Below, piece by piece: positions 1 through 54,968 of a DNA stretch of 54,968 bases; position 1 is the first letter of the stretch, and each line of letters starts with the position of its first letter. The notes under the pieces are model-generated. The model saw only the letters and a program-made list of their open reading frames with translations. It was not told the origin of the DNA and made no database searches. Where the stretch lies: contig JAIDPF010000042.1 of assembly GCA_029062895.1 (NCBI GenBank), positions 1-54,968 of the forward strand. The letters are read 5' to 3'. Source of the DNA: Lachnospiraceae bacterium. GTDB taxonomy: Bacteria > Bacillota > Clostridia > Lachnospirales > Lachnospiraceae. The position numbers and the translations under genes are program-made.

Positions 1-82
1 AAGTACATACTATACCTTTAATAGATATAAATAATCACTTGGATTGTTTATATAAGTATTAAAAGAAAGGAGGAAATGAATC

Positions 83-226
83 ATGCCGAAAAACACAAAC
101 GAACTCACAAACGCTGAAGTAAATGCATATGATGATGAACTGATTATTGTTTGCATTGGCGAAGTGAGAAAAGCATGCCTTACCGATTGCTTAGATGGGA
201 CGTACTGGATCACACCTAAGAACTAA
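83..226 (+). CDS. Small Cys-containing peptide, possible RiPP/bacteriocin precursor
   Basis: A 47-residue peptide starting at an ATG placed 8 bases after a strong AAAGGAGG site (67-74). The N-terminal half is hydrophilic and acidic (MPKNTNELTNAEV, then YDDEL), like a leader. The C-terminal half carries three cysteines (about residues 24, 32, 36), three threonines and the ending GTYWITPKN, like a modified core. A hairpin follows (250-292), and then an ABC ATPase/permease pair, an order common in bacteriocin and lanthipeptide loci. No modification enzyme is visible; it could lie left of the window. I do not recognise the family. The RiPP call is an inference from size, composition and neighbours. 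It could equally be an unrelated small protein. Confidence 0.5.
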   Translation: MPKNTNELTNAEVNAYDDELIIVCIGEVRKACLTDCLDGTYWITPKN

Positions 227-249
227 TTGTTAAAGAGGCAGAACCAGAG

Positions 250-292
250 AACTCCTACCACTAATGATTTTATATTATTGGTGGTAGGAGTT
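250..292 (+). terminator. Hairpin between the small peptide gene and the ABC genes
   Basis: A perfect 12-bp stem (AACTCCTACCAC at 250-261 with its complement at 281-292) encloses a 19-base AT-rich loop. No good T-run follows. It sits 24 bases after the peptide stop codon and about 33 bases before the ABC ATPase start. It could work as a partial terminator or an mRNA stabiliser that keeps peptide message above transporter message. Confidence 0.55.
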
Positions 293-325
293 TGGTGTAA
301 AATAATTAGGTAAGGGAGATTAACT

Positions 326-991
326 ATGAGTATTTTGCAGACCTCGAATCTCAAAAAATATTATGGTAATGGAGCGAATATCGTTAAGGCTCTTAATGGG
401 ATAGATCTTAATATTGAAGAAAGTGAATTTGTTGCTATTGTTGGAACATCAGGAAGTGGAAAATCCACTTTACTCCATATGATGGGGGGACTTGATAAAC
501 CAACATCGGGAAGTGTAGTAATACAAGGTGAAGAATTACAAAAAATGAACGATGAAGAATTGACTAATTATCGCAGAAAAAATATCGGATTTGTTTTTCA
601 AAATTATAATCTTGTTCCTGTTTTAAATGTTTATGAGAATATCGTCCTGCCTGTTGAATTAGATGGAAGTGTGGTAGATGAGCAGTTTTTGGCGGATGTG
701 ATACATATATTGGGATTAGATGAAAAGTTGAGAAGTATGCCAAATAACCTTTCAGGTGGGCAGCAGCAACGTGTTGCTATTGCGAGAGCATTAATTACAA
801 AACCAGCAATTATTCTTGCGGATGAGCCAACAGGCAATTTGGATAGCAAAACAAGTGAAGATGTATTAACTCTTTTAAAAAGAACAAATAAAGAATTTAA
901 TCAAGCTATCGTTATGATAACTCATAACAATGAAATCGCCCATCTTGCGGAGCGTATAGTGCGAATTGAGGACGGCAGGATTGTGAAGTAA
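326..991 (+). CDS. ABC transporter ATP-binding protein, MacB/LolD type
   Basis: A 221-residue ATPase subunit, the usual length for the MacB/LolD/BceA class that powers FtsX-like permeases. Walker A is GTSGSGKST (residues 40-48), the Q-loop is FVFQNYNL, the signature is LSGGQQQR (142-149), Walker B with catalytic glutamate is ILADEPT (163-169), and the D-loop and H-loop (MITHNNE) follow. All catalytic motifs are intact. A GGGAG site precedes the ATG. The gene lies 15 bases upstream of an FtsX-type permease, with which it should form one membrane complex. Such pairs export peptides or confer resistance to peptide antibiotics. The small peptide gene upstream makes export of, or immunity to, that peptide the simplest reading. 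Confidence 0.93.
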
Positions 992-1006
992 AGGAGAATA
1001 TAGAAA

Positions 1007-3379
1007 ATGGTATTTCCGTTAAAGAAAAAATCAAATGCAATGGTATATAAATTGGCGAAAAAAAACCTAAAAGTAGATAAAGGAAGAAATATCTTGCTAA
1101 TTGTTATAATTGCGCTGGCTTCATGTTTGATTGTGTCTGTAGCTGTATTTTTTTTCTTTACTCAAATAAAATCATTAAAAGCTGCTGTTGGAAGCTATCA
1201 GGTTGCTTTTAGTGAACTTGATAGTGATACAGCAAGTGCTATACAGGAGGATGAACGTCTAAAAGTTGGCTTAAGCTATTTGCTTGGCGTACTTAAATAT
1301 GATGGTTGTTCTGTTATTGTACGAACTATGGATGAAAATCTTTTACAACTTGGTAAGTATCCAAATATAAATGGTAAGTTGCCAAATGAATATAATGAAA
1401 TAGCAGTAACGCAATCCTTTTTAGATCAAGCAGATTTATTATTAGAAATAGGCGATAATATTACATTAGATTTGGGAAATGGAGATCAGCAATTTGTTTT
1501 ATGTGGTATTTTACCAGTTCAGGATTCAAATTATTCAATATATGTTTCAAATGAACTGATAGAAAAAAATATTAGTAATCCTTTATATTCTGCCTATATT
1601 AACGTGGTGTATACAGAGGGGTGGTCAAAAGCGGCAATACAAAATGAAATATCAAATATTGCAAAAGAATATAAGTTAGATCAGGAACAGATAACATTTT
1701 CGACAAATTTCTTTTCTCTTATTCAACAAAGAAGTTCGCAATACATGATGGTTATACTTGTGGTTAGCAGCATAGTTGCTGCAGCGTGCGCACTTGTTAT
1801 TTATAGCCTTTTTTATGTTTCGGTAACTCAGAAAACAAATGAGTATGGAAAATTAAGAACTATTGGAGCATCTAAGAAGCAAATCAGCAAAATGGTATTA
1901 AGAGAAGGTAATTACATCGCGTATATTGGTATTCCAATCGGCATAATTTTAGGTGAAGTTATAGGATATATACTTGTACCAGCAGGTGGAAAAATTAAGA
2001 CAGCAATAGTTGTTGCAATAATTGCTGATATATATATGTATATATGTGTTATGCTGGCGGTAATCAAACCAGCAAAAATCGCATCTAAGGTTACACCTAT
2101 TGAGGCATTAAGGTATATTACTGATGATAGCAAGGGTGATAAATTTTCAAAAAAATTACATAGAACTTTATCACCTGTTAGATTGGCTTTATTAAATTGT
2201 GGTCGAAATAAAAAAAAATTTTTGTTGACAGTATGCTCTTTGGGAGTTTCAGGTATTTTATTAATGGGAAGTTCAGCTTATTTTAATTCCATTGATCCAA
2301 GAGAGATGGCTCGTCAAAACTTTCCGTATGGGGAAATTAGTGTTGAATTAGGTGCTTTTGGTCCGCAAGCGTATCAGAGTAGTCAGTATTTTGAGCTTCA
2401 AGAAAATAATTTGCTTTCATCAGAGGTTGTGGATAATATAAAGAATTTGGTGGGTGTCAATAGTTTAAAAGAGTACAAGGGAACTGTCTTGAATGTGAAT
2501 ATACCGACAGGATATATGGAACCAATGGTTATTACTGCTATGACGGAAGATGACCAAAGGTTATTAGAGAAATATTTAATTGCCGGAACTGTTGATATTC
2601 AAGAGTTATCTGAAAATGATGGAATTATTATAACGAATACCCCTCAGTGGAAAGATATATTTGGATGGGAGGTTGCAGTAGGAGATACAGTTTCTATAAA
2701 TCTTTCTAATGAGAGTTTTTACACTGCTAAGATAATGGGAATAATTGATTCTAATATGCCATATAATGGATATAGTAGTCTTTATACAGCGCCAGATATA
2801 CTATCAGATATTGTATCTATTGATAATTTGAATTATCAAGTAGTTATTAATGTTGATGATAATATGACAGAAATTGTAATGGAAGAAGTGGAAAAAATAT
2901 TTTCTAATACAGGGAATGTATATATTACAAGTTTAAATACATGGATAGAAGAGTACGAAAAGGCTTTAGAAAATTATCGTATCCCTGTTTTTATATTTAT
3001 AATGTTTATAGGAGTGTTTGGCTTTATAAATTTGTTGAATACACTTATTACCAATGTGTTTGCAAGAAAACACGAATTTGCTATCTTACAGGCAGTCGGT
3101 TTGGGAAATAGACAACTCTCAAATATTTTGTTAATAGAAGGATTGTTATATACTGTAGGTGCAATAATTCTTGCTATTATAATAGGATCATTAGTAGGAT
3201 ACGCAATATGCAAAGTGTTTAATAGTATGAGTGTATTTGGAGATATTAAGTATCAGTTTCCGATTTGGGAAATGTTGGCATACTCAGTAACTATGTTGGT
3301 TATTCAAGTAATTTTTTCTTTCTCAACAATCAACCAATTAAAAAAACAAACAATTGTGGAACGGTTACAAAGTAGATGA
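1007..3379 (+). CDS. ABC transporter permease, FtsX/MacB-like
   Basis: A 790-residue membrane protein with a transmembrane helix near residues 25-50 followed by an extracytoplasmic domain. A three-helix FtsX core lies at about 245-365 (KTNEYGKLRTIGASKKQISKM-type coupling segment). A second TM/extracytoplasmic unit starts near 405, and a second FtsX core lies at about 660-780 (ARKHEFAILQAVGL). Two FtsX domains and a large extracellular region are typical of the long permeases paired with MacB-type ATPases. It starts 15 bases after the ATPase gene at an ATG after AAAGGAG. The substrate is not deducible. Context suggests a peptide. Codon use is AT-rich like its neighbours and unlike the 6-37 kb region. 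Confidence 0.92.
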   Translation: MVFPLKKKSNAMVYKLAKKNLKVDKGRNILLIVIIALASCLIVSVAVFFFFTQIKSLKAAVGSYQVAFSELDSDTASAIQEDERLKVGLSYLLGVLKYDGCSVIVRTMDENLLQLGKYPNINGKLPNEYNEIAVTQSFLDQADLLLEIGDNITLDLGNGDQQFVLCGILPVQDSNYSIYVSNELIEKNISNPLYSAYINVVYTEGWSKAAIQNEISNIAKEYKLDQEQITFSTNFFSLIQQRSSQYMMVILVVSSIVAAACALVIYSLFYVSVTQKTNEYGKLRTIGASKKQISKMVLREGNYIAYIGIPIGIILGEVIGYILVPAGGKIKTAIVVAIIADIYMYICVMLAVIKPAKIASKVTPIEALRYITDDSKGDKFSKKLHRTLSPVRLALLNCGRNKKKFLLTVCSLGVSGILLMGSSAYFNSIDPREMARQNFPYGEISVELGAFGPQAYQSSQYFELQENNLLSSEVVDNIKNLVGVNSLKEYKGTVLNVNIPTGYMEPMVITAMTEDDQRLLEKYLIAGTVDIQELSENDGIIITNTPQWKDIFGWEVAVGDTVSINLSNESFYTAKIMGIIDSNMPYNGYSSLYTAPDILSDIVSIDNLNYQVVINVDDNMTEIVMEEVEKIFSNTGNVYITSLNTWIEEYEKALENYRIPVFIFIMFIGVFGFINLLNTLITNVFARKHEFAILQAVGLGNRQLSNILLIEGLLYTVGAIILAIIIGSLVGYAICKVFNSMSVFGDIKYQFPIWEMLAYSVTMLVIQVIFSFSTINQLKKQTIVERLQSR

Positions 3380-3922
3380 TGAATCAAGTAGTTTCTTAAT
3401 CTTAACTACTTCTTAATGTAAAACGGACTGATTATCCTAATATATGTGAAATGGGGGTGCGGACGATTTCTTGGACTGGCTAAGCAACTAACCCAAGACT
3501 TCGTCTGTACTCCCCTCTCATTTAAATCTTGAATCTTCATATCTATATCTTTGCGTCCTTATTCTTAGAGTTTGAAATGGAAACAATATGATGAACCACA
3601 TCAATTCCTACAGGAGAAAGAAACTGAACAGGAAAAATAAAATCCGTATGAGGCGTGGATTTTTGCTTACAAAATGTGAAAGTCGGATTGCAATCGACCT
3701 GCGTTTAATGCCATATAATAATTTCATAGTCATTTCGTGTTAAAAATAGTCATTTCGTGACATTCTCCCATGGATAAATTAGAAGTCTGCCGATAAAATA
3801 TATGAGGAAAAGGTGGTATAACAGATATTGGCTGCTGTGTATGATGACTGCGTCGCAAGTGCGGGAACTGATAGAACAGTATGATCAGGTGAAAGTGTAT
3901 AATAGTAGTGGAGGAAAGTTTT
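3380..3922. other. Gene-poor stretch with an imperfect hairpin and a short direct repeat
   Basis: No convincing gene is seen here. An imperfect inverted repeat at 3453-3515 (GGGGGTGCGGACGA against TCGTCTGTACTCCCC) follows the ABC operon and may end its transcription, although it has no T-run. A 14-base direct repeat, ATAGTCATTTCGTG, occurs at 3726-3739 and 3746-3759. Such closely spaced repeats are common near transposon ends. A short open frame (about 3802-3933) ends inside the next gene in another frame and shows no recognisable protein. The stretch looks like remnant DNA. Confidence 0.45.
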
Positions 3923-4804
3923 ATGAAGGTTAGGGTGACAAATCTATTGTTAGCACAGAAAACAAGAAACAAAAATCCTGAAAAAAGGCTGATTAATATA
4001 TTGCTGGGGGAAAAAAGTACACAAACAAAAAGAGATGTTTTTGTAAGAAGTAATAATGAGGATATCTGTTTTAGCACGTATACTGTTAACAGTGGAAAGA
4101 AAACAAAATATATATCTAAGGATATTCTGACGCTCATTAACAATCATAATTCATATGTGCAATCGGAAGGAAATGTACATTTTTTGCGTGACGGAAGAAC
4201 ATTTACTTCTGATCAGATCCCGTCCATTAACACATCCGAACTTAAAGAGATAAAAGCGGAAAACAATTGTATTGATTTTGGTAAGAACCAATATTTTAAA
4301 TATGTATCAGGAGATGGCAAAGAGCATTATTTATATACAAATGATCATGGCCCGGAATCTATTTTTTCGGAGTTTTTAAGAGGTGCGCCTTACGATGGAA
4401 CACTGGAGAGGTACTCTATGTTTTGGAATTATATTGGTACTGCCAAAGATACTGTCTATATTGCAGAAAGATTTCCATTGAGTGAGGTAGAGGCATATCT
4501 GGAGGAAGCGGGCATACAGCCAGGTTTCTTCACGGTGAAAATGGGGGATACAGAGACAACCAGATTCTATTCAACAGGAAAGAACAGTAATGTGGTTATC
4601 ACTCAGGAACGATATAATGAAAAATATGAAAGCCTGACAAAAAACGGGGGAATACTCTGTAAGTATGAGCCGGGCAGTGTATTTAAAATTAAAGGGAAAG
4701 AATATGTGTTAAGTGAAAACCATACATTGGATATACCCTATGGGGAGGATATTTATGACATTGAGTACCCTGATAATTATAGGTATGGAGTGAAAATAAA
4801 CTAA
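3923..4804 (+). CDS. Hypothetical protein
   Basis: A 293-residue protein of unknown function. I place the start at ATG 3923 because GTGGAGGAAAG (3908-3918) just before it is a good ribosome binding site. A GTG at 3908 is in frame but overlaps that site. The protein is hydrophilic, with no signal peptide or membrane segment. Its N-terminal 45 residues are rich in Lys/Arg/Asn. The middle has aromatic-rich segments (ENNCIDFGKNQYFKYVSGDG) suggesting a beta-rich globular fold, and the C-terminus includes YEPGSVFKIKGKEYVLSENH. It stands alone between debris and a fic gene. I do not recognise a family. Confidence 0.6.
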   Translation: MKVRVTNLLLAQKTRNKNPEKRLINILLGEKSTQTKRDVFVRSNNEDICFSTYTVNSGKKTKYISKDILTLINNHNSYVQSEGNVHFLRDGRTFTSDQIPSINTSELKEIKAENNCIDFGKNQYFKYVSGDGKEHYLYTNDHGPESIFSEFLRGAPYDGTLERYSMFWNYIGTAKDTVYIAERFPLSEVEAYLEEAGIQPGFFTVKMGDTETTRFYSTGKNSNVVITQERYNEKYESLTKNGGILCKYEPGSVFKIKGKEYVLSENHTLDIPYGEDIYDIEYPDNYRYGVKIN

Positions 4805-4902
4805 TAATATTTTGTCCCGTTTTATTGTAAAATGACAAATATATTTTTGATGTGCTAATAAGTACATCTTTTTATTTGCGTGAAATGATGTTTATATGGT
4901 AA

Positions 4903-5019
4903 TATTTAGGTGCAAAGATAAAAAACAACACAGCAACTAATGTAAAAGAAGCTTATCGCAATCCTAAACGGATGCAGCGTGAAGTACGGGAGCAGGTGCA
5001 GAATGTTGGAAGTATGTGA
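4903..5019 (+). pseudogene. C-terminal fragment resembling YjdF-like (DUF2992) protein
   Basis: An open frame of 38 codons without a start ends at TGA 5017-5019. It contains KEAYRNPKRMQREVREQVQ, which resembles the conserved basic C-terminus of the YjdF/DUF2992 family (NPKRMQRE). The upstream part of such a gene is absent and a stop lies directly before the frame. I read it as the 3' stump of a deleted gene. The family match is from memory of the motif and is tentative. Confidence 0.4.
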
Positions 5020-5028
5020 GGTGCGTAT

Positions 5029-5769
5029 ATGGAGGATTCTACAAATAAGGAAGTTATAAATTTTCTTTTGCAACGGTTCAGAATAGAGCGAAAAAAATTT
5101 GACAGATCAGGTGTATATGCATATACACAGCGTCTGCTTGCTTACAATTCAAATAAAATTGAAGGAAGTACGCTTACTGAGGAACAGACGGCATCTTTGT
5201 TTGATCATGGAACTTTGCCAAAATCAGATGATTATTATCGCGCGAAAGATGTTGAGGAAATGAATGGTCATTTTTTGATGTATAATAAAATGCTGGATAC
5301 GCTGGATGAACCATTGTCAGGAGAGTTAATAAAGAAGTTTCATTATGAGTTAAAATCAGGCGTTTTTGAAGATCGTGCTAATGGATACGCTATAGGTGAA
5401 TATAAAAAGCGTCCGAATATGATCGGGATATATCAGACTGTTAAACCTGATGATGTAGAGCAGGAAATGAATTTACTGATGGATTGGTACAATCATCAGT
5501 ATGTAAATATTTCTACATTGGCTGAGTTTCACGCAAGATATGAGAGTATTCACCCATTTCAGGATGGAAATGGCAGGACAGGCAGATTGATCCTGTTTAG
5601 AGAATGTTTGAAGAATGAAATTGTGCCGATTATCATTGAGGATGCAAATAGAAACGAATATCTGGATGCATTAAAGGCATATAGGGAAGAAAAGAGTTTA
5701 GATAGATTGACTGCGCTTTTTGAGAAAGAGCAGCAGTTTTACATGGAGAAATGTAAGTATTTTATGTAA
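5029..5769 (+). CDS. Fic family protein (predicted AMP-transferase), self-inhibited class
   Basis: A 246-residue Fic-domain protein. The catalytic motif HPFQDGNGRTGR (residues 175-186) matches the consensus HPFx(D/E)GNGRxxR with the catalytic histidine intact, so it is predicted to transfer AMP or another nucleotide from an NTP to a target hydroxyl. Near the N-terminus is SNKIEG (41-46), which fits the inhibitory (S/T)xxxE(G/N) helix motif. The inhibitor is therefore in the same chain, and no separate antitoxin is needed. The start is an ATG shortly after GTGAGGTG. No membrane segment is seen. It is the last gene before the tRNA-Thr. Target and physiological role are unknown. Confidence 0.9.
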   Translation: MEDSTNKEVINFLLQRFRIERKKFDRSGVYAYTQRLLAYNSNKIEGSTLTEEQTASLFDHGTLPKSDDYYRAKDVEEMNGHFLMYNKMLDTLDEPLSGELIKKFHYELKSGVFEDRANGYAIGEYKKRPNMIGIYQTVKPDDVEQEMNLLMDWYNHQYVNISTLAEFHARYESIHPFQDGNGRTGRLILFRECLKNEIVPIIIEDANRNEYLDALKAYREEKSLDRLTALFEKEQQFYMEKCKYFM

Positions 5770-5783
5770 AGGAGGAACAACAA

Positions 5784-5823
5784 TAAAAAATAGGCCCATG
5801 TATATTTTTAGTTATATACATGG
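5784..5823 (-). terminator. Terminator of the tRNA-Thr gene
   Basis: Read on the minus strand, a 10-bp stem (CCATGTATAT paired with ATATACATGG; arms 5796-5805 and 5814-5823) is followed by GGCCTATTTTTTATT. It lies about 24 bases past the tRNA 3' end and fits an intrinsic terminator for it. Confidence 0.65.
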
Positions 5824-5846
5824 ACTTATTTATGGGAATTTTCAAG

Positions 5847-5919
5847 AGCTGCTGACGGGAATCGGACCCGTGACCTCCGCACTACCAATGCGACGCACTA
5901 CCGACTGTGCTACAGCAGC
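5847..5919 (-). tRNA. tRNA-Thr (anticodon GGT)
   Basis: A complete 73-base cloverleaf on the minus strand. The acceptor stem is GCTGCTG/CAGCAGC, the D stem GCAC/GTGC, the anticodon stem TCGCA/TGCGG with loop TTGGTAG, and the T arm ACGGG-TCCGATT-CCCGT. The loop puts GGT in the anticodon position, which reads ACC and ACU threonine codons. No 3' CCA is encoded. The 3' end points toward the AT-rich accessory region at 1-5.8 kb, the usual side for integrated elements. Confidence 0.95.
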
Positions 5920-6121
5920 GTCGGAAACATTTTTCAATGTCCACGGTTTATCTTATCAAATGTTATATGTTGTGTCAAGCAAACTTTTCATTTCACACCA
6001 TTAAATATACGCTATTTGCTTATAGAGAAATATTTGGCTTTTTCACATATTTATGATAAAATAACCACAGAAGAAAAACAAGTTAGCTTATCTATTGATA
6101 TGAAACAGGAGAAGATAAAAT

Positions 6122-6586
6122 ATGTTATGCCCGGTATGTGCAACAGAGATGAATAACAGCCCCAAATGCCCGTTTTGCGGTCATGTGTGTTCGCCTGATG
6201 AAGATAATACGGTGACGTTAAATGGCGAAGTGATCAGTAAAGGACACCGCAATCATTGGTGCCAGACGACGGACGATAAGCATCTGGCGGGGAAAATGGT
6301 AGACGGCACGCATTATCATTCACAGGAACCTTATGCCACAGGTCAGGGTGTATCTTTTAATGGCGATCTGATTCCGCATAATTCCAATCAGGGAATTCCC
6401 AATCAGGAGATTACCTACACATGGTCCCCTAAGTCCGGCATGCAGATGTCCGGGTCTGGGGACGAGATTCAACGGCAGAAGGCATATAAAACTGCCAGGT
6501 GGATTTTGATCATTTTTCTTTTGTTTGGTTGGGGACTGCCGTTTCTTTTATTTATTTTAAGTTTTATTATCGGTATTATCGATTAG
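6122..6586 (+). CDS. Small zinc-ribbon membrane protein
   Basis: A 154-residue protein with an N-terminal zinc ribbon formed by two CxxC pairs (CPVC at residues 3-6 and CPFC at 15-18). A hydrophilic, His/Gly/Asn-rich middle follows. One strongly hydrophobic segment lies at the C-terminus (about 127-152). The architecture is a cytosolic zinc-binding head tethered by a C-terminal membrane anchor. The ATG follows ACAGGAGAAG. No enzyme motif is present and function is unknown. It stands alone between the tRNA gene and a spore-coat-like gene. Confidence 0.75.
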   Translation: MLCPVCATEMNNSPKCPFCGHVCSPDEDNTVTLNGEVISKGHRNHWCQTTDDKHLAGKMVDGTHYHSQEPYATGQGVSFNGDLIPHNSNQGIPNQEITYTWSPKSGMQMSGSGDEIQRQKAYKTARWILIIFLLFGWGLPFLLFILSFIIGIID

Positions 6587-6660
6587 ATGATTGCGGGATA
6601 ACGGTGTAGTATATTTTTTTCTGATGTATAAAACATTTCCTGACGTTTATACTAGAGAAA

Positions 6661-6706
6661 GGGAAGGAAAATATATCCATAAGCGTAGGATATCTTCCAT
6701 TTTCCC
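6661..6706 (+). repeat. Inverted repeat in the leader of the CotF-like gene
   Basis: An 18-base arm rich in GGGAAGGAAAATATATCC pairs imperfectly with GGATATCTTCCATTTTCCC across a 9-base loop, 25 bases upstream of the ATG at 6732. There is no T-run, so it is more likely an mRNA leader structure or a protein-binding palindrome than a terminator. Confidence 0.5.
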
Positions 6707-6731
6707 TAATAACAGGAAATGAGGTAGAAAC

Positions 6732-7190
6732 ATGGCATTAAGTCAGAAAGAGATGGATGTGATCAAGGATTTGCAGACACAGGAACAGTGCTGTATCGAG
6801 AAGTACAAAAGATACGAAAAGGAAGCTAAGGATCCGGTACTCAAGGGACTGTTTGGTACATTGGCACAGAAGGAGCAGCAGCATTACGATTCTTTGGTGC
6901 AGGTAGCTTCCGGTAAGACGCCTTCCTGTAACTGCAACGATCAGGACGGCAAGAATTATTCACCGGTGGCAACGTACGATACCATGAGTGAGTCGGCGGA
7001 TAAGAAGAATGACGCTTTTTTGGCAACCGACTGTATCGGTACGGAAAAAATGGTTTCTTCCGAGTACAATACCAATGTATTTTCCTTTGCAGAAAGCGCA
7101 GTTCGTAAACTTCTGGGCGATATTCAGATCGAAGAGCAGAATCATGCGGAGATGCTTTACAAATATAAGACGGTAAATGGAATGGCATAA
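6732..7190 (+). CDS. CotF-like spore coat / ferritin-like protein
   Basis: A 152-residue, mostly helical protein of the ferritin-like CotF spore-coat type. The N-terminal helix pair contains LQTQEQCCIEKYKRYEKEAKDP and then LAQKEQQHYDSL. A cysteine-bearing linker (PSCNCND) follows. The C-terminal helix pair contains ATDCIGTEKMVSS, EYN, and IEEQNHAEMLYKY. Paired E..H spacings resemble degenerate ferritin-like ligand sites. Length and arrangement fit coat F-domain proteins of clostridia. In spore formers these lie in the outer spore layers, and the exact role is often unknown. The gene is monocistronic, with a terminator directly downstream. Confidence 0.75.
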   Translation: MALSQKEMDVIKDLQTQEQCCIEKYKRYEKEAKDPVLKGLFGTLAQKEQQHYDSLVQVASGKTPSCNCNDQDGKNYSPVATYDTMSESADKKNDAFLATDCIGTEKMVSSEYNTNVFSFAESAVRKLLGDIQIEEQNHAEMLYKYKTVNGMA

Positions 7191-7209
7191 GAACCAGAAG
7201 CATGGAGGG

Positions 7210-7240
7210 CAGTACTGAGGGATCGGTACTGTCTTTTTTA
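7210..7240 (+). terminator. Intrinsic terminator after the CotF-like gene
   Basis: The stem CAGTACTGA / TCGGTACTG (7210-7218 and 7223-7231, one G-T pair) has a 4-base loop and is followed by TCTTTTTTA. It is a clear Rho-independent terminator 19 bases past the stop codon. Confidence 0.88.
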
Positions 7241-7254
7241 CTTATCTATGATCA

Positions 7255-7284
7255 TTGGACTTGTGAGAAGCGGTTATCTATGCT
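7255..7284 (+). promoter_or_regulatory. Candidate promoter of pepT
   Basis: TTGGAC (7255-7260) and TATGCT (7279-7284) are separated by 18 bases and lie 37 bases upstream of the chosen pepT start. This is a reasonable housekeeping-sigma promoter directly after the upstream terminator. Confidence 0.5.
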
Positions 7285-7320
7285 AAGATGTGTGGGGACG
7301 AACAGAGAGGAAGTGATATC

Positions 7321-8550
7321 ATGAGCGCACTGGAACGGTTTTTAAGATATGTGAAGATAGATACTCAGTCGGATGAAAAGGGAGAGGGATATCCCAGTAC
7401 GGACAAGCAGAAGGAACTGTTGGATTTATTATATCGGGAGCTTCGGACGATGGGCGTGCCGGACGTGCGTCAGGATAAAGAGTACGCCTGCGTTTATGCG
7501 GTGCTTCCCTCCAATCAACCGCAGAAAACGATCCCAGCTGTGGGATTTATTGCCCATGTGGATACGGCGGACGCCATGAGCGGAGCGAATGTCAATCCCC
7601 GGGTGATCGAGAATTATGACGGCGAAGATATCCTTTTAAATGAGAAGGAAGGCATCCGGACAAGAGCAGAGGATTTCCCGGAGATGAAAGAGCTGAAGGG
7701 GAAGCGGCTGGTGGTTACGGATGGAACTACGCTTTTGGGGGCGGACGATAAAGCCGGTGTAACAGAGATCATGGAGATGGTGCAGCATTTTACCATGCAT
7801 CCGGAGATTGCCCATGGCAATATCTGTGTGGCATTTACGGCGGATGAGGAGATCGGCAGAGGAGTAGATCATTTTGATATCAACGCTTTTGGCGCGCATT
7901 ATGCCTATACGGTGGATGGAGGGGCATTGGGAGAGATTTCCTGTGAAAATTTTAATGCCGCTGACGCAAAGGTGACGTTTCACGGAAGAAGCGTGCATCC
8001 GGGGGATGCGAAGGACAAGATGATCAATGCCCTGACTCTGCAGCAGGAATTTGACCGGATGCTGCCGGGGCAGGAACGTCCGGAACATACCCAGGGGCAT
8101 GAAGGATTTTATCATCTGACGACGGTCCACGGAACGGTGGAAAAGGCGGTTGCTTCCTATATTATCAGAGATCACGATGATCAACTGTTTGAGGAGAGAA
8201 AGAAGACCTTTCTGGATGCGGCGGCTAAGATGAATCGGAAATACAACGATGGTGCTGTCGTGGTAGAGTCTGAGGATGTCTATTATAATATGAAAGGACG
8301 GGTGGATGCCCATCCTGTCATCATGGAGACCGCGCTTTTGGCGATGAAAGAGACGGGCATCACCCCGAAGATAGAGCCGATCCGCGGGGGGACGGATGGT
8401 GCAAGGCTTTCCTTTCGGGGATTACCATGCCCGAATCTCTGCACCGGCGGCGGTAATTTTCACGGAAAGCATGAATATCTCTGTATAGATGATATGGAGA
8501 AGATCGTAGAGCTGCTGGTCAGGATTGTGATATTATATTCTAAAGGATAA
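7321..8550 (+). CDS. pepT: Peptidase T (tripeptide aminopeptidase)
   Basis: A 409-residue M20-family metallopeptidase that removes N-terminal residues from tripeptides in the cytosol, using two zinc ions. Seen: HVDTAD (His79, Asp81), the bridging-metal segment GADDKAG (Asp142), the catalytic TADEEIGRG (Glu176/177), the metal aspartate region YTVDGGALGE, HPGDAKDKMINA in the dimerisation domain, and the C-terminal GGNFHGKHEY metal histidine. The chosen ATG follows GAGAGGAAG, and the resulting length matches PepT. An in-frame ATG 11 codons upstream has no ribosome binding site. A foldase gene follows 33 bases downstream and may be co-transcribed. Confidence 0.95.
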   Translation: MSALERFLRYVKIDTQSDEKGEGYPSTDKQKELLDLLYRELRTMGVPDVRQDKEYACVYAVLPSNQPQKTIPAVGFIAHVDTADAMSGANVNPRVIENYDGEDILLNEKEGIRTRAEDFPEMKELKGKRLVVTDGTTLLGADDKAGVTEIMEMVQHFTMHPEIAHGNICVAFTADEEIGRGVDHFDINAFGAHYAYTVDGGALGEISCENFNAADAKVTFHGRSVHPGDAKDKMINALTLQQEFDRMLPGQERPEHTQGHEGFYHLTTVHGTVEKAVASYIIRDHDDQLFEERKKTFLDAAAKMNRKYNDGAVVVESEDVYYNMKGRVDAHPVIMETALLAMKETGITPKIEPIRGGTDGARLSFRGLPCPNLCTGGGNFHGKHEYLCIDDMEKIVELLVRIVILYSKG

Positions 8551-8583
8551 GAATGTATTAAAAAAGATTTAGGAGAACAACAG

Positions 8584-9675
8584 ATGTTTCAGAGGAAAGA
8601 AAAAGAAATCCGGCAGCAGACGAGAGGAGCAGTCAGGAAGTTACTTGACTTTTTGTTCTGTGCGGTGTTGTTTGTGATTTTGAACGGCTGTAAGGATGAT
8701 ACGGAGATCGTGCTTACTACGGGATTTTATGAAAATGAAGTGTTTCGTATCGAGGGGATGAGTTGCTACTCACCGGAGGTCATGATCTATCTGACCAATA
8801 TTCGGAATCAGTATGAAGATGTCTTTGGGGAAGAGATCTTCACGCAGAGCATTGACGGGATTAGCATTGAAGAAAGTATTAAGCAGACAGTGTTAGCAAG
8901 GATTGCTAAGATTAAAATGATGAATCTGATGGCAGAATATTATGAGATCACTCTGGATGAACGGGAACTGGAGCTGGCAGAAAACGCGGCGGAGGAATAT
9001 TATCAGTCGCTAAGCGCAGAAGAGATTGCCTCTATGGATGGGGCGACGCAGGAAACAGTGCTGCAGCTTTACGAAGAATATGCTCTTGCCAATAAGGTAT
9101 ATCAGTATCTTGTGCAGGGGGTGAATCAGGAGATCAGCGATGATGAGGCGCGGACAGTGACTGTGTGGCAGATCTTTCTTTCGACCACATACGACAGGGA
9201 AAACGGTGAACGGGCTGATGTTTCAGCGGTGGAGCGGGAGGCGATCTATGAGCAGGCGGAAAGTATCTGCGGACGGATCGCGGAAGGAGAGGATTTTGCT
9301 GTATTGGCATCGGAATATAGTGATGTCGAGGAATTGGTGGCATATTACCGCAAAGGGGAACAGGAGGCGCCTTTGGTGGAGGCGGTCTTTCAACTGGCAG
9401 AGGATGAAGTCAGCGGGATCATAGAAGGAGAACAGGGATATTATATCTTCCGATGTATCAGTACCTATGATATGGAGCAGACGGAGGCAAGAAAACGGGA
9501 GATTGTAAAAGAGCGGCAGCAGGAAATGTTTGGACAGATCTACACGATGTTTATTGGAGACAAACGCTGTTATCTGAACGAAGAACTGTGGAACGCTATT
9601 AGCTTTACGGAACAGGCGTCCGGCGCAACCTCCAATTTCTTTGATATTTACGCAAAATATTTTTCTGCTAATTAA
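8584..9675 (+). CDS. PrsA/SurA-like peptidyl-prolyl isomerase, probable lipoprotein
   Basis: A 363-residue extracytoplasmic foldase. A hydrophobic segment (about residues 20-38) ends in LNGCKDD, a slightly atypical lipobox with the cysteine near residue 38. The SurA-like N-terminal helical chaperone region follows (IEESIKQTVLARIAKIKMMNLMA and on). A parvulin-like domain spans about 195-300 (VWQIFLST, then EDFAVLASEYSD, VFQLAEDEVSGIIEGEQGYYIFRC). Such proteins help secreted proteins fold outside the membrane. It begins after TTTAGGAGAAC and probably shares the pepT transcript. The parvulin domain is recognisable but degenerate, so isomerase activity is less sure than the chaperone role. Confidence 0.82.
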   Translation: MFQRKEKEIRQQTRGAVRKLLDFLFCAVLFVILNGCKDDTEIVLTTGFYENEVFRIEGMSCYSPEVMIYLTNIRNQYEDVFGEEIFTQSIDGISIEESIKQTVLARIAKIKMMNLMAEYYEITLDERELELAENAAEEYYQSLSAEEIASMDGATQETVLQLYEEYALANKVYQYLVQGVNQEISDDEARTVTVWQIFLSTTYDRENGERADVSAVEREAIYEQAESICGRIAEGEDFAVLASEYSDVEELVAYYRKGEQEAPLVEAVFQLAEDEVSGIIEGEQGYYIFRCISTYDMEQTEARKREIVKERQQEMFGQIYTMFIGDKRCYLNEELWNAISFTEQASGATSNFFDIYAKYFSAN

Positions 9676-9684
9676 GTGTATAAG

Positions 9685-9740
9685 CTGGTATATTAACCGG
9701 CACATTAACTGGTATATTAACTGGTATATTAACTGGTAAA
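9685..9740 (+). repeat. 12-bp tandem repeat, about 4.5 copies
   Basis: Units starting at 9685, 9697, 9709, 9721 and 9733 follow the pattern CTGGTATATTAA. The second unit has three changes and the last is partial. The array begins 9 bases after the foldase stop codon and runs directly into a large palindrome. Confidence 0.85.
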
Positions 9741-9743
9741 TGA

Positions 9744-9842
9744 GGTTTACATAACCTGCAGTTTCATAATTAACATTCCAAAAATGATTTCATTTATGAT
9801 GTTTTTGGAATGTTAATTATGAAACAAAGAGTTATGTAAACC
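9744..9842. repeat. Large perfect palindrome (12 + 24 bp arms) upstream of htpG
   Basis: The outer arms GGTTTACATAAC (9744-9755) and GTTATGTAAACC (9831-9842) are perfectly complementary. After a symmetrical 5-base mismatch (CTGCA/AAAGA), 24-base inner arms (9761-9784 and 9802-9825) pair perfectly around a 17-base loop. No T-run follows. This 36-bp stem is larger than a normal terminator. It may be a MITE-like element or a strong RNA structure isolating htpG from upstream transcription. Confidence 0.85.
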
Positions 9843-9860
9843 GTACAAGATAGTATATTG

Positions 9861-9887
9861 CTAGCACTCAATCAAAACGAGTGCTAA
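9861..9887. promoter_or_regulatory. CIRCE operator (HrcA binding site) of htpG
   Basis: CTAGCACTC-N9-GAGTGCTAA matches the CIRCE consensus TTAGCACTC-N9-GAGTGCTAA with one substitution. HrcA represses chaperone genes through this element and is released on heat shock. It lies 85 bases upstream of the htpG start, just before a candidate -35 box. htpG is therefore predicted to be in the HrcA regulon here. Confidence 0.95.
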
Positions 9888-9894
9888 TTTTTCC

Positions 9895-9923
9895 TTGACA
9901 TTTACTTCCGGCAGTATTAAACT
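9895..9923 (+). promoter_or_regulatory. Candidate htpG promoter
   Basis: TTGACA (9895-9900) is a perfect -35. The best -10 at 17 bases is TAAACT (9918-9923), a 4 of 6 match. The CIRCE site lies 7 bases upstream of the -35, so HrcA would bind at the edge of the polymerase footprint. Confidence 0.6.
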
Positions 9924-9971
9924 ATGTTTTATGTAAGATAAAATATTTCAGAAGGAAGGACGTGACGTAAG

Positions 9972-12275
9972 ATGTCAGCAAAGCAAGGAAGTTTATCTAT
10001 TAATAGCGAAAACATATTCCCGATCATTAAGAAGTGGCTGTATTCCGACCACGATATCTTTTTCCGGGAGTTGATCAGCAACGGCTGTGACGCGATTACC
10101 AAATTAAGGAAGCTGGATATGATGGGAGAGTATTCCCTGCCTGCAGATTACAAGCCGAAGGTGGAAGTGATCGTCAGTCCGGAGAAAAAGACGATCCGGT
10201 TTATTGATAACAGCGAAAACATATTCCCGATCATTAAGAAGTGGCTGTATTCCGACCACGATATCTTTTTCCGGGAGTTGATCAGCAACGGCTGTGACGC
10301 GATTACCAAATTAAGGAAGCTGGATATGATGGGAGAGTATTCCCTGCCTGCAGATTACAAGCCGAAGGTGGAAGTGATCGTCAGTCCGGAGAAAAAGACG
10401 ATCCGGTTTATTGATAACGGTCTTGGCATGACAGCGGACGAAGTTGAGGAATACATCAATCAGATCGCATTTTCCGGCGCTACGGATTTTATTGAGAAAT
10501 ATAAGGACAAGGCCAATGAAGATCAGATCATCGGTCATTTCGGACTGGGATTTTATTCCGCGTTTATGGTGGCGGATGAGGTGCAGATCGACACATTATC
10601 TTATAAAGAAGGCGCAAAAGCAGTCCATTGGGCATGTGACGGCGGGACGGAATATTCTATGGAAGACGGCAGCAGGTCAGAGGTTGGTACGGAGATTACG
10701 CTGTTTGTGAACGAGGACTGCCTGAAATTTGCTAATAAATATGAGGCGGATTCCGTTCTGAAGAAATATTGTTCATTCATGCCGTATGAGATCTATCTGA
10801 GTCAGGAAGGCGAGGAATTGACGCAGATGATCGATCCGGAGGAAAAACTGGATACGGATATCGTGATTGAAACAGTAAAGCAGGAGGCAAAGGAAGGGGA
10901 AGACCCGAAGGAACGTTTAAAGATCAAAAAGCGTCCTGAGCCGATCAATGATACTACGCCGCTCTGGGCGAAGCATCCAAACGATTGTACTAAGGATGAG
11001 TATATCGCATTTTACCGGAAGGTATTTAATGATTACAAAGAGCCGTTATTCTGGATCCACCTGAATATGGATTATCCGTTTAATTTGAAGGGAATCTTAT
11101 ATTTCCCGAAGATCAATATGGAGTATGAATCCATCGAGGGCGTGATCAAACTCTATAACAATCAGGTGTTTATCGCGGATAATATCAAGGAGGTCATTCC
11201 TGAGTTTTTGATGCTCTTAAAAGGCGTGATTGACTGCCCGGATCTGCCGCTGAACGTATCCAGAAGCGCGCTGCAGAATGATGGGTTTGTCAAGAAGATT
11301 TCCGAATATATCAGCAAGAAGGTTGCCGATAAGCTGTCGGGCATGTGTAAGACGGAACGAGAAGAATATATTAAGTATTGGGATGATATCAGTCCATTCA
11401 TTAAGTTTGGCTGCTTAAAGGATGATAAGTTCTGTGAGAAGATGACAGACTATATCCTCTTTAAGAATCTGGCAGGCGAGTATCTGACATTGCCGGAGTG
11501 TCTGGAGGTTAAGCCGATCGACACGGAAGACGAAGAGAGTACTGCCGAGGACGGCAGCTCAGAGAGTGGAAAAGCTATGGATGCAGACGGCAATGCAGTC
11601 GAGGCGGAAATTGTAGATGCTGATGAAGAAGATGCCGAGGAGGATGCTGCGGCGGAAGAAAAGAAGGAGAAGACTGTTTATTATGTAACGGATGAGCAGC
11701 AGCAGAGCCAGTATATCAATATGTTCAAGAAGGCAAAGAAGGATGCCGTGATACTGACGCACAGCATTGACCAGCCGTTTGTGACACAGCTGGAGAGCAA
11801 GAATGAAGGCATCCGGTTTATGCGTATTGACGCTGACCTGACGGACGACCTGAAAGCCAAGACAAGCAAAAAGGCGCAGGAAGAACTGGACAAGCAGACA
11901 GAGGAACTTGAGAAGATCTTTAAAAAAGCCATCAAGAAGGATAATATCAAAGTGAAACTGGAGAAGCTGAAGAACAAGGATATCTCTTCCATGCTTACGG
12001 TTTCCGAGGAGAGTCGCAGGATGCAGGATATGATGAAGATGTATTCCATGCCCGGAATGGATATGGGGATGTTCGGCAAGGAAGGACAGACGCTGATCCT
12101 GAATGCGAATAATAAGCTGGTGCAGAAGATCTTAGAGGAAAAGGAGGGCGACAAGGTACAGCTTCTCTGTGAGCAGCTTTACGATCTGGCGCTTCTGCAG
12201 AATGCGCCGCTGGCACCGGAGGCGATGACGAAGTTTGTCGCGCGGAGCAATAAGATCATGATGATGCTGGCGTAG
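9972..12275 (+). CDS. htpG: Chaperone protein HtpG (Hsp90) with an internal 69-residue duplication
   Basis: Bacterial Hsp90, an ATP-dependent dimeric chaperone, 767 residues as written. Residues 12-80 (SENIFPIIKK to IRFIDN) are repeated exactly as 81-149, so the N-box helix with RELISNGCDA occurs twice. Only the second copy runs on into the DNGLGM nucleotide motif and the rest of the GHKL ATPase domain (GHFGLGFYSAFMVAD and so on). Without the extra copy the protein would be 698 residues. The middle domain (PLWAKHP, LNVSRSALQND) and C-terminal dimerisation domain are intact. A charged, Glu/Asp/Ala-rich insertion lies near 515-570. The ATG follows GAAGGAAGGACG, and a CIRCE operator lies upstream. 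The second copy alone could complete the ATPase fold. Confidence 0.95.
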   Translation: MSAKQGSLSINSENIFPIIKKWLYSDHDIFFRELISNGCDAITKLRKLDMMGEYSLPADYKPKVEVIVSPEKKTIRFIDNSENIFPIIKKWLYSDHDIFFRELISNGCDAITKLRKLDMMGEYSLPADYKPKVEVIVSPEKKTIRFIDNGLGMTADEVEEYINQIAFSGATDFIEKYKDKANEDQIIGHFGLGFYSAFMVADEVQIDTLSYKEGAKAVHWACDGGTEYSMEDGSRSEVGTEITLFVNEDCLKFANKYEADSVLKKYCSFMPYEIYLSQEGEELTQMIDPEEKLDTDIVIETVKQEAKEGEDPKERLKIKKRPEPINDTTPLWAKHPNDCTKDEYIAFYRKVFNDYKEPLFWIHLNMDYPFNLKGILYFPKINMEYESIEGVIKLYNNQVFIADNIKEVIPEFLMLLKGVIDCPDLPLNVSRSALQNDGFVKKISEYISKKVADKLSGMCKTEREEYIKYWDDISPFIKFGCLKDDKFCEKMTDYILFKNLAGEYLTLPECLEVKPIDTEDEESTAEDGSSESGKAMDADGNAVEAEIVDADEEDAEEDAAAEEKKEKTVYYVTDEQQQSQYINMFKKAKKDAVILTHSIDQPFVTQLESKNEGIRFMRIDADLTDDLKAKTSKKAQEELDKQTEELEKIFKKAIKKDNIKVKLEKLKNKDISSMLTVSEESRRMQDMMKMYSMPGMDMGMFGKEGQTLILNANNKLVQKILEEKEGDKVQLLCEQLYDLALLQNAPLAPEAMTKFVARSNKIMMMLA
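10005..10418 (+). repeat. Exact 207-bp tandem duplication inside htpG
   Basis: Bases 10005-10211 and 10212-10418 are identical as far as I can compare by eye. The unit is 207 bp (69 codons), so the reading frame is kept. The first copy is preceded by AAT and the second by AAC, both directly before AGCGAAAAC, a short homology that could have mediated the event. It is either a very recent duplication or an assembly artefact. Confidence 0.9.
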
Positions 12276-12310
12276 AGAGTACAGATTCATAGGTTGACAT
12301 AATATTTTTT

Positions 12311-12367
12311 CCGCCATACCGTATCTGTTGGAGATTTATAAAGCATTCTCTCAGATATGGTAGGCGG
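12311..12367. terminator. Bidirectional terminator between htpG and the convergent gene
   Basis: CCGCCATACCGTATCTG (from 12311) pairs with CAGATATGGTAGGCGG (to 12367) across an imperfect stem. T-rich DNA lies on the htpG-distal side (AAATTATTTTG) and A/T runs precede it (AATATTTTTT). The genes on both sides point toward it. Confidence 0.75.
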
Positions 12368-12399
12368 GAAATTATTTTGTCAATCCAATTTATCCGTTT

Positions 12400-13752
12400 T
12401 TAATATGCGATGTTGCTGATTTTCCATTCCCCATCGATCCTGACAAAGTAAAAGTGCCCGTCTGTCGGAACGATCTCAGGCTCGCGTTGGGAAGAGAGTT
12501 TCATATTCTGCTCAAGATAGACCTCGCAGTAAAAAGTATCTTCATTGTAGGCAATAAATTCCCTGATCTCCACATTCTGGATCTCCGGTGTCTGATGGGA
12601 GGCATAATAAAGTCTTGAGGTATTGGCTTTGATCAGCGGCAGCAGCGTGCTGTCCGACGGGAAATATGGATCCAGTGCATTGTCTGTCGTATCATTTGAT
12701 ACATAATTGGCATACATGGTTACCGCTTCCACCGCAAATGCTTTCATGGCTTCGGCATCCGGACAGTCGGCGGAATAGGGGATGATATAATTCCCTGTTG
12801 TTTCTTCCGGCAGGACGACATATTCTGTGCCGAAACTATTAACGGCAGTAACGGTGGGCTGGATATACAGACCGTCTCCCTGATAGGTTTTTATGTCGGG
12901 AAGGGTCTGATAGGGCTCCACATACGTATTTTCTGCCGGGGAAGTACGGCTGACGTAATAATTCTGATCCAGTTTGATCCCATTGACATAGACCGTGAAA
13001 TTTTCGGGAACTTCGATATGAAAGGTTTCTAATGGTTGGGTATAAAAGGTGAAGGAAGAAACATACCAGACGGGAAAATCGTATTCCAGATGGTCGGTCT
13101 GTGATTTCCGAAGGGAGACGGTCGCTACGACATAACCGTCTGCAAGGACCTGATATTCCGGGAAATCTTCATTATAATAGGCTGTTTTTTCGTAAGAAAG
13201 CGCTGTGCCTTCCAGAAGCCCCGTCATATAAAGCTTAACGGTTTCTTCTGTTTCAAATTCTGTAATCACGGGAAGATCCGTCTGCATTTTATAGATGGTG
13301 TCCATATCCATATCATAAAAGGACTGCATGATGTTGTCCATCATATGGTATGGCAGCGACGTCTGATACGCAATTTCATAGGAATCTAGGAAATCATAAA
13401 AATAACCCAGAGCAAAAGCGATCGCAATCGCCAGTAAACCCAGCCATATGATCAAAAAGGTTCTGAAATAATGGGTTTTCGGTTTGACGGCAGTCTGGCT
13501 CTGCTGAATGATTTCAGCAGCAGTCGGGCTATTTTCCGCATCGGCATATCCTTCCGGTGATTTGCCGAAAGATGTGCCATCGGTTTCCAGATTCAGAGTG
13601 GTTAGTTCCCCTTCCTCTGGTTTCCAGCCGCCATCCGGATAAACAAGCGCCACATCGTCCGCCCAGCCGTCATGGATATCCACGGTATAGTCTACCCAGT
13701 CTTTGTTATTGGGATATATGGAAGTATCCTCTTTTTTGTTTTGCGGGTTCAT
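12400..13752 (-). CDS. Single-pass membrane protein with extracellular domain, unknown function
   Basis: A 450-residue protein. The first 92 residues are acidic and cytosolic (with repeated DGGW/DGW-type segments). One transmembrane helix follows (about 97-118, TFLIIWLGLLAIAIAFALGY), and the remaining 330 residues are extracellular. That part contains FEIEVPENFTVYVNGIKL-like beta strands (IEVPENFTVYVNG) and a C-terminal segment ending FYFVRIDGEWKISNIAY. This ending is typical of NTF2-like domains in secreted Gram-positive proteins. It is the second gene of a minus-strand pair, 30 bases after the glycosidase-like gene, and probably shares its transcript. A surface role is likely; the exact function is unknown. 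Confidence 0.75.
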   Translation of the reverse strand: MNPQNKKEDTSIYPNNKDWVDYTVDIHDGWADDVALVYPDGGWKPEEGELTTLNLETDGTSFGKSPEGYADAENSPTAAEIIQQSQTAVKPKTHYFRTFLIIWLGLLAIAIAFALGYFYDFLDSYEIAYQTSLPYHMMDNIMQSFYDMDMDTIYKMQTDLPVITEFETEETVKLYMTGLLEGTALSYEKTAYYNEDFPEYQVLADGYVVATVSLRKSQTDHLEYDFPVWYVSSFTFYTQPLETFHIEVPENFTVYVNGIKLDQNYYVSRTSPAENTYVEPYQTLPDIKTYQGDGLYIQPTVTAVNSFGTEYVVLPEETTGNYIIPYSADCPDAEAMKAFAVEAVTMYANYVSNDTTDNALDPYFPSDSTLLPLIKANTSRLYYASHQTPEIQNVEIREFIAYNEDTFYCEVYLEQNMKLSSQREPEIVPTDGHFYFVRIDGEWKISNIAY

Positions 13753-13782
13753 AAATGATAACCATGCCTTTCTTGTCTTGAT

Positions 13783-14877
13783 TTATTGGCTCCGCTCTAC
13801 AACAAATGCGGTAGGGATCCGTCTGGCATAACCGTGTACGCAGTTATTGATGATCTCTTCGTCTTCATAAACCATGGAGGAAGACATACCGCCATCCAGA
13901 TTATACGCGTTGACTGCACCATATTCTAACATGACTTCAATCAGGTCAGACATGGAAGCTCCCATGGAAGACGTCTGCCTGCCTTCAATGACTAGAAGGA
14001 GGATCGCGCCGTCTTCGCGCTGGCCGATTGCGGTACGAGGATTTAGTCCGCTGCCGATGCCGGAATAACCTGCCGATTTGCCGTTGATGATTAATGCCGG
14101 ACCAAAGGATACAGCGTCCCGGATGCCGATGGAGATAGCATGGGAAGCTGTCATAGTGCCGACTACAAGGACATTGTCATTGGTAAGTCCGCAGAGGTCG
14201 TAAGCCGTATCGCTTTCTCCGATCAGAAGATTCCCTTCGGAGATAACGATGCCTTCCGGAAGACTGCCGCTGCCCAGCCCGGACTGATCTTCGTATTTTC
14301 CGCCATTGATGCCTGCAACGCAGTCATATTTTGCTACCAGATCCAGAAGAGTCGATCCACGACCTTCTATGGAAAAGTGGTCGATGACGGCGAGTTTTAC
14401 TCGGGAGGGGTCCTGTATAATCATTATTTTTCCATAATACATACGTCCGCGGACTTCATAGACTTCAATTCCGTCTTCAAAAATTTCCGCGTCAGAGTGG
14501 TCGTCTGCTGCAGTATTGGATGAAGTGCTTTCAGCATGTGCTGCGGCATCCTGCTGCGCGACGATGTTGATCAGCGTAGTATCCGTTACCTCATTAAAAG
14601 ACACAGTATTATTTTTTTCCTGTATGGCAGCGATTTCTTCATCGGATAAGTAAATTTTTGCCATGATGCCGCCGGCACTGGATTCCATGACGGAAGCGAC
14701 AAACAGGTCTCTTACATAGGGAGACGGTCCTTTGTTAATATATAGAAGAAAGACATACAGGCCTATGAGCAATACAATCAAAGTGGAAAAGATCCACAGG
14801 AAAAAGCGGCCAGTATATACCAGTATTTTCTGCTTGATACGGTTGTTCTTTTTTTGTGCTTTGGGGTCTCTTTTCAT
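13783..14877 (-). CDS. Phosphodiester glycosidase (NAGPA-domain) family envelope protein
   Basis: About 364 residues: a short basic N-terminus, one transmembrane anchor (about 20-42), and an extracellular NAGPA/phosphodiester-glycosidase domain. Recognised segments are CVAGINGGKYED, GIVISEGNLL, GPALIINGKSAG, NPRTAIGQREDGAILLLVIEGR and AVNAYNLDGGMSSSMVY, in the family order. Members cleave N-acetylglucosamine-phosphodiester-type bonds or act in exopolysaccharide and cell-wall metabolism. The substrate here is not known. ATG at 14877 is preceded by GTGGAG at short spacing. An in-frame GTG at 14886 is an alternative start. It is the first gene of a minus-strand pair. Confidence 0.85.
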   Translation of the reverse strand: MKRDPKAQKKNNRIKQKILVYTGRFFLWIFSTLIVLLIGLYVFLLYINKGPSPYVRDLFVASVMESSAGGIMAKIYLSDEEIAAIQEKNNTVSFNEVTDTTLINIVAQQDAAAHAESTSSNTAADDHSDAEIFEDGIEVYEVRGRMYYGKIMIIQDPSRVKLAVIDHFSIEGRGSTLLDLVAKYDCVAGINGGKYEDQSGLGSGSLPEGIVISEGNLLIGESDTAYDLCGLTNDNVLVVGTMTASHAISIGIRDAVSFGPALIINGKSAGYSGIGSGLNPRTAIGQREDGAILLLVIEGRQTSSMGASMSDLIEVMLEYGAVNAYNLDGGMSSSMVYEDEEIINNCVHGYARRIPTAFVVERSQ

Positions 14878-15082
14878 GATCTCCACTCCGGTCTGTAGTC
14901 AGCAGCGCAACAAGGAAAACAAAATATTAAATGTTATCACTTATATGCGCGAACACATATATTTATAACATATTTGAATATTTCGATCAATGACAAAAAT
15001 TGACAATTGATATAATAATGCATTATATCTAAGGAAAATTGCTACTTTAAGTATTCTTAATGTGTATTTTATGAAAAAAAGA

Positions 15083-15110
15083 TTGACGGAGTTGAAAAAA
15101 TAGCTATAAT
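15083..15110 (+). promoter_or_regulatory. Promoter of the first lipoprotein gene
   Basis: TTGACG (15083-15088) and a perfect TATAAT (15105-15110) are separated by 16 bases, 49 bases upstream of the lipoprotein ATG at 15159. It fits a housekeeping-sigma promoter well. Confidence 0.75.
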
Positions 15111-15158
15111 AATTATTTGAAGAACTTTATATGAACATGCAAATGGAGGGGAAGAAAA

Positions 15159-15746
15159 ATGAAAAAAAATATTTTGTTATCGGCAGCCATTGGTCTCAGT
15201 ATGGTAATGCTGGCAGGATGTGGACAGAAATACGGGTATGAGGACGCGGAATACTATACTCTGAACAAATGTGACGCGTCAAAGGAAGAACTTGTTGAGG
15301 TCGGAGTCGGCGGACCGTGGAGTTATGATGATGATTATTCTACTAAAAAAGTAGACATGTACTTAGACCATGAAGACGACGGCTTTATTTATATCAGCAA
15401 TGAGGCGTTAGAACCACTATATACTTATGCGTCTGCTTATGTTGCTGAAAAGAGGGTGGACTCCTCTGATATAGAGTTTTTAGAGGAAGTGGGTTATTCG
15501 GATTGTGATTATGACTTTGAAGTGATCGGCACGGCTTTTGAAGGCAGCGATCTGATCCTTGCGAGGGAATCTTATACATTTGATAGTGGGGATTCACAAT
15601 TTGATATGGAAGACGTCTATCTGTTGATCCAGTATAGTGATGACGGGTATATCGAATTTTTGACGATCGATTTTTATGGCATGGATGTTGATGACTGGAC
15701 AGACGAGGATTTCGAGGAACTGGCAAGGAATCTGTTTGGAAAATAA
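15159..15746 (+). CDS. Lipoprotein, unknown function (paralogue of the next gene's C-terminus)
   Basis: A 195-residue lipoprotein precursor. Signal peptide MKKNILLSAAIGLSMVMLAGC carries a clear lipobox (LAGC, Cys21). The mature part is strongly acidic and Tyr-rich. Its last 75 residues (VIGTAFEGSDLILARESYTF ... DDWTDEDFEELARNLFG) align by eye with the last 75 of the following lipoprotein (VIGTAFGGSDVMLVEESYED ... DEWTEDDFLDLAVSLFG). The two genes therefore share a C-terminal domain and arose by duplication. It has its own promoter and an AGGGGAAG ribosome site. Function is unknown. Confidence 0.85.
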   Translation: MKKNILLSAAIGLSMVMLAGCGQKYGYEDAEYYTLNKCDASKEELVEVGVGGPWSYDDDYSTKKVDMYLDHEDDGFIYISNEALEPLYTYASAYVAEKRVDSSDIEFLEEVGYSDCDYDFEVIGTAFEGSDLILARESYTFDSGDSQFDMEDVYLLIQYSDDGYIEFLTIDFYGMDVDDWTDEDFEELARNLFGK

Positions 15747-15907
15747 TAATCGATGATTGCTATTTTCGTTCTGTTAATTTAAGGTAGAAAATATGTGTAT
15801 TGACCATAAATGTTTCCTGTGAAGGTTGATATCTTTCAGAAAGGCATAAAATTTGGAAGATACGCATATTTGATACATATAAAATTACAAATTTTAGGAG
15901 GAAAAAA

Positions 15908-17425
15908 ATGAAAAAGAAGCTGATGACGCTTGCGATAGCCTTAGGTCTTTCGTTGTCTATGCTGACAGGCTGCGGTAAACCGACTGTAGAGTCTCTTATC
16001 GATGGCTTGTATGAAAATGAGATCGAATCTCAGACAGCGGATGTAGAGATGGAAATCGAACTTTCAATAAGTGCGATGGGATTTAGCTTTGACGTCTCTG
16101 CTGACGGAGATTTTGAGGTACAGTATTCCGTGGGCAAGAAAGATGCCGTAACAACCTATATCAATGGTGAATTCGCCGCGAAGATTCCGGTGGGAGGCAT
16201 TGATGAAAAACTGGGAATTGAAGCATATTCGATCGTAGATGACGAAACGGTTACTAGCTATGCAAGTGTTGAAGGTGGCGAATGGTACATGACAGAGTTA
16301 GAATTGGATGATTCTGCAGGAATGGATCAGGAGACCACTGACAAGATTGCTGAGGCGATGAAGGATGTTCTGAAAGAGAATGGCGAACTTGCTGAAGATA
16401 CTGAGAAAGTAGAAGGCGAGGAGTGCTATGTGATTACGGCAACGATTGAAGGCAGTGACTGGTCAGATATCTTAGAGCCGATGCAGGACATGATCGATGA
16501 GGTAATGGAAGAAGCGGACATGGATGTTGACATGTTGTCATGGTTTGAGTATATATCAGCGGATATTACTTATTACATTTCTAAGGATACCGGTTATCTG
16601 GTAAAAGCTGAGATGGATATGTCCGATACAGATCTTTTGGGTATGTTTGAGCAGATGGTGAAGGATCTTGGCGGGGAGGAGGATCTTGCCGACGTTTTTG
16701 AGGGGCTTGAATCAGTCTCTTTCTCAAAATTTTATATTTCAGCAGTTTATTCTGATGTCAATGATACGAAAGTAGAAGTTCCGGATGATGTGATAGATGA
16801 TGCGGTAGATATCAATGACGCGGTCTCTATCGACGATCTTATGGGCAGTATCGATGATGATCCCATTGTGACGGATCTTGAAGATGATCCAATCGAGGAC
16901 GATCCAATCGAGGATGACCTGGATGATGATTGGTATAAAAACGGTAGCTTTACATTTAATAAGGATTATGAATCTGATGAGTTCCTTTGCGAAGTAAAGA
17001 TCCCCAATGGCTGGACTGTAGATCCTGATTTTTCAGATCCCGAATACGGGCTTGTATGTTTAGACAAGAATGATGGAAACGGATATATCTGGGTGCAGAA
17101 TTATTTGACAGGGAGTATGTATTACGGACTTCTGAATGGTGGTGTGCTTTCGGTTGATGATTATCCGTCGGCGGAGGATTGGGAGAACTACAATATGGAG
17201 ATCACGGTGATCGGCACAGCGTTTGGCGGAAGCGACGTTATGTTAGTTGAGGAGTCTTATGAGGATGCCGATGGATGGACATATGAGGAAACTTATATCT
17301 GCATTGAGTATGATGATGGCGGTTATAGAGAGTTCCTTTGCGTTGACTGTGATAGTATTTGGAATTTGGATGAGTGGACAGAAGATGATTTTCTGGATCT
17401 GGCAGTAAGCTTGTTTGGCAGATAA
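15908..17425 (+). CDS. Large lipoprotein with shared C-terminal domain
   Basis: A 505-residue lipoprotein precursor. The signal peptide ends in LTGC (Cys22). The N-terminal 290 residues (GLYENEIESQTADVEMEIELS, TYINGEFAAKIP, EEWYMTELE-like strands) resemble the LppX/LprG-like clamshell lipoproteins annotated as DUF6612 in Firmicutes. That assignment is tentative. An acidic linker with repeated DDPIEDDPIEDDL (about 325-345) follows. The C-terminal domain is homologous to the whole mature part of the upstream lipoprotein. The ATG follows TTTTAGGAGG. The gene ends just before a strong terminator. A role at the outer membrane face is likely; ligand unknown. Confidence 0.85.
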   Translation: MKKKLMTLAIALGLSLSMLTGCGKPTVESLIDGLYENEIESQTADVEMEIELSISAMGFSFDVSADGDFEVQYSVGKKDAVTTYINGEFAAKIPVGGIDEKLGIEAYSIVDDETVTSYASVEGGEWYMTELELDDSAGMDQETTDKIAEAMKDVLKENGELAEDTEKVEGEECYVITATIEGSDWSDILEPMQDMIDEVMEEADMDVDMLSWFEYISADITYYISKDTGYLVKAEMDMSDTDLLGMFEQMVKDLGGEEDLADVFEGLESVSFSKFYISAVYSDVNDTKVEVPDDVIDDAVDINDAVSIDDLMGSIDDDPIVTDLEDDPIEDDPIEDDLDDDWYKNGSFTFNKDYESDEFLCEVKIPNGWTVDPDFSDPEYGLVCLDKNDGNGYIWVQNYLTGSMYYGLLNGGVLSVDDYPSAEDWENYNMEITVIGTAFGGSDVMLVEESYEDADGWTYEETYICIEYDDGGYREFLCVDCDSIWNLDEWTEDDFLDLAVSLFGR

Positions 17426-17451
17426 ATGACTCAGAAAAATGGTTTTATAAA

Positions 17452-17478
17452 AGAGCCGGAAACTTCCGGCTCTTTTTG
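17452..17478 (+). terminator. Terminator after the lipoprotein pair
   Basis: AGAGCCGG-AAACTT-CCGGCTCT is followed by TTTTGCTT: a strong GC stem, short loop and T-rich tail, 26 bases past the stop codon. Confidence 0.9.
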
Positions 17479-17529
17479 CTTGATGAAAAACGCGTTCTTC
17501 TGTCTGCAAAATTCCTGTTTTCTGCCGAG

Positions 17530-18807
17530 TTATGAAGGCTCGGAAATTCGTGATACTCCGACAAAGATCTGGGAGATCTTATACCATGTCGGAAAATCAA
17601 CGACGCCGGTCTGGGGCAGCCCGAATACCTTCTGAAAAACCTTGACCGCTTCTTCCGTCCCCGGTCCATAGATGCCGTCCACAGTGACTTTGGGGATCAA
17701 TGGATAATTCTGCGCGATGCGGTTCAATTGTTCCTGCATCTGCCGTACCTTGTCGCTGCGGGAGCCACGCGAAAGATTGCTTCCCGGCCATGAAGAAGGG
17801 ACGCCGCTGACATAATCGGTAGAGTTGATATATACGTTGTTGCCATAGTAATACCGAAGGATTTCGATCGCCGTATAGCCCTCATCTCCAAGATATTTGG
17901 AACCCCATTGGGAAAGCCCCGAACAGGTGACGGTAGTGCCGTTACAGTAAGAGGTAAACAGAGGCTGGCGGATACCGGGTCTGGAGACATAATTATTAAA
18001 GATGTTGTCAACGATCTGGCTGATATTTTCGTAAATATTGCGACCATACATAAATTTCTGGTCATAGGCGGTAGAGGATGTGATCGTAAAATTATATCCC
18101 TGATTGCGGTACCATTCCGTGTATACCCTGTTTAATGTAAAACTCATGATTGCCAGTACATTGGCATAGATCGTATTTTCTGGCCAGGTTGCGTAGATCT
18201 CGCTGGAAGCCACATTTTTGATATAATCAGTTTATCTGATATAATAATTTGGAGCGGAGGAGTTGGAGGGTACGCCATCGTGTACCACAACGTATTCTGG
18301 AAGGACAACCCTGCTAAGTACGATCTCTCCGCTTTCGTCCATGGGTTTTACTTCATCCTCCGGAATCTTTGGCGGGTAATCCCCATAGAGTGTATGATCC
18401 GGGATATTGATATCTTCCTGTGGCTCATTGGACGTTATAAACGGGTTCATTGATACCGGCTGAACGGCTGTAACATCCGGCAGGATCTGCGCTCCTTCAA
18501 TGAAGACCGGTTCATAGTTAGGCGCCGAGATTTCGAAATTATAGTCTGTATAAGGTCTGGGTTCGTCCGGCTGTTCGCTGTATTCTAGTGGGGGAGCGGG
18601 AAGCTCGATCCGCTCGGTTTCCCCCAGATCATTGGTTGTTATCTGCTCGATCTGCCTTGTGGGATCCGAAGAAGAATAAATATTGATCGTCGCGTTTTCA
18701 ATTGGAATCAGTGCCTGAGTGGAGGTGATGTTAAAGACCAATCCTCCTTTAGAGGTATTGTCATTTGGATTACTGCTGATGGTTCCACTGTCCATAGTGT
18801 GCCTCAA
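17530..18807 (-). pseudogene. SpoIID-like/peptidoglycan-binding protein split by one in-frame stop
   Basis: One continuous minus-strand frame is interrupted by a single TAA at 18232-18234. The upstream half (191 residues) holds a beta-rich carboxypeptidase-regulatory-like region (GGLVFNITSTQALIPIENATINIY) and ends SAPNYYIR. The downstream half continues in the same frame as TDYIKNVASSEIYATWP and shows the SpoIID/LytB-type region (GTTVTCSGLSQWGSKYLGDEGYTAIEILRYYYG). A C-terminal peptidoglycan-binding domain follows (SDKVRQMQEQLNRIAQNYPLIPKVTVDGIYGPGTEEAVKVFQ; segments abbreviated). The two halves make one typical wall-associated protein. The stop removes the presumed catalytic part unless it is read through or translation restarts at GTG 18213. 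It could also be a base-call error. Confidence 0.75.
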
Positions 18808-18972
18808 TGAAATAATTCGTTATTTTATCATATGGTCTTTCATAGAAAAATGTGAATTGGTTCAAAACAATCTGTTCAGACTTTTTTTCATGGTTTTTTT
18901 ATGTTATTAGCCTTGATTTTTCCAGAAAAAGGTGCTACATTTAAAATATAAAAATCTATCAAAGGAGTGATG

Positions 18973-19731
18973 ATGATGGCAGGTATTAATAATTTAAACG
19001 GAATGTCCAACCTGTTTTCCTCTATGACAGGGACGTCGGGAACAACAAACAGCTGGCAGAATAATACCTTATCCGGTTTATTTGGTGGTAACAATTCCAA
19101 TACATCTTCTGGAATGTTCGGTATTGATTTCAGCAGCTACTCGTCTATTAAGAGCGGAAGCTACTACAAGTTACTTAAGAAATATTATAGCTCGAATGCA
19201 TCCGTTGACAGCAATTCTGAGGATGTAAAGAAATATCAGGCGAAGGTAGATCGGATGGCAGATGCTTCTGCTGACCTTTCTTATTCCTTAAATGAGTTGA
19301 TGCATTCTGATTTTTCGACTGAGAAAAGGGATGATCTGTTAAAGGATGTTGAGAAATTTATAGAGGATTATAACAATACGGTAAGCAAAGCCGGTGATTC
19401 TGATTCCAAATCGGTTCTGCTGAAAGCAAAGTGGATGACGAACATGACCAAGGAGTATTCCAATGTCCTTTCCGAAATTGGTATTTCTGTAGGTTCGGAT
19501 AATAAGCTGAAGCTGGATACGAAAGCATTTAATGAAGCAGACAGCGACACTTTGAAGGGTGTATTTGGAACAAGCCCCAATTCCTATGCGAATAAGGTGC
19601 TGTACAAGGCAGAGCAGCTTTACTCTCTTTCTAAAACATATGGTTCTTCAGCTACAGCATATACAAGCGCGGGAACCTATAAAAAGGATAAAGCAACTAC
19701 AACAGCCAATGTTGTTGATGAACTTCTGTAA
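18973..19731 (+). CDS. Hypothetical protein, flagellar-cap-like helical protein
   Basis: About 252 residues. The start is one of four consecutive GTG/ATG codons after AAAGGAG. I chose ATG 18973; 18976 is also possible. The N-terminal 65 residues are rich in Ser, Asn, Gly and Met (GTSGTTNSWQNNTLSGLFGG). The rest is helical with Asn/Ser/Asp/Lys-rich heptads (KFIEDYNNTVSKAGDSDS, NMTKEYSNVLSEIGISVGSDNKLKLDTKAF). This last segment resembles the C-terminal region of FliD-type flagellar cap proteins (LxxIGI...G.L.LD..kf). No other flagellar gene is in the window and there is no signal peptide. The gene is monocistronic with its own terminator. Function uncertain. Confidence 0.7.
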   Translation: MMAGINNLNGMSNLFSSMTGTSGTTNSWQNNTLSGLFGGNNSNTSSGMFGIDFSSYSSIKSGSYYKLLKKYYSSNASVDSNSEDVKKYQAKVDRMADASADLSYSLNELMHSDFSTEKRDDLLKDVEKFIEDYNNTVSKAGDSDSKSVLLKAKWMTNMTKEYSNVLSEIGISVGSDNKLKLDTKAFNEADSDTLKGVFGTSPNSYANKVLYKAEQLYSLSKTYGSSATAYTSAGTYKKDKATTTANVVDELL

Positions 19732-19758
19732 ATAAGATCTTAGGCAAAGTATTATAAC

Positions 19759-19799
19759 AGACACATGGAATCGTGAACGGTTTCATGTGTCTTATTTTG
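19759..19799 (+). terminator. Terminator after the FliD-like gene
   Basis: AGACACATGGAA (19759-19770) pairs with TTTCATGTGTCT (19781-19792), with a G-T pair and a 10-base loop. It is followed by TATTTTGT. Confidence 0.8.
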
Positions 19800-19850
19800 T
19801 GTACAGGCAGCATGCCGCTGACCAATGAATGGGAAAGATAAAAATATTAA

Positions 19851-19879
19851 TTGTGAAACGAAAAGAAAGATGATATACT
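19851..19879 (+). promoter_or_regulatory. Promoter of the four-gene Hsp70-like operon
   Basis: TTGTGA (19851-19856) and TATACT (19874-19879) are separated by exactly 17 bases, 60 bases upstream of the first gene. No other promoter-like sequence is seen up to 26.96 kb, so the four genes are probably one transcript. Confidence 0.65.
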
Positions 19880-19938
19880 AAATTGGGGGTACATGAGAAA
19901 AATCTTCGGAAAGTTACACGGAAAAAGAGGTGAATGCG

Positions 19939-22900
19939 GTGAAAAAGATCATTGATGCCATGCTGGCGGAGGATTACAGCTTCGGACATAAAAAAAGCCC
20001 GCTGTCTTTTTCGTGTACTTCTTTGGAATATGGAGTGGCTTTCGGCAAGACTGTAAGGGGTTCCTTTACCATCTTTGCGGATGAAAAACTGAAACCGGAG
20101 GGATATGTGTATGCGTCGGATCTTCGGATGCTGGTGTCCCGCAATCAGTTTGGTGGTCTGGAGATGGAGATTTATTTTCAGTTTGACGCGCATGGACTGG
20201 AGGAAGGCAGCGTCTGTGAAGGTGTTTTTGCCATTGTGTCTAATCTCGGAGAGTATGAACTGCCCTATCGCATAACGGTAGAAAGAAATCTTCCGGATAC
20301 TTCCATGGGAGTAATCAGGAATCTGTTTCATTATGCTAATCTTGCAAAAGAGAACTGGCAGGAGGCAGTGAAACTTTTCTATTCTCCCGGATTTATCAAT
20401 ATATTAAACGGCAGTGAACGGCAGTACCGCTCCATATACCGCGGGATGTCGGTCAGCCGGGATAACGAACAGAATGTTGAGAACTTTCTGATGGTGGTGA
20501 AGAAGAAGATTTCACCTGTATATCAGACGGATATTACGAAGATAGAAATCAATGCGCCTGCGGAAACTGTGATGCAGACGATCAGCATTGTCAGGGACGG
20601 CTGGGGTTATACCAGGCTGCGTCTTTGCGTGGAAGGTGATTTCCTCTCTCTGGAAAAGGAACAGGTGTTAGAAGAGGACTTTTTGGGAAATGTATACTGT
20701 ATGAATTATTACATTCATGCGGACTGCCTTCATTATGGTAAAAATGAAGGGGCGCTGGTGATCAAAGACGTCTATGGAAACATCCGGATTCCTGTGGTGA
20801 TCTGGCGAAATGGGATGGAACGGATGGAGGAGGAAAAGATCGAGCGGAGACAACTGGCACATCTGATGCATCTTTATATGGATTATAGAACTGGCAGGAT
20901 CACAAAATATGAGTGGGGCAAGGAATGTCATGCCATCGTGAACCGCATTGTATCCAAGGATGCCAATCATCTGGTGAGCAGATTGTATCAGCTTCAGCTT
21001 CTTCTGGCAGAGAAAAGATATACGGAAGCTGACAGGATTCTGGAGCGTGTCGGAATATTAATCAATGAGAACGATGTTCTTCCGGAGGTTGAGGGATACT
21101 ATTATTATATGAAATCTCTTCGTTCAAAAGATGAGGATCTGCTGCGCGAACTGGCGGAAAAGACGGAGTATCTTTATGTGCGCAATACGCACAATTGGCG
21201 TCTGGCATGGCTGCTGATCTACATGAAGGAAGAATATGCATCCAATGACCGAAAAAAATGGGAACTTTTAAAACAGCAGTATGATTATGGTAATGCCAGC
21301 CCGATCCTGTTTCTGGAGGCGCTGCATGCATTGCTTCGGATGCCAGCGTTGATGTCCGAATTGGGAGATTTTGAACTGGCATTTATTACATTCGCGATCA
21401 GGCAGAATACTCTGACCAGAGAGATCCGCAACCGTTTTGTGTTTCTGGCGGGCAAAACAAAGACATTTTCGGAAGAATTGTATTGCCTGTTATGCAGATG
21501 TTATGAACTGGAGAATAAAAATGAGACTCTTCAGGAGATTTGCGCGCTGCTGATCAAGGGTAATAAGATGGGACAGGAATATTTTAAATGGTACGCGCTT
21601 GCGGTGGATCAGGAACTTCGTCTGACCAGATTATATGAATATTATATCATGTCCATCGATCTTGCGTATGAAGGCCGCCTGCCCAAGATGATTGTGATGT
21701 ATTTTGCGTACCGATCCAATCTGGACTATGAAAGAAACGCGTTTTTATATGCCAATATCATGAAATACCGACAGGCATATCATGATATTTATCAGGATTA
21801 CTATCCCGCGATTATGACATTTGTCAGAGAACAATTGTTAAAGGGACGCATCAATGCTAATCTGGCATATCTTTATCAGCAGACACAGAATATAATCAAA
21901 GAGGATCCCGCATTGATCACGGCATATCTAAAGCTGCTGTTTATGGCGCAGGTCGATGTGGAAATGGATGGTATCAAATATGTGGTGATTGTAAATGAAC
22001 ATCTGAAAGAGGAGATGAGGTATCCAGTCTGTCAGAAAAGAGCGATCGTGCCTATGATTGGTACGGAAAGCACGCTCCTTTTAGAGGATGAGGATGGCAA
22101 CCGTTTTGTGGATCGCAGATTCTTTCATGATAAACTGATGCTGACGAAGCCTGCCGATCTGGAGGAACTGATGGAACAGGCGGAGCTTTCCTTAGATCTT
22201 GCGCTGTATCGGGCAGAAGAATCGGGGGAGAGTGTCTTTGCGGATGAGCGCAATGAAAAGTTTTTATATTGGCTTTCTGGGGAAGAAGCTCTCACGGAAG
22301 AATACAGGATCAAAATCATGGTAAAGCTTGCAGAATACTATTTTGAAAAAGATATGCTGATTCCGCTGGATGATCTGCTGTTTCGTTTTGATCCCCTTGC
22401 TTTAAGTGGAGAACAGAGGGAGATCTGTATACATATCATGGTTGCGAGAGGCCTTTATGATAAGGCATTGGAGTGGGTTCGGAACTGCGGGATAGAATCT
22501 TCGGGAGATAAGACGCTGCTACGTCTGTGCGACAGGATCCTGATGAGGACGGATTTTGAATACGAACCGGAACTTCTTAAAATCTGCGACGGTATCTTCT
22601 GTCGGGGAGTCTATGATGAGACGACGTTGCAGTATCTGCTTCTGTATAAGGAAGGGCTGATGACGGAACTGAAGACTTTGTGGCGGGCGGCGGATTCTTT
22701 TGAAATGGATGTTCATAAATTTTTGGAGAACATGCTGGTACAGATGCTTTATTCGGATACTTATGTGGATGAAGCGGAAAATATATTTTTAGAATATATT
22801 ACACAGGCTACAGTGACGGATATTGAGAAGGCATTTTTAGCAAAATTATCTTATGATTATTTTGTGAGTGATAAACCGTTAAGCAAAAAGCTGATCGAGC

Positions 22901-23514
22901 GGACTGGATATCTGCAGCAGTTGGGAGAGGTACTGCCTGTGGTGTGCAGGCTGGCTTATCTGAAAAAGAATATGGATAAGGCTGAGCAGGGGATATTATC
23001 TGAACAGGATCGGGAATATGCCGTACAATTTATCGAACAACTTTGGAAAAAGCAGATATTTTTCCCGATGTTTCTGTGTTACCGAAGATGGATCTCTAAA
23101 TTGGATCTGATGGATGACCGATGCTATATTGAATACCGGGGAAAAGAAGACAGCAGGGTTGTGATCCATTACGCCATCGAACGGGAAGACAGACAGGAGA
23201 AAGAATATCGGAAGGAAGAAATGATCCATATGTATGGTGGGATCTATGTAAAGTCCTTTGTTATCTTTTATGGCGAGAGGATCCGCTATTATATCACTGA
23301 GGAGGACGGGCGGCAGGAGAAACTGACGCAGTCGAGTTCCCTTCAGAGGGAGGCGATGACCGGTGTATCACAGGATAACAGATTCCAGCTGGTGAACCAT
23401 ATGATCATCAGTCATGATATGCGGGATGATAAGACATACGGCAAACTGGTCGAGGAGTATGCCTTTAAAGATTATCGGGTAAAACGTTTGTTTATGCCGG
23501 ATTTAAATTATTAG
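19939..23514 (+). CDS. DUF5717-like giant solenoid protein
   Basis: About 1191 residues, cytosolic, with no signal peptide or membrane segment. The GTG at 19939 has AGAGG at good spacing; a GTG 9 bases upstream is also in frame. The N-terminal 300 residues are beta-rich and contain a duplicated strand pattern (VRGSFTIFADEKLKPEGYVYA and later KIEINAPAETVMQTISIVRDG), like Ig/coatomer-type modules. From about 310 to 950 the protein is helical and repetitive (RLYQLQLLLAEKRYTEADRIL, FEDAF-like TPR/solenoid helices). A C-terminal globular region ends near LMDDRCYIEYRGKEDSRVVIHY. The pattern fits the DUF5717 family of Clostridia. It heads a tight operon with an Hsp70-like gene. Function is not known. 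Confidence 0.75.
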   Translation: MKKIIDAMLAEDYSFGHKKSPLSFSCTSLEYGVAFGKTVRGSFTIFADEKLKPEGYVYASDLRMLVSRNQFGGLEMEIYFQFDAHGLEEGSVCEGVFAIVSNLGEYELPYRITVERNLPDTSMGVIRNLFHYANLAKENWQEAVKLFYSPGFINILNGSERQYRSIYRGMSVSRDNEQNVENFLMVVKKKISPVYQTDITKIEINAPAETVMQTISIVRDGWGYTRLRLCVEGDFLSLEKEQVLEEDFLGNVYCMNYYIHADCLHYGKNEGALVIKDVYGNIRIPVVIWRNGMERMEEEKIERRQLAHLMHLYMDYRTGRITKYEWGKECHAIVNRIVSKDANHLVSRLYQLQLLLAEKRYTEADRILERVGILINENDVLPEVEGYYYYMKSLRSKDEDLLRELAEKTEYLYVRNTHNWRLAWLLIYMKEEYASNDRKKWELLKQQYDYGNASPILFLEALHALLRMPALMSELGDFELAFITFAIRQNTLTREIRNRFVFLAGKTKTFSEELYCLLCRCYELENKNETLQEICALLIKGNKMGQEYFKWYALAVDQELRLTRLYEYYIMSIDLAYEGRLPKMIVMYFAYRSNLDYERNAFLYANIMKYRQAYHDIYQDYYPAIMTFVREQLLKGRINANLAYLYQQTQNIIKEDPALITAYLKLLFMAQVDVEMDGIKYVVIVNEHLKEEMRYPVCQKRAIVPMIGTESTLLLEDEDGNRFVDRRFFHDKLMLTKPADLEELMEQAELSLDLALYRAEESGESVFADERNEKFLYWLSGEEALTEEYRIKIMVKLAEYYFEKDMLIPLDDLLFRFDPLALSGEQREICIHIMVARGLYDKALEWVRNCGIESSGDKTLLRLCDRILMRTDFEYEPELLKICDGIFCRGVYDETTLQYLLLYKEGLMTELKTLWRAADSFEMDVHKFLENMLVQMLYSDTYVDEAENIFLEYITQATVTDIEKAFLAKLSYDYFVSDKPLSKKLIERTGYLQQLGEVLPVVCRLAYLKKNMDKAEQGILSEQDREYAVQFIEQLWKKQIFFPMFLCYRRWISKLDLMDDRCYIEYRGKEDSRVVIHYAIEREDRQEKEYRKEEMIHMYGGIYVKSFVIFYGERIRYYITEEDGRQEKLTQSSSLQREAMTGVSQDNRFQLVNHMIISHDMRDDKTYGKLVEEYAFKDYRVKRLFMPDLNY

Positions 23515-23540
23515 ATAACGGAAAGAAAGGAAACAGTGCT

Positions 23541-24854
23541 TTGATCGGGGAGAAAAAGGGAGCCATCGAAAAGATTGCCAAGGATAAAGCGGTGGTCGGC
23601 ATAGACCTGACGGAGGACTTTGCGCAGGTCTGCTATTGGACACCGGAACAGGATGAACCGGTGACGATGAGCGCGGCCGGCGGGCCAGAGAAGCTGTGCA
23701 TCCCCACGGCTTTAGCGAAAAAATATGGTGAGCATATATGGACCTTTGGAGAAGAAGCTTTCCGGACAGAACGGGAAAATGAAGGATTTTTATTTACTTC
23801 TCTGATCGCGAAGGCAAAGGCGGGTACGTTGATTGAGGTGGAGACGAGGGATTATGATCCAGTGGATCTCTTGGCGCTGTTTGTTAAGAAGTGTCTTTCC
23901 ATGCTTGCGCTGGCGGCGCCTATGGAGAAGGTGGTGTCGATCGTGATTACAGTGGAAGATCCGGATACGAGGATGATACAGGTGTTGAATCAGGTGGTGT
24001 CGATCCTTAGGATCAAACCGGAAAAGGTGTTTTTTCAGAGCCATTCGGAAAGCGCGTATCATTATATCCTGCAGCAGTCCAGAGATCTATGGACCCGTGA
24101 TGTACTGATTTTGGAGATTCTGAAGGATCAGTTGAGGCTCCTTCGTTTTAAAAGAAATCCGCACACGAGCCCGATGGTCGTATTGGTGGATGAAAAGAGT
24201 TATGACGGATTTGGAAGCGGGGATTATCCGGAGGGCAGCGCAGCGCAGGAATTGGAATATAAGAAGAAGGATCAGACACTGTTGAAATATCTGGTAGAAC
24301 AGTGCAATGAAAATTATGTTTCCGCTGTCTATCTTTTAGGGGAAGGCTTTAGTGAAGATTGGTGTAAGGAATCTTTGAAATATATGTGCACGAACAGAAG
24401 GGTATTTCAGGGCAATAATCTGTTCAGTAAGGGCGCCTGTTATGGCGCAAGAGAGAAACTTATCGTATCCGAGGTGGAAGAAAAGCATGTATTCTTAGGA
24501 AAGGACAAGCTGAAGTCCAATCTGGGTATGCGTGTGATGCGCGAAGGAGAGGATTCTTATATGGCGCTTCTGGATGCAGGTAAGAACTGGTATGAGGTTT
24601 CCAAAGAGTGCGATCTGATTCTGGACAGAGAGGATACGATACAGATGCAGGTTACGCCTGTGGATGGCAAGAAGGTTAGAGAACTGCAATTTTATCTGGA
24701 GGGATGTCCTGTCCGACCTCCGAGGGCTACCAGAATTCATATGGAAGTCAGGATGTTGTCAGAAAGCAGACTGTATGTTAAAGTGACGGATTTGGGATTT
24801 GGGGAATTTTATCCGGCCAGCGGCATGGAGTGGGTAAGCGAGATAGACTTGTAA
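23541..24854 (+). CDS. Hsp70/actin-fold protein (DUF5716-like)
   Basis: A 437-residue protein starting at TTG 23541, 26 bases after the solenoid gene; GAAAGAAAGG is the likely ribosome site. The N-terminus has a phosphate-1-like actin/Hsp70 motif, VVGIDLTEDFAQVCYW (about residues 18-33). It is followed by CIPTALAKKYGEHIWTFGEEA (abbreviated), which mirrors the Hsp70 pattern of IPS/T...W.fGeeA. A later VSIVITVEDPDTRMIQVL segment sits where Hsp70 has its VITVPA helix region. The phosphate-2 GGGT loop is not conserved (LILEILKDQLRLLRF), so ATP hydrolysis is uncertain. The C-terminus is beta-rich. The family name DUF5716 is my best recollection. It probably works with its operon partners. Confidence 0.72.
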   Translation: MIGEKKGAIEKIAKDKAVVGIDLTEDFAQVCYWTPEQDEPVTMSAAGGPEKLCIPTALAKKYGEHIWTFGEEAFRTERENEGFLFTSLIAKAKAGTLIEVETRDYDPVDLLALFVKKCLSMLALAAPMEKVVSIVITVEDPDTRMIQVLNQVVSILRIKPEKVFFQSHSESAYHYILQQSRDLWTRDVLILEILKDQLRLLRFKRNPHTSPMVVLVDEKSYDGFGSGDYPEGSAAQELEYKKKDQTLLKYLVEQCNENYVSAVYLLGEGFSEDWCKESLKYMCTNRRVFQGNNLFSKGACYGAREKLIVSEVEEKHVFLGKDKLKSNLGMRVMREGEDSYMALLDAGKNWYEVSKECDLILDREDTIQMQVTPVDGKKVRELQFYLEGCPVRPPRATRIHMEVRMLSESRLYVKVTDLGFGEFYPASGMEWVSEIDL

Positions 24855-24875
24855 TAGAAAGGCAAGAGGAGAAAC

Positions 24876-25712
24876 GTGGGAAGGATATACCAATGTGTAG
24901 GGCATTATGCCGAAACCGCATATACGATTAAAAGAACATGGATCCATATCTACTGTGTGGAGGAACTGTGCTATTATATCTGCAATAATGCGTATCTTCT
25001 GGAGGAAGATTTTATCAATCAGGATATGCTTCTGTGGCTGGACTCTGAGTGTATGCTGTCGTCACTTGCCAAGACGCTTCGGGCGCAGATCAGGCAGGGA
25101 GTCAGGCTAGAAGATCAGGTCAGGCTTTTATTGGAAACGGTGCATTACTGCCCGGCGGAGGAGATTGATGCCATCGTCGGGATGATTGCGGCCAACTACA
25201 GCATGAATTCTTTGCAGAAAAATAAGATACGTGCCGATTATTTTCTGAAGAATGAACGGTATGCTTTGGCGCTGCAGGCTTACGAAGAACTGACGGAGGA
25301 GCTGGCGAAAGTGAAGGATGATAAACTTATCGCTTCCGTTTATTATAATATGGGCGTTATCTATGCCCATCTGTTCCTGTTCGGACAGGCTGGAGAATAT
25401 TTTAAGATGGCTTATGAAAAGCAGGAAAAGGAGGAGTATCAGGTGGCGTATCTGGCGATCCGGCGGATGGTTGGACCGGATGCGGGGTATCTGAAGCTGA
25501 TCGGCGAAAACGAAGAGTATTATCAGGCTTCCAGAGTTTTGGAGCATATGATGGATAAGGTTGACAAGGACTGGAAGATTTCAGATGAACATATGCGAAT
25601 CATGGAGATGCGGCGACTGCGTGAAACGGGTAATATGGAAAAGTATTCCAGACAGGTAGAGCAGATGAACAACGCCTGTAAAGAGTTATACAGAAATATG
25701 GTGATTGAATAA
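24876..25712 (+). CDS. TPR-like helical protein of the Hsp70-like operon
   Basis: A 278-residue protein beginning at GTG 24876, 6 bases after AAGAGGAGA. The first 50 residues (YCVEELCYYICNNAYLLEEDFINQ) form a conserved-looking Cys/Tyr-rich helical start. The rest is helical, with a TPR-like pair at about 130-190 (YFLKNERYALALQAYEELTEEL and IASVYYNMGVIYAHLFLFGQAGEYFKMAYE; segments shown in part). No membrane segment is seen. TPR proteins mediate protein contacts, and with an Hsp70-like neighbour a co-chaperone-type role is possible. That is inference. It is third in the operon and ends where the fourth gene begins. Confidence 0.7.
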   Translation: MGRIYQCVGHYAETAYTIKRTWIHIYCVEELCYYICNNAYLLEEDFINQDMLLWLDSECMLSSLAKTLRAQIRQGVRLEDQVRLLLETVHYCPAEEIDAIVGMIAANYSMNSLQKNKIRADYFLKNERYALALQAYEELTEELAKVKDDKLIASVYYNMGVIYAHLFLFGQAGEYFKMAYEKQEKEEYQVAYLAIRRMVGPDAGYLKLIGENEEYYQASRVLEHMMDKVDKDWKISDEHMRIMEMRRLRETGNMEKYSRQVEQMNNACKELYRNMVIE

Positions 25713-25746
25713 AATAAATTTTATGTATTACAAAGAGGTAAAATTT

Positions 25747-26958
25747 TTGGGATTCATTAAAAAGATTAAGGAAAAATGGAATAGCTGGTACTATCACGAT
25801 CTGGACGACGGAACAGAGGAGAATGAACAGGACTGGAACCCGGAAAAAGAAGAGGTTAATGTCGAACTTCCTAAGGAGGAACAGTTTTTCCTGGATTCTG
25901 ACCAGAGAACAGTGTTTGTTTTGGAATGTCTGGGGCAGATGGCAGAGGCGGAAAAACGCGGAGAGCAGTATCAGGATGAATATGAGGCGGTCACGGCTCT
26001 GCTGATGGATATGGAGGAGATTGACAGTCTTTCCGCGGATATCAAGGGCATGATCGTGGAGCAGGCGCAAAAGGTAGTTATGTTGGAGGATGAGAGACGC
26101 AAGCTTTATCCTAAGACAAGCCGGCTTTCGGAACAGGCGGTTAGGAGGTTGGAACGTCTGGAGGCGGAGATCCCTGACGGCATCAAAAAAATGCAGGAAG
26201 CCGAAGATTACCGGAGACTTATTAAGCAGGATCTTCGGAAGCTGAGCGCGGATAAAAAGAGTTGTATGTATCAGAAACATGAATACGCTTCTGCTCTGGT
26301 GAATACACGGGGGATCGCATTGATTTGTGTGGTTACGATGATCATGTGCATGATTTTTCTTTTGATTCTGCAGTTTGGTTTTGAGATGGACGTCCGTGTC
26401 GGCTACATTATTGCCGGGGGTGCAGGTGCCGTGGCGCTGACCTTTTTGTATCTGCGTCATATGGAAGCAGGGACGGAATCTAAGAAAGCGCAGAAGAAAT
26501 TAAATAAACTGATCGCTCTGCAGAATACGGTGAAGATCCGATATGTAAATAATACGAATCTTTTGTCGTATCTGTATATGAAATTTGGCGTGGAGGATTC
26601 GTCGGAGCTGGAGAAGCTGTGGGATGTTTTTGTGGAGGAAACGGGCGCCAGATTAAAAGATGAAAAACTCAGGGAAGATCTGGAGTATTATTATGAAAAA
26701 CTGGCAGCGACGCTGCGGCAGTACGGGATCAAGGATCCGGATATCTGGACGCATCAGTGTCAGGCGCTGATCGACCGCAGGGAGATGGTCGAAGTCAGAC
26801 ATGCCTTGATCGCCAGAAGGCAGAAGCTGCGGGAGCAGATCGAATACAATAAAAATATTGTGAAAAATTCAAAATTGAAGATTGAGAAAGTGAAGGAACG
26901 ATATCCGCAGTTTACAAAGGAGATCGACCAGTTAGTAAATCAGTATCGGCCGCAGTGA
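25747..26958 (+). CDS. Coiled-coil membrane protein of the Hsp70-like operon
   Basis: About 403 residues. TTG 25747 is chosen because AGAGG (25734-25738) lies 8 bases upstream; earlier in-frame codons (TTG 25705, ATG 25723) lack such a site. The N-terminal acidic cytosolic region is followed by a long coiled coil (about 90-175, ending QDLRKLSADKKSCMYQKHEY). Two transmembrane helices follow (about 180-202, GIALICVVTMIMCMIFLLIL, and 209-230, VGYIIAGGAGAVALTFLYL). A second long coiled coil runs to the C-terminus (LARRQKLREQIEYNKNIV). It looks like a membrane scaffold that could anchor the other three products. No enzyme motif is seen. Confidence 0.72.
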   Translation: MGFIKKIKEKWNSWYYHDLDDGTEENEQDWNPEKEEVNVELPKEEQFFLDSDQRTVFVLECLGQMAEAEKRGEQYQDEYEAVTALLMDMEEIDSLSADIKGMIVEQAQKVVMLEDERRKLYPKTSRLSEQAVRRLERLEAEIPDGIKKMQEAEDYRRLIKQDLRKLSADKKSCMYQKHEYASALVNTRGIALICVVTMIMCMIFLLILQFGFEMDVRVGYIIAGGAGAVALTFLYLRHMEAGTESKKAQKKLNKLIALQNTVKIRYVNNTNLLSYLYMKFGVEDSSELEKLWDVFVEETGARLKDEKLREDLEYYYEKLAATLRQYGIKDPDIWTHQCQALIDRREMVEVRHALIARRQKLREQIEYNKNIVKNSKLKIEKVKERYPQFTKEIDQLVNQYRPQ

Positions 26959-27033
26959 AAATCCGGAGGGGAAGAGTCTGCCCGTAAACCGCGGTTCTAA
27001 ACCGTCGTTGCAATAAAAGATCAGAAATCATGT

Positions 27034-27062
27034 TTGACATATAAGATAATAGAATATATACT
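27034..27062 (+). promoter_or_regulatory. Promoter of the purC operon
   Basis: A perfect TTGACA (27034-27039) and TATACT (27057-27062) are separated by 17 bases, 100 bases upstream of purC. The palindrome AACCGCGGTT lies about 40 bases upstream of the -35 and is a possible operator. I see no purine riboswitch aptamer in the leader. Confidence 0.75.
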
Positions 27063-27161
27063 TAGCAGGGGAATTGTTATTTATTGGAAGAGTAAATATA
27101 GAAGTCTGGGTATTATGATGGCTTTTAAAAAGATAAATTACAGAAAGGTAAGGAAACGGAC

Positions 27162-27869
27162 ATGAAAAAATTGGAGCAGCTTTATGAAGGAAAAGCAAAG
27201 AAGGTATTTTTGACGGATGATCCGGATGTGCTGATCGTAGATTATAAGGATGACGCGACGGCATTTAACGGAGAGAAAAAGGGAACAATCGTCGGCAAGG
27301 GCGTGATCAATAACCGTATGACCAATCATGTATTCAAGCTTTTAGAGAAGGAAGGCGTGCCGACACATTTTATTGAGGAGCTAAGCGAGCGCGAAACTGC
27401 CGTGAAGAAAGTAGAGATCGTGCCATTGGAGGTCATCATCAGGAATGTGGCAGCAGGAAGCTTTTCTAAAAGGCTTGGGGTACCGGAGGGTACTCCGTTT
27501 GAAGAGCCGACGGTGGAGTTTTCCTATAAGAACGATGAATTGGGCGATCCGCTTATCAATGATTATTTTGCAAGAGCACTGAACCTTGCTACATGGGAGG
27601 AGATCGAGACGATCAAGAAGTATGCGTTTAAGGTCAATGAAGTGCTGAAGGCGTATTTCCTGCAGGCAGATATTAAGCTGATTGATTTTAAGATCGAGTT
27701 TGGCCGTTATCATGGAGAGATCATTCTGGCGGATGAGACGTCGCCGGATACCTGCCGTTTGTGGGATGTGAATACCAACGAAAAGCTGGATAAGGACCGT
27801 TTCCGTAGGGATCTTGGCAATGTGGAAGAAGCTTATAATGAAGTATTTAAGCGATTGGGACTGGCATAA
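27162..27869 (+). CDS. purC: Phosphoribosylaminoimidazole-succinocarboxamide synthase (SAICAR synthetase)
   Basis: A 235-residue enzyme, the standard bacterial length. It joins CAIR and aspartate with ATP to give SAICAR in purine synthesis. Family motifs are present: [10 protein letters not shown] at the N-terminus, the ATP-lid region [34 protein letters not shown] (shown in part), [18 protein letters not shown]-type segments ([10 protein letters not shown]), and [12 protein letters not shown]. The ATG follows AGAAAGGTAAGGAAAC. It is the first of the purine genes. PurB, two genes on, acts on its product. Confidence 0.97.
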
Positions 27870-27932
27870 TTGCGGAACTATTTTACATCTCTCTTCGTTT
27901 GGATATTATAAATCTACTGATAGGAAGGAATT

Positions 27933-28526
27933 ATGGAACAGATGCAGCCGAAGTTTAAAGTGATTTGTAAAGGTTGTGGAGCTACAGTTTCAACAGAGGT
28001 ATGTCCATATTGTGGCAGGACTACCGATGTTAGTACGACAGATGCCTATTTAGATTATCCAGAGTACAAGTGTAAGTCAGCAAAATTAAATTTTTTCAAT
28101 GTAGGTTTCAGCGCGATATTCGCCTTGGCTTTTGGATTTTTTGGAATTCTTTTGCCTATAGTATTTGATGAAGCCCCCGGAAAAAATGGAACGTTGTCCA
28201 TGGTCGTCATGTGCATACCCTTTGCGCTGATAGGCATCATTGCGTTTGCGCTCTGCTTTAAATTTTTGTACAGATATATAATGACTTCGATAGCAGGAAA
28301 AGAGATTCAAGGCATTGTATATGGATATGCAAATTCAAGCTACACAGTAAATAATCAACATACGAAGACAGTAAAAATACTCATACAGACTGACAGCGGA
28401 CCAAGATATATTTTTTATGATACGCAAGATTTTAAAAAGGCTTACAGTATTAATGAAAAAGTCAGGCTGAAAGTTTGGAAGCATTGCTTCTTAATAATAG
28501 AAGATGATAATGCAAGACCAATTTAA
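27933..28526 (+). CDS. Zinc-ribbon membrane protein inside the pur operon
   Basis: A 197-residue protein starting after ATAGGAAGGA. The N-terminal zinc ribbon has two pairs, CKGC (about 13-16) and CPYC (24-27). Two transmembrane helices follow (about 58-78 and 90-115). The C-terminal cytosolic or surface domain (IQGIVYGYANSSYTVNNQHTK, then KVRLKVWKHCFLIIED; in part) looks like a small beta barrel. It lies between purC and purB in the same direction with short gaps, so it is probably co-transcribed, but nothing links it to purine chemistry. It is more AT-rich than its pur neighbours, which suggests later insertion into the operon. Function unknown. Confidence 0.75.
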   Translation: MEQMQPKFKVICKGCGATVSTEVCPYCGRTTDVSTTDAYLDYPEYKCKSAKLNFFNVGFSAIFALAFGFFGILLPIVFDEAPGKNGTLSMVVMCIPFALIGIIAFALCFKFLYRYIMTSIAGKEIQGIVYGYANSSYTVNNQHTKTVKILIQTDSGPRYIFYDTQDFKKAYSINEKVRLKVWKHCFLIIEDDNARPI

Positions 28527-28547
28527 GAATGGAAAGCGAGGAATACC

Positions 28548-29981
28548 ATGGCAACAGATGTATATACCAGCCCGCTGTCAGAGCGATATGCGAGTAAGGA
28601 GATGCAGTATATCTTCTCACAGGATATGAAGTTTAGGACATGGAGAAAGCTCTGGATCGCATTGGCGGAAACGGAGAAGGAACTGGGTCTGGATATCACG
28701 CAGGAGCAGATTGATGAGTTAAAGGCACATCAGGATGATATCAATTATGAAGACGCGAAAAAGCGGGAAAAGGAAGTCCGGCATGATGTAATGAGCCATG
28801 TCTATGCTTATGGACTGCAGTGTCCGAAGGCAAAGGGCATCATTCATCTTGGGGCGACATCCTGCTATGTGGGGGACAATACGGATATCATTGTGATGAA
28901 TGAGGCGTTGAAACTGATTAGAAAGAAGCTTGTCTGCGTCATTGATGAGCTTTCTAAGTTTGCTGATCGGTACAAAGGTGTTCCGACGCTGGCATTTACA
29001 CATTTCCAACCGGCACAGCCCACGACAGTCGGAAAACGGGCGACTCTCTGGATGAATGAGTTTGTGATGGATCTCGAGGATCTGGAATATGTGCAGGGTA
29101 CATTGAAGCTTTTGGGATCTAAGGGAACGACAGGAACCCAGGCGAGCTTTTTGGAATTATTTAACGGGGATCAGGAGACCATTGATAAGATTGATCCCAT
29201 GATTGCTGAGAAGATGGGATTTGCGGCATGTTATCCGGTGTCGGGGCAGACGTATTCACGTAAAGTGGATACCAGAGTGTGCAATATTCTTGCGGGGATT
29301 GCGGCAAGCGCTCATAAGATGAGCAATGACATCAGGCTATTGCAGCACCTGAAGGAAGTAGAGGAGCCGTTTGAGAAGAGTCAGATCGGGTCTTCGGCTA
29401 TGGCGTATAAGCGTAATCCGATGCGTTCGGAAAGGATTGCGTCTTTGTCCAGATATGTGATGATTGATGCGTTAAATCCGGCCATCACATCTGCAACGCA
29501 GTGGTTTGAGAGGACGCTGGATGATTCAGCGAATAAGAGGATATCGATTCCGGAGGGATTTCTGGCGGCAGACGGCATACTGGATCTTTGCCTGAATGTT
29601 GTAGATGGACTTGTAGTCAATGAAAAAGTGATTGAGAAACATCTGATGTCGGAGCTCCCATTTATGGCAACAGAGAATATTATGATGGATGCTGTCAAAG
29701 CAGGCGGCGACAGGCAGGAGTTGCATGAGGAGATCAGAACCCTTTCTATGCAGGCTGGAGAGAACGTAAAGAAGCGGGGACTGGACAATAATCTGTTAGA
29801 GCTGATTGCGGAGGATGATTGTTTCCCTCTTACCTTAGAACAATTAAAGGAATCTATGAAGCCGGAGCTTTATATCGGACGTTCAGTGATTCAAGTGGAG
29901 AAATATCTCAACGGTGTGATAGCGCCTATCCTTGATGGTCATAAGGAGCTGCTGGGCGCAAAAGCTGAGATTGTTGTATAA
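28548..29981 (+). CDS. purB: Adenylosuccinate lyase
   Basis: A 477-residue member of the fumarase/aspartase superfamily. It splits SAICAR to AICAR plus fumarate, and adenylosuccinate to AMP plus fumarate, thus serving both halves of the pathway. Seen: the N-terminal SPLSERYASKEM, region 1 IIHLGATSCYVGDNTD, region 2 FTHFQPAQPTTVGKR, and the signature loop QIGSSAMAYKRNPMRSERI, which holds the catalytic serine. The length fits the longer clostridial/animal-type PurB. It begins 21 bases after the zinc-ribbon gene, and purA follows 31 bases downstream. Confidence 0.97.
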   Translation: MATDVYTSPLSERYASKEMQYIFSQDMKFRTWRKLWIALAETEKELGLDITQEQIDELKAHQDDINYEDAKKREKEVRHDVMSHVYAYGLQCPKAKGIIHLGATSCYVGDNTDIIVMNEALKLIRKKLVCVIDELSKFADRYKGVPTLAFTHFQPAQPTTVGKRATLWMNEFVMDLEDLEYVQGTLKLLGSKGTTGTQASFLELFNGDQETIDKIDPMIAEKMGFAACYPVSGQTYSRKVDTRVCNILAGIAASAHKMSNDIRLLQHLKEVEEPFEKSQIGSSAMAYKRNPMRSERIASLSRYVMIDALNPAITSATQWFERTLDDSANKRISIPEGFLAADGILDLCLNVVDGLVVNEKVIEKHLMSELPFMATENIMMDAVKAGGDRQELHEEIRTLSMQAGENVKKRGLDNNLLELIAEDDCFPLTLEQLKESMKPELYIGRSVIQVEKYLNGVIAPILDGHKELLGAKAEIVV

Positions 29982-30012
29982 AGAGTATGGTTTAAAATGA
30001 GGAGGCTTATTT

Positions 30013-31311
30013 ATGGTTAAAGCAGTAGTTGGAGCTAATTGGGGAGATGAAGGAAAAGGTAAGATCACAGATATGCTGGCGGAGAATGCCGATATCATCG
30101 TCAGGTTTCAGGGTGGCGCCAATGCGGGACACACCATCAAAAACAAATATGGTAAATTTGCGCTGCATACGCTGCCATCCGGTGTATTTTATGATCATAC
30201 CACCAGTGTGATCGGTAATGGTGTGGCGCTCAATATCCCCATTTTATTTCAGGAGATACAGGAGATTGTTGAGAAGGGAGTGCCCAAGCCAAAGATTCTG
30301 GTTTCCGAACGGGCCCAGATGGTGATGCCCTATCATATCCTGTTTGACCAGTATGAGGAAGAACGTCTTGCAGGAAAATCTTTCGGATCGACAAAGTCCG
30401 GAATTGCACCGTTTTATTCGGATAAATATGCGAAGATCGGATTTCAGGTATGTGAGCTTTTTGATGAGTCTGCTTTAAAGGAAAAGCTTGCAAGGGTGGT
30501 GGAGACAAAGAATGTCCTGCTGGAACATCTTTACCACAAACCGCTTCTGAAGGTGGAGGAGCTGTTTGAGACACTGATGGAATATAAGAAGATGGTAGAA
30601 CCTTACGTATGTGATGTGGCAGCGTTTTTAGACAAGGCATTGAAGGAGGGAAAGACCGTTCTTTTGGAGGGACAGCTGGGAACCCTGAAGGATACGGATC
30701 ATGGCATCTATCCGATGGTTACTTCATCCAATACACTGGCGGCCTATGGTGCAGTGGGCGCAGGGATCCCGCCGTATGAGATCAAGGAGATCATCACGGT
30801 ATGCAAGGCATATTCTTCTGCAGTCGGAGCAGGCGCTTTTGTATCGGAAATCTTCGGAGAAGAAGCGGATGAACTCAGACGCCGAGGCGGTGACGGCGGT
30901 GAGTACGGCGCAACCACTGGACGGCCCAGACGTATGGGTTGGTTTGACTGTGTCGCTTCCAAATATGGCTGCCGTCTGCAGGGTACGACGGATGTGGCGT
31001 TTACGGTACTGGATGTATTGGGATATCTGGATGAGATTCCGGTATGCGTCGGATATGAAATTGATGGAGAGGTGACGACAGATTTCCCTGTGACGCATAA
31101 GCTGGAGAAGGCAAAGCCGGTGCTGAAAACAATGCCCGGATGGAAGACGGATATCGCAGGTATCCGTAATTATGAGGAACTGCCGGAGAACTGCCGTAAA
31201 TATGTGGAGTTTATCGAAGAGCAGATCGGCTATCCGATTACGATGGTCAGCAATGGACCGGGCAGGGAGGACATCATCTACAGAAAGAGCTCTCTCAAGA
31301 AATTAATGTGA
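30013..31311 (+). CDS. purA: Adenylosuccinate synthetase
   Basis: A 432-residue enzyme that forms adenylosuccinate from IMP, aspartate and GTP, the first step to AMP. Motifs: GANWGDEGKGKITD (GTP-binding loop with catalytic Asp), FQGGANAGHTI (catalytic His), LEGQLGTLKDTDHGIYP with TSSN following, and GRPRRMGWFD. The usual QG-A-L-D-D loop is here QLGTLKD, a divergent form. The sequence also has VSERAQMVMPYH in place of the more common segment. Its ATG follows ATGAGGAGG at ideal spacing. With purB directly upstream it completes IMP to AMP. Confidence 0.96.
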   Translation: MVKAVVGANWGDEGKGKITDMLAENADIIVRFQGGANAGHTIKNKYGKFALHTLPSGVFYDHTTSVIGNGVALNIPILFQEIQEIVEKGVPKPKILVSERAQMVMPYHILFDQYEEERLAGKSFGSTKSGIAPFYSDKYAKIGFQVCELFDESALKEKLARVVETKNVLLEHLYHKPLLKVEELFETLMEYKKMVEPYVCDVAAFLDKALKEGKTVLLEGQLGTLKDTDHGIYPMVTSSNTLAAYGAVGAGIPPYEIKEIITVCKAYSSAVGAGAFVSEIFGEEADELRRRGGDGGEYGATTGRPRRMGWFDCVASKYGCRLQGTTDVAFTVLDVLGYLDEIPVCVGYEIDGEVTTDFPVTHKLEKAKPVLKTMPGWKTDIAGIRNYEELPENCRKYVEFIEEQIGYPITMVSNGPGREDIIYRKSSLKKLM

Positions 31312-31368
31312 GAAGAACTTCTAGCTGCTCGCAGCAATGGCTGCTTCGCAGAGAAGTTCTAAGTCTCA
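31309..31368. repeat. Long multi-part hairpin after purA
   Basis: GTGAG plus AGAACTTCT at the purA stop pair with AGAAGTTCT plus CTCAC about 50 bases on. Inner GCTGC/GCAGC units can pair as well. No T-run follows, so it is a long structured RNA rather than a standard terminator. It directly precedes a dispersed leader element. Confidence 0.6.
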
Positions 31369-31373
31369 CACAG

Positions 31374-31413
31374 AAATTTGTGCTTGCGCCCAAATTTCCG
31401 GGTTGTGGAAAGG
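31374..31413 (+). repeat. Dispersed leader element, copy 1
   Basis: AAATTTG (31374-31380), TGCTTGCGCC, CAAATTT (31391-31397), then TGTGGAAAGG (31404-31413). The same arrangement is found at 50090-50130, and a diverged copy at 35397-35443. In each case it ends 13 bases before a start codon. The two AAATTTG arms form a 7-bp hairpin with a 10-base loop, and GGAAAGG can serve as ribosome binding site. Confidence 0.7.
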
Positions 31414-31426
31414 CAGGGTTACTAAT

Positions 31427-31684
31427 ATGGAAGATAGGATGGGGCAGTCCGTGGATTGTGAACCGGAGGCAGGACAGCCGGTCACCCTGGCGGCAAAAAG
31501 GATTGCTGCCGCAATCGGTGTATTCCTATTGCTGGCTCTTGTGGCGGCGACATTTGTTGTGGCATGCATTGATTTTGATGGAAAGGAACAGGTTTTTTCA
31601 GCGTTGCTGCTCTGCGATATTGTAATACCGGTATTTTTATGGGTTATCCTGCATTTTTTTCAGAAAAGCGGCATTGAAAAATAA
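31427..31684 (+). CDS. Small two-helix membrane protein
   Basis: An 85-residue protein. The ATG 31427 lies 13 bases after GGAAAGG of the leader element. Two hydrophobic helices are seen (about 28-48, AAAIGVFLLLALVAATFVVA, and 55-78, VFSALLLCDIVIPVFLWVIL). The hydrophilic N-terminus is acidic with one Cys. No family is recognised. It follows purA by 115 bases and precedes the EamA transporter gene by 22 bases, so it may be co-transcribed with the transporter. Confidence 0.7.
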   Translation: MEDRMGQSVDCEPEAGQPVTLAAKRIAAAIGVFLLLALVAATFVVACIDFDGKEQVFSALLLCDIVIPVFLWVILHFFQKSGIEK

Positions 31685-31706
31685 AATGAAATATTGGCAG
31701 TAAAGT

Positions 31707-32549
31707 ATGGAATGGATATTATTGACATTGGCATATGGACTGATCAAAGGAGTCCGGGAGATCGTAAAAAAGAAATCCCTTCAGAAAAGTACCGTTATGG
31801 AGGTACTTTTCTTTTATACCCTGTTTGGGTTTCTGATGCTGCTTCCCGACGCGAAAGAGGCGGCAGGAGTGCCGGTGAACCAGATGGGATGGATCGCATT
31901 GAAATCTTTTGTCATTTTTCTGGCATGGATTGCAAGCTTTCATGCGATTGAAAAGATTCCCATCAGTATTTATGGGATTCTTGATCTGTCCAGAGTTCTT
32001 TTTGCCACACTGCTTGGCGTGATCGTCCTGCAGGAGACGCTTGAGGGCAATCAGATCATAGGACTTCTGCTGGTGGCAGGAGGATTGCTGATGCTTAGGC
32101 TGAAGAAAGCGAAGGAACCGGAACACACGGGGACTGTTTATGTATTGCTTGCCTTTGCTTCCTGTCTGCTCAATGCTTTGTCCGGACTGATGGATAAGCT
32201 GATCACAAAGACCGTTACTTCGGGACAGCTGCAGTTCTGGTATATGCTTTTTCTGGTTGCATTTTATGGATTATATCTACTGCTTAGCAGGACGAAGGTA
32301 CGCTGGAAGGAAGCGATAAAAAATTATTGGATCTGGATATTAAGTATTTTGTTTATCGTGGCGGACAGAGCGCTGTTCATCGCCAATGCCATACCGGAAT
32401 CCAGAGTCACGGTGATGACGCTTGTGAAGCAGTCGGGATGCATCGTGACGATCTTGGCGGGGAAATGGATTTTTCATGAGAAAAATATCGGGTATAAGCT
32501 AATCTGTGCCGCAGTGATTATCGCAGGAATTGTGGTCGGAGTATGCTGA
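31707..32549 (+). CDS. EamA/DMT-superfamily transporter
   Basis: A 280-residue integral membrane protein with about ten predicted helices arranged as two five-helix EamA repeats (first about 2-130, second about 145-280). Characteristic segments are SIYGILDLSRVLFATLLGVIVLQETL at the end of repeat one (in part) and AGKWIFHEKN near the end of repeat two. Members export metabolites or amino acids; the substrate cannot be told from sequence. The start has only a weak ribosome site (GGCAG). It sits between a small membrane protein gene and pcrA. Confidence 0.87.
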   Translation: MEWILLTLAYGLIKGVREIVKKKSLQKSTVMEVLFFYTLFGFLMLLPDAKEAAGVPVNQMGWIALKSFVIFLAWIASFHAIEKIPISIYGILDLSRVLFATLLGVIVLQETLEGNQIIGLLLVAGGLLMLRLKKAKEPEHTGTVYVLLAFASCLLNALSGLMDKLITKTVTSGQLQFWYMLFLVAFYGLYLLLSRTKVRWKEAIKNYWIWILSILFIVADRALFIANAIPESRVTVMTLVKQSGCIVTILAGKWIFHEKNIGYKLICAAVIIAGIVVGVC

Positions 32550-32578
32550 AAAGTGATCGTATGGATTGAAGGAGAGAG

Positions 32579-34834
32579 ATGATGATGCAGTTGGATGAAT
32601 TAAATGATAAACAAAGGGAAGCGGCTGTGCATGTGGATGGTCCGCTACTGATTCTGGCGGGGGCGGGCTCCGGCAAGACGAAGACCATTACCCATAGAAT
32701 TGCCTATCTGATCGAAGAGGAGAATGTGAATCCCTATAATATTATGGCGATCACATTTACCAATAAAGCGGCGGGAGAGATGCGGGAGAGGATCGACAGG
32801 ATCGTTGGATTTGGTTCGGAAAGTATCTGGGTCATGACATTCCATGCCACCTGTGTCCGGATCCTTAGAAGGTTCATCGATCAGATCGGATATGACAGGA
32901 ATTTTACGATCTATGATACGGATGACAGCAAGAGCGTCATGAAAGCGGTATTTAAAAAGCTGCAGATCGATCCGAAACAATATAAGGAAGCGACGGTGCT
33001 TAGGGAGATTTCCAATGCAAAGAATGAGCTTTTAGGACCGGATGATTATGCCCTGCAGAATGCAGCTGATTTTGGAAAGAAGCGTTTTATCGACGCTTAC
33101 CGCGAATATCAGGAGACGCTTCGGAAAAGTAATGCGTTGGACTTTGACGACCTGATCCGTCTGACGGTCTATCTTCTGAAGGCGTGTCCGGAGGTGCTGG
33201 AAAATTATCAGCACAGATTCCGTTATATCATGGTAGACGAGTATCAGGATACGAATACGGCACAGTTTGTATTGATCAAGCTGTTGGCAGATGCGCATAA
33301 GAATCTTTGCGTTGTGGGAGATGATGATCAGTCGATCTATAAATTCCGGGGAGCCAATATCAAAAACATTTTGAATTTTGAAAAGAACTACCCGGACGCG
33401 AGAGTAATTAAGCTGGAGCAGAATTACCGGAGTACGCAGAATATTTTAAATGCCGCCAATGCAGTGATCTCCAACAATACGGGGAGAAAGCCAAAGAAGC
33501 TCTGGACTGCGCGGGAGGAGGATACGCCGGTAAGGTTTCGACTGTACGACAGCGGTAAGGAAGAAGCGGAAGAGATCGTTGACGAAATCGCCAGACTGAA
33601 GCGGCGGGGAGAATATGAGTATGGAGACTGTGCGATCCTGTACCGTACTAATGCACAGTCGAGAGCATTTGAAGAGGCGTTTGTTTATCAGAGTGTTCCT
33701 TATCATATCGTGGGCGGAGTTAATTTCTATGCCAGAAAAGAGATCAAAGATGTGCTGGCATATCTAAAAACCATTGATAATGCAAAAGATGATTTGGCGG
33801 TACGCAGGATCATCAATGTGCCCAAACGCGGTATCGGGGCTACAAGCATAACCAAAGTGCAGGAATATGCGGACAGTAAGGGAATCAGCTTCTTTGACGC
33901 CTGCACGGAGGCGGAGCAGATACCGACATTGGGAAAAGCGGCGGAGAAGATCAAGAATTTCTCCCTGTTGATCAGGGTATTTCGTACCCGTCTGGAGGAT
34001 TGCGGTATTCTTGAGATCACACAGAAGCTGTTGGAGGATACCCAGTATATCGAAGAGATTCAGGCTTCTGATGAAGATGATGCGGAGGATCGTATTGCCA
34101 ATATCGATGAATTACTGACAAAGATCCAGCTCTATGAGGATGACAATCCGGAGGGATCGTTAAGTGGATTTTTAGAAGAAGTGGCGCTGGTATCGGATCT
34201 GGATGCGGTGGATGAGGCAGATTCCCGGGTACTGCTGATGACGGTTCATAGCGCGAAGGGACTGGAGTTTCCGGTGGTATTTTTGAGTGGTATGGAGGAT
34301 GGCGTCTTTCCGAGCTATATGACGATCAACAGTGGGAATGAGGAGGATATCGAGGAAGAACGAAGGCTTGCCTATGTGGCAATCACCAGAGCCAAGGATA
34401 TTCTGGCGATTAGTTCCGCAAGATCGCGGATGATCCGGGGAGAGACGCAGTACAATGCGGTCAGCCGTTTTGTAAAAGAGATCCCGCAGGAGTATCTGAA
34501 AGGGGAAGTGCCGATCCAGAGAGTGCGATGGGACGAGGTTCCGTCTCAGGGATCCAAAGCAAGGGATTTCTTTCGGGAGAATCCATATCATGCCAACAGA
34601 TCTGACTTTGAGAAAACATATGTACCCAAGAAAATAGTGCTGTCAAAGGGATCTGAACTTACCAGTGAGAAGCCGGATTATCAGGTGGGAGACAGGGTAG
34701 TACATATCAAATTTGGCGAAGGAACAGTGACTGCTATGGAGCAGACACCGCGGGATGTACAGGTGACAGTTGTATTTGATTCTGTCGGTCAGAAGATCAT
34801 GTACGCAATGTTTGCAAAATTGAAAAAGATATAA
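32579..34834 (+). CDS. pcrA: ATP-dependent DNA helicase PcrA/UvrD
   Basis: A 751-residue superfamily 1A helicase of typical PcrA length. It unwinds DNA 3' to 5' in repair and replication-fork maintenance and removes RecA from DNA. Seen: the Q-motif LNDKQREAA, Walker A AGAGSGKT (27-34), motif Ia ITFTNKAAGEM, motif II VDEYQDTN, motif III VGDDDQSIYKFRGA, motif IV QNYRST, motif V TVHSAKGLEFPVVFL, motif VI AYVAITRAKD. The C-terminal Tudor-like domain binding RNA polymerase is present (VGDRVVHIKFGEGTV). Three consecutive ATGs follow GAAGGAGAG, so the exact start is uncertain by two codons. Confidence 0.96.
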   Translation: MMMQLDELNDKQREAAVHVDGPLLILAGAGSGKTKTITHRIAYLIEEENVNPYNIMAITFTNKAAGEMRERIDRIVGFGSESIWVMTFHATCVRILRRFIDQIGYDRNFTIYDTDDSKSVMKAVFKKLQIDPKQYKEATVLREISNAKNELLGPDDYALQNAADFGKKRFIDAYREYQETLRKSNALDFDDLIRLTVYLLKACPEVLENYQHRFRYIMVDEYQDTNTAQFVLIKLLADAHKNLCVVGDDDQSIYKFRGANIKNILNFEKNYPDARVIKLEQNYRSTQNILNAANAVISNNTGRKPKKLWTAREEDTPVRFRLYDSGKEEAEEIVDEIARLKRRGEYEYGDCAILYRTNAQSRAFEEAFVYQSVPYHIVGGVNFYARKEIKDVLAYLKTIDNAKDDLAVRRIINVPKRGIGATSITKVQEYADSKGISFFDACTEAEQIPTLGKAAEKIKNFSLLIRVFRTRLEDCGILEITQKLLEDTQYIEEIQASDEDDAEDRIANIDELLTKIQLYEDDNPEGSLSGFLEEVALVSDLDAVDEADSRVLLMTVHSAKGLEFPVVFLSGMEDGVFPSYMTINSGNEEDIEEERRLAYVAITRAKDILAISSARSRMIRGETQYNAVSRFVKEIPQEYLKGEVPIQRVRWDEVPSQGSKARDFFRENPYHANRSDFEKTYVPKKIVLSKGSELTSEKPDYQVGDRVVHIKFGEGTVTAMEQTPRDVQVTVVFDSVGQKIMYAMFAKLKKI

Positions 34835-34909
34835 AAAAAGGATAGTAAAATCATATAAAATGTGGTATGCTAAACGTAGTTTAACTGAATTAGAAAGGTG
34901 GGTTATCTG

Positions 34910-35227
34910 ATGAATAAACTTGAAGATGTAATCACAGCAGTAAAATTAAATGAGATCATGAAGAAGAAAGAGAAGGAAGAAGAGAAGAGCAATGCTTTAA
35001 AGACTTTCTTTCTTATCGTCGGTATTATTGCCGTTGTAGCTGCTGTTGTTTATGCTATCTATCGTTTTATGACGCCGGATTATCTGGAAGATTTTGATGA
35101 TGACTTCGACGACGATTTCGACGATGATTTTGATGATGATTTCTTTGATGACGAGGATCTTGTAGAGAATGAGAGCAAGGATTCTGTTAAGGTAGAGAAG
35201 GAAGAGGCTAAGGCTGAGGAGAAGTAA
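34910..35227 (+). CDS. Small membrane protein with acidic Asp-Phe repeat
   Basis: A 105-residue protein starting at ATG 34910 after AAAGGTGGG. The N-terminal cytosolic stretch is charged (KKKEKEEEKS). One helix follows (about 33-52, FFLIVGIIAVVAAVVYAIY). The C-terminus is extremely acidic with a DFDDD motif repeated four to five times (about 66-84) and ends in a Lys/Glu tail. The repeats are encoded by near-identical 12-base units, so slippage could change their number. Similar small proteins occur in Lachnospiraceae; the function is unknown. A strong terminator follows. Confidence 0.75.
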   Translation: MNKLEDVITAVKLNEIMKKKEKEEEKSNALKTFFLIVGIIAVVAAVVYAIYRFMTPDYLEDFDDDFDDDFDDDFDDDFFDDEDLVENESKDSVKVEKEEAKAEEK

Positions 35228-35269
35228 TTTTCCGGATAGGCTTAAGTCCGATAGATAATAGAATAAATT

Positions 35270-35293
35270 GGGATGCCTGAGCATCCCTTTTTT
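35270..35293 (+). terminator. Terminator after the acidic-repeat gene
   Basis: GGGATGC-CTGA-GCATCCC followed by TTTTTT: a compact, textbook intrinsic terminator. Confidence 0.93.
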
Positions 35294-35396
35294 GAGTTCT
35301 AGTTGTGTTGATCGCGAAAAACAATGCTTATTACCAGATCTAAGCCATTGAAGGCGGCATGGAGAAAATTAATTATTTACAAATGTATTTATTCTT

Positions 35397-35443
35397 TTTG
35401 CAAATATTATGCCTGCGGCGTCGATTTGTAAATTATGGAAAGG
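35397..35443 (+). repeat. Dispersed leader element, diverged copy 2
   Basis: GCAAATATTATGCCTGCGGC followed by GTCGATTTG and ATGGAAAGG has the same order as copies at 31374 and 50090 (CAAAT-rich arm, TGC-TGC loop, complementary ATTTG arm, TGGAAAGG) and ends 13 bases before the methyltransferase start. It is clearly diverged and the hairpin is weaker. Confidence 0.45.
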
Positions 35444-35456
35444 TAAAATTATAAAA

Positions 35457-37091
35457 ATGAAAAAAGGTGAAATTTACCAAGGAATTGTAGAACGGATGGA
35501 TTTTCCAAATAAAGGAATTGTCATTGTTGATGGAGTGAATGTTACGGTAAAGAATGCATTGCCGGGGCAGACGGTTTCTTTCCGCATCACAAAAAAGCGG
35601 AGTGGACAGGCAGAAGGGAAGCTGTTGGAGGTAGTGGAGAAAGCGCCCTGTGAGAAGGAATATTTACGCCGGATAGAAGAGGGCAAAGAGGAAAATGCAG
35701 CGGCAGGATGTTCGGGACAGGGCGGCATCTGCAGATATGCTGGGGTCTGCGGTGGCTGTCTGTATCAAGGGTTCCCTTATGAGGAACAGCTGAAGATCAA
35801 AGAGGGGCAGGTGATGAAGCTGCTGGGGGCATATCTTAGCAGGTTAAAGCCAAGTAATGGGGATGCTGCATTAAATGAAACGGCTTGTAATGGGGAGACA
35901 ACGGAGGTTTTGTATGACGGGATCATGCCAAGCCCTAAGCAGTATGGTTATCGGAATAAGATGGAGTTTACCTTTGGGGATGAGACAAAGGACGGTCTGC
36001 TTAGTCTTGGATTACATAAACGAGGCAGTTTTTATGATATTTTGACAGTTTCCGACTGCCTGATCATGGATGAGGATTACCGGAAAATACTTATGTTTAC
36101 CAGAGACTATTTTGCTGAGAGAAATATCCCATATTTCCATCGTATGAACCATACCGGATATCTGCGGCATCTTCTGGTGCGAAAGGCGGCGAGGACGGGA
36201 GAAATCCTTGTGGCGCTAGTGACTTCCACGCAGATGAAAGTGGATCTGGAATCCTGGGTGAATGGGATCTTGGAGATGTTCGGACAATGCAGGGATGATC
36301 AAAAAGATATACAAAAGGGAAATCTCCGAGGAATGGAGGATGGTTTCAAGGGAAAGATCAAGGGGATTCTACATATCGAAAATGATTCTCTGGCAGATGC
36401 GGTAAAGTGTGACCGTCAAAATATCCTCTATGGAACGGATGTGATCTTGGAGGAACTTTTGGGACTGCAATTTTCCATTTCCGCATTTTCCTTTTTTCAA
36501 ACAAACAGTCTTGGGGCGGAGGTCTTATATGAATTGGTACGGAAATATGTACAGGGAAAGGAAGCGGGAAGCGTTGTATATGATCTTTACAGCGGAACAG
36601 GCACGATCGCGCAGATGCTCGCCCCGGCGGCGAAGAAAGTGATTGGCGTGGAGATTGTGGAAGATGCAGTGGAAGCCGCCAAAAAGAATGCGGCATTTAA
36701 CGGATTAAATAACTGTGAATTTTTAGCAGGGGATGTTTTGAAGGTATTGGATGAGATCACAGAAAAGCCGGATTATATCATATTAGATCCGCCGCGGGAC
36801 GGTATCCACCCTAAGGCTCTGCAAAAAATCATCGGATATGGTGTGGAAAATATGGTCTATATCTCCTGTAAGCCAACCAGTCTGGCAAGGGATCTGGGAC
36901 CATTGACAGAGGCGGGATATAAGATCAGGAGACTGGGAATGGTGGATATGTTTCCAGGGACGGGGAATGTGGAATGTGTATGCCAGCTCGTGAGGAAAAA
37001 TGTGGATGATAGGATGGAGGGGAATGAAGAGGAAAGAAAGATAAACTACCGCGAGGAAGAGATACCGGATTGTGGGTGTATTTATGGATAA
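35457..37091 (+). CDS. 23S rRNA (uracil-5-)-methyltransferase RlmD/RlmCD family
   Basis: A 544-residue SAM-dependent methyltransferase of the RlmD/RumA (TrmA) family that makes 5-methyluridine in 23S rRNA. The N-terminal TRAM domain (MKKGEIYQGIVERMDFPNKG, about 1-58) is followed by the [4Fe-4S] cysteines (CRYAGVCGGC). The catalytic Rossmann domain has VYDLYSGTGTIAQML (SAM motif I), DPPRDGIHPKAL, and YISCKPTSLARDLGPL with the nucleophilic cysteine. It carries extra residues in the linker near 135-155 and a charged C-terminal tail of about 30 residues, making it longer than usual. ATG 35457 is chosen for family fit. Confidence 0.92.
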   Translation: MKKGEIYQGIVERMDFPNKGIVIVDGVNVTVKNALPGQTVSFRITKKRSGQAEGKLLEVVEKAPCEKEYLRRIEEGKEENAAAGCSGQGGICRYAGVCGGCLYQGFPYEEQLKIKEGQVMKLLGAYLSRLKPSNGDAALNETACNGETTEVLYDGIMPSPKQYGYRNKMEFTFGDETKDGLLSLGLHKRGSFYDILTVSDCLIMDEDYRKILMFTRDYFAERNIPYFHRMNHTGYLRHLLVRKAARTGEILVALVTSTQMKVDLESWVNGILEMFGQCRDDQKDIQKGNLRGMEDGFKGKIKGILHIENDSLADAVKCDRQNILYGTDVILEELLGLQFSISAFSFFQTNSLGAEVLYELVRKYVQGKEAGSVVYDLYSGTGTIAQMLAPAAKKVIGVEIVEDAVEAAKKNAAFNGLNNCEFLAGDVLKVLDEITEKPDYIILDPPRDGIHPKALQKIIGYGVENMVYISCKPTSLARDLGPLTEAGYKIRRLGMVDMFPGTGNVECVCQLVRKNVDDRMEGNEEERKINYREEEIPDCGCIYG

Positions 37092-37337
37092 GGACGGAAG
37101 AAGAGGGGGAAAGGATTATTATGGTAAATTGTCATTATGTGCCACAATTGATTTTGCGCCATTTTGGCTCTTGAAAAGGATGGTTGATTTTGTAGAAATT
37201 GCTATTGAGCAAGGAGAGGATACGGCATTAAAAATATGAATTGGGAAGGAATTTGCAATAAATAATGAAAATAATAATTTAAAGAAAATAGCAGAGCGTG
37301 ATTTCAGGAGTCTTACGTCCGCAGCTCTGTTTAATAT
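37092..37337. other. Gene debris between the methyltransferase and RES genes
   Basis: Short broken frames only. A 51-codon frame at 37084-37239 overlaps the methyltransferase stop (GKLSLCATIDFAPFWLLKRM and on). In another frame 37121-37174 reads HYVPQLILRHFGS, which resembles the start of DUF4238 proteins, and then stops. An inverted repeat (CAGAGC against GCTCTG) lies at about 37292-37327. Nothing here looks like an intact gene. This is where base composition drops from core-like to AT-rich. Confidence 0.4.
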
Positions 37338-38123
37338 TTGTATTGGTGGGCATCTGGTAGTCAGGAAGTTCATAAAGAGGAAGTCCAGAAAGCATTATGG
37401 TTAATGGATGAATTGTTTTTGAATGATTTCAAGAAACAGTTTGTTATTTCTATACCCAAAGATACAATTTTTTATCGTGCGCGCTTTTTGGACGAAAAAG
37501 ATGATAAAAGAGTTGATAAAGGAATCGGATATTCAAAAGAACGACTATATGGATATAATTGGGAAGAATCGAAAGATCCTCCGGCACAAAAAGCAAAAGT
37601 TGGTCGTACAAGCCGTGAAGGGGAGGTGGCTTTGTATCTAGCTTTGGATGAAATTACTGCTTGTTCAGAAATTAAACCCTCAATTCGACGCTTAGTATCG
37701 GTTGCAGAATTTAAATTGATGGAAGATGTTCAGGCGATTGATTTTTTGAAATTGCAATATACGAAACCGTTAGATATTAATGATGAAAAGTATAATGTAG
37801 ATGCACGTCAGTTTTTGTAAAATGTAATTGCTCTTTTCACGATACCTATTGATAATCCAAATGATTATAGTATAACACAAAAAATAGTAGACCATTTTCG
37901 CAAAAAGAATTATAAAGGCTGTGTTTATAGGAGCTTTTATACAAATAGGAATAATTATACTTTTTTTGACGACACATTAAAAAATTTTCAGTGGAGAGAC
38001 AGTCGTATGGGAGAAATTATGTTAGAAGAAAAAATTGTTTCTGATGAAATGAGGATCAAGCCTATACATACGATAAAAAAAATGCGTAAGGAAAATAAAA
38101 ATTGTAAAGGTGATAGGAAATGA
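37338..38123 (+). pseudogene. RES-domain gene interrupted by an in-frame TAA
   Basis: One frame from about 37338 to TGA 38121-38123 is broken only by TAA at 37818-37820 (VDARQFL, stop, NVIALFTIPIDNPNDYS). The first part has RES-domain features: IFYRARFLDE with the conserved Arg, then GRTSREGEVALYLALDEITACSEI with the Tyr and Glu. The continuation (KIVDHFRKKNYKGCVYRSFYT, WRDSRMGEIMLEEK) fits the rest of such proteins. RES proteins are toxins that degrade NAD in Xre-RES modules; no antitoxin partner is seen here. Its final TGA overlaps the next gene's ATG (ATGA), showing the whole frame was once coupled to it. The 5' end is unclear and no ribosome site is visible. Confidence 0.7.
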
Positions 38124-38530
38124 AATACAGCAGAAATATGCCACAGAAGCTTACATTGGAAGATATCAAGGAAAATATTGTAATTATCAAAATCAACAAG
38201 TCGTATCGTGAGGGAATGAGCGAAACTGAACTGTATGATGTGACACGGGGATGCTGGAAGAGAAAGATTGCCAGTGTGGAGAAGGCAGACTATGCTATAG
38301 CCGTTGTTTATGGGATTGTGAAAGAAGTATATCAGATAGATGAATGGCTTCCGGCCAAAAATGAGGTGCGGGAAACCATTCCATACAATGAAGTGGCTGA
38401 TGCAGGCAGAATTATATTTAAGGGAAGGACTGCTGATGAGAAAATCAGAAAGAGGTATCGGGATTATTCAGTGGCAGGGCTTTTTAAAAGAGGAGAAGCC
38501 TCTCCCGTCAAAGTAATTATGAAACTGTAG
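38120..38530 (+). CDS. Small protein with ASCH/EVE-like motif, unknown
   Basis: A 136-residue basic protein whose ATG overlaps the upstream RES frame stop, which implies translational coupling. The central part DVTRGCWKRKIASVEKADYAIAVVYGIVKEVYQIDEW (in part) has the pattern TRG.W......A.YA.AV..G.vkEVY.I..W. This pattern is seen in small domains found alone or fused to HNH-type nucleases in defence islands, possibly PUA/ASCH-like nucleic-acid binders. That recognition is tentative. The C-terminus is Arg/Lys-rich. No membrane segment is seen. It is followed closely by a nuclease stump and the DUF2325 gene. Confidence 0.65.
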   Translation: MKYSRNMPQKLTLEDIKENIVIIKINKSYREGMSETELYDVTRGCWKRKIASVEKADYAIAVVYGIVKEVYQIDEWLPAKNEVRETIPYNEVADAGRIIFKGRTADEKIRKRYRDYSVAGLFKRGEASPVKVIMKL

Positions 38531-38543
38531 GGGTAGGGATGCT

Positions 38544-38597
38544 ATGAAAGTTGCTACATGGAATATCGAGAGGTACAAAATGCATGAAGAATGTTAA
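38544..38597 (+). pseudogene. 5' stump of an endonuclease/exonuclease/phosphatase-family gene
   Basis: ATG 38544 after GGGGTAGGG opens a 17-codon frame MKVATWNIERYKMHEEC. MKVATWNIER is the typical start of EEP (exonuclease III/DNase I-like) proteins. The frame then stops, and no more of the gene is found. The deletion joined this stump to the start of the DUF2325 gene, which begins inside it in another frame. Confidence 0.65.
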
Positions 38598-40275
38598 TTT
38601 CACACTTGACGGGCTGCCAAGTATAGATGAATTAAATAACTTGATTCAGGATATGATAGAATCAGGCGGAAACTTTGTCAATCATATGATGAAAAATTAT
38701 GGTGATAAAAGGTTGATGCCGGATTTTAATGGAATGATACTGGATACATATGGGTGTGAACGCCTTTTTGTTTATTTTTTTATAAATGATGAGATGGAGG
38801 AAGACTTCCCGCTAATTGCAAGGGCTTTTTACGCCCATGAACTTGCAAACATTCCAGAATACCAAGATGTAGAGTATTTCGATATTCGACCCGGTGAAGA
38901 ATGTCCGGAACTGATGTTTAATAGATTTACGCTTGGTCTGATGTTGAACGCATTGAATAGCGGAAGCGAATATACGAAAACATTGTTTCTGTATTTGCAT
39001 AAAACATATTACAAAAAGGAATATCGGACAATCAAAAGATTCGGTACAATGTCACTCAGTGAACTGCTGGCATTGGCAAAGCCGGAAGAAAGAAGCAGCC
39101 CTTACGTTGCAAATCTGTCAAGGGTTCTATGTATTGCACCAATATATGGCATTAAGGTCGGCGAGGATTGTAATATTATGTATAGATTCTTAAATGAGTT
39201 TAGCGGCAAACTGGCTTCAAGCGATGGATTTTCGTTTGATGAGGCTGTGGGTAACAGTTTTAAGGATTGTCGAAAGGAAATAGATGAGCGTTTCGATCAG
39301 AAGAAATTATATTTTCTTGATGCAAAGATGTCAAAATTCCTCGGAAATGTATTTCAATGGCTAGGGTACAGTCCAGAGTATGCAGATTGGTGTGATGAGA
39401 ATGACAGAGGGGTGGAAGAACGCCTTGCCATTGTGCTTTCCATATTAGAGAAGACTTTCCCCAAAAGTAACAGAGAATATTCCGCAGAGGAGCTTACGCT
39501 TTATGGAATGATTCTTCATTGTGCAAGCGCAATGACGTGCAATTCGTCTAGGCTGGCTGAAACACTCAGAACATTGGTTTATGGAGAATCTGGAACATTT
39601 TATTATGATGAATTTCCGCCGATGTTTCATCCAGAGAATGTGCAGGTCAAGACTGGAAGAACAGGAAATGTTAAGACAGAAAGACAGGTAAAGGATTTTG
39701 CGGAACACGCTGGAACAGATGGATGTAGGCAAGATGAAGATGAATCTATGCTTTTGGGAGAAGTGGATAAATTACGCCGTAAAGTTCATAAGCTTGAATC
39801 GGATAACAGTAGTTTGCGTGCCAGTCTAGCTGAGAAAAAAAGACTTGAAGAGGAATCAAAAGATATCAGAAAACAGCTGGAGGCATCAAACCGTGAATTG
39901 GCAGTGCTTAGAAATTATGTGTATAATTTGACAGAGGGCGATAATCCCATAATAGATAAGACGATTGAAAGTATGAAAGAAAAGATTGCTGGTTATCGAA
40001 TCGTTATAGTGGGCGGACATTCGAATTGGTTATCAAAGATGAAGAAAGAGTTCCCGGATTGGATATTTGTCAATCCAAAGGCTAGTGGATCGACAGATGT
40101 TTCGATTGTTGACAAAGCGGATTATGTCTATTTCTTTACTGATACTATTAGCCATTCAAAATACCATCAATTCATGAATGTAATACGTGAGCGAAAAATA
40201 AACTTCGGCTATATTCATGGAGTAAATATAGAAAAGAATATCCGGGATATTTATGTGGATTTTGACGAAAATTAG
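38584..40275 (+). CDS. Coiled-coil protein with C-terminal DUF2325 domain
   Basis: About 563 residues from ATG 38584; GAGAGG lies 10 bases upstream. The N-terminal 390 residues are helical with no recognised domain. A coiled coil follows (about 405-455, EVDKLRRKVHKLESDNSSL, EKKRLEEESKDIRKQLE). The last 100 residues are a DUF2325-type Rossmann-like domain (RIVIVGGHSNWLSKMKKEFP, then DKADYVYFFTDTISHSKYHQF, shown in part). DUF2325 proteins occur in accessory and defence-like regions; their activity is not known. It lies in a cluster with RES, ASCH-like and nuclease remnants. The 5' end joins a deleted gene, so it may be missing its native promoter. A terminator follows. Confidence 0.75.
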   Translation: MKNVNFTLDGLPSIDELNNLIQDMIESGGNFVNHMMKNYGDKRLMPDFNGMILDTYGCERLFVYFFINDEMEEDFPLIARAFYAHELANIPEYQDVEYFDIRPGEECPELMFNRFTLGLMLNALNSGSEYTKTLFLYLHKTYYKKEYRTIKRFGTMSLSELLALAKPEERSSPYVANLSRVLCIAPIYGIKVGEDCNIMYRFLNEFSGKLASSDGFSFDEAVGNSFKDCRKEIDERFDQKKLYFLDAKMSKFLGNVFQWLGYSPEYADWCDENDRGVEERLAIVLSILEKTFPKSNREYSAEELTLYGMILHCASAMTCNSSRLAETLRTLVYGESGTFYYDEFPPMFHPENVQVKTGRTGNVKTERQVKDFAEHAGTDGCRQDEDESMLLGEVDKLRRKVHKLESDNSSLRASLAEKKRLEEESKDIRKQLEASNRELAVLRNYVYNLTEGDNPIIDKTIESMKEKIAGYRIVIVGGHSNWLSKMKKEFPDWIFVNPKASGSTDVSIVDKADYVYFFTDTISHSKYHQFMNVIRERKINFGYIHGVNIEKNIRDIYVDFDEN

Positions 40276-40310
40276 TCTTGCATAAATGGAATAAAGATGG
40301 ATTATCATAC

Positions 40311-40360
40311 AAAAAGGTATATCGTGACGAAATGAAAACTTCTGACATGATACCTTTTTT
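40311..40360. terminator. Terminator after the DUF2325 gene
   Basis: AAAAAGGTAT (40311-40320) pairs with ATACCTTTTTT (40350-40360); a T-run on one side and an A-run on the other allow function in both directions. Confidence 0.75.
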
Positions 40361-40439
40361 GGTAAACACTTAACAAGTTAGTGCCTTTTAGAGCTGACGT
40401 AATCCATAAGATAATCTCTCTGTATAGTAATGTTAGTTA

Positions 40440-40931
40440 TAGTAATGCGTAGTACTGTACAGTAATGTTTGGGAGGTTAGTCATGGATCAAGTTACCAAA
40501 GTCCGCTCGTATTTAAAACGCGAGCAATGGAAATCCATCATCACAGAATGCCGAAACAGCGGCATGAGCGTCAGCGGCTGGTGCAAGGCAAATGGCATTG
40601 TGGAACAGACCTATTATCGTAATCTCAAGAGATTGAGAGAAGAAATGATAGATAATCTTCCGGCAACAGTCGAAGGACTTGAAAAAACGGAAGCATTCAG
40701 GAAGCTGGGAGTACAGACTCCTGTCGTTATCCGCATAGGTGGTGCAACCGTTGAGATCGCTGAAGGCACTAGTCAACAGACAATTCAGGCAGTGCTGCTT
40801 GCACTGCAGAGTGTATGTTAGGTGATATCACAGTCCGCGAGAACATCTATAACGCATGTGGATATACCGATATGCGTAAGTCCATTGATGATCTCGCAGC
40901 TGTCGTTCAGCAACAGTTTCATCTGGATCCG
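40440..40931 (+). mobile_element. Truncated IS66-family element
   Basis: Contains a full tnpA and the first 39 codons of tnpB, in the usual overlapping order. The rest of tnpB and the large tnpC transposase are missing, so the element cannot move by itself. The right limit is the fusion point at about 40931. The left limit is uncertain; AGTAATG-type short repeats lie at 40426-40465 but no clear terminal inverted repeat is seen. Confidence 0.75.
40483..40821 (+). CDS. tnpA: IS66 family accessory protein TnpA
   Basis: A 112-residue protein starting at ATG 40483 after TGGGAGG. It matches IS66 TnpA: the helix-turn-helix region WKSIITECRNSGMSVSGWCKANGIVEQTYYRNLKRLR (in part) and the C-terminal VVIRIGGATVEIAEG with QTIQAVLLALQSVC. 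It is probably a DNA-binding accessory factor of transposition. Its stop overlaps the tnpB start (ATGTTAG). It appears intact, but the rest of the element is lost. Confidence 0.88.
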   Translation: MDQVTKVRSYLKREQWKSIITECRNSGMSVSGWCKANGIVEQTYYRNLKRLREEMIDNLPATVEGLEKTEAFRKLGVQTPVVIRIGGATVEIAEGTSQQTIQAVLLALQSVC

Positions 40932-41246
40932 TTGTTTTATCATTTAAAATTGCGTTGTTATGTTGTGATTGAACTGAAAGCCTGCGACTTTGAACTGGGA
41001 TTTATTAGCCAACTCAATATGTATCAGAATGCGGTTAATGACATTTTACGACATTCGGATGATAAGCCTACTATTGGACTTTTATTGGTCAAAGGAAAGA
41101 ATGAAACAGTAGTTGAGTATTCTTTAGGCGGGTATCAAAACCTGATTGGTGTTGCGGAATGGAAAAACCAGATTACACAGTCCTTGCCGGAAGAGTTGCA
41201 AAGCAGTCTGCCGTCTATCGAGGAAATAGAGAAAGAGTTGGAATAG
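40815..41246 (+). pseudogene. Chimeric frame: IS66 TnpB N-terminus fused to YhcG (DUF1016) C-terminus
   Basis: A 143-residue open frame. Residues 1-39 (MLGDITVRENIYNACGYTDM to QQQFHLDP) are the start of IS66 TnpB. From residue 40 (LFYHLKLRCYVVIELKACDF to EEIEKELE) it is the C-terminal PD-(D/E)xK half of a YhcG/DUF1016 nuclease. VVIELK is the E-x-K catalytic segment, and FISQLNMYQNAVND and DKPTIGLLLVKGKN follow. The join at about 40931 is in frame, so one polypeptide could be made from the tnpA-tnpB start. The aspartate of the nuclease motif would lie upstream of the join, so activity is doubtful. It most likely arose by deletion between an IS66 copy and a yhcG gene. Confidence 0.8.
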
Positions 41247-41267
41247 CAGAAGATATTGTAGTAAAAA

Positions 41268-41285
41268 GTGCAACGGCCGTTGCAC
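41268..41285. repeat. 18-base perfect palindrome after the yhcG stump
   Basis: GTGCAACGGCCGTTGCAC is perfectly self-complementary. A related degenerate sequence (GCGCAACGGGCGTTG) follows another yhcG 3' stump near 44390, so it belongs to the yhcG downstream region. Confidence 0.7.
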
Positions 41286-41301
41286 AATTGGAGAGAGCAG
41301 G

Positions 41302-41418
41302 ATGAGTAAAGAAAAAGTCAAAGTCTATACCTATATAAAAGTATCCACAGCCATGCAGATAGACGATTATTCTTTGGATGTGAATAATTCGGATGAATGC
41401 AGGAAACCACGCCGCTGA
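41302..41418 (+). pseudogene. 5' stump of a serine recombinase gene
   Basis: ATG 41302 after GAGAGAGCAGG opens 38 codons: MSKEKVKVYTYIKVSTAMQI followed by DDYSLDVNNSDEC. This matches the N-terminus of large serine recombinases (YxRVSTxxQ...GYSL), with the catalytic serine at position 15 and Lys in place of the usual Arg. It then runs into a hairpin-bearing repeat and stops. The rest of the recombinase is lost. Confidence 0.75.
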
Positions 41419-41682
41419 ATACAGCGGCGTTACTTTACTGCGGGGCGCATGATTTGACACTTACTTTGGGTACATGGGATTATGCAACATAAGTGTTTGC
41501 GAAAGAGTAAGGTAGATAGTGAAAATAGAAAAAAAGCGAGAAAGCTATTTAAAAGTCAGATGCTAAAATACGGACCGAATATGGCGAAAAAACTAGATCG
41601 CGACAATATAAGATATACACATTGCGAAGAAGCCCATCATGTGCTATGATATACATATCGCAATGCGTGGAGCGGCGGAAAT

Positions 41683-41807
41683 ATGGATATGACAAAAAAA
41701 TAACGGACCTTTATGAAGAAGCAGGCGAGAACAGAAAAGAATTTTCACAAGGGATCCCTGCGGAGATATCGTCCATACTCAGATTTGATATGGAGAATGA
41801 AAAATGA
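41683..41807 (+). pseudogene. Broken copy of the small HTH gene
   Basis: ATG 41683 begins MDMTKK, then a stop. After adding one A in the A7 run the frame reads KITDLYEEAGENRKEFS, matching the intact gene at 43688 (KITELREEAGENRKEFS), which has A8 at this place. After EFS the sequence diverges and most of the HTH is gone. It thus carries a homopolymer frameshift plus a deletion. It ends overlapping the start of the next gene. Confidence 0.75.
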
Positions 41808-42274
41808 CATATGCTAATGTATCTCAAATTATTTTTAAAAATAAGCAGAATATACCATGGAATGAAGTTGAGCAATATCTGAAAAAATACATAGGAAAAT
41901 CATTTGTAGTAAAAGAGTATGGGGATGTAATTCACATTGCAGGTGAATTTCCGGACGAATTCACGGAATCGCAATATACAAAAAAACTTCGAGGTGGACT
42001 TGCGAAAGCAAAAGCAAATTCAGGACAAGTTATTGGTGAAATGATTGAAAATGCTCAAAATAGGCGTTGGATAGAAAATAAGGATGAAAAGCATAAAAAG
42101 GAAGCAAGTGGCGGTTGGTATAGATACGATGTGGCATTCACAATACCTATAGATGATGCCGGAACCATGCGTAGGAACGCATATCAGGCAACAGCAGTTG
42201 TTAGAATTAAAAAAGATAAGCTTTACTTATATGACATTATAAATATAAAAAAAGAAGCGAGTACGCCGCTTTAG
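41804..42274 (+). CDS. Small ICE/phage-associated protein, possible BECR-type nuclease
   Basis: A 156-residue basic protein. Segments such as WNEVEQYLKKYIGKSF, LRGGLAKAKANSGQVIGEMIENAQNRRWIENKDEKH and GWYRYDVAFTIP followed by LYLYDIINIKKEASTPL (shown in part) recall small proteins of Lachnospiraceae mobile elements. I believe these belong to the barnase/EndoU/RelE-like (BECR) fold group, but this is from memory and uncertain. Conserved-looking H, R and K residues near 98-108 could be catalytic. The start overlaps the broken HTH gene by 4 bases (ATGA), suggesting an HTH-toxin style pair. A truncated second copy lies at 43417-43623. Confidence 0.6.
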   Translation: MTYANVSQIIFKNKQNIPWNEVEQYLKKYIGKSFVVKEYGDVIHIAGEFPDEFTESQYTKKLRGGLAKAKANSGQVIGEMIENAQNRRWIENKDEKHKKEASGGWYRYDVAFTIPIDDAGTMRRNAYQATAVVRIKKDKLYLYDIINIKKEASTPL

Positions 42275-42308
42275 TCCGAAGACCGTACGGTAAAAACCGC
42301 TTCTCTTT
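42254..42308 (+). terminator. Hairpin over the end of the small nuclease-like gene
   Basis: GAAGCG plus GTACG (42254-42265) pair with CGTAC (42284-42288) plus CGCTTC (42298-42303), followed by TCTTT. The structure overlaps the stop codon, and the same structure is kept in the truncated copy at 43602-43657. Confidence 0.6.
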
Positions 42309-42425
42309 AAAAAGAGATTATCACTAGGCTTACCCAATGTCAAGAAAATTTTAAAATGAGCAACAGAAAGATCAAATGACAGTACAAATTGCAGACACGC
42401 ATTATGGAGAAATGGATAATGTAAT

Positions 42426-42453
42426 TTGACATATTTTGTTTTAATAAGATAAA
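42426..42453 (+). promoter_or_regulatory. Candidate promoter of the ORF6N gene
   Basis: TTGACA (42426-42431) and GATAAA (42448-42453) are 16 bases apart, 44 bases upstream of the ATG at 42497. Confidence 0.5.
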
Positions 42454-42496
42454 TCTTAACAAGAGGTATTGAAAATTGATTGAAAAAGGTGATGCA

Positions 42497-43404
42497 ATGA
42501 AAAATACAGAGGAAGTAACAGCTGAAATTGCCATTGTGGATAAGGAAACTGTAGAAAATTTGATTTACATTATACGTGGGCAGAAAGTGATGCTGGATAT
42601 AGATTTGGCTCGTATATATGGATATGAGACGAGACGTTTTAATGAACAGGTAAAAAATAACGTTGAACGATTTGATGATGATTTTCGTTTTCAGCTGACG
42701 AAAGGTGAGTTCGAAAACTTGATGTCGAAAAAATCGACATCAAGTTGGGGCGGCACACGAAAACTTCCATATGCGTTTACAGAAACTGGTATTTATATGC
42801 TGATGACTGTTTTGAAAGGTGATTTGGCCATCGCTCAGAGCAAGGCCTTGATCCGTATCTTCAAGGGCATGAAAGATTATATTTCAGAAAATCGCGCCCT
42901 GATTGGAATGGATGATATTACACGGCTTGCCATCCAGACCAGTGAAAACACAGCTGCCATTGCAAAGATCACTGATGAGATGCTCCGTAAATCAGATCTG
43001 CCAAAAATATCCAAGAATTTTGCATCATCAGATACGGGAAAAGAATTTCTGATTATGATTACATAGGGATTAAATCTATCATGCATCTCAGAAATGTCAA
43101 TTCCAATGTTGTGGTTACAGTGTTCTCTGATAACAAACAGAATCATTTGAGGTTAGGGGATCTGAATGATTTCAAGAATGAGTTTCCAAGCATTCGTATT
43201 GACTTTAAGAAAACCAATAACACGATGCATGACAGATATATTATTCTGGATTATGGGAAGCGGAGCGAAAAAATCTATCATTGCGGCGCTTCTTCCAAAG
43301 ATGCCGGAAAAAAGACAACGACCATCATGGAAGTTCAGGACAGGGCAGTTTATAAGCAACTGGTGGATATTCTGATAAGAAATCCAGTGTTGGTTCTTAC
43401 ATAA
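42497..43404 (+). pseudogene. ORF6N-domain antirepressor gene broken by deletion and frameshift
   Basis: ATG 42497 follows AAAGGTG. The first frame (to 43066) has an ORF6N DNA-binding domain (IRGQKVMLDIDLARIYGYET, NEQVKNNVERFDDDFRFQL, FTETGIYMLMTVL) and a linker ending GKEFLIMIT. A second frame then gives DYIGIKSIMHLRNVNSNVVV and a C-terminal PLD-like segment (HDRYIILDYGKRSEKIYHCGASSKDAGKK, in part). In related phage and ICE proteins these are one chain. Here roughly 30 codons between FLI and DYIGIKS appear deleted and the frame changed. The N-terminal half could still be translated as a 189-residue protein. Confidence 0.72.
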
Positions 43405-43416
43405 TTATGACAATAT

Positions 43417-43623
43417 GAGCAATATCTGAAAAAATACATAGGAAAATCATTTGTAGTAAAAGGGACTTGCGAAAGCAAAAGCAAACTCAAAATACCTATA
43501 GATGATGCCGGAACTATGCGTAGGAGCGCGTATCAGGCAACAGCAGTTGTTAGAATTAAAAAAGATAAGCTTTACTTATATGACATTATAAACATAAAAA
43601 AAGAAGCGAGTACGCCGCTTTAG
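43417..43623 (+). pseudogene. Truncated second copy of the small nuclease-like gene
   Basis: Three blocks match the gene at 41804 nearly base for base: 43417-43462 with 41869-41914, 43463-43487 with 41997-42021, and 43491-43623 with 42141-42274. The parts between are deleted, and so is the 5' end. The hairpin downstream is also shared. This copy cannot code for the full protein. Confidence 0.8.
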
Positions 43624-43687
43624 TCCGAAGACCATACGGTAAAAACCGCTTCTCTTTAAAACGGGGTTATCATGGAGGGGTATCAAT

Positions 43688-43882
43688 ATGGATATAGCAA
43701 AAAAAATAACAGAACTTCGCGAGGAAGCGGGAGAGAACAGGAAAGAATTTTCGATGCATACGGGGATACCCGTCCGCACATTAGAGGACTGGGAAGCGGG
43801 GCGGCGCACTCCGCCGGAATACATTCCGCGGCTGATAGAGTATCAGTTGAAGTATGAGAAATTAGTTGAAGAAAAAGGGTAA
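43688..43882 (+). CDS. Small XRE-type helix-turn-helix protein
   Basis: A 64-residue protein starting after ATGGAGGGG. MDIAKKITELREEAGENRKEFS is followed by MHTGIPVRTLEDWEAGRRTPPEYI: a short XRE-like HTH (recognition part IPVRTLEDWEAGRR). It is probably a transcription regulator or antitoxin-type DNA-binding protein of the mobile element. A broken copy lies at 41683, there just before the nuclease-like gene. Its copy number and pairing suggest it once regulated that gene. Confidence 0.75.
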   Translation: MDIAKKITELREEAGENRKEFSMHTGIPVRTLEDWEAGRRTPPEYIPRLIEYQLKYEKLVEEKG

Positions 43883-44430
43883 AGCAATCATAAAGTTAAG
43901 AATGTTTTAAACGTATCGAATTTGATGCGTTTAAGGAAGATGCCGAAACAAATGCATTTGTATTTTCTATTAAGGATTACTCTGAAAAACTGGAGGCTTT
44001 GCATCATGGATTTCGCCGGAGTTTAAGTTATATATCATAAAAGATTATCTGCATGTGTTTCCACAGAGGTCTGAGGGAGATGTTAATTAAATACTACCAC
44101 AAAACTAAAAATATCAAAAAATCGATGTTTTGTTTTGGAAATTTCCGGAAGCAGAAATGGAAAAAATAATATCGAGGATTTTTAGAGGAAGGGATGCACC
44201 TGCAGACAGGACAGCTTGGAGCAGGCAATGGTGAGAACCCTGCTGACTCCGGAGGAAAAGAAAGTCAAAAAGAGATTTTGATGAAGTTTTTATACGAATT
44301 ATCTTGCAAAACAGTAAGTTTTTTATCATAGTATTGTACTTGAAAAGAAATTGAAAAAGAATTGGAATAATTAAGATAAATCGCAGAAATAGCGCAACGG
44401 GCGTTGTTCAATGTTAACTTTCTTTTTGGA
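43883..44430. other. Gene graveyard without an intact gene
   Basis: Only fragments are visible. 43916-44090 reads EFDAFKEDAETNAFVFSIKD and then, after a frameshift, PEFKLYIIKDYLHVFPQRSE to a stop: the 3' part of an unknown gene. 44347-44370 reads EIEKELE and stop, identical to the C-terminus of the YhcG stump at 41246, followed by the related palindrome-like GCGCAACGGGCGTTG. Other pieces are too short to name. Confidence 0.6.
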
Positions 44431-44431
44431 A

Positions 44432-44460
44432 TTGAGTATTTGACAAAAATAGATTATAAT
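44432..44460 (+). promoter_or_regulatory. Repeated promoter-leader, copy 1 (upstream of DUF2164 gene)
   Basis: TTGAGT (44432-44437) and TATAAT (44455-44460) have 17-base spacing. The surrounding sequence from about 44425 to the ribosome site is shared with copies at 44820 and 51844. Confidence 0.75.
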
Positions 44461-44494
44461 TACGGAAATAAACCAGATATTGAAGGAGTAGCAA

Positions 44495-44758
44495 ATGAAC
44501 AGAAAAAACCTAAACGAAGTAATTCGATTGAGTGATGAGCAGAAGAAACATCTTGCCAGTGAAATAAAAGCATTTTATCTGGATGTTCGGGGTGAAGAAA
44601 TTGGAATGATAGAGGAACAGCAGATTATTTCATTATTTTGTGAGCATTTGGCGCCAATCATTTACAATAAAGCATTAGATGACGCCATGCATTGGTTAAA
44701 AGAACAAATGGGAAATATTGAAGTTGATTATTGTTTGTTATATAAGGATATTCGATAG
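44495..44758 (+). CDS. DUF2164 family protein
   Basis: An 87-residue protein matching the small DUF2164 family in length and pattern: IRLSDEQKKHLASEIKAFYL, then EEIGMIEEQQIISLFCEHLAPIIYNKALDDAMHWLKEQMGN (in part). The signature is EIG......L..F....L.P.IYN.al.DA..wL. The function of the family is unknown. It is cytosolic and mostly helical. The ATG follows GAAGGAG. It is a single-gene unit with the repeated promoter-leader in front. Confidence 0.85.
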   Translation: MNRKNLNEVIRLSDEQKKHLASEIKAFYLDVRGEEIGMIEEQQIISLFCEHLAPIIYNKALDDAMHWLKEQMGNIEVDYCLLYKDIR

Positions 44759-44819
44759 AATGGGTTGACCTGAATCGAACGATTGAATTGCGTCGGTTTT
44801 TATAACTCTCTTTTGGGAA

Positions 44820-44849
44820 TTGAGTATTTGATGAAAAACAGATTATAAT
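44820..44849 (+). promoter_or_regulatory. Repeated promoter-leader, copy 2 (upstream of GNAT gene)
   Basis: TTGAGT (44820-44825) and TATAAT (44844-44849) have 18-base spacing. The block continues as TACGGTAATAAACCGGAATT and an AGAAGGGAG ribosome site, parallel to copy 1. Confidence 0.75.
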
Positions 44850-44883
44850 TACGGTAATAAACCGGAATTAGAAGGGAGAAAAA

Positions 44884-45399
44884 ATGAATATTAAATTAAT
44901 TAGACCTACAGCGGAACTAAAAAAAAAAGCAATAGATTTTAGACAAGAATTTTTTGATCATGATGAAATGATAATTAATGGCAGTGAATTGCTGGATAAA
45001 ACAGATGACTATGATGAATGGCTGAAGGCTGTAACTGCTAATACAAAAATGGAAACCGTAAATCCTAATTGGGTTGTGACCGATACATTCTTTGCTGTAG
45101 ATGAAACCAATAGGATGATTGGAATTATTGATTTAAGACATACGCTCAATGATTTTTTGAAAGATTTTGGGAATTGTGGTTATAGTGTTCGACCATCTGA
45201 AAGAAGAAAAGGCTATGCAACAGAAATGTTACGACAATTAATAAAAATTGCAGCGAATGTTGGAATGAATGAATTGCACTTAGCTGTTGAACGAGACAAT
45301 GAGCCTTCTGTAAAGACAATAAAATATAATGGTGGTATTTATGAACGAAGTTTTAGATTTGAGGGTGAAGATGCGGATATATACAAGATAGCATTATAA
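44884..45399 (+). CDS. GNAT-family N-acetyltransferase
   Basis: A 171-residue acetyl-CoA-dependent acetyltransferase. The GNAT core is visible: TFFAVDETNRMIGIIDLRH (strands 2-3), CGYSVRPSERRKGYATEMLR (motif A, acetyl-CoA binding with RxxGxA-like RRKGYA), and LHLAVERDNEPSVKTIKYNGG (motif B). The C-terminal RFEGEDADIYKIAL completes the fold. The substrate is unknown. The sequence resembles the YkkB/PA-type group often annotated simply as GNAT in clostridia. It is a single-gene unit preceded by the repeated leader. A small hairpin (TTCCGG-TTTAT-CGGGA) follows the stop codon. Confidence 0.9.
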   Translation: MNIKLIRPTAELKKKAIDFRQEFFDHDEMIINGSELLDKTDDYDEWLKAVTANTKMETVNPNWVVTDTFFAVDETNRMIGIIDLRHTLNDFLKDFGNCGYSVRPSERRKGYATEMLRQLIKIAANVGMNELHLAVERDNEPSVKTIKYNGGIYERSFRFEGEDADIYKIAL

Positions 45400-45478
45400 A
45401 TTCCGGTTTATCGGGATGCTGGATACAGCTTTATGGACCATATAATATATAGTACATATTATAAAGGAGGAAGATGGA

Positions 45479-46501
45479 GTGAAATATTACAAAAGACTGA
45501 TAATTACAACGTTGTTTATTTGTCTATTTGTATTAGGCGGCTGTGGTGTCTTTCAAAATGACAATGAGGTATTGCAATCGGCGGATCCATCAGAAGGTGT
45601 TATAACAGAAAGTGTTATAACAGAAAGTGGCAATGAGATATTGCAATCATCGGATCTGTCTGAAGATGTTTTGATTGAGAGTGATAGTGATGAGGAAAGA
45701 ATAGAAAATAATGTCACTGAAGAATATAATGAAATCGATATGGGAGAAGAAAATAAAATCATAGCGGTATATAATGATGGGGAAATCATAGATATATATA
45801 ATGATGACGAAATCTTATCGGTCTCAGAGAATATGATGGTAGCAGAGGTAACTCCGGAGGAAATCTTACGTGGCAATCTTATTCTTTACAGTAGATATAA
45901 TATGGATGGGTGGGTGTTTGAATGGCTGATTTCTGATTATGATGGTGGGAACAATGTTTATTTGGATGAAGCGGTATTGGTGATCTCGCCCGAAAACGAT
46001 GCTCGTGATACACAAATAATTCATGTAACATCAGAGTGGATACAAACGTATTTGGGAGCAGATAAGTTTCAATATATTGATGTAAATTTTGACGATATTC
46101 CGGATCTTTTGATTATGGGTGGACGTTATGGCGCTCAATGTTTGGAGAGGTATTTTTGTTTTTTACAGACAGAGGACGGCTTTATGGAAGCTCCTAGTTT
46201 TGCGGAGATTTCAAACCCTAGATTAGATGCGGAGAATAGACTGATACTTAGTACATGGCGAAATTCGGCGGTTTCACATAGTTGGGCGGAATACAGCTGC
46301 CAGAATAATACCTATGTTATGGAGCGACACTTGTGTGAAGATTTGTTGGATTATGATAATAGGGTATGGATATGGTATGTAAATGATGAGGAAATCGGGA
46401 GAAGCGATGAGCTATCCGAGACAGAGATTGACGACCTTCTATATAATGAAAACAGTGAATGGAAATTATCGGATAGCAGGTGGGAGAATTTTTTTGAATA
46501 G
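45479..46501 (+). CDS. Lipoprotein with acidic repeats and a VCBS-like C-terminal domain
   Basis: A 340-residue lipoprotein precursor starting at GTG 45479 after AAAGGAGG. Lipobox LGGC (Cys22). An acidic linker with imperfect repeats follows (ILQSADPSEGVI/ILQSSDLSEDVL with ITES units). The C-terminal domain (from about 150) contains QYIDVNFDDIPDLLIMGG, typical of FG-GAP/VCBS-like repeats of secreted Firmicutes proteins, and ends in a Tyr/Trp-rich segment. No catalytic motif is seen. It is probably exposed at the cell surface. Repeat number in the linker could vary by slippage. Function unknown. Confidence 0.78.
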   Translation: MKYYKRLIITTLFICLFVLGGCGVFQNDNEVLQSADPSEGVITESVITESGNEILQSSDLSEDVLIESDSDEERIENNVTEEYNEIDMGEENKIIAVYNDGEIIDIYNDDEILSVSENMMVAEVTPEEILRGNLILYSRYNMDGWVFEWLISDYDGGNNVYLDEAVLVISPENDARDTQIIHVTSEWIQTYLGADKFQYIDVNFDDIPDLLIMGGRYGAQCLERYFCFLQTEDGFMEAPSFAEISNPRLDAENRLILSTWRNSAVSHSWAEYSCQNNTYVMERHLCEDLLDYDNRVWIWYVNDEEIGRSDELSETEIDDLLYNENSEWKLSDSRWENFFE

Positions 46502-46595
46502 TTGAACCCTGACCATTGCATTTGGGTAGAATGATTTTTCATTGCCAGTGGATCAAATAGAGAATGTGTGACATCAACGGGAGGGAACGGTGTAA

Positions 46596-47057
46596 ATGTT
46601 ATACTTAGCTGTATATATTCTTCTGCAGTGGACATGGGGAATCTTGCAGAATCTGATAGGCCTTGGGATCTTTCTGTGGCATATCAAAAACCGGCATTTT
46701 CGTTATCATGGGGCGGTTGTAACGGAGTGGGCTTCCGAAAAATTCAGCCTTGGGATGGGGATGTTTATTTTTATGCGCAAGACCCGCGAGGGCGAGGATA
46801 TAAAGGATATTCCAAAGAGCGGTGATTATGTAAGGGTGCTTGTTCACGAGTACGGTCATACGATTCAGTCTATCATTCTCGGACCGCTTTATCTTCTGGT
46901 GATTTCAATTCCTTCGGGATTGTGGTGCAATCTTCCACAGGCTGCCGAGTACAGAAGAAAAAACAAGGTTTCTTACTATGAATTTTACCCCGAAAAATGG
47001 GCGGATCATTTGGGCGGAAAGATTTTAAAATATAAAATCTCTGATAAGCAGTCATAA
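46596..47057 (+). CDS. Small membrane protein with HEYGH zinc-protease motif
   Basis: A 153-residue membrane protein. The first 30 residues form one helix (LYLAVYILLQWTWGILQNLIG). A basic loop follows with KTREGEDIKDIPKSGDYVRV. Then comes VLVHEYGHTIQSIILGPLYLLVISIPSG (in part), where HEYGH is an HExxH-type zinc motif at the start of a second helix. This resembles small site-2-protease-like or M50-like membrane proteins, but no second metal-ligand motif (such as NxxPxxxxDG) is seen. Peptidase activity is therefore a guess. The ATG follows CGGGAGGG. It has its own terminator. Confidence 0.68.
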   Translation: MLYLAVYILLQWTWGILQNLIGLGIFLWHIKNRHFRYHGAVVTEWASEKFSLGMGMFIFMRKTREGEDIKDIPKSGDYVRVLVHEYGHTIQSIILGPLYLLVISIPSGLWCNLPQAAEYRRKNKVSYYEFYPEKWADHLGGKILKYKISDKQS

Positions 47058-47077
47058 ATTGATATATTTGCAGTAAT

Positions 47078-47111
47078 AGGGAATTGCGGATAAATGCAGT
47101 TCCTTTTGTTT
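47078..47111 (+). terminator. Terminator after the HEYGH gene
   Basis: GGAATTGC (47080-47087) pairs with GCAGTTCC (47096-47103), one G-T pair, followed by TTTTGTTTT. Confidence 0.78.
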
Positions 47112-47158
47112 TGCTGCAATGTGAGCGGTAATTTTGATGATTAAAAATTTGAAAAACA

Positions 47159-47187
47159 TGTAACCTTTTACCCTCTTTATACGTGTT
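47159..47187 (+). promoter_or_regulatory. ECF-type promoter of the sigma factor gene
   Basis: TGTAACC (47159-47165) followed by TTTT and CGTGTT (47182-47187) at 16-base spacing matches the AACC / CGT pattern of ECF-sigma promoters, not the housekeeping type. It lies directly upstream of the sigma gene, suggesting autoregulation. Confidence 0.7.
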
Positions 47188-47209
47188 AAAAACAAAGGAG
47201 GTGAAACAA

Positions 47210-47686
47210 ATGGATATCGAGACGAACATAAGAGAAGCGGTCATAAAATATAGCGATACACTCTACAAAGTCTGTATTGTTATACTTTGCAACGAGCAGG
47301 ATGCACAGGATGCCATTCAGGATACCTTTTGCCGGTATCTGGAGAAGAAGCCGGAATTTCGTGATGAGGAGCATGAAAAGGCTTGGCTGATCCGGGTGGC
47401 CACCAATATCTGCCGTGATATGATACGCTTTAGGCTCCGGCACCCGAAAGTTGACATCAACGAAGTAGAAAATATTTTAGTGGCGCCGGAACAGAAAGAA
47501 ACATTAAAAGAACTTTTTGCATTGCCGGTCAAACAGAAAACAGTCATTTATCTGCATTATGTTGAGGGATATCAGATAAAGGAAATAGCGGATATTCTCG
47601 GCATCACGGAAGGCGCGGTAAAAACGAGGCTACTGCGGGGCAGGGAGCAGATGCGGAATGCGGTCAGTATGGAAGGAGGCATATAA
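47210..47686 (+). CDS. RNA polymerase sigma factor, ECF subfamily
   Basis: A 158-residue ECF sigma factor starting at ATG 47210 after the excellent AAAGGAGGTG site. Region 2 is clear (NEQDAQDAIQDTFCRYLEKK with WLIRVATNICRDMIR, -10 recognition). Region 4 contains LPVKQKTVIYLHYVEGYQIKEIADILGITEGAVKTRLLRGREQ (in part), the -35 recognition HTH. It has no signal-sensing extension. The next gene, 3 bases downstream, codes for a membrane protein that fits its anti-sigma factor. The ECF-like promoter upstream suggests positive autoregulation. Target genes outside this locus are unknown. Confidence 0.93.
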   Translation: MDIETNIREAVIKYSDTLYKVCIVILCNEQDAQDAIQDTFCRYLEKKPEFRDEEHEKAWLIRVATNICRDMIRFRLRHPKVDINEVENILVAPEQKETLKELFALPVKQKTVIYLHYVEGYQIKEIADILGITEGAVKTRLLRGREQMRNAVSMEGGI

Positions 47687-47689
47687 CAG

Positions 47690-48664
47690 ATGGATAGATT
47701 TGAGTTAAAAGATGCAATGGAACAGATACATATTTCGGAAGAGATGCAGGAGGAGATCATTAAAAATGTTCAGAAACAGATGAAATACAGAAACAGAAAA
47801 ACGAAATACAGAAAAAAAATGGCGGCATCAGCGGCGGCAATCACACTGGCTGCGCTCGCAATCGGTTTCCCGGTACGGGCATTTGTGGAAAATATCGTAA
47901 GGGAACGGATGGAAAATATGCCCACAGAAGAGGTTGAGGATATCGTCATTATGATACGGGAGCAGGATGCATATGCTGCGCAGAATGCATCTGTAGATCT
48001 TAATTCAACGGATGATTCCGGCAGGGAGGAAGGACAGCAGACGACAGGTCTGGCCGATGGTTTCTCAAGGGAATATACCGCCGATGAGGAAGAACGAAGT
48101 CAGGCGCTCTGGCAGGCATATAAGGAGGGGACATTCCCTGAAAATGTCATAGCGCAGGTAGATAATGCGGAAGACGCGCCGGAAGGAACGCTCTGCTATA
48201 TCAGATCCACGGGGGTTTTCTGTCTGCCGGATCAGGAGATGACGGATGAGGAGATATTGGAGATCATTGATTTTCAGCATAAGATGAGCTATGCTGTCTC
48301 ACAGACGCCGGCAGCGCAGGAAGCGAGAGCGGAGATGGAGGCAGAGAGAGAACGGTTGAGAGAAGCGGTACAGGCTGCAGGCGGAATTAGTGCAGAGGAA
48401 GCAATAGAGATTGCAACGAAACAGATGGAGTCCGATCTTGGAGAGAGAGCGGAAGGAAAAGAAATACTGAGATATCAGGACGGTTCTGTGGCAGTATTCT
48501 TACTGGATATATCAGGACGAACAACTTATGAGCATGTAGGAGATGTGGCTTATTTTGTAAATTTTTCTAATGCAAGCGACCATTCTAATTATACATGTAT
48601 CATTGACGCTGTGGATGGAAGTATACTGCGCATTGATACGAATGAACCTTTGTCAGAAGAATAA
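47690..48664 (+). CDS. Probable membrane-bound anti-sigma factor
   Basis: A 324-residue protein 3 bases after the sigma gene. The N-terminal 40 residues are cytosolic and helical (MDRFELKDAMEQIHISEEMQEEIIKNVQ, in part). One membrane helix follows (about 44-64, KMAASAAAITLAALAIGFPV). The remaining 260 residues are extracellular. They contain a helical Glu-rich stretch (EMEAERERLREAVQAAGG) and a PepSY-like C-terminal module (ISAEEAIEIATKQM, then YTCIIDAVDGSILRIDT). Gene order and topology fit clostridial ECF anti-sigma factors. No zinc-binding anti-sigma motif is present. A signal at the outside would release the sigma factor; this is inference. Confidence 0.78.
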   Translation: MDRFELKDAMEQIHISEEMQEEIIKNVQKQMKYRNRKTKYRKKMAASAAAITLAALAIGFPVRAFVENIVRERMENMPTEEVEDIVIMIREQDAYAAQNASVDLNSTDDSGREEGQQTTGLADGFSREYTADEEERSQALWQAYKEGTFPENVIAQVDNAEDAPEGTLCYIRSTGVFCLPDQEMTDEEILEIIDFQHKMSYAVSQTPAAQEARAEMEAERERLREAVQAAGGISAEEAIEIATKQMESDLGERAEGKEILRYQDGSVAVFLLDISGRTTYEHVGDVAYFVNFSNASDHSNYTCIIDAVDGSILRIDTNEPLSEE

Positions 48665-48725
48665 GTGTTGTGCTAATGACAGGATAGATCCGGACAGATC
48701 GGATAGCTGTAAGAAGTATGCAGGA

Positions 48726-48758
48726 AACCACGCCGCTTTTATTAGCGGCGTGGTTTTA
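48726..48758 (+). terminator. Terminator after the ECF operon, part of a repeated sequence
   Basis: AACCACGCCGCT-TTTATT-AGCGGCGTGGTT is a perfect 12-bp stem followed by TTATC. The left half together with its upstream ATGCAGGA is also present at 41395-41430. Confidence 0.88.
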
Positions 48759-48901
48759 TCTTAACTCACTTTTGGAATTCTAAAGCTTTTAGTGCTTAAA
48801 ACATTATGTTATGTATCATTTTCCCTTGTTTTTATCCTAATGATTATTTTGCTAAAGGAAGATTTCGGTTATATAACAATTTAAAATATTGCACAAATAG
48901 G

Positions 48902-48930
48902 TTGTTTTCTAGCTAGAATTTGCATATAAT
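48902..48930 (+). promoter_or_regulatory. Promoter of the Phd-like antitoxin gene
   Basis: TTGTTT (48902-48907) and a perfect TATAAT (48925-48930) with 17-base spacing, 24 bases before the antitoxin ATG. Confidence 0.65.
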
Positions 48931-48954
48931 GTAATTAGAAGCGAGGTGCATAAA

Positions 48955-49197
48955 ATGACAATAGATACAAACACAATGATTTCAATTACAGAAGCGAATC
49001 AAAATTTTTCAAAGGTAGTTAAAGTAGTTGAAGAACATGGAACGGCAGTTATTCTGAAAAATAACGTGCCCAGATATTTGGTCATTGATTTCAGCAAGGC
49101 AGAAGAAGAAAAAGTTGCCAATAATGAAGATGTTTTTGCAATATCTGAGAGGCTTATAAAACAAAATATGGAAGCGTATGAGGTTCTTGCAAAATGA
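48955..49197 (+). CDS. Phd/YefM-family antitoxin (orphan)
   Basis: An 80-residue antitoxin starting at ATG 48955 after GCGAGGTG. The N-terminal Phd/YefM fold is clear: ISITEANQNFSKVVKVVEEH, then GTAVILKNNVPRYLVIDF. The C-terminal half (AISERLIKQNMEAYEVLAK) is the toxin-binding tail. In phd-doc modules it would repress its own promoter and neutralise Doc. Its toxin partner directly downstream is reduced to a 3' stump, so this is an orphan antitoxin that could still protect against a related toxin. Confidence 0.85.
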   Translation: MTIDTNTMISITEANQNFSKVVKVVEEHGTAVILKNNVPRYLVIDFSKAEEEKVANNEDVFAISERLIKQNMEAYEVLAK

Positions 49198-49200
49198 TTA

Positions 49201-49368
49201 GATGGAAACAAAAGACTTGGTACACATGTGATGCTGGTTTTTCTGGCGTTAAACGGATATGAATTATCTTACAGTCAAAAGGAGTTAAGTGACGTGATTC
49301 TTGCGCTGGCATCGGGTGATATTGGTGAAAAGGAAATTTTACAATGGATTATTAAACATCAAAAATAA
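49201..49368 (+). pseudogene. 3' stump of a Doc-type Fic toxin gene
   Basis: A 55-codon frame without its own start. DGNKRLGTHVMLVFLALNGYE (in part) is the second half of the Doc Fic motif (HxFx[D/A]xNKR) and following helix. The rest, ELSDVILALASGDIGEKEILQWI (in part), is the typical Doc C-terminus. Everything 5' of the motif, including the catalytic histidine, is missing. The deletion ends 4 bases after the antitoxin stop codon. Confidence 0.8.
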
Positions 49369-49422
49369 GTTTTCAGGGTTCGTAATAATAGGGGAGAAAT
49401 TGGAATTTGCAGGAGACAATAT

Positions 49423-49893
49423 ATGGTTTATAACAAGGCATCAATAGAAGATTTGAAACAACTGACAGAGTTAAGGGTTGCCTATCTGACAGAAGATAAT
49501 GGCGAATTGAATAGAAGAGATTTAGAGACGATTAAGCAGAATTTGCCGGATTATTTTATGCGAAATCTAAATAAAACTATATTTGGCTATGTGGCAAGAA
49601 ATGAGGGGGAAATTATAGCTTGTGCCCTATTGCTTGTGATTGAAAAACCAATGAGTCCTGCTTTTATTACCGGAAAAACGGGGACTGTTTTAAATGTATA
49701 TACAAGACCAGAACATCGACATAATGGTTATGCGCGACATCTTATGAATATGTTGATGGATGATGCGTCCAATATGGGGTTGAGTGTTGTAGAACTTAAA
49801 GCAACAGAAGATGGATACCAATTATATAAGTCATTAGGTTTTATTGATGCAACATCAAAATATCATCAAATGAATTGGAGAGTTAAAATATAA
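49423..49893 (+). CDS. GNAT-family N-acetyltransferase
   Basis: A 156-residue acetyltransferase with the GNAT core: IFGYVARNEGEIIACALLLV (strands 2-3), GTVLNVYTRPEHRHNGYARHLMNMLMDDA (motif A with RxxGYA, in part), and LSVVELKATEDGYQLYKSLGF (motif B). The C-terminal KYHQMNW is typical of a group in gut Firmicutes. The substrate is unknown. The ATG follows TGCAGGAG. The leader GAAATTGGAATTTGCAGGAG resembles that of other single-gene units in this region. It is not closely similar to the GNAT at 44884. Confidence 0.9.
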   Translation: MVYNKASIEDLKQLTELRVAYLTEDNGELNRRDLETIKQNLPDYFMRNLNKTIFGYVARNEGEIIACALLLVIEKPMSPAFITGKTGTVLNVYTRPEHRHNGYARHLMNMLMDDASNMGLSVVELKATEDGYQLYKSLGFIDATSKYHQMNWRVKI

Positions 49894-49938
49894 AATTTTA
49901 GTTTGAAATATAAAACCAGAGATAGTAAATTGAGGAAA

Positions 49939-49970
49939 CGGCGGCAGAAATGTCTGCCGTCTTGTCTTTT
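49939..49970 (+). terminator. Terminator after the second GNAT gene
   Basis: CGGCAGA (49942-49948) pairs with TCTGCCG (49953-49959) around AATG, followed by TCTTGTCTTTT. Confidence 0.8.
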
Positions 49971-49972
49971 AT

Positions 49973-50031
49973 AGAGCCAACCTTGTAGTTGACAACTACA
50001 GATTTGTAAGTCATGTCAACGGCTCTTTTTT
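49973..50031 (+). terminator. Second composite hairpin with T-run
   Basis: The outer arms AGAGCC (49973-49978) and GGCTCT (50021-50026) are followed by TTTTTT. Inside are GTTGAC/GTCAAC and a 17-base palindrome TGTAGTTGACAACTACA. It may be a terminator or an attenuator of the LytTR operon. The palindrome could also bind a protein. Confidence 0.55.
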
Positions 50032-50089
50032 ACATGGTTCTGTTATGATAATATACTTTTGGAGGCAAAAACAAATAAATTTGTTTTAC

Positions 50090-50130
50090 AAATTTGTGCT
50101 TGCAGCCCAAATTTGCAGTCTGTGGAAAGG
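50090..50130 (+). repeat. Dispersed leader element, copy 3
   Basis: AAATTTG (50090-50096), TGCTTGCAGCC, CAAATTT (50108-50114), then TGTGGAAAGG (50121-50130). It is nearly identical to the element at 31374-31413 and again lies 14 bases before a start codon. GGAAAGG serves as ribosome site. Confidence 0.75.
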
Positions 50131-50144
50131 AATGGGGGATTAAA

Positions 50145-50585
50145 ATGAATATTATAAAAAGGCAGGTGGACGGCAAGCCGCTTACCATAACAATAGAATA
50201 TCCCTATCTTGATGAGCACACTAAAAAGATTATCCATCGCTTGGAACAACTCGATTTAAAAATATGTGGCAGCAAAGACGGAAAGGAAATATGTATTTCG
50301 GCTTCGGATATTTACTATATTGAGTCTGTTGAACGAAGAACATTTATATATACGAAAAGTGAAGTTTATACAATCGGCAGGAAACTTTATGAGATAGAGG
50401 AAGATTTGCAAGGATCTAATATTGTACGGATCAGCAAGTCCTGTCTGATGAATGTAGAAAAGTTATATTGCGTACGCCAACTTGCAAACAGTCAGCTTGA
50501 AGCAACACTTGACAACGAAGAACGGTTAATCGTTGGGCGAACATATCTAAAAGATATAAAAAGATTGATACAGGAGATCATGTGA
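50145..50585 (+). CDS. LytTR-family DNA-binding regulator
   Basis: A 146-residue stand-alone LytTR protein. ATG 50145 follows GGAAAGGAATGGGGG. The N-terminal 45 residues form a small lead-in. The LytTR domain spans about 45-143: ICISASDIYYIESVERRTFIYTK (in part), YEIEEDLQGSNIVRISKSCLMNVEKLYCV (in part), and the closing EERLIVGRTYLKDIKRLI. There is no receiver domain. Such short LytTR regulators are typically co-encoded with a DUF3021 membrane protein that controls them, as here, where the next gene overlaps by one base. It probably regulates its own operon with the CPBP protein. Confidence 0.92.
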   Translation: MNIIKRQVDGKPLTITIEYPYLDEHTKKIIHRLEQLDLKICGSKDGKEICISASDIYYIESVERRTFIYTKSEVYTIGRKLYEIEEDLQGSNIVRISKSCLMNVEKLYCVRQLANSQLEATLDNEERLIVGRTYLKDIKRLIQEIM

Positions 50586-50992
50586 TGAAAAAAATAATGC
50601 AGAAAACACTTATACTTGCGGCACTAATGATTGCAGTTGTTTTCTTAGTGTCGTATATCATGATTGGAACAACAGAGGAAATGATACTCGTATTTGAATT
50701 ATTTGTATTGGCTTTTACCGTTTCGGTGATTCAATACTTTGCAGAAAGACTTGCTTTCGAAAATCGTTTTGCTTATGTTATTTGTGAATATCTTGCGATA
50801 TCAATATTTGTATTACTATATGGTTATTTTATGAATTGGTTTATGAAATCAAATTGGTGGGCGGCATTTTTATATGTGGCGATGGTTTATATCCCGGCGT
50901 ATTTTCTTGATATCGCAATCGTTAAAAGAAATATTGATTTTATCAATAAGAAATTAGAGGAGAAAAGGAAAAATGAAAACAACAGCAAATAA
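50585..50992 (+). CDS. DUF3021 family membrane protein
   Basis: A 135-residue protein with four transmembrane helices (about 10-28, 36-55, 66-88 and 94-115) and a charged C-terminal tail (KKLEEKRKNENNSK). The pattern fits DUF3021, the usual partner of stand-alone LytTR regulators. The ATG overlaps the LytTR stop codon by one base (TGATG), so they are translationally coupled. It may hold the regulator at the membrane or inhibit it. That is known for some LytTR regulatory systems and is inferred here. Confidence 0.85.
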   Translation: MKKIMQKTLILAALMIAVVFLVSYIMIGTTEEMILVFELFVLAFTVSVIQYFAERLAFENRFAYVICEYLAISIFVLLYGYFMNWFMKSNWWAAFLYVAMVYIPAYFLDIAIVKRNIDFINKKLEEKRKNENNSK

Positions 50993-51833
50993 TAGCAGTA
51001 AATACCTTCTTCTCTTTTTTATAATAACTTTTGCATGGACTTGGGGATTTGGATTTGCGCCGCTGGCGTTAGGGTTAGTGGGAACTCCTATCGGAACTTT
51101 TTTATTCTATTTTGGGGGTGGTGCGCCATCTGTGACGGCACTGTTTCTTGTCTTTTTGACATATTCCAAAGAAGAAAAAAGGGATTATTTCAGAAGATGT
51201 TTTAGTTTCCGTTATATGGGGTTGAAATGGTTGGTATTTATTATCATCTTCTTTGCACTTATTTCCTTTTTGGGACTGATCATCAGCACAAAACTGCTTG
51301 GACTTGAAATGCCGGGAATGGACTTCCTATATGCAATCATCAGAAATCCCGTAAATATATTACCGATTTTACTTATTTCATTGTTATCCGGACCACTAAA
51401 TGAAGAATTTGGGTGGCGTGGCTATTCATTAGATAAATTGTTTATGCGATTTGGATTTGTAGGAGCAACCCTTATTCTCGGATTTCTTTGGGGGATATGG
51501 CATTTGCCATGGTACTTTACGCCCGGACAGGCACAATATGATTTGTTACAGACTTCTCCGATGGACGCTATATTATATATTCCCTCGATCATGATGCTTA
51601 ACTTTGTAGTATCATATGTTTATGTTAAGACAAAACGCAGTATTTTGGCAGGGGCTTTGACACATATGTTTGGGAACTTACTGAACAGTCAATTATTATC
51701 GCCATATTCGGTTGAAGTTGGAATGACGATAAGGGTTATCAAGGTGATATTTTGCATTTTTATTGCTCTATACTGCATATTGTCAAAGCGGTTCCAAAAA
51801 GAATTTGAAAACCTAATGTCTGAGGAAATATAA
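50973..51833 (+). CDS. CPBP-family intramembrane metalloprotease
   Basis: A 286-residue integral membrane protein with about eight helices. The CPBP/Abi motifs are present: motif 1 LNEEFGWRGYSLDKLF (EExxxR), motif 2 FLWGIWHLPWYF (the His in FxxxHxxx), and the later AGALTHMFGN segment with the third His. These residues form the intramembrane active site of the family (Rce1-like). Members in Firmicutes act in bacteriocin maturation or immunity or are of unknown role. The gene overlaps DUF3021 by 20 bases, and its ATG follows GGAGAAAAGG, so it belongs to the LytTR operon. The peptide-export locus at the window start is far away, so a link is not claimed. Confidence 0.92.
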   Translation: MKTTANNSSKYLLLFFIITFAWTWGFGFAPLALGLVGTPIGTFLFYFGGGAPSVTALFLVFLTYSKEEKRDYFRRCFSFRYMGLKWLVFIIIFFALISFLGLIISTKLLGLEMPGMDFLYAIIRNPVNILPILLISLLSGPLNEEFGWRGYSLDKLFMRFGFVGATLILGFLWGIWHLPWYFTPGQAQYDLLQTSPMDAILYIPSIMMLNFVVSYVYVKTKRSILAGALTHMFGNLLNSQLLSPYSVEVGMTIRVIKVIFCIFIALYCILSKRFQKEFENLMSEEI

Positions 51834-51843
51834 GGCTGGGGAA

Positions 51844-51872
51844 TTGAGTATTTAATAAAAATAGATTATAAT
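51844..51872 (+). promoter_or_regulatory. Repeated promoter-leader, copy 3 (upstream of DUF3795 gene)
   Basis: TTGAGT (51844-51849) and TATAAT (51867-51872) with 17-base spacing. The block GGGAATTGAGTATTTAATAA and the following AAAATAAACTGAAATTTG parallel the copies near 44.4 and 44.8 kb. Confidence 0.75.
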
Positions 51873-51905
51873 CTATGAAAATAAACTGAAATTTGTAGGA
51901 GAAAT

Positions 51906-52244
51906 ATGACTATGAGAGATATGATTGCATACTGTGGACTGGATTGCGAAAAATGTGATGCTTATCTAGCAACAATCCGTAATGACCAAGAGTTGCGGGA
52001 GAAAACTGCAAAATTATGGTCAGAGTTAAATAATGCCCCAATTTTACCTGAACATATCAATTGTGAAGGTTGTCGAATGAATGGAGCTAAAACTGTGTAT
52101 TGTGATAGCCTATGCCCTATTCGTCAGTGTGCGCTAAAAAAAGGTGTGACCATCTGCGGCGACTGTTCAGAATTGGAAAAGTGCCAGACTGTTGGAGTGG
52201 TCATCTCAAATAACCCTGAAACTCTGGAAAATCTCAAGAGATAA
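51906..52244 (+). CDS. DUF3795 family Cys-rich protein
   Basis: A 112-residue protein with ten cysteines in the DUF3795 pattern: YCGLDCEKCDAYLAT at the N-terminus, CEGCRMNG in the middle, and CDSLCPIRQCALKKGVTICGDCSELEKC (in part). It likely binds zinc or an iron-sulfur cluster; the function of the family is not established. The ATG follows GTAGGAG. It is a single-gene unit behind the repeated promoter-leader. A short inverted motif (TCCA-GCTTTA-TGGA) follows about 20 bases after the stop. Confidence 0.88.
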   Translation: MTMRDMIAYCGLDCEKCDAYLATIRNDQELREKTAKLWSELNNAPILPEHINCEGCRMNGAKTVYCDSLCPIRQCALKKGVTICGDCSELEKCQTVGVVISNNPETLENLKR

Positions 52245-52317
52245 GTTACATAACTTGATAAATTCCAGCTTTATGGAGTGTTAAAAACAGGTATGAATTT
52301 GAACTTGGAGGGTAATT

Positions 52318-52728
52318 ATGTACGAAAGAATGCTGAATAAACAAGCCGTGCCAACAATAGAAGAAATGACGGAGTACTGTGCAGAAAATGCAGAACGTTT
52401 TTCTATGATAAATGATTGGTTAACAACTGCTTTTGGTACAGAACAGAAAGTGGTTTTTCCCTATGGGAATAAATATGGATGGGGTATAGGACATTATAAA
52501 AAGAAAAAGCTTATGTGTAATATCTTTGCTGAAGCTGGTGCATTTACAGTTATGGTGAGATTAACAAATGAACAATATGAAGCGATTTATGATGAGATGA
52601 AAAAATATACTCAAGAATATATTGATAATAAATATCCTTGTGGCGATGGTGGCTGGATACATTATAGAGTTATATGCCAAGAACATTATGAGGATATAAA
52701 GAAACTGTTAGAGGTTAAATGTTTGTGA
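52318..52728 (+). CDS. DUF3788 family protein
   Basis: A 136-residue cytosolic protein of DUF3788: FSMINDWLTTAFGTEQKVVF, then KYGWGIGHYKKKKLMCNIFAEAGAFTVMVRL (in part), and the C-terminal CGDGGWIHYRVICQEHYEDIKKLL (in part). The fold resembles the YdhG/GyrI-like or DUF1801 group; no activity is known. The ATG follows TTGGAGGG. It is a single-gene unit. CCAG-CTTGT-CTGG follows its stop codon. Confidence 0.88.
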   Translation: MYERMLNKQAVPTIEEMTEYCAENAERFSMINDWLTTAFGTEQKVVFPYGNKYGWGIGHYKKKKLMCNIFAEAGAFTVMVRLTNEQYEAIYDEMKKYTQEYIDNKYPCGDGGWIHYRVICQEHYEDIKKLLEVKCL

Positions 52729-52792
52729 TGATTAACTCTACAACTTCCAGCTTGTCTGGCTAGAAAAATCGGAATTTATGGAGATAAAATAA

Positions 52793-53416
52793 ATGGATGA
52801 ATATATGCAGTATTTAGCAGAACTAATGCCTGAAAAAGACAGTCTTAAACTTGTAAAAAGTGAGGCGGAAAAATATTATAAGTCGCATTCTCTTGATGAT
52901 TGTTTTAGTATGGGGATTAATCTTTATCAGTCAGATAATTTTCAAATTCAGGAAGTCGGCGTTTTTCTTTTAGGATATTCTGCACATCATAATGCTTCTG
53001 CATTGTCCTTTTTGAGAAATACGGTAAGCCGACATGATAGTTGGAAAGTACAGGAAATTTTGGCTATGGCTTTTGATAACCATTGTAAAATTATCGGATA
53101 TGAAGAGGCTTTACCATTGATTAAAGAATGGCTGAATAGTGATTGTGCCAATGTTCGTAGAGCTGTTTCAGAGGGATTGAGAATATGGACAAGTCGTCCT
53201 TATTTTAAGGATAATCCTCAAATAGCAATACAGTTATTGTCTGCTCATAGAGAAGATAATAGCGAATATGTGCGAAAGTCGGTAGGAAATGCTTTGAGAG
53301 ATATTAGCAAAAAATATCCTCAAATGATTTCGGAAGAATTAAATTCATGGGATTTATCATCTAAAGAAATAAAACAAGTGTATAAACTGGCGAGCAGATT
53401 TTTGGATTTGGATTGA
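52793..53416 (+). CDS. HEAT-repeat protein, AlkD-like DNA alkylation repair family
   Basis: A 207-residue all-helical protein. HEAT-like repeats are visible (QIQEVGVFLLGYSAHHNASAL, SWKVQEILAMAFDNHCKIIG, CANVRRAVSEGLRIWTSRPY, SEYVRKSVGNALRDISKKYP). This pattern is that of AlkC/AlkD-type DNA glycosylases, in which a HEAT solenoid binds DNA. The Trp/Asp residues needed for alkylbase removal in AlkD are partly present (SWKVQE; RIWTSRP), but activity cannot be asserted. The ATG follows TATGGAG. The leader AATCGGAATTTATGGAG resembles those of the other single-gene units. Confidence 0.8.
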   Translation: MDEYMQYLAELMPEKDSLKLVKSEAEKYYKSHSLDDCFSMGINLYQSDNFQIQEVGVFLLGYSAHHNASALSFLRNTVSRHDSWKVQEILAMAFDNHCKIIGYEEALPLIKEWLNSDCANVRRAVSEGLRIWTSRPYFKDNPQIAIQLLSAHREDNSEYVRKSVGNALRDISKKYPQMISEELNSWDLSSKEIKQVYKLASRFLDLD

Positions 53417-53444
53417 AAACAACTTTCAATTTATAGGAGAACAA

Positions 53445-53570
53445 ATGAATACATCTTTAGAAACATTGTACGAATGTTTATTGGCATATATGTTAGCATT
53501 TGGATGGATTTTATATTTGATTGGTGTTCTCCACAAAAACGAATATGGAAAGATTGAATTTGGTAGATAA
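53445..53570 (+). CDS. Very small single-pass membrane protein
   Basis: A 41-residue open frame starting 6 bases after ATAGGAG. MNTSLETLYECLLAYMLAF followed by GWILYLIGVL is one membrane helix, and HKNEYGKIEFGR is a short polar tail. It follows the HEAT-repeat gene by 28 bases. The good ribosome site, hydrophobic helix and tail suggest a real gene, though nothing is known of its function. Confidence 0.55.
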   Translation: MNTSLETLYECLLAYMLAFGWILYLIGVLHKNEYGKIEFGR

Positions 53571-53674
53571 TCGAAAATAGAAGTAGTATAATCAAATTGA
53601 CGAACCGGAATTTATCTGAGAATTGGTTAAAAGAACAAATCGGTATATGCAGGATTACAGCAAGGAGTATACGA

Positions 53675-54748
53675 ATGGAGAGAAAATATTATATAGATAA
53701 TTTAAGATGGATGGCAATCCTGTTGCTTTTTCCATTCCATGCGGCACAGATTTGGAGTGGAGGCGAATACAGTGGGTTTTACATATGGTCACACACAAAT
53801 ACCGCTCTTTATGTGTTTTCAACTGCTGTGTATCCGTGGTATATGACCTTTTTGTTTGCTATTGCAGGTATGAGTTGTAAATATTCTCTTCTAAAAAGGA
53901 CAAACAAACAATTTGTTGTGGAGCGAATAAAAAAATTAGTCATTCCATTTTTTTTTGGACTGCTTGCACTTGTTCCTATAATGACCTATATTGCAGAAGT
54001 ATTTTTTAATGGATATACAGGCACTTACTGGCAGCAGTATGAATTGTTTTTTACAAAGATAACCGATTTAACAGGATATCATGGAGGTTTTACTCCTGCA
54101 CACCTTTGGTTTTTACTTTATTTGTTTGTTATTTCTTTGACAGCACTACTAATTGTTCGCTTGCAAAAGAAGTGTTTACCGAAATTTAGAGCTGGCAGTC
54201 TTTCATATTTCTTTATTATTTTGCTGTTTGTACCAGAGTGGTTTTGCCTATATGTCCTGAATATAGGTGGGAAAAGCCTAGGGCAATTTATGATACTGTT
54301 TTTGTTCGGATACTATATCCTTTCGGAAGAAAGTATTCTACAAAAACTACAGCAATACCAGTTTGTAAGTGTGGCGATATGCATCCTGTCAGGCAGTGTA
54401 TACACCTATCTGTATTGTTTTGAAAATATCCGAAACATCTGGATGACTGGACTCTATATTTTTTTCGGCTGGATGGGAATTATTATGTTGCTTGGTATAG
54501 GGCAGTCAAAGCTGAACTTTCATAACCGGGTCAGCATTTATTTAACTCAAGCGTCTTTTCCTATTTACATTCTCCATATGCCAATTCTGGTCGTGGTAGG
54601 TTTTTTCGCCTTGAAATTACCTATTGGTGTTGCAGGGCAATTCTTATTGATTGTATTGATTTCTTTTATAGCAACATTTTTAATATATGAAATTGTAAAA
54701 AGAGTGCCTGTTTTACGATTTTTTCTTGGAATGACAAAGCAGAAATGA
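53675..54748 (+). CDS. Acyltransferase 3 family membrane protein
   Basis: A 357-residue integral membrane protein with ten helices. ATG 53675 follows CAAGGAG; the in-frame codons upstream lack a ribosome site. The N-terminus MERKYYIDNLRWMAILLLF (with the R-F/PFHA segment) is the typical Acyl_transf_3 start in which the His of FPFHA is catalytic. FLFAIAGMSCKYSLLKRTNKQF and HLWFLLYLFVISL are later family segments. Such enzymes O-acylate cell-wall or capsular sugars and other surface molecules. The acceptor is unknown. The preceding block ACCGGAATTTATCTGAG is similar to other leaders of the region. Confidence 0.87.
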   Translation: MERKYYIDNLRWMAILLLFPFHAAQIWSGGEYSGFYIWSHTNTALYVFSTAVYPWYMTFLFAIAGMSCKYSLLKRTNKQFVVERIKKLVIPFFFGLLALVPIMTYIAEVFFNGYTGTYWQQYELFFTKITDLTGYHGGFTPAHLWFLLYLFVISLTALLIVRLQKKCLPKFRAGSLSYFFIILLFVPEWFCLYVLNIGGKSLGQFMILFLFGYYILSEESILQKLQQYQFVSVAICILSGSVYTYLYCFENIRNIWMTGLYIFFGWMGIIMLLGIGQSKLNFHNRVSIYLTQASFPIYILHMPILVVVGFFALKLPIGVAGQFLLIVLISFIATFLIYEIVKRVPVLRFFLGMTKQK

Positions 54749-54796
54749 TGAAAATGCACTCTTTGTTTTGGCATTGGCAACAGGGAGATATATACG

Positions 54797-54968
54797 ATGA
54801 AACGAATTTTAATTGTAGAAGACGACAAGCTTTTAAACAGAATGCTTTCCTATAATCTGAATGCTGACGGCTATGAAATTACTTCGGCGCTAAATGCCAA
54901 AACTGCTGCCGACAAACTGACAGGCACAGAATATGATCTGGTACTGTTAGACATCAACCTGCCTGCCG
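54797..54968 (+). CDS. Response regulator receiver domain (5' part, runs off the window)
   Basis: The first 57 codons of a two-component response regulator: MKRILIVEDDKLLNRMLSYN, with the acidic pair EDD, and DLVLLDINLP containing the phospho-acceptor Asp. The pattern fits OmpR-type regulators. The ATG follows AGGGAG. Its output domain and the likely sensor kinase gene are to the right of the window. Partial at the 3' end. Confidence 0.9.
   Translation, partial: MKRILIVEDDKLLNRMLSYNLNADGYEITSALNAKTAADKLTGTEYDLVLLDINLPA

Follow-up and report, generated by a model that had tools for sequence, protein, structure and literature searches.

An exact in-frame 207-bp tandem duplication in the ATPase domain of HtpG that looks recent and is private to one Lachnospiraceae-type genome among those searched

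Extra sequence near the first strand of the N-terminal domain of Hsp90 has been described in eukaryotes. The available part of PMC4381864 reports that the N-terminal strap of TRAP1 slows closure and ATPase activity, and that an Hsp90alpha variant has an N-terminal extension of 122 residues described as a negative regulator; both extensions are of unrelated sequence and precede the strand. Hsp90 is not essential in bacteria (PMC3708813, partial text). Duplication junctions have been studied in Salmonella, where duplications confirmed by experiment had junction microhomology of at least 11 bp, and cut-offs of 7–9 bp were needed to separate real junctions from simulated chimeric reads; chimeric reads give junctions of zero microhomology (PMC3411829, partial text). 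Perfect 101-bp tandem repeats placed head to tail in a gene on an assay plasmid delete without RecA in E. coli (PMC8378479, partial text).

In this study, we analysed a window (the whole stretch of DNA under study, 54,968 bases without N) from a draft genome of 115 contigs. In its assembled sequence, the htpG gene is one open reading frame without an internal stop and contains two identical direct repeats of 207 bp, head to tail and with 0 differences. The features are as follows.

9972 to 12275, + strand: htpG (bacterial Hsp90), 767 aa, identified from the open reading frame and from Pfam HSP90 and HATPase_c_3 matches; the only HtpG match in the genome.
10005 to 10211, + strand: repeat copy 1, 69 codons (residues 12–80), exact repeat.
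10200 to 10222, + strand: junction between the copies (IDN/SENI), found by a degenerate pattern search in 1 of 35 genus genomes.
10212 to 10418, + strand: repeat copy 2, 69 codons (residues 81–149), exact repeat, running into DNGLGM.

The encoded protein shares family and domain order with E. coli HtpG (2ioq, 2iop, 2ior), to which it has sequence and fold matches, but differs from it in having 69 ATPase-domain residues twice in a row. As in TRAP1 and the Hsp90alpha variant, extra sequence lies near the first strand of Hsp90, and a change of closure and ATPase activity would be expected; unlike in those proteins, it duplicates the core of the protein itself, occurs in one bacterial genome and is read from sequence alone (comparison with the available part of PMC4381864).

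The 207-bp unit comprises 69 codons and, as its first base opens codon 12, preserves the reading frame. Translated, it begins with SENIF, passes through RELISNGCDA and ends in IDN; it carries the ATPase-domain N-box. After copy 1 come Ser-Glu-Asn, after copy 2 the Gly of DNGLGM, a motif continuous with copy 2 only. In the relatives' numbering, the doubled stretch is residues 12–80, which take in helix 1, the N-box helix 2 (RELISN) and a hairpin ending in IDN; a single-copy model places helices at 15–26 and 29–50 and strands at 63–69 and 74–79, and the Glu33 positions of the unit and of yeast Hsc82 align. The earlier note had described an exact in-frame duplication of 207 bp with only the second copy joined to DNGLGM, and lengths of 698 and 767 residues for one and two copies; the first statement proved correct to the base, the second is borne out by the sequence, and the arithmetic agrees with four near relatives whose HtpG has 698 aa.

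The 767-aa protein is still an Hsp90 despite its doubled residues. It matches the PF00183 (HSP90) profile with an E-value of 1.9e-58 and 199.2 bits against a cut-off of 24.4, and HATPase_c_3 is matched at residues 102–214, that is, on copy 2. The motifs RELISN, DNGLGM and GHFGLGFYS, which we take to be the N-box, DNGxGM and the glycine-rich lid end, are all contiguous from copy 2 onward, giving a complete GHKL ATPase domain. Residues 12–80 occur twice here, and each of the 58 relatives in alignment A2 (58 of 91 extracted) has them once. A structure model assigned the Hsp90 fold to copy 2 and rendered copy 1, at low model quality, as an insertion after the first strand and not before it; in the input alignment all relatives were placed on strand 1 and copy 2, which forces this placement and left the model unable to favour copy 1. 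Pfam and the model agree with the earlier attribution of the ATPase fold to copy 2, though the alignment favours that result in the model. The genome has a single HtpG match, and no second htpG that could compensate for a damaged one was found in it.

Upstream of htpG, two putative control elements were identified.

9862 to 9886, + strand: CIRCE-type operator TAGCACTC-N9-GAGTGCTA (putative HrcA site), an exact pattern match with 0.03 expected by chance.
9895 to 9923, + strand: sigma-70-like putative promoter of htpG, TTGACA-17-TAAACT, recognised in the sequence.

Both arms of the first element are conserved in the relatives' loci L004 and L006. The operator and the promoter-like hexamers appear to be placed as is usual for a heat-shock gene.

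This upstream region also contains repeats of its own. A 99-bp palindromic element at 9744–9842 has 41-nt arms that are 88% complementary and resembles a MITE- or REP-like family. It has 43 matches in the window's genome, some copies being counted through reverse-strand self-matches, with 40 of 75 first-look candidates scored, and it is one of at least about 40 copies in the genome. The nearest relatives had 42 (G008), 41 (G012), 14 (G016) and 29 (G022) matches and G005 had 1; none was found in five other genus members. The palindrome also lies upstream of htpG in G008, G012 and G022, and its arms change on both sides among the window, L004 and L006. G016 (locus L145) has a possible empty site relative to window positions 9676–9861, with 34 bases between matches to 9435–9675 and 9862–10210. 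Between the upstream gene and the palindrome, a 12-bp tandem repeat at 9685–9738 comprises 4.5 copies of CTGGTATATTAA, with bases that differ in L004 and L006. No link between the palindrome and the duplication was found.

The duplication is private to the window's genome within what was searched. A search of 35 genus genomes with the 69-aa unit gave two matches in the window's genome, one in 33 genomes and none in one, which is the comparison with close relatives that had been proposed earlier (one copy in 33 of 34 other genomes, no match in the remaining one). The degenerate junction pattern matched the window's own genome only. In the family search, 383 of 397 genomes had a match (three genomes, G000, G002 and G015, belong to both the family and the genus set), and the tandem arrangement occurred in the window's genome only; five genomes had two matches, and in the four besides G000 the second, with an E-value between 3e-7 and 6e-4, was weak and lay at another genomic location. 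With each genome counted once, 413 other genomes of the genus and family had a match and none of them a second tandem copy, so a recurrent switch left no sign in this set, which has one genome per species, includes a few partial or weak matches and three genus genomes with htpG split over contigs, and may hide some repeats, since assemblers tend to break or collapse them. Among 65 fetched open reading frames fitting the N-box pattern R[EQ][LI]ISN, which misses RELVSN variants, only that of the window had a doubled N-box; the others longer than 740 aa (741–776, stop to stop) had one each. Among the titles and abstract openings listed by searches of an open-licence PMC library, none described a duplication inside HtpG.

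The event looks recent from codon comparisons. HtpG of the nearest relatives G008, G012, G022 and G016 is 96–99% identical over the aligned part. Relative to the G008 gene (L004), either copy has changes in 6 of 69 codons, five of them silent, whereas the copies do not differ from each other; the duplication is therefore younger than the split from that relative, unless gene conversion homogenises the copies. Downstream of the repeat, 83 of 618 codons differ from L004, 75 of them silently, and the surplus of silent changes suggests that htpG is under constraint in this group.

The breakpoints leave few traces of a mechanism. The flanking bases differ (T before copy 1 and C before copy 2; A after copy 1 and G after copy 2), so the unit cannot be shifted and the junction microhomology is 0 bp; reversible slippage on flanking repeats was rejected on this ground. 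Within five bases on either side, the breakpoints agree at 4 of 10 positions, a similarity reached by 40% of same-distance site pairs in the gene. GTTTAT is common to both neighbourhoods, 8 and 7 bases away and out of register with the observed junction, and an inverted repeat GATCGTC/GACGATC lies about 10 bp before the right breakpoint. Template switching induced by a hairpin was rejected, as 71 and 55 of 200 shuffles (for the two strands) fold at least as well, and no unusual folding was found near the breakpoints. Zero microhomology together with ordinary folding leaves either a rare homology-free event or a laboratory or assembly artefact.

We favour, with moderate confidence, a young illegitimate in-frame duplication in a dispensable chaperone, probably transient, by which HtpG is probably slowed or impaired. 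One recent illegitimate event, by template switching or microhomology-free end joining, would have duplicated the 207 bp, and the frame would have been kept by chance in the only htpG gene of this Lachnospiraceae-type bacterium. Expression should persist, given the intact promoter, operator and frame, an intact frame alone being no proof that the protein is made or stable. The N-domain would most likely fold with copy 2, leaving the 69 residues of copy 1 inserted after the native first strand (LSIN) and ahead of helix 1; a second candidate for the first-strand position, weakly modelled, is IRFIDN, with which copy 1 ends. N-terminal closure and ATPase activity would be slowed or impaired, and such a partial loss would be tolerated because bacterial Hsp90 is dispensable.

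The same reading predicts the fate of the allele. The two-copy state should collapse to one copy (or expand), by analogy with the E. coli repeats, which are likewise perfect and head to tail in a gene and for which loss by template switching is predicted; that system used an assay plasmid, whereas the htpG repeat is natural (if real), 207 bp long, in frame and known from its assembled sequence only (comparison with the available part of PMC8378479). Breakpoints without homology give the one-copy state nothing to slip on, so it should not re-form the repeat, and the locus is at most a one-way fuse, not a switch. The earlier note had proposed that the repeat deletes and re-forms by RecA-independent slippage; deletion has its precedent in the 101-bp E. 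coli repeats (PMC8378479, partial text), and re-formation is not supported, given the 0 bp of microhomology. The allele would fall back to one copy through RecA-independent slippage without forming again, which would make it probably transient.

The main rival, as the earlier note had also held, is an artefact of assembly, library or strain mixture, in which a single copy is present in the source DNA, or the repeat occurs in a minority of cells, and a chimeric junction or the assembler's handling of a loop added the second copy. We consider this a serious possibility, though clearly the less probable one. The absence of microhomology is as expected of chimeric reads (PMC3411829, partial text), and no relative shows the repeat. 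The assembly is fragmented, and short N runs of 10, 10 and 100 bases occur in three of 20 sampled stretches of it; they resemble scaffold gaps and may indicate a short-read draft. The repeat, however, lies inside an N-free contig, and its frame is exactly kept, which chance alone gives in one of three cases. Short-read assemblers collapse or break such repeats more often than they create them, which we count against an artefact.

The repeat background points the same way. A 207-bp exact repeat is far beyond chance. Leaving aside L001–L003, which contain the htpG repeat itself, neither the window nor 141 fetched loci (853,905 bases) nor the 20 own-genome stretches (302,137 bases, about 10% of the assembly, two stretches being wholly N) contained another exact tandem repeat with a unit of at least 100 bp. 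A general tandem-duplication fault of the assembly was not seen in this sample, where only arrays with 36- and 54-bp units occurred, all in one stretch. As a control, 20 stretches from four relatives (252,133 bases, including wholly masked stretches) held units of 49 and 117 bp. The latter is a near-exact tandem repeat in a Pro/Gly-rich repeat protein of relative G019 (L179, 10188–10410), with 106 bases exact. The window also has short tandem repeats at 35090–35151, 45591–45629 and 45756–45814, with units of 12, 15 and 27 bp.

Two functional readings appear improbable. In the first, the second copy of half the ATPase core would set LSIN and IRFIDN in competition as first strands and add a decoy N-box. 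The result would be a brake, self-inhibitory or temperature-sensitive, which would be released one way if the repeat collapsed spontaneously, a genetic fuse on the chaperone; we regard this as a speculative proposal. Slightly less probable still is an adaptive regulatory extension, in which the extra half-domain would usefully slow closure or make it temperature-dependent, like some eukaryotic Hsp90 N-terminal extensions. The extra copy adjoins the same first strand as the closure-slowing TRAP1 strap and the Hsp90alpha extension described as a negative regulator; the strap, however, is absent from prokaryotes according to the available part of PMC4381864, the undiverged and private copies give no sign of selection on the allele, and the model tentatively puts the extra part after the first strand, not before it. 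Least probable, to the point of being very unlikely, is the regulated or bet-hedging phase switch between 698-aa and 767-aa forms by slippage that the earlier note had suggested: perfect 101-bp repeats do delete without RecA in E. coli (PMC8378479, partial text), but a phase-variable locus would be rebuilt by homology from the contracted state and vary in copy number among related genomes, whereas here the microhomology is 0 bp, the 413 other genomes (one per species) hold no second example, and the collapsed state is merely the normal gene.

The duplication is thus most likely a private and young mutation whose class is ordinary and whose location is interesting. If it proves an artefact, it is a warning against inferring switches from single assemblies. 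If the repeat exists in living cells, it would be a natural test of the degree of N-terminal disturbance that an Hsp90 ATPase can bear, and of the frequency with which in-frame duplications formed without homology persist in a conserved domain.
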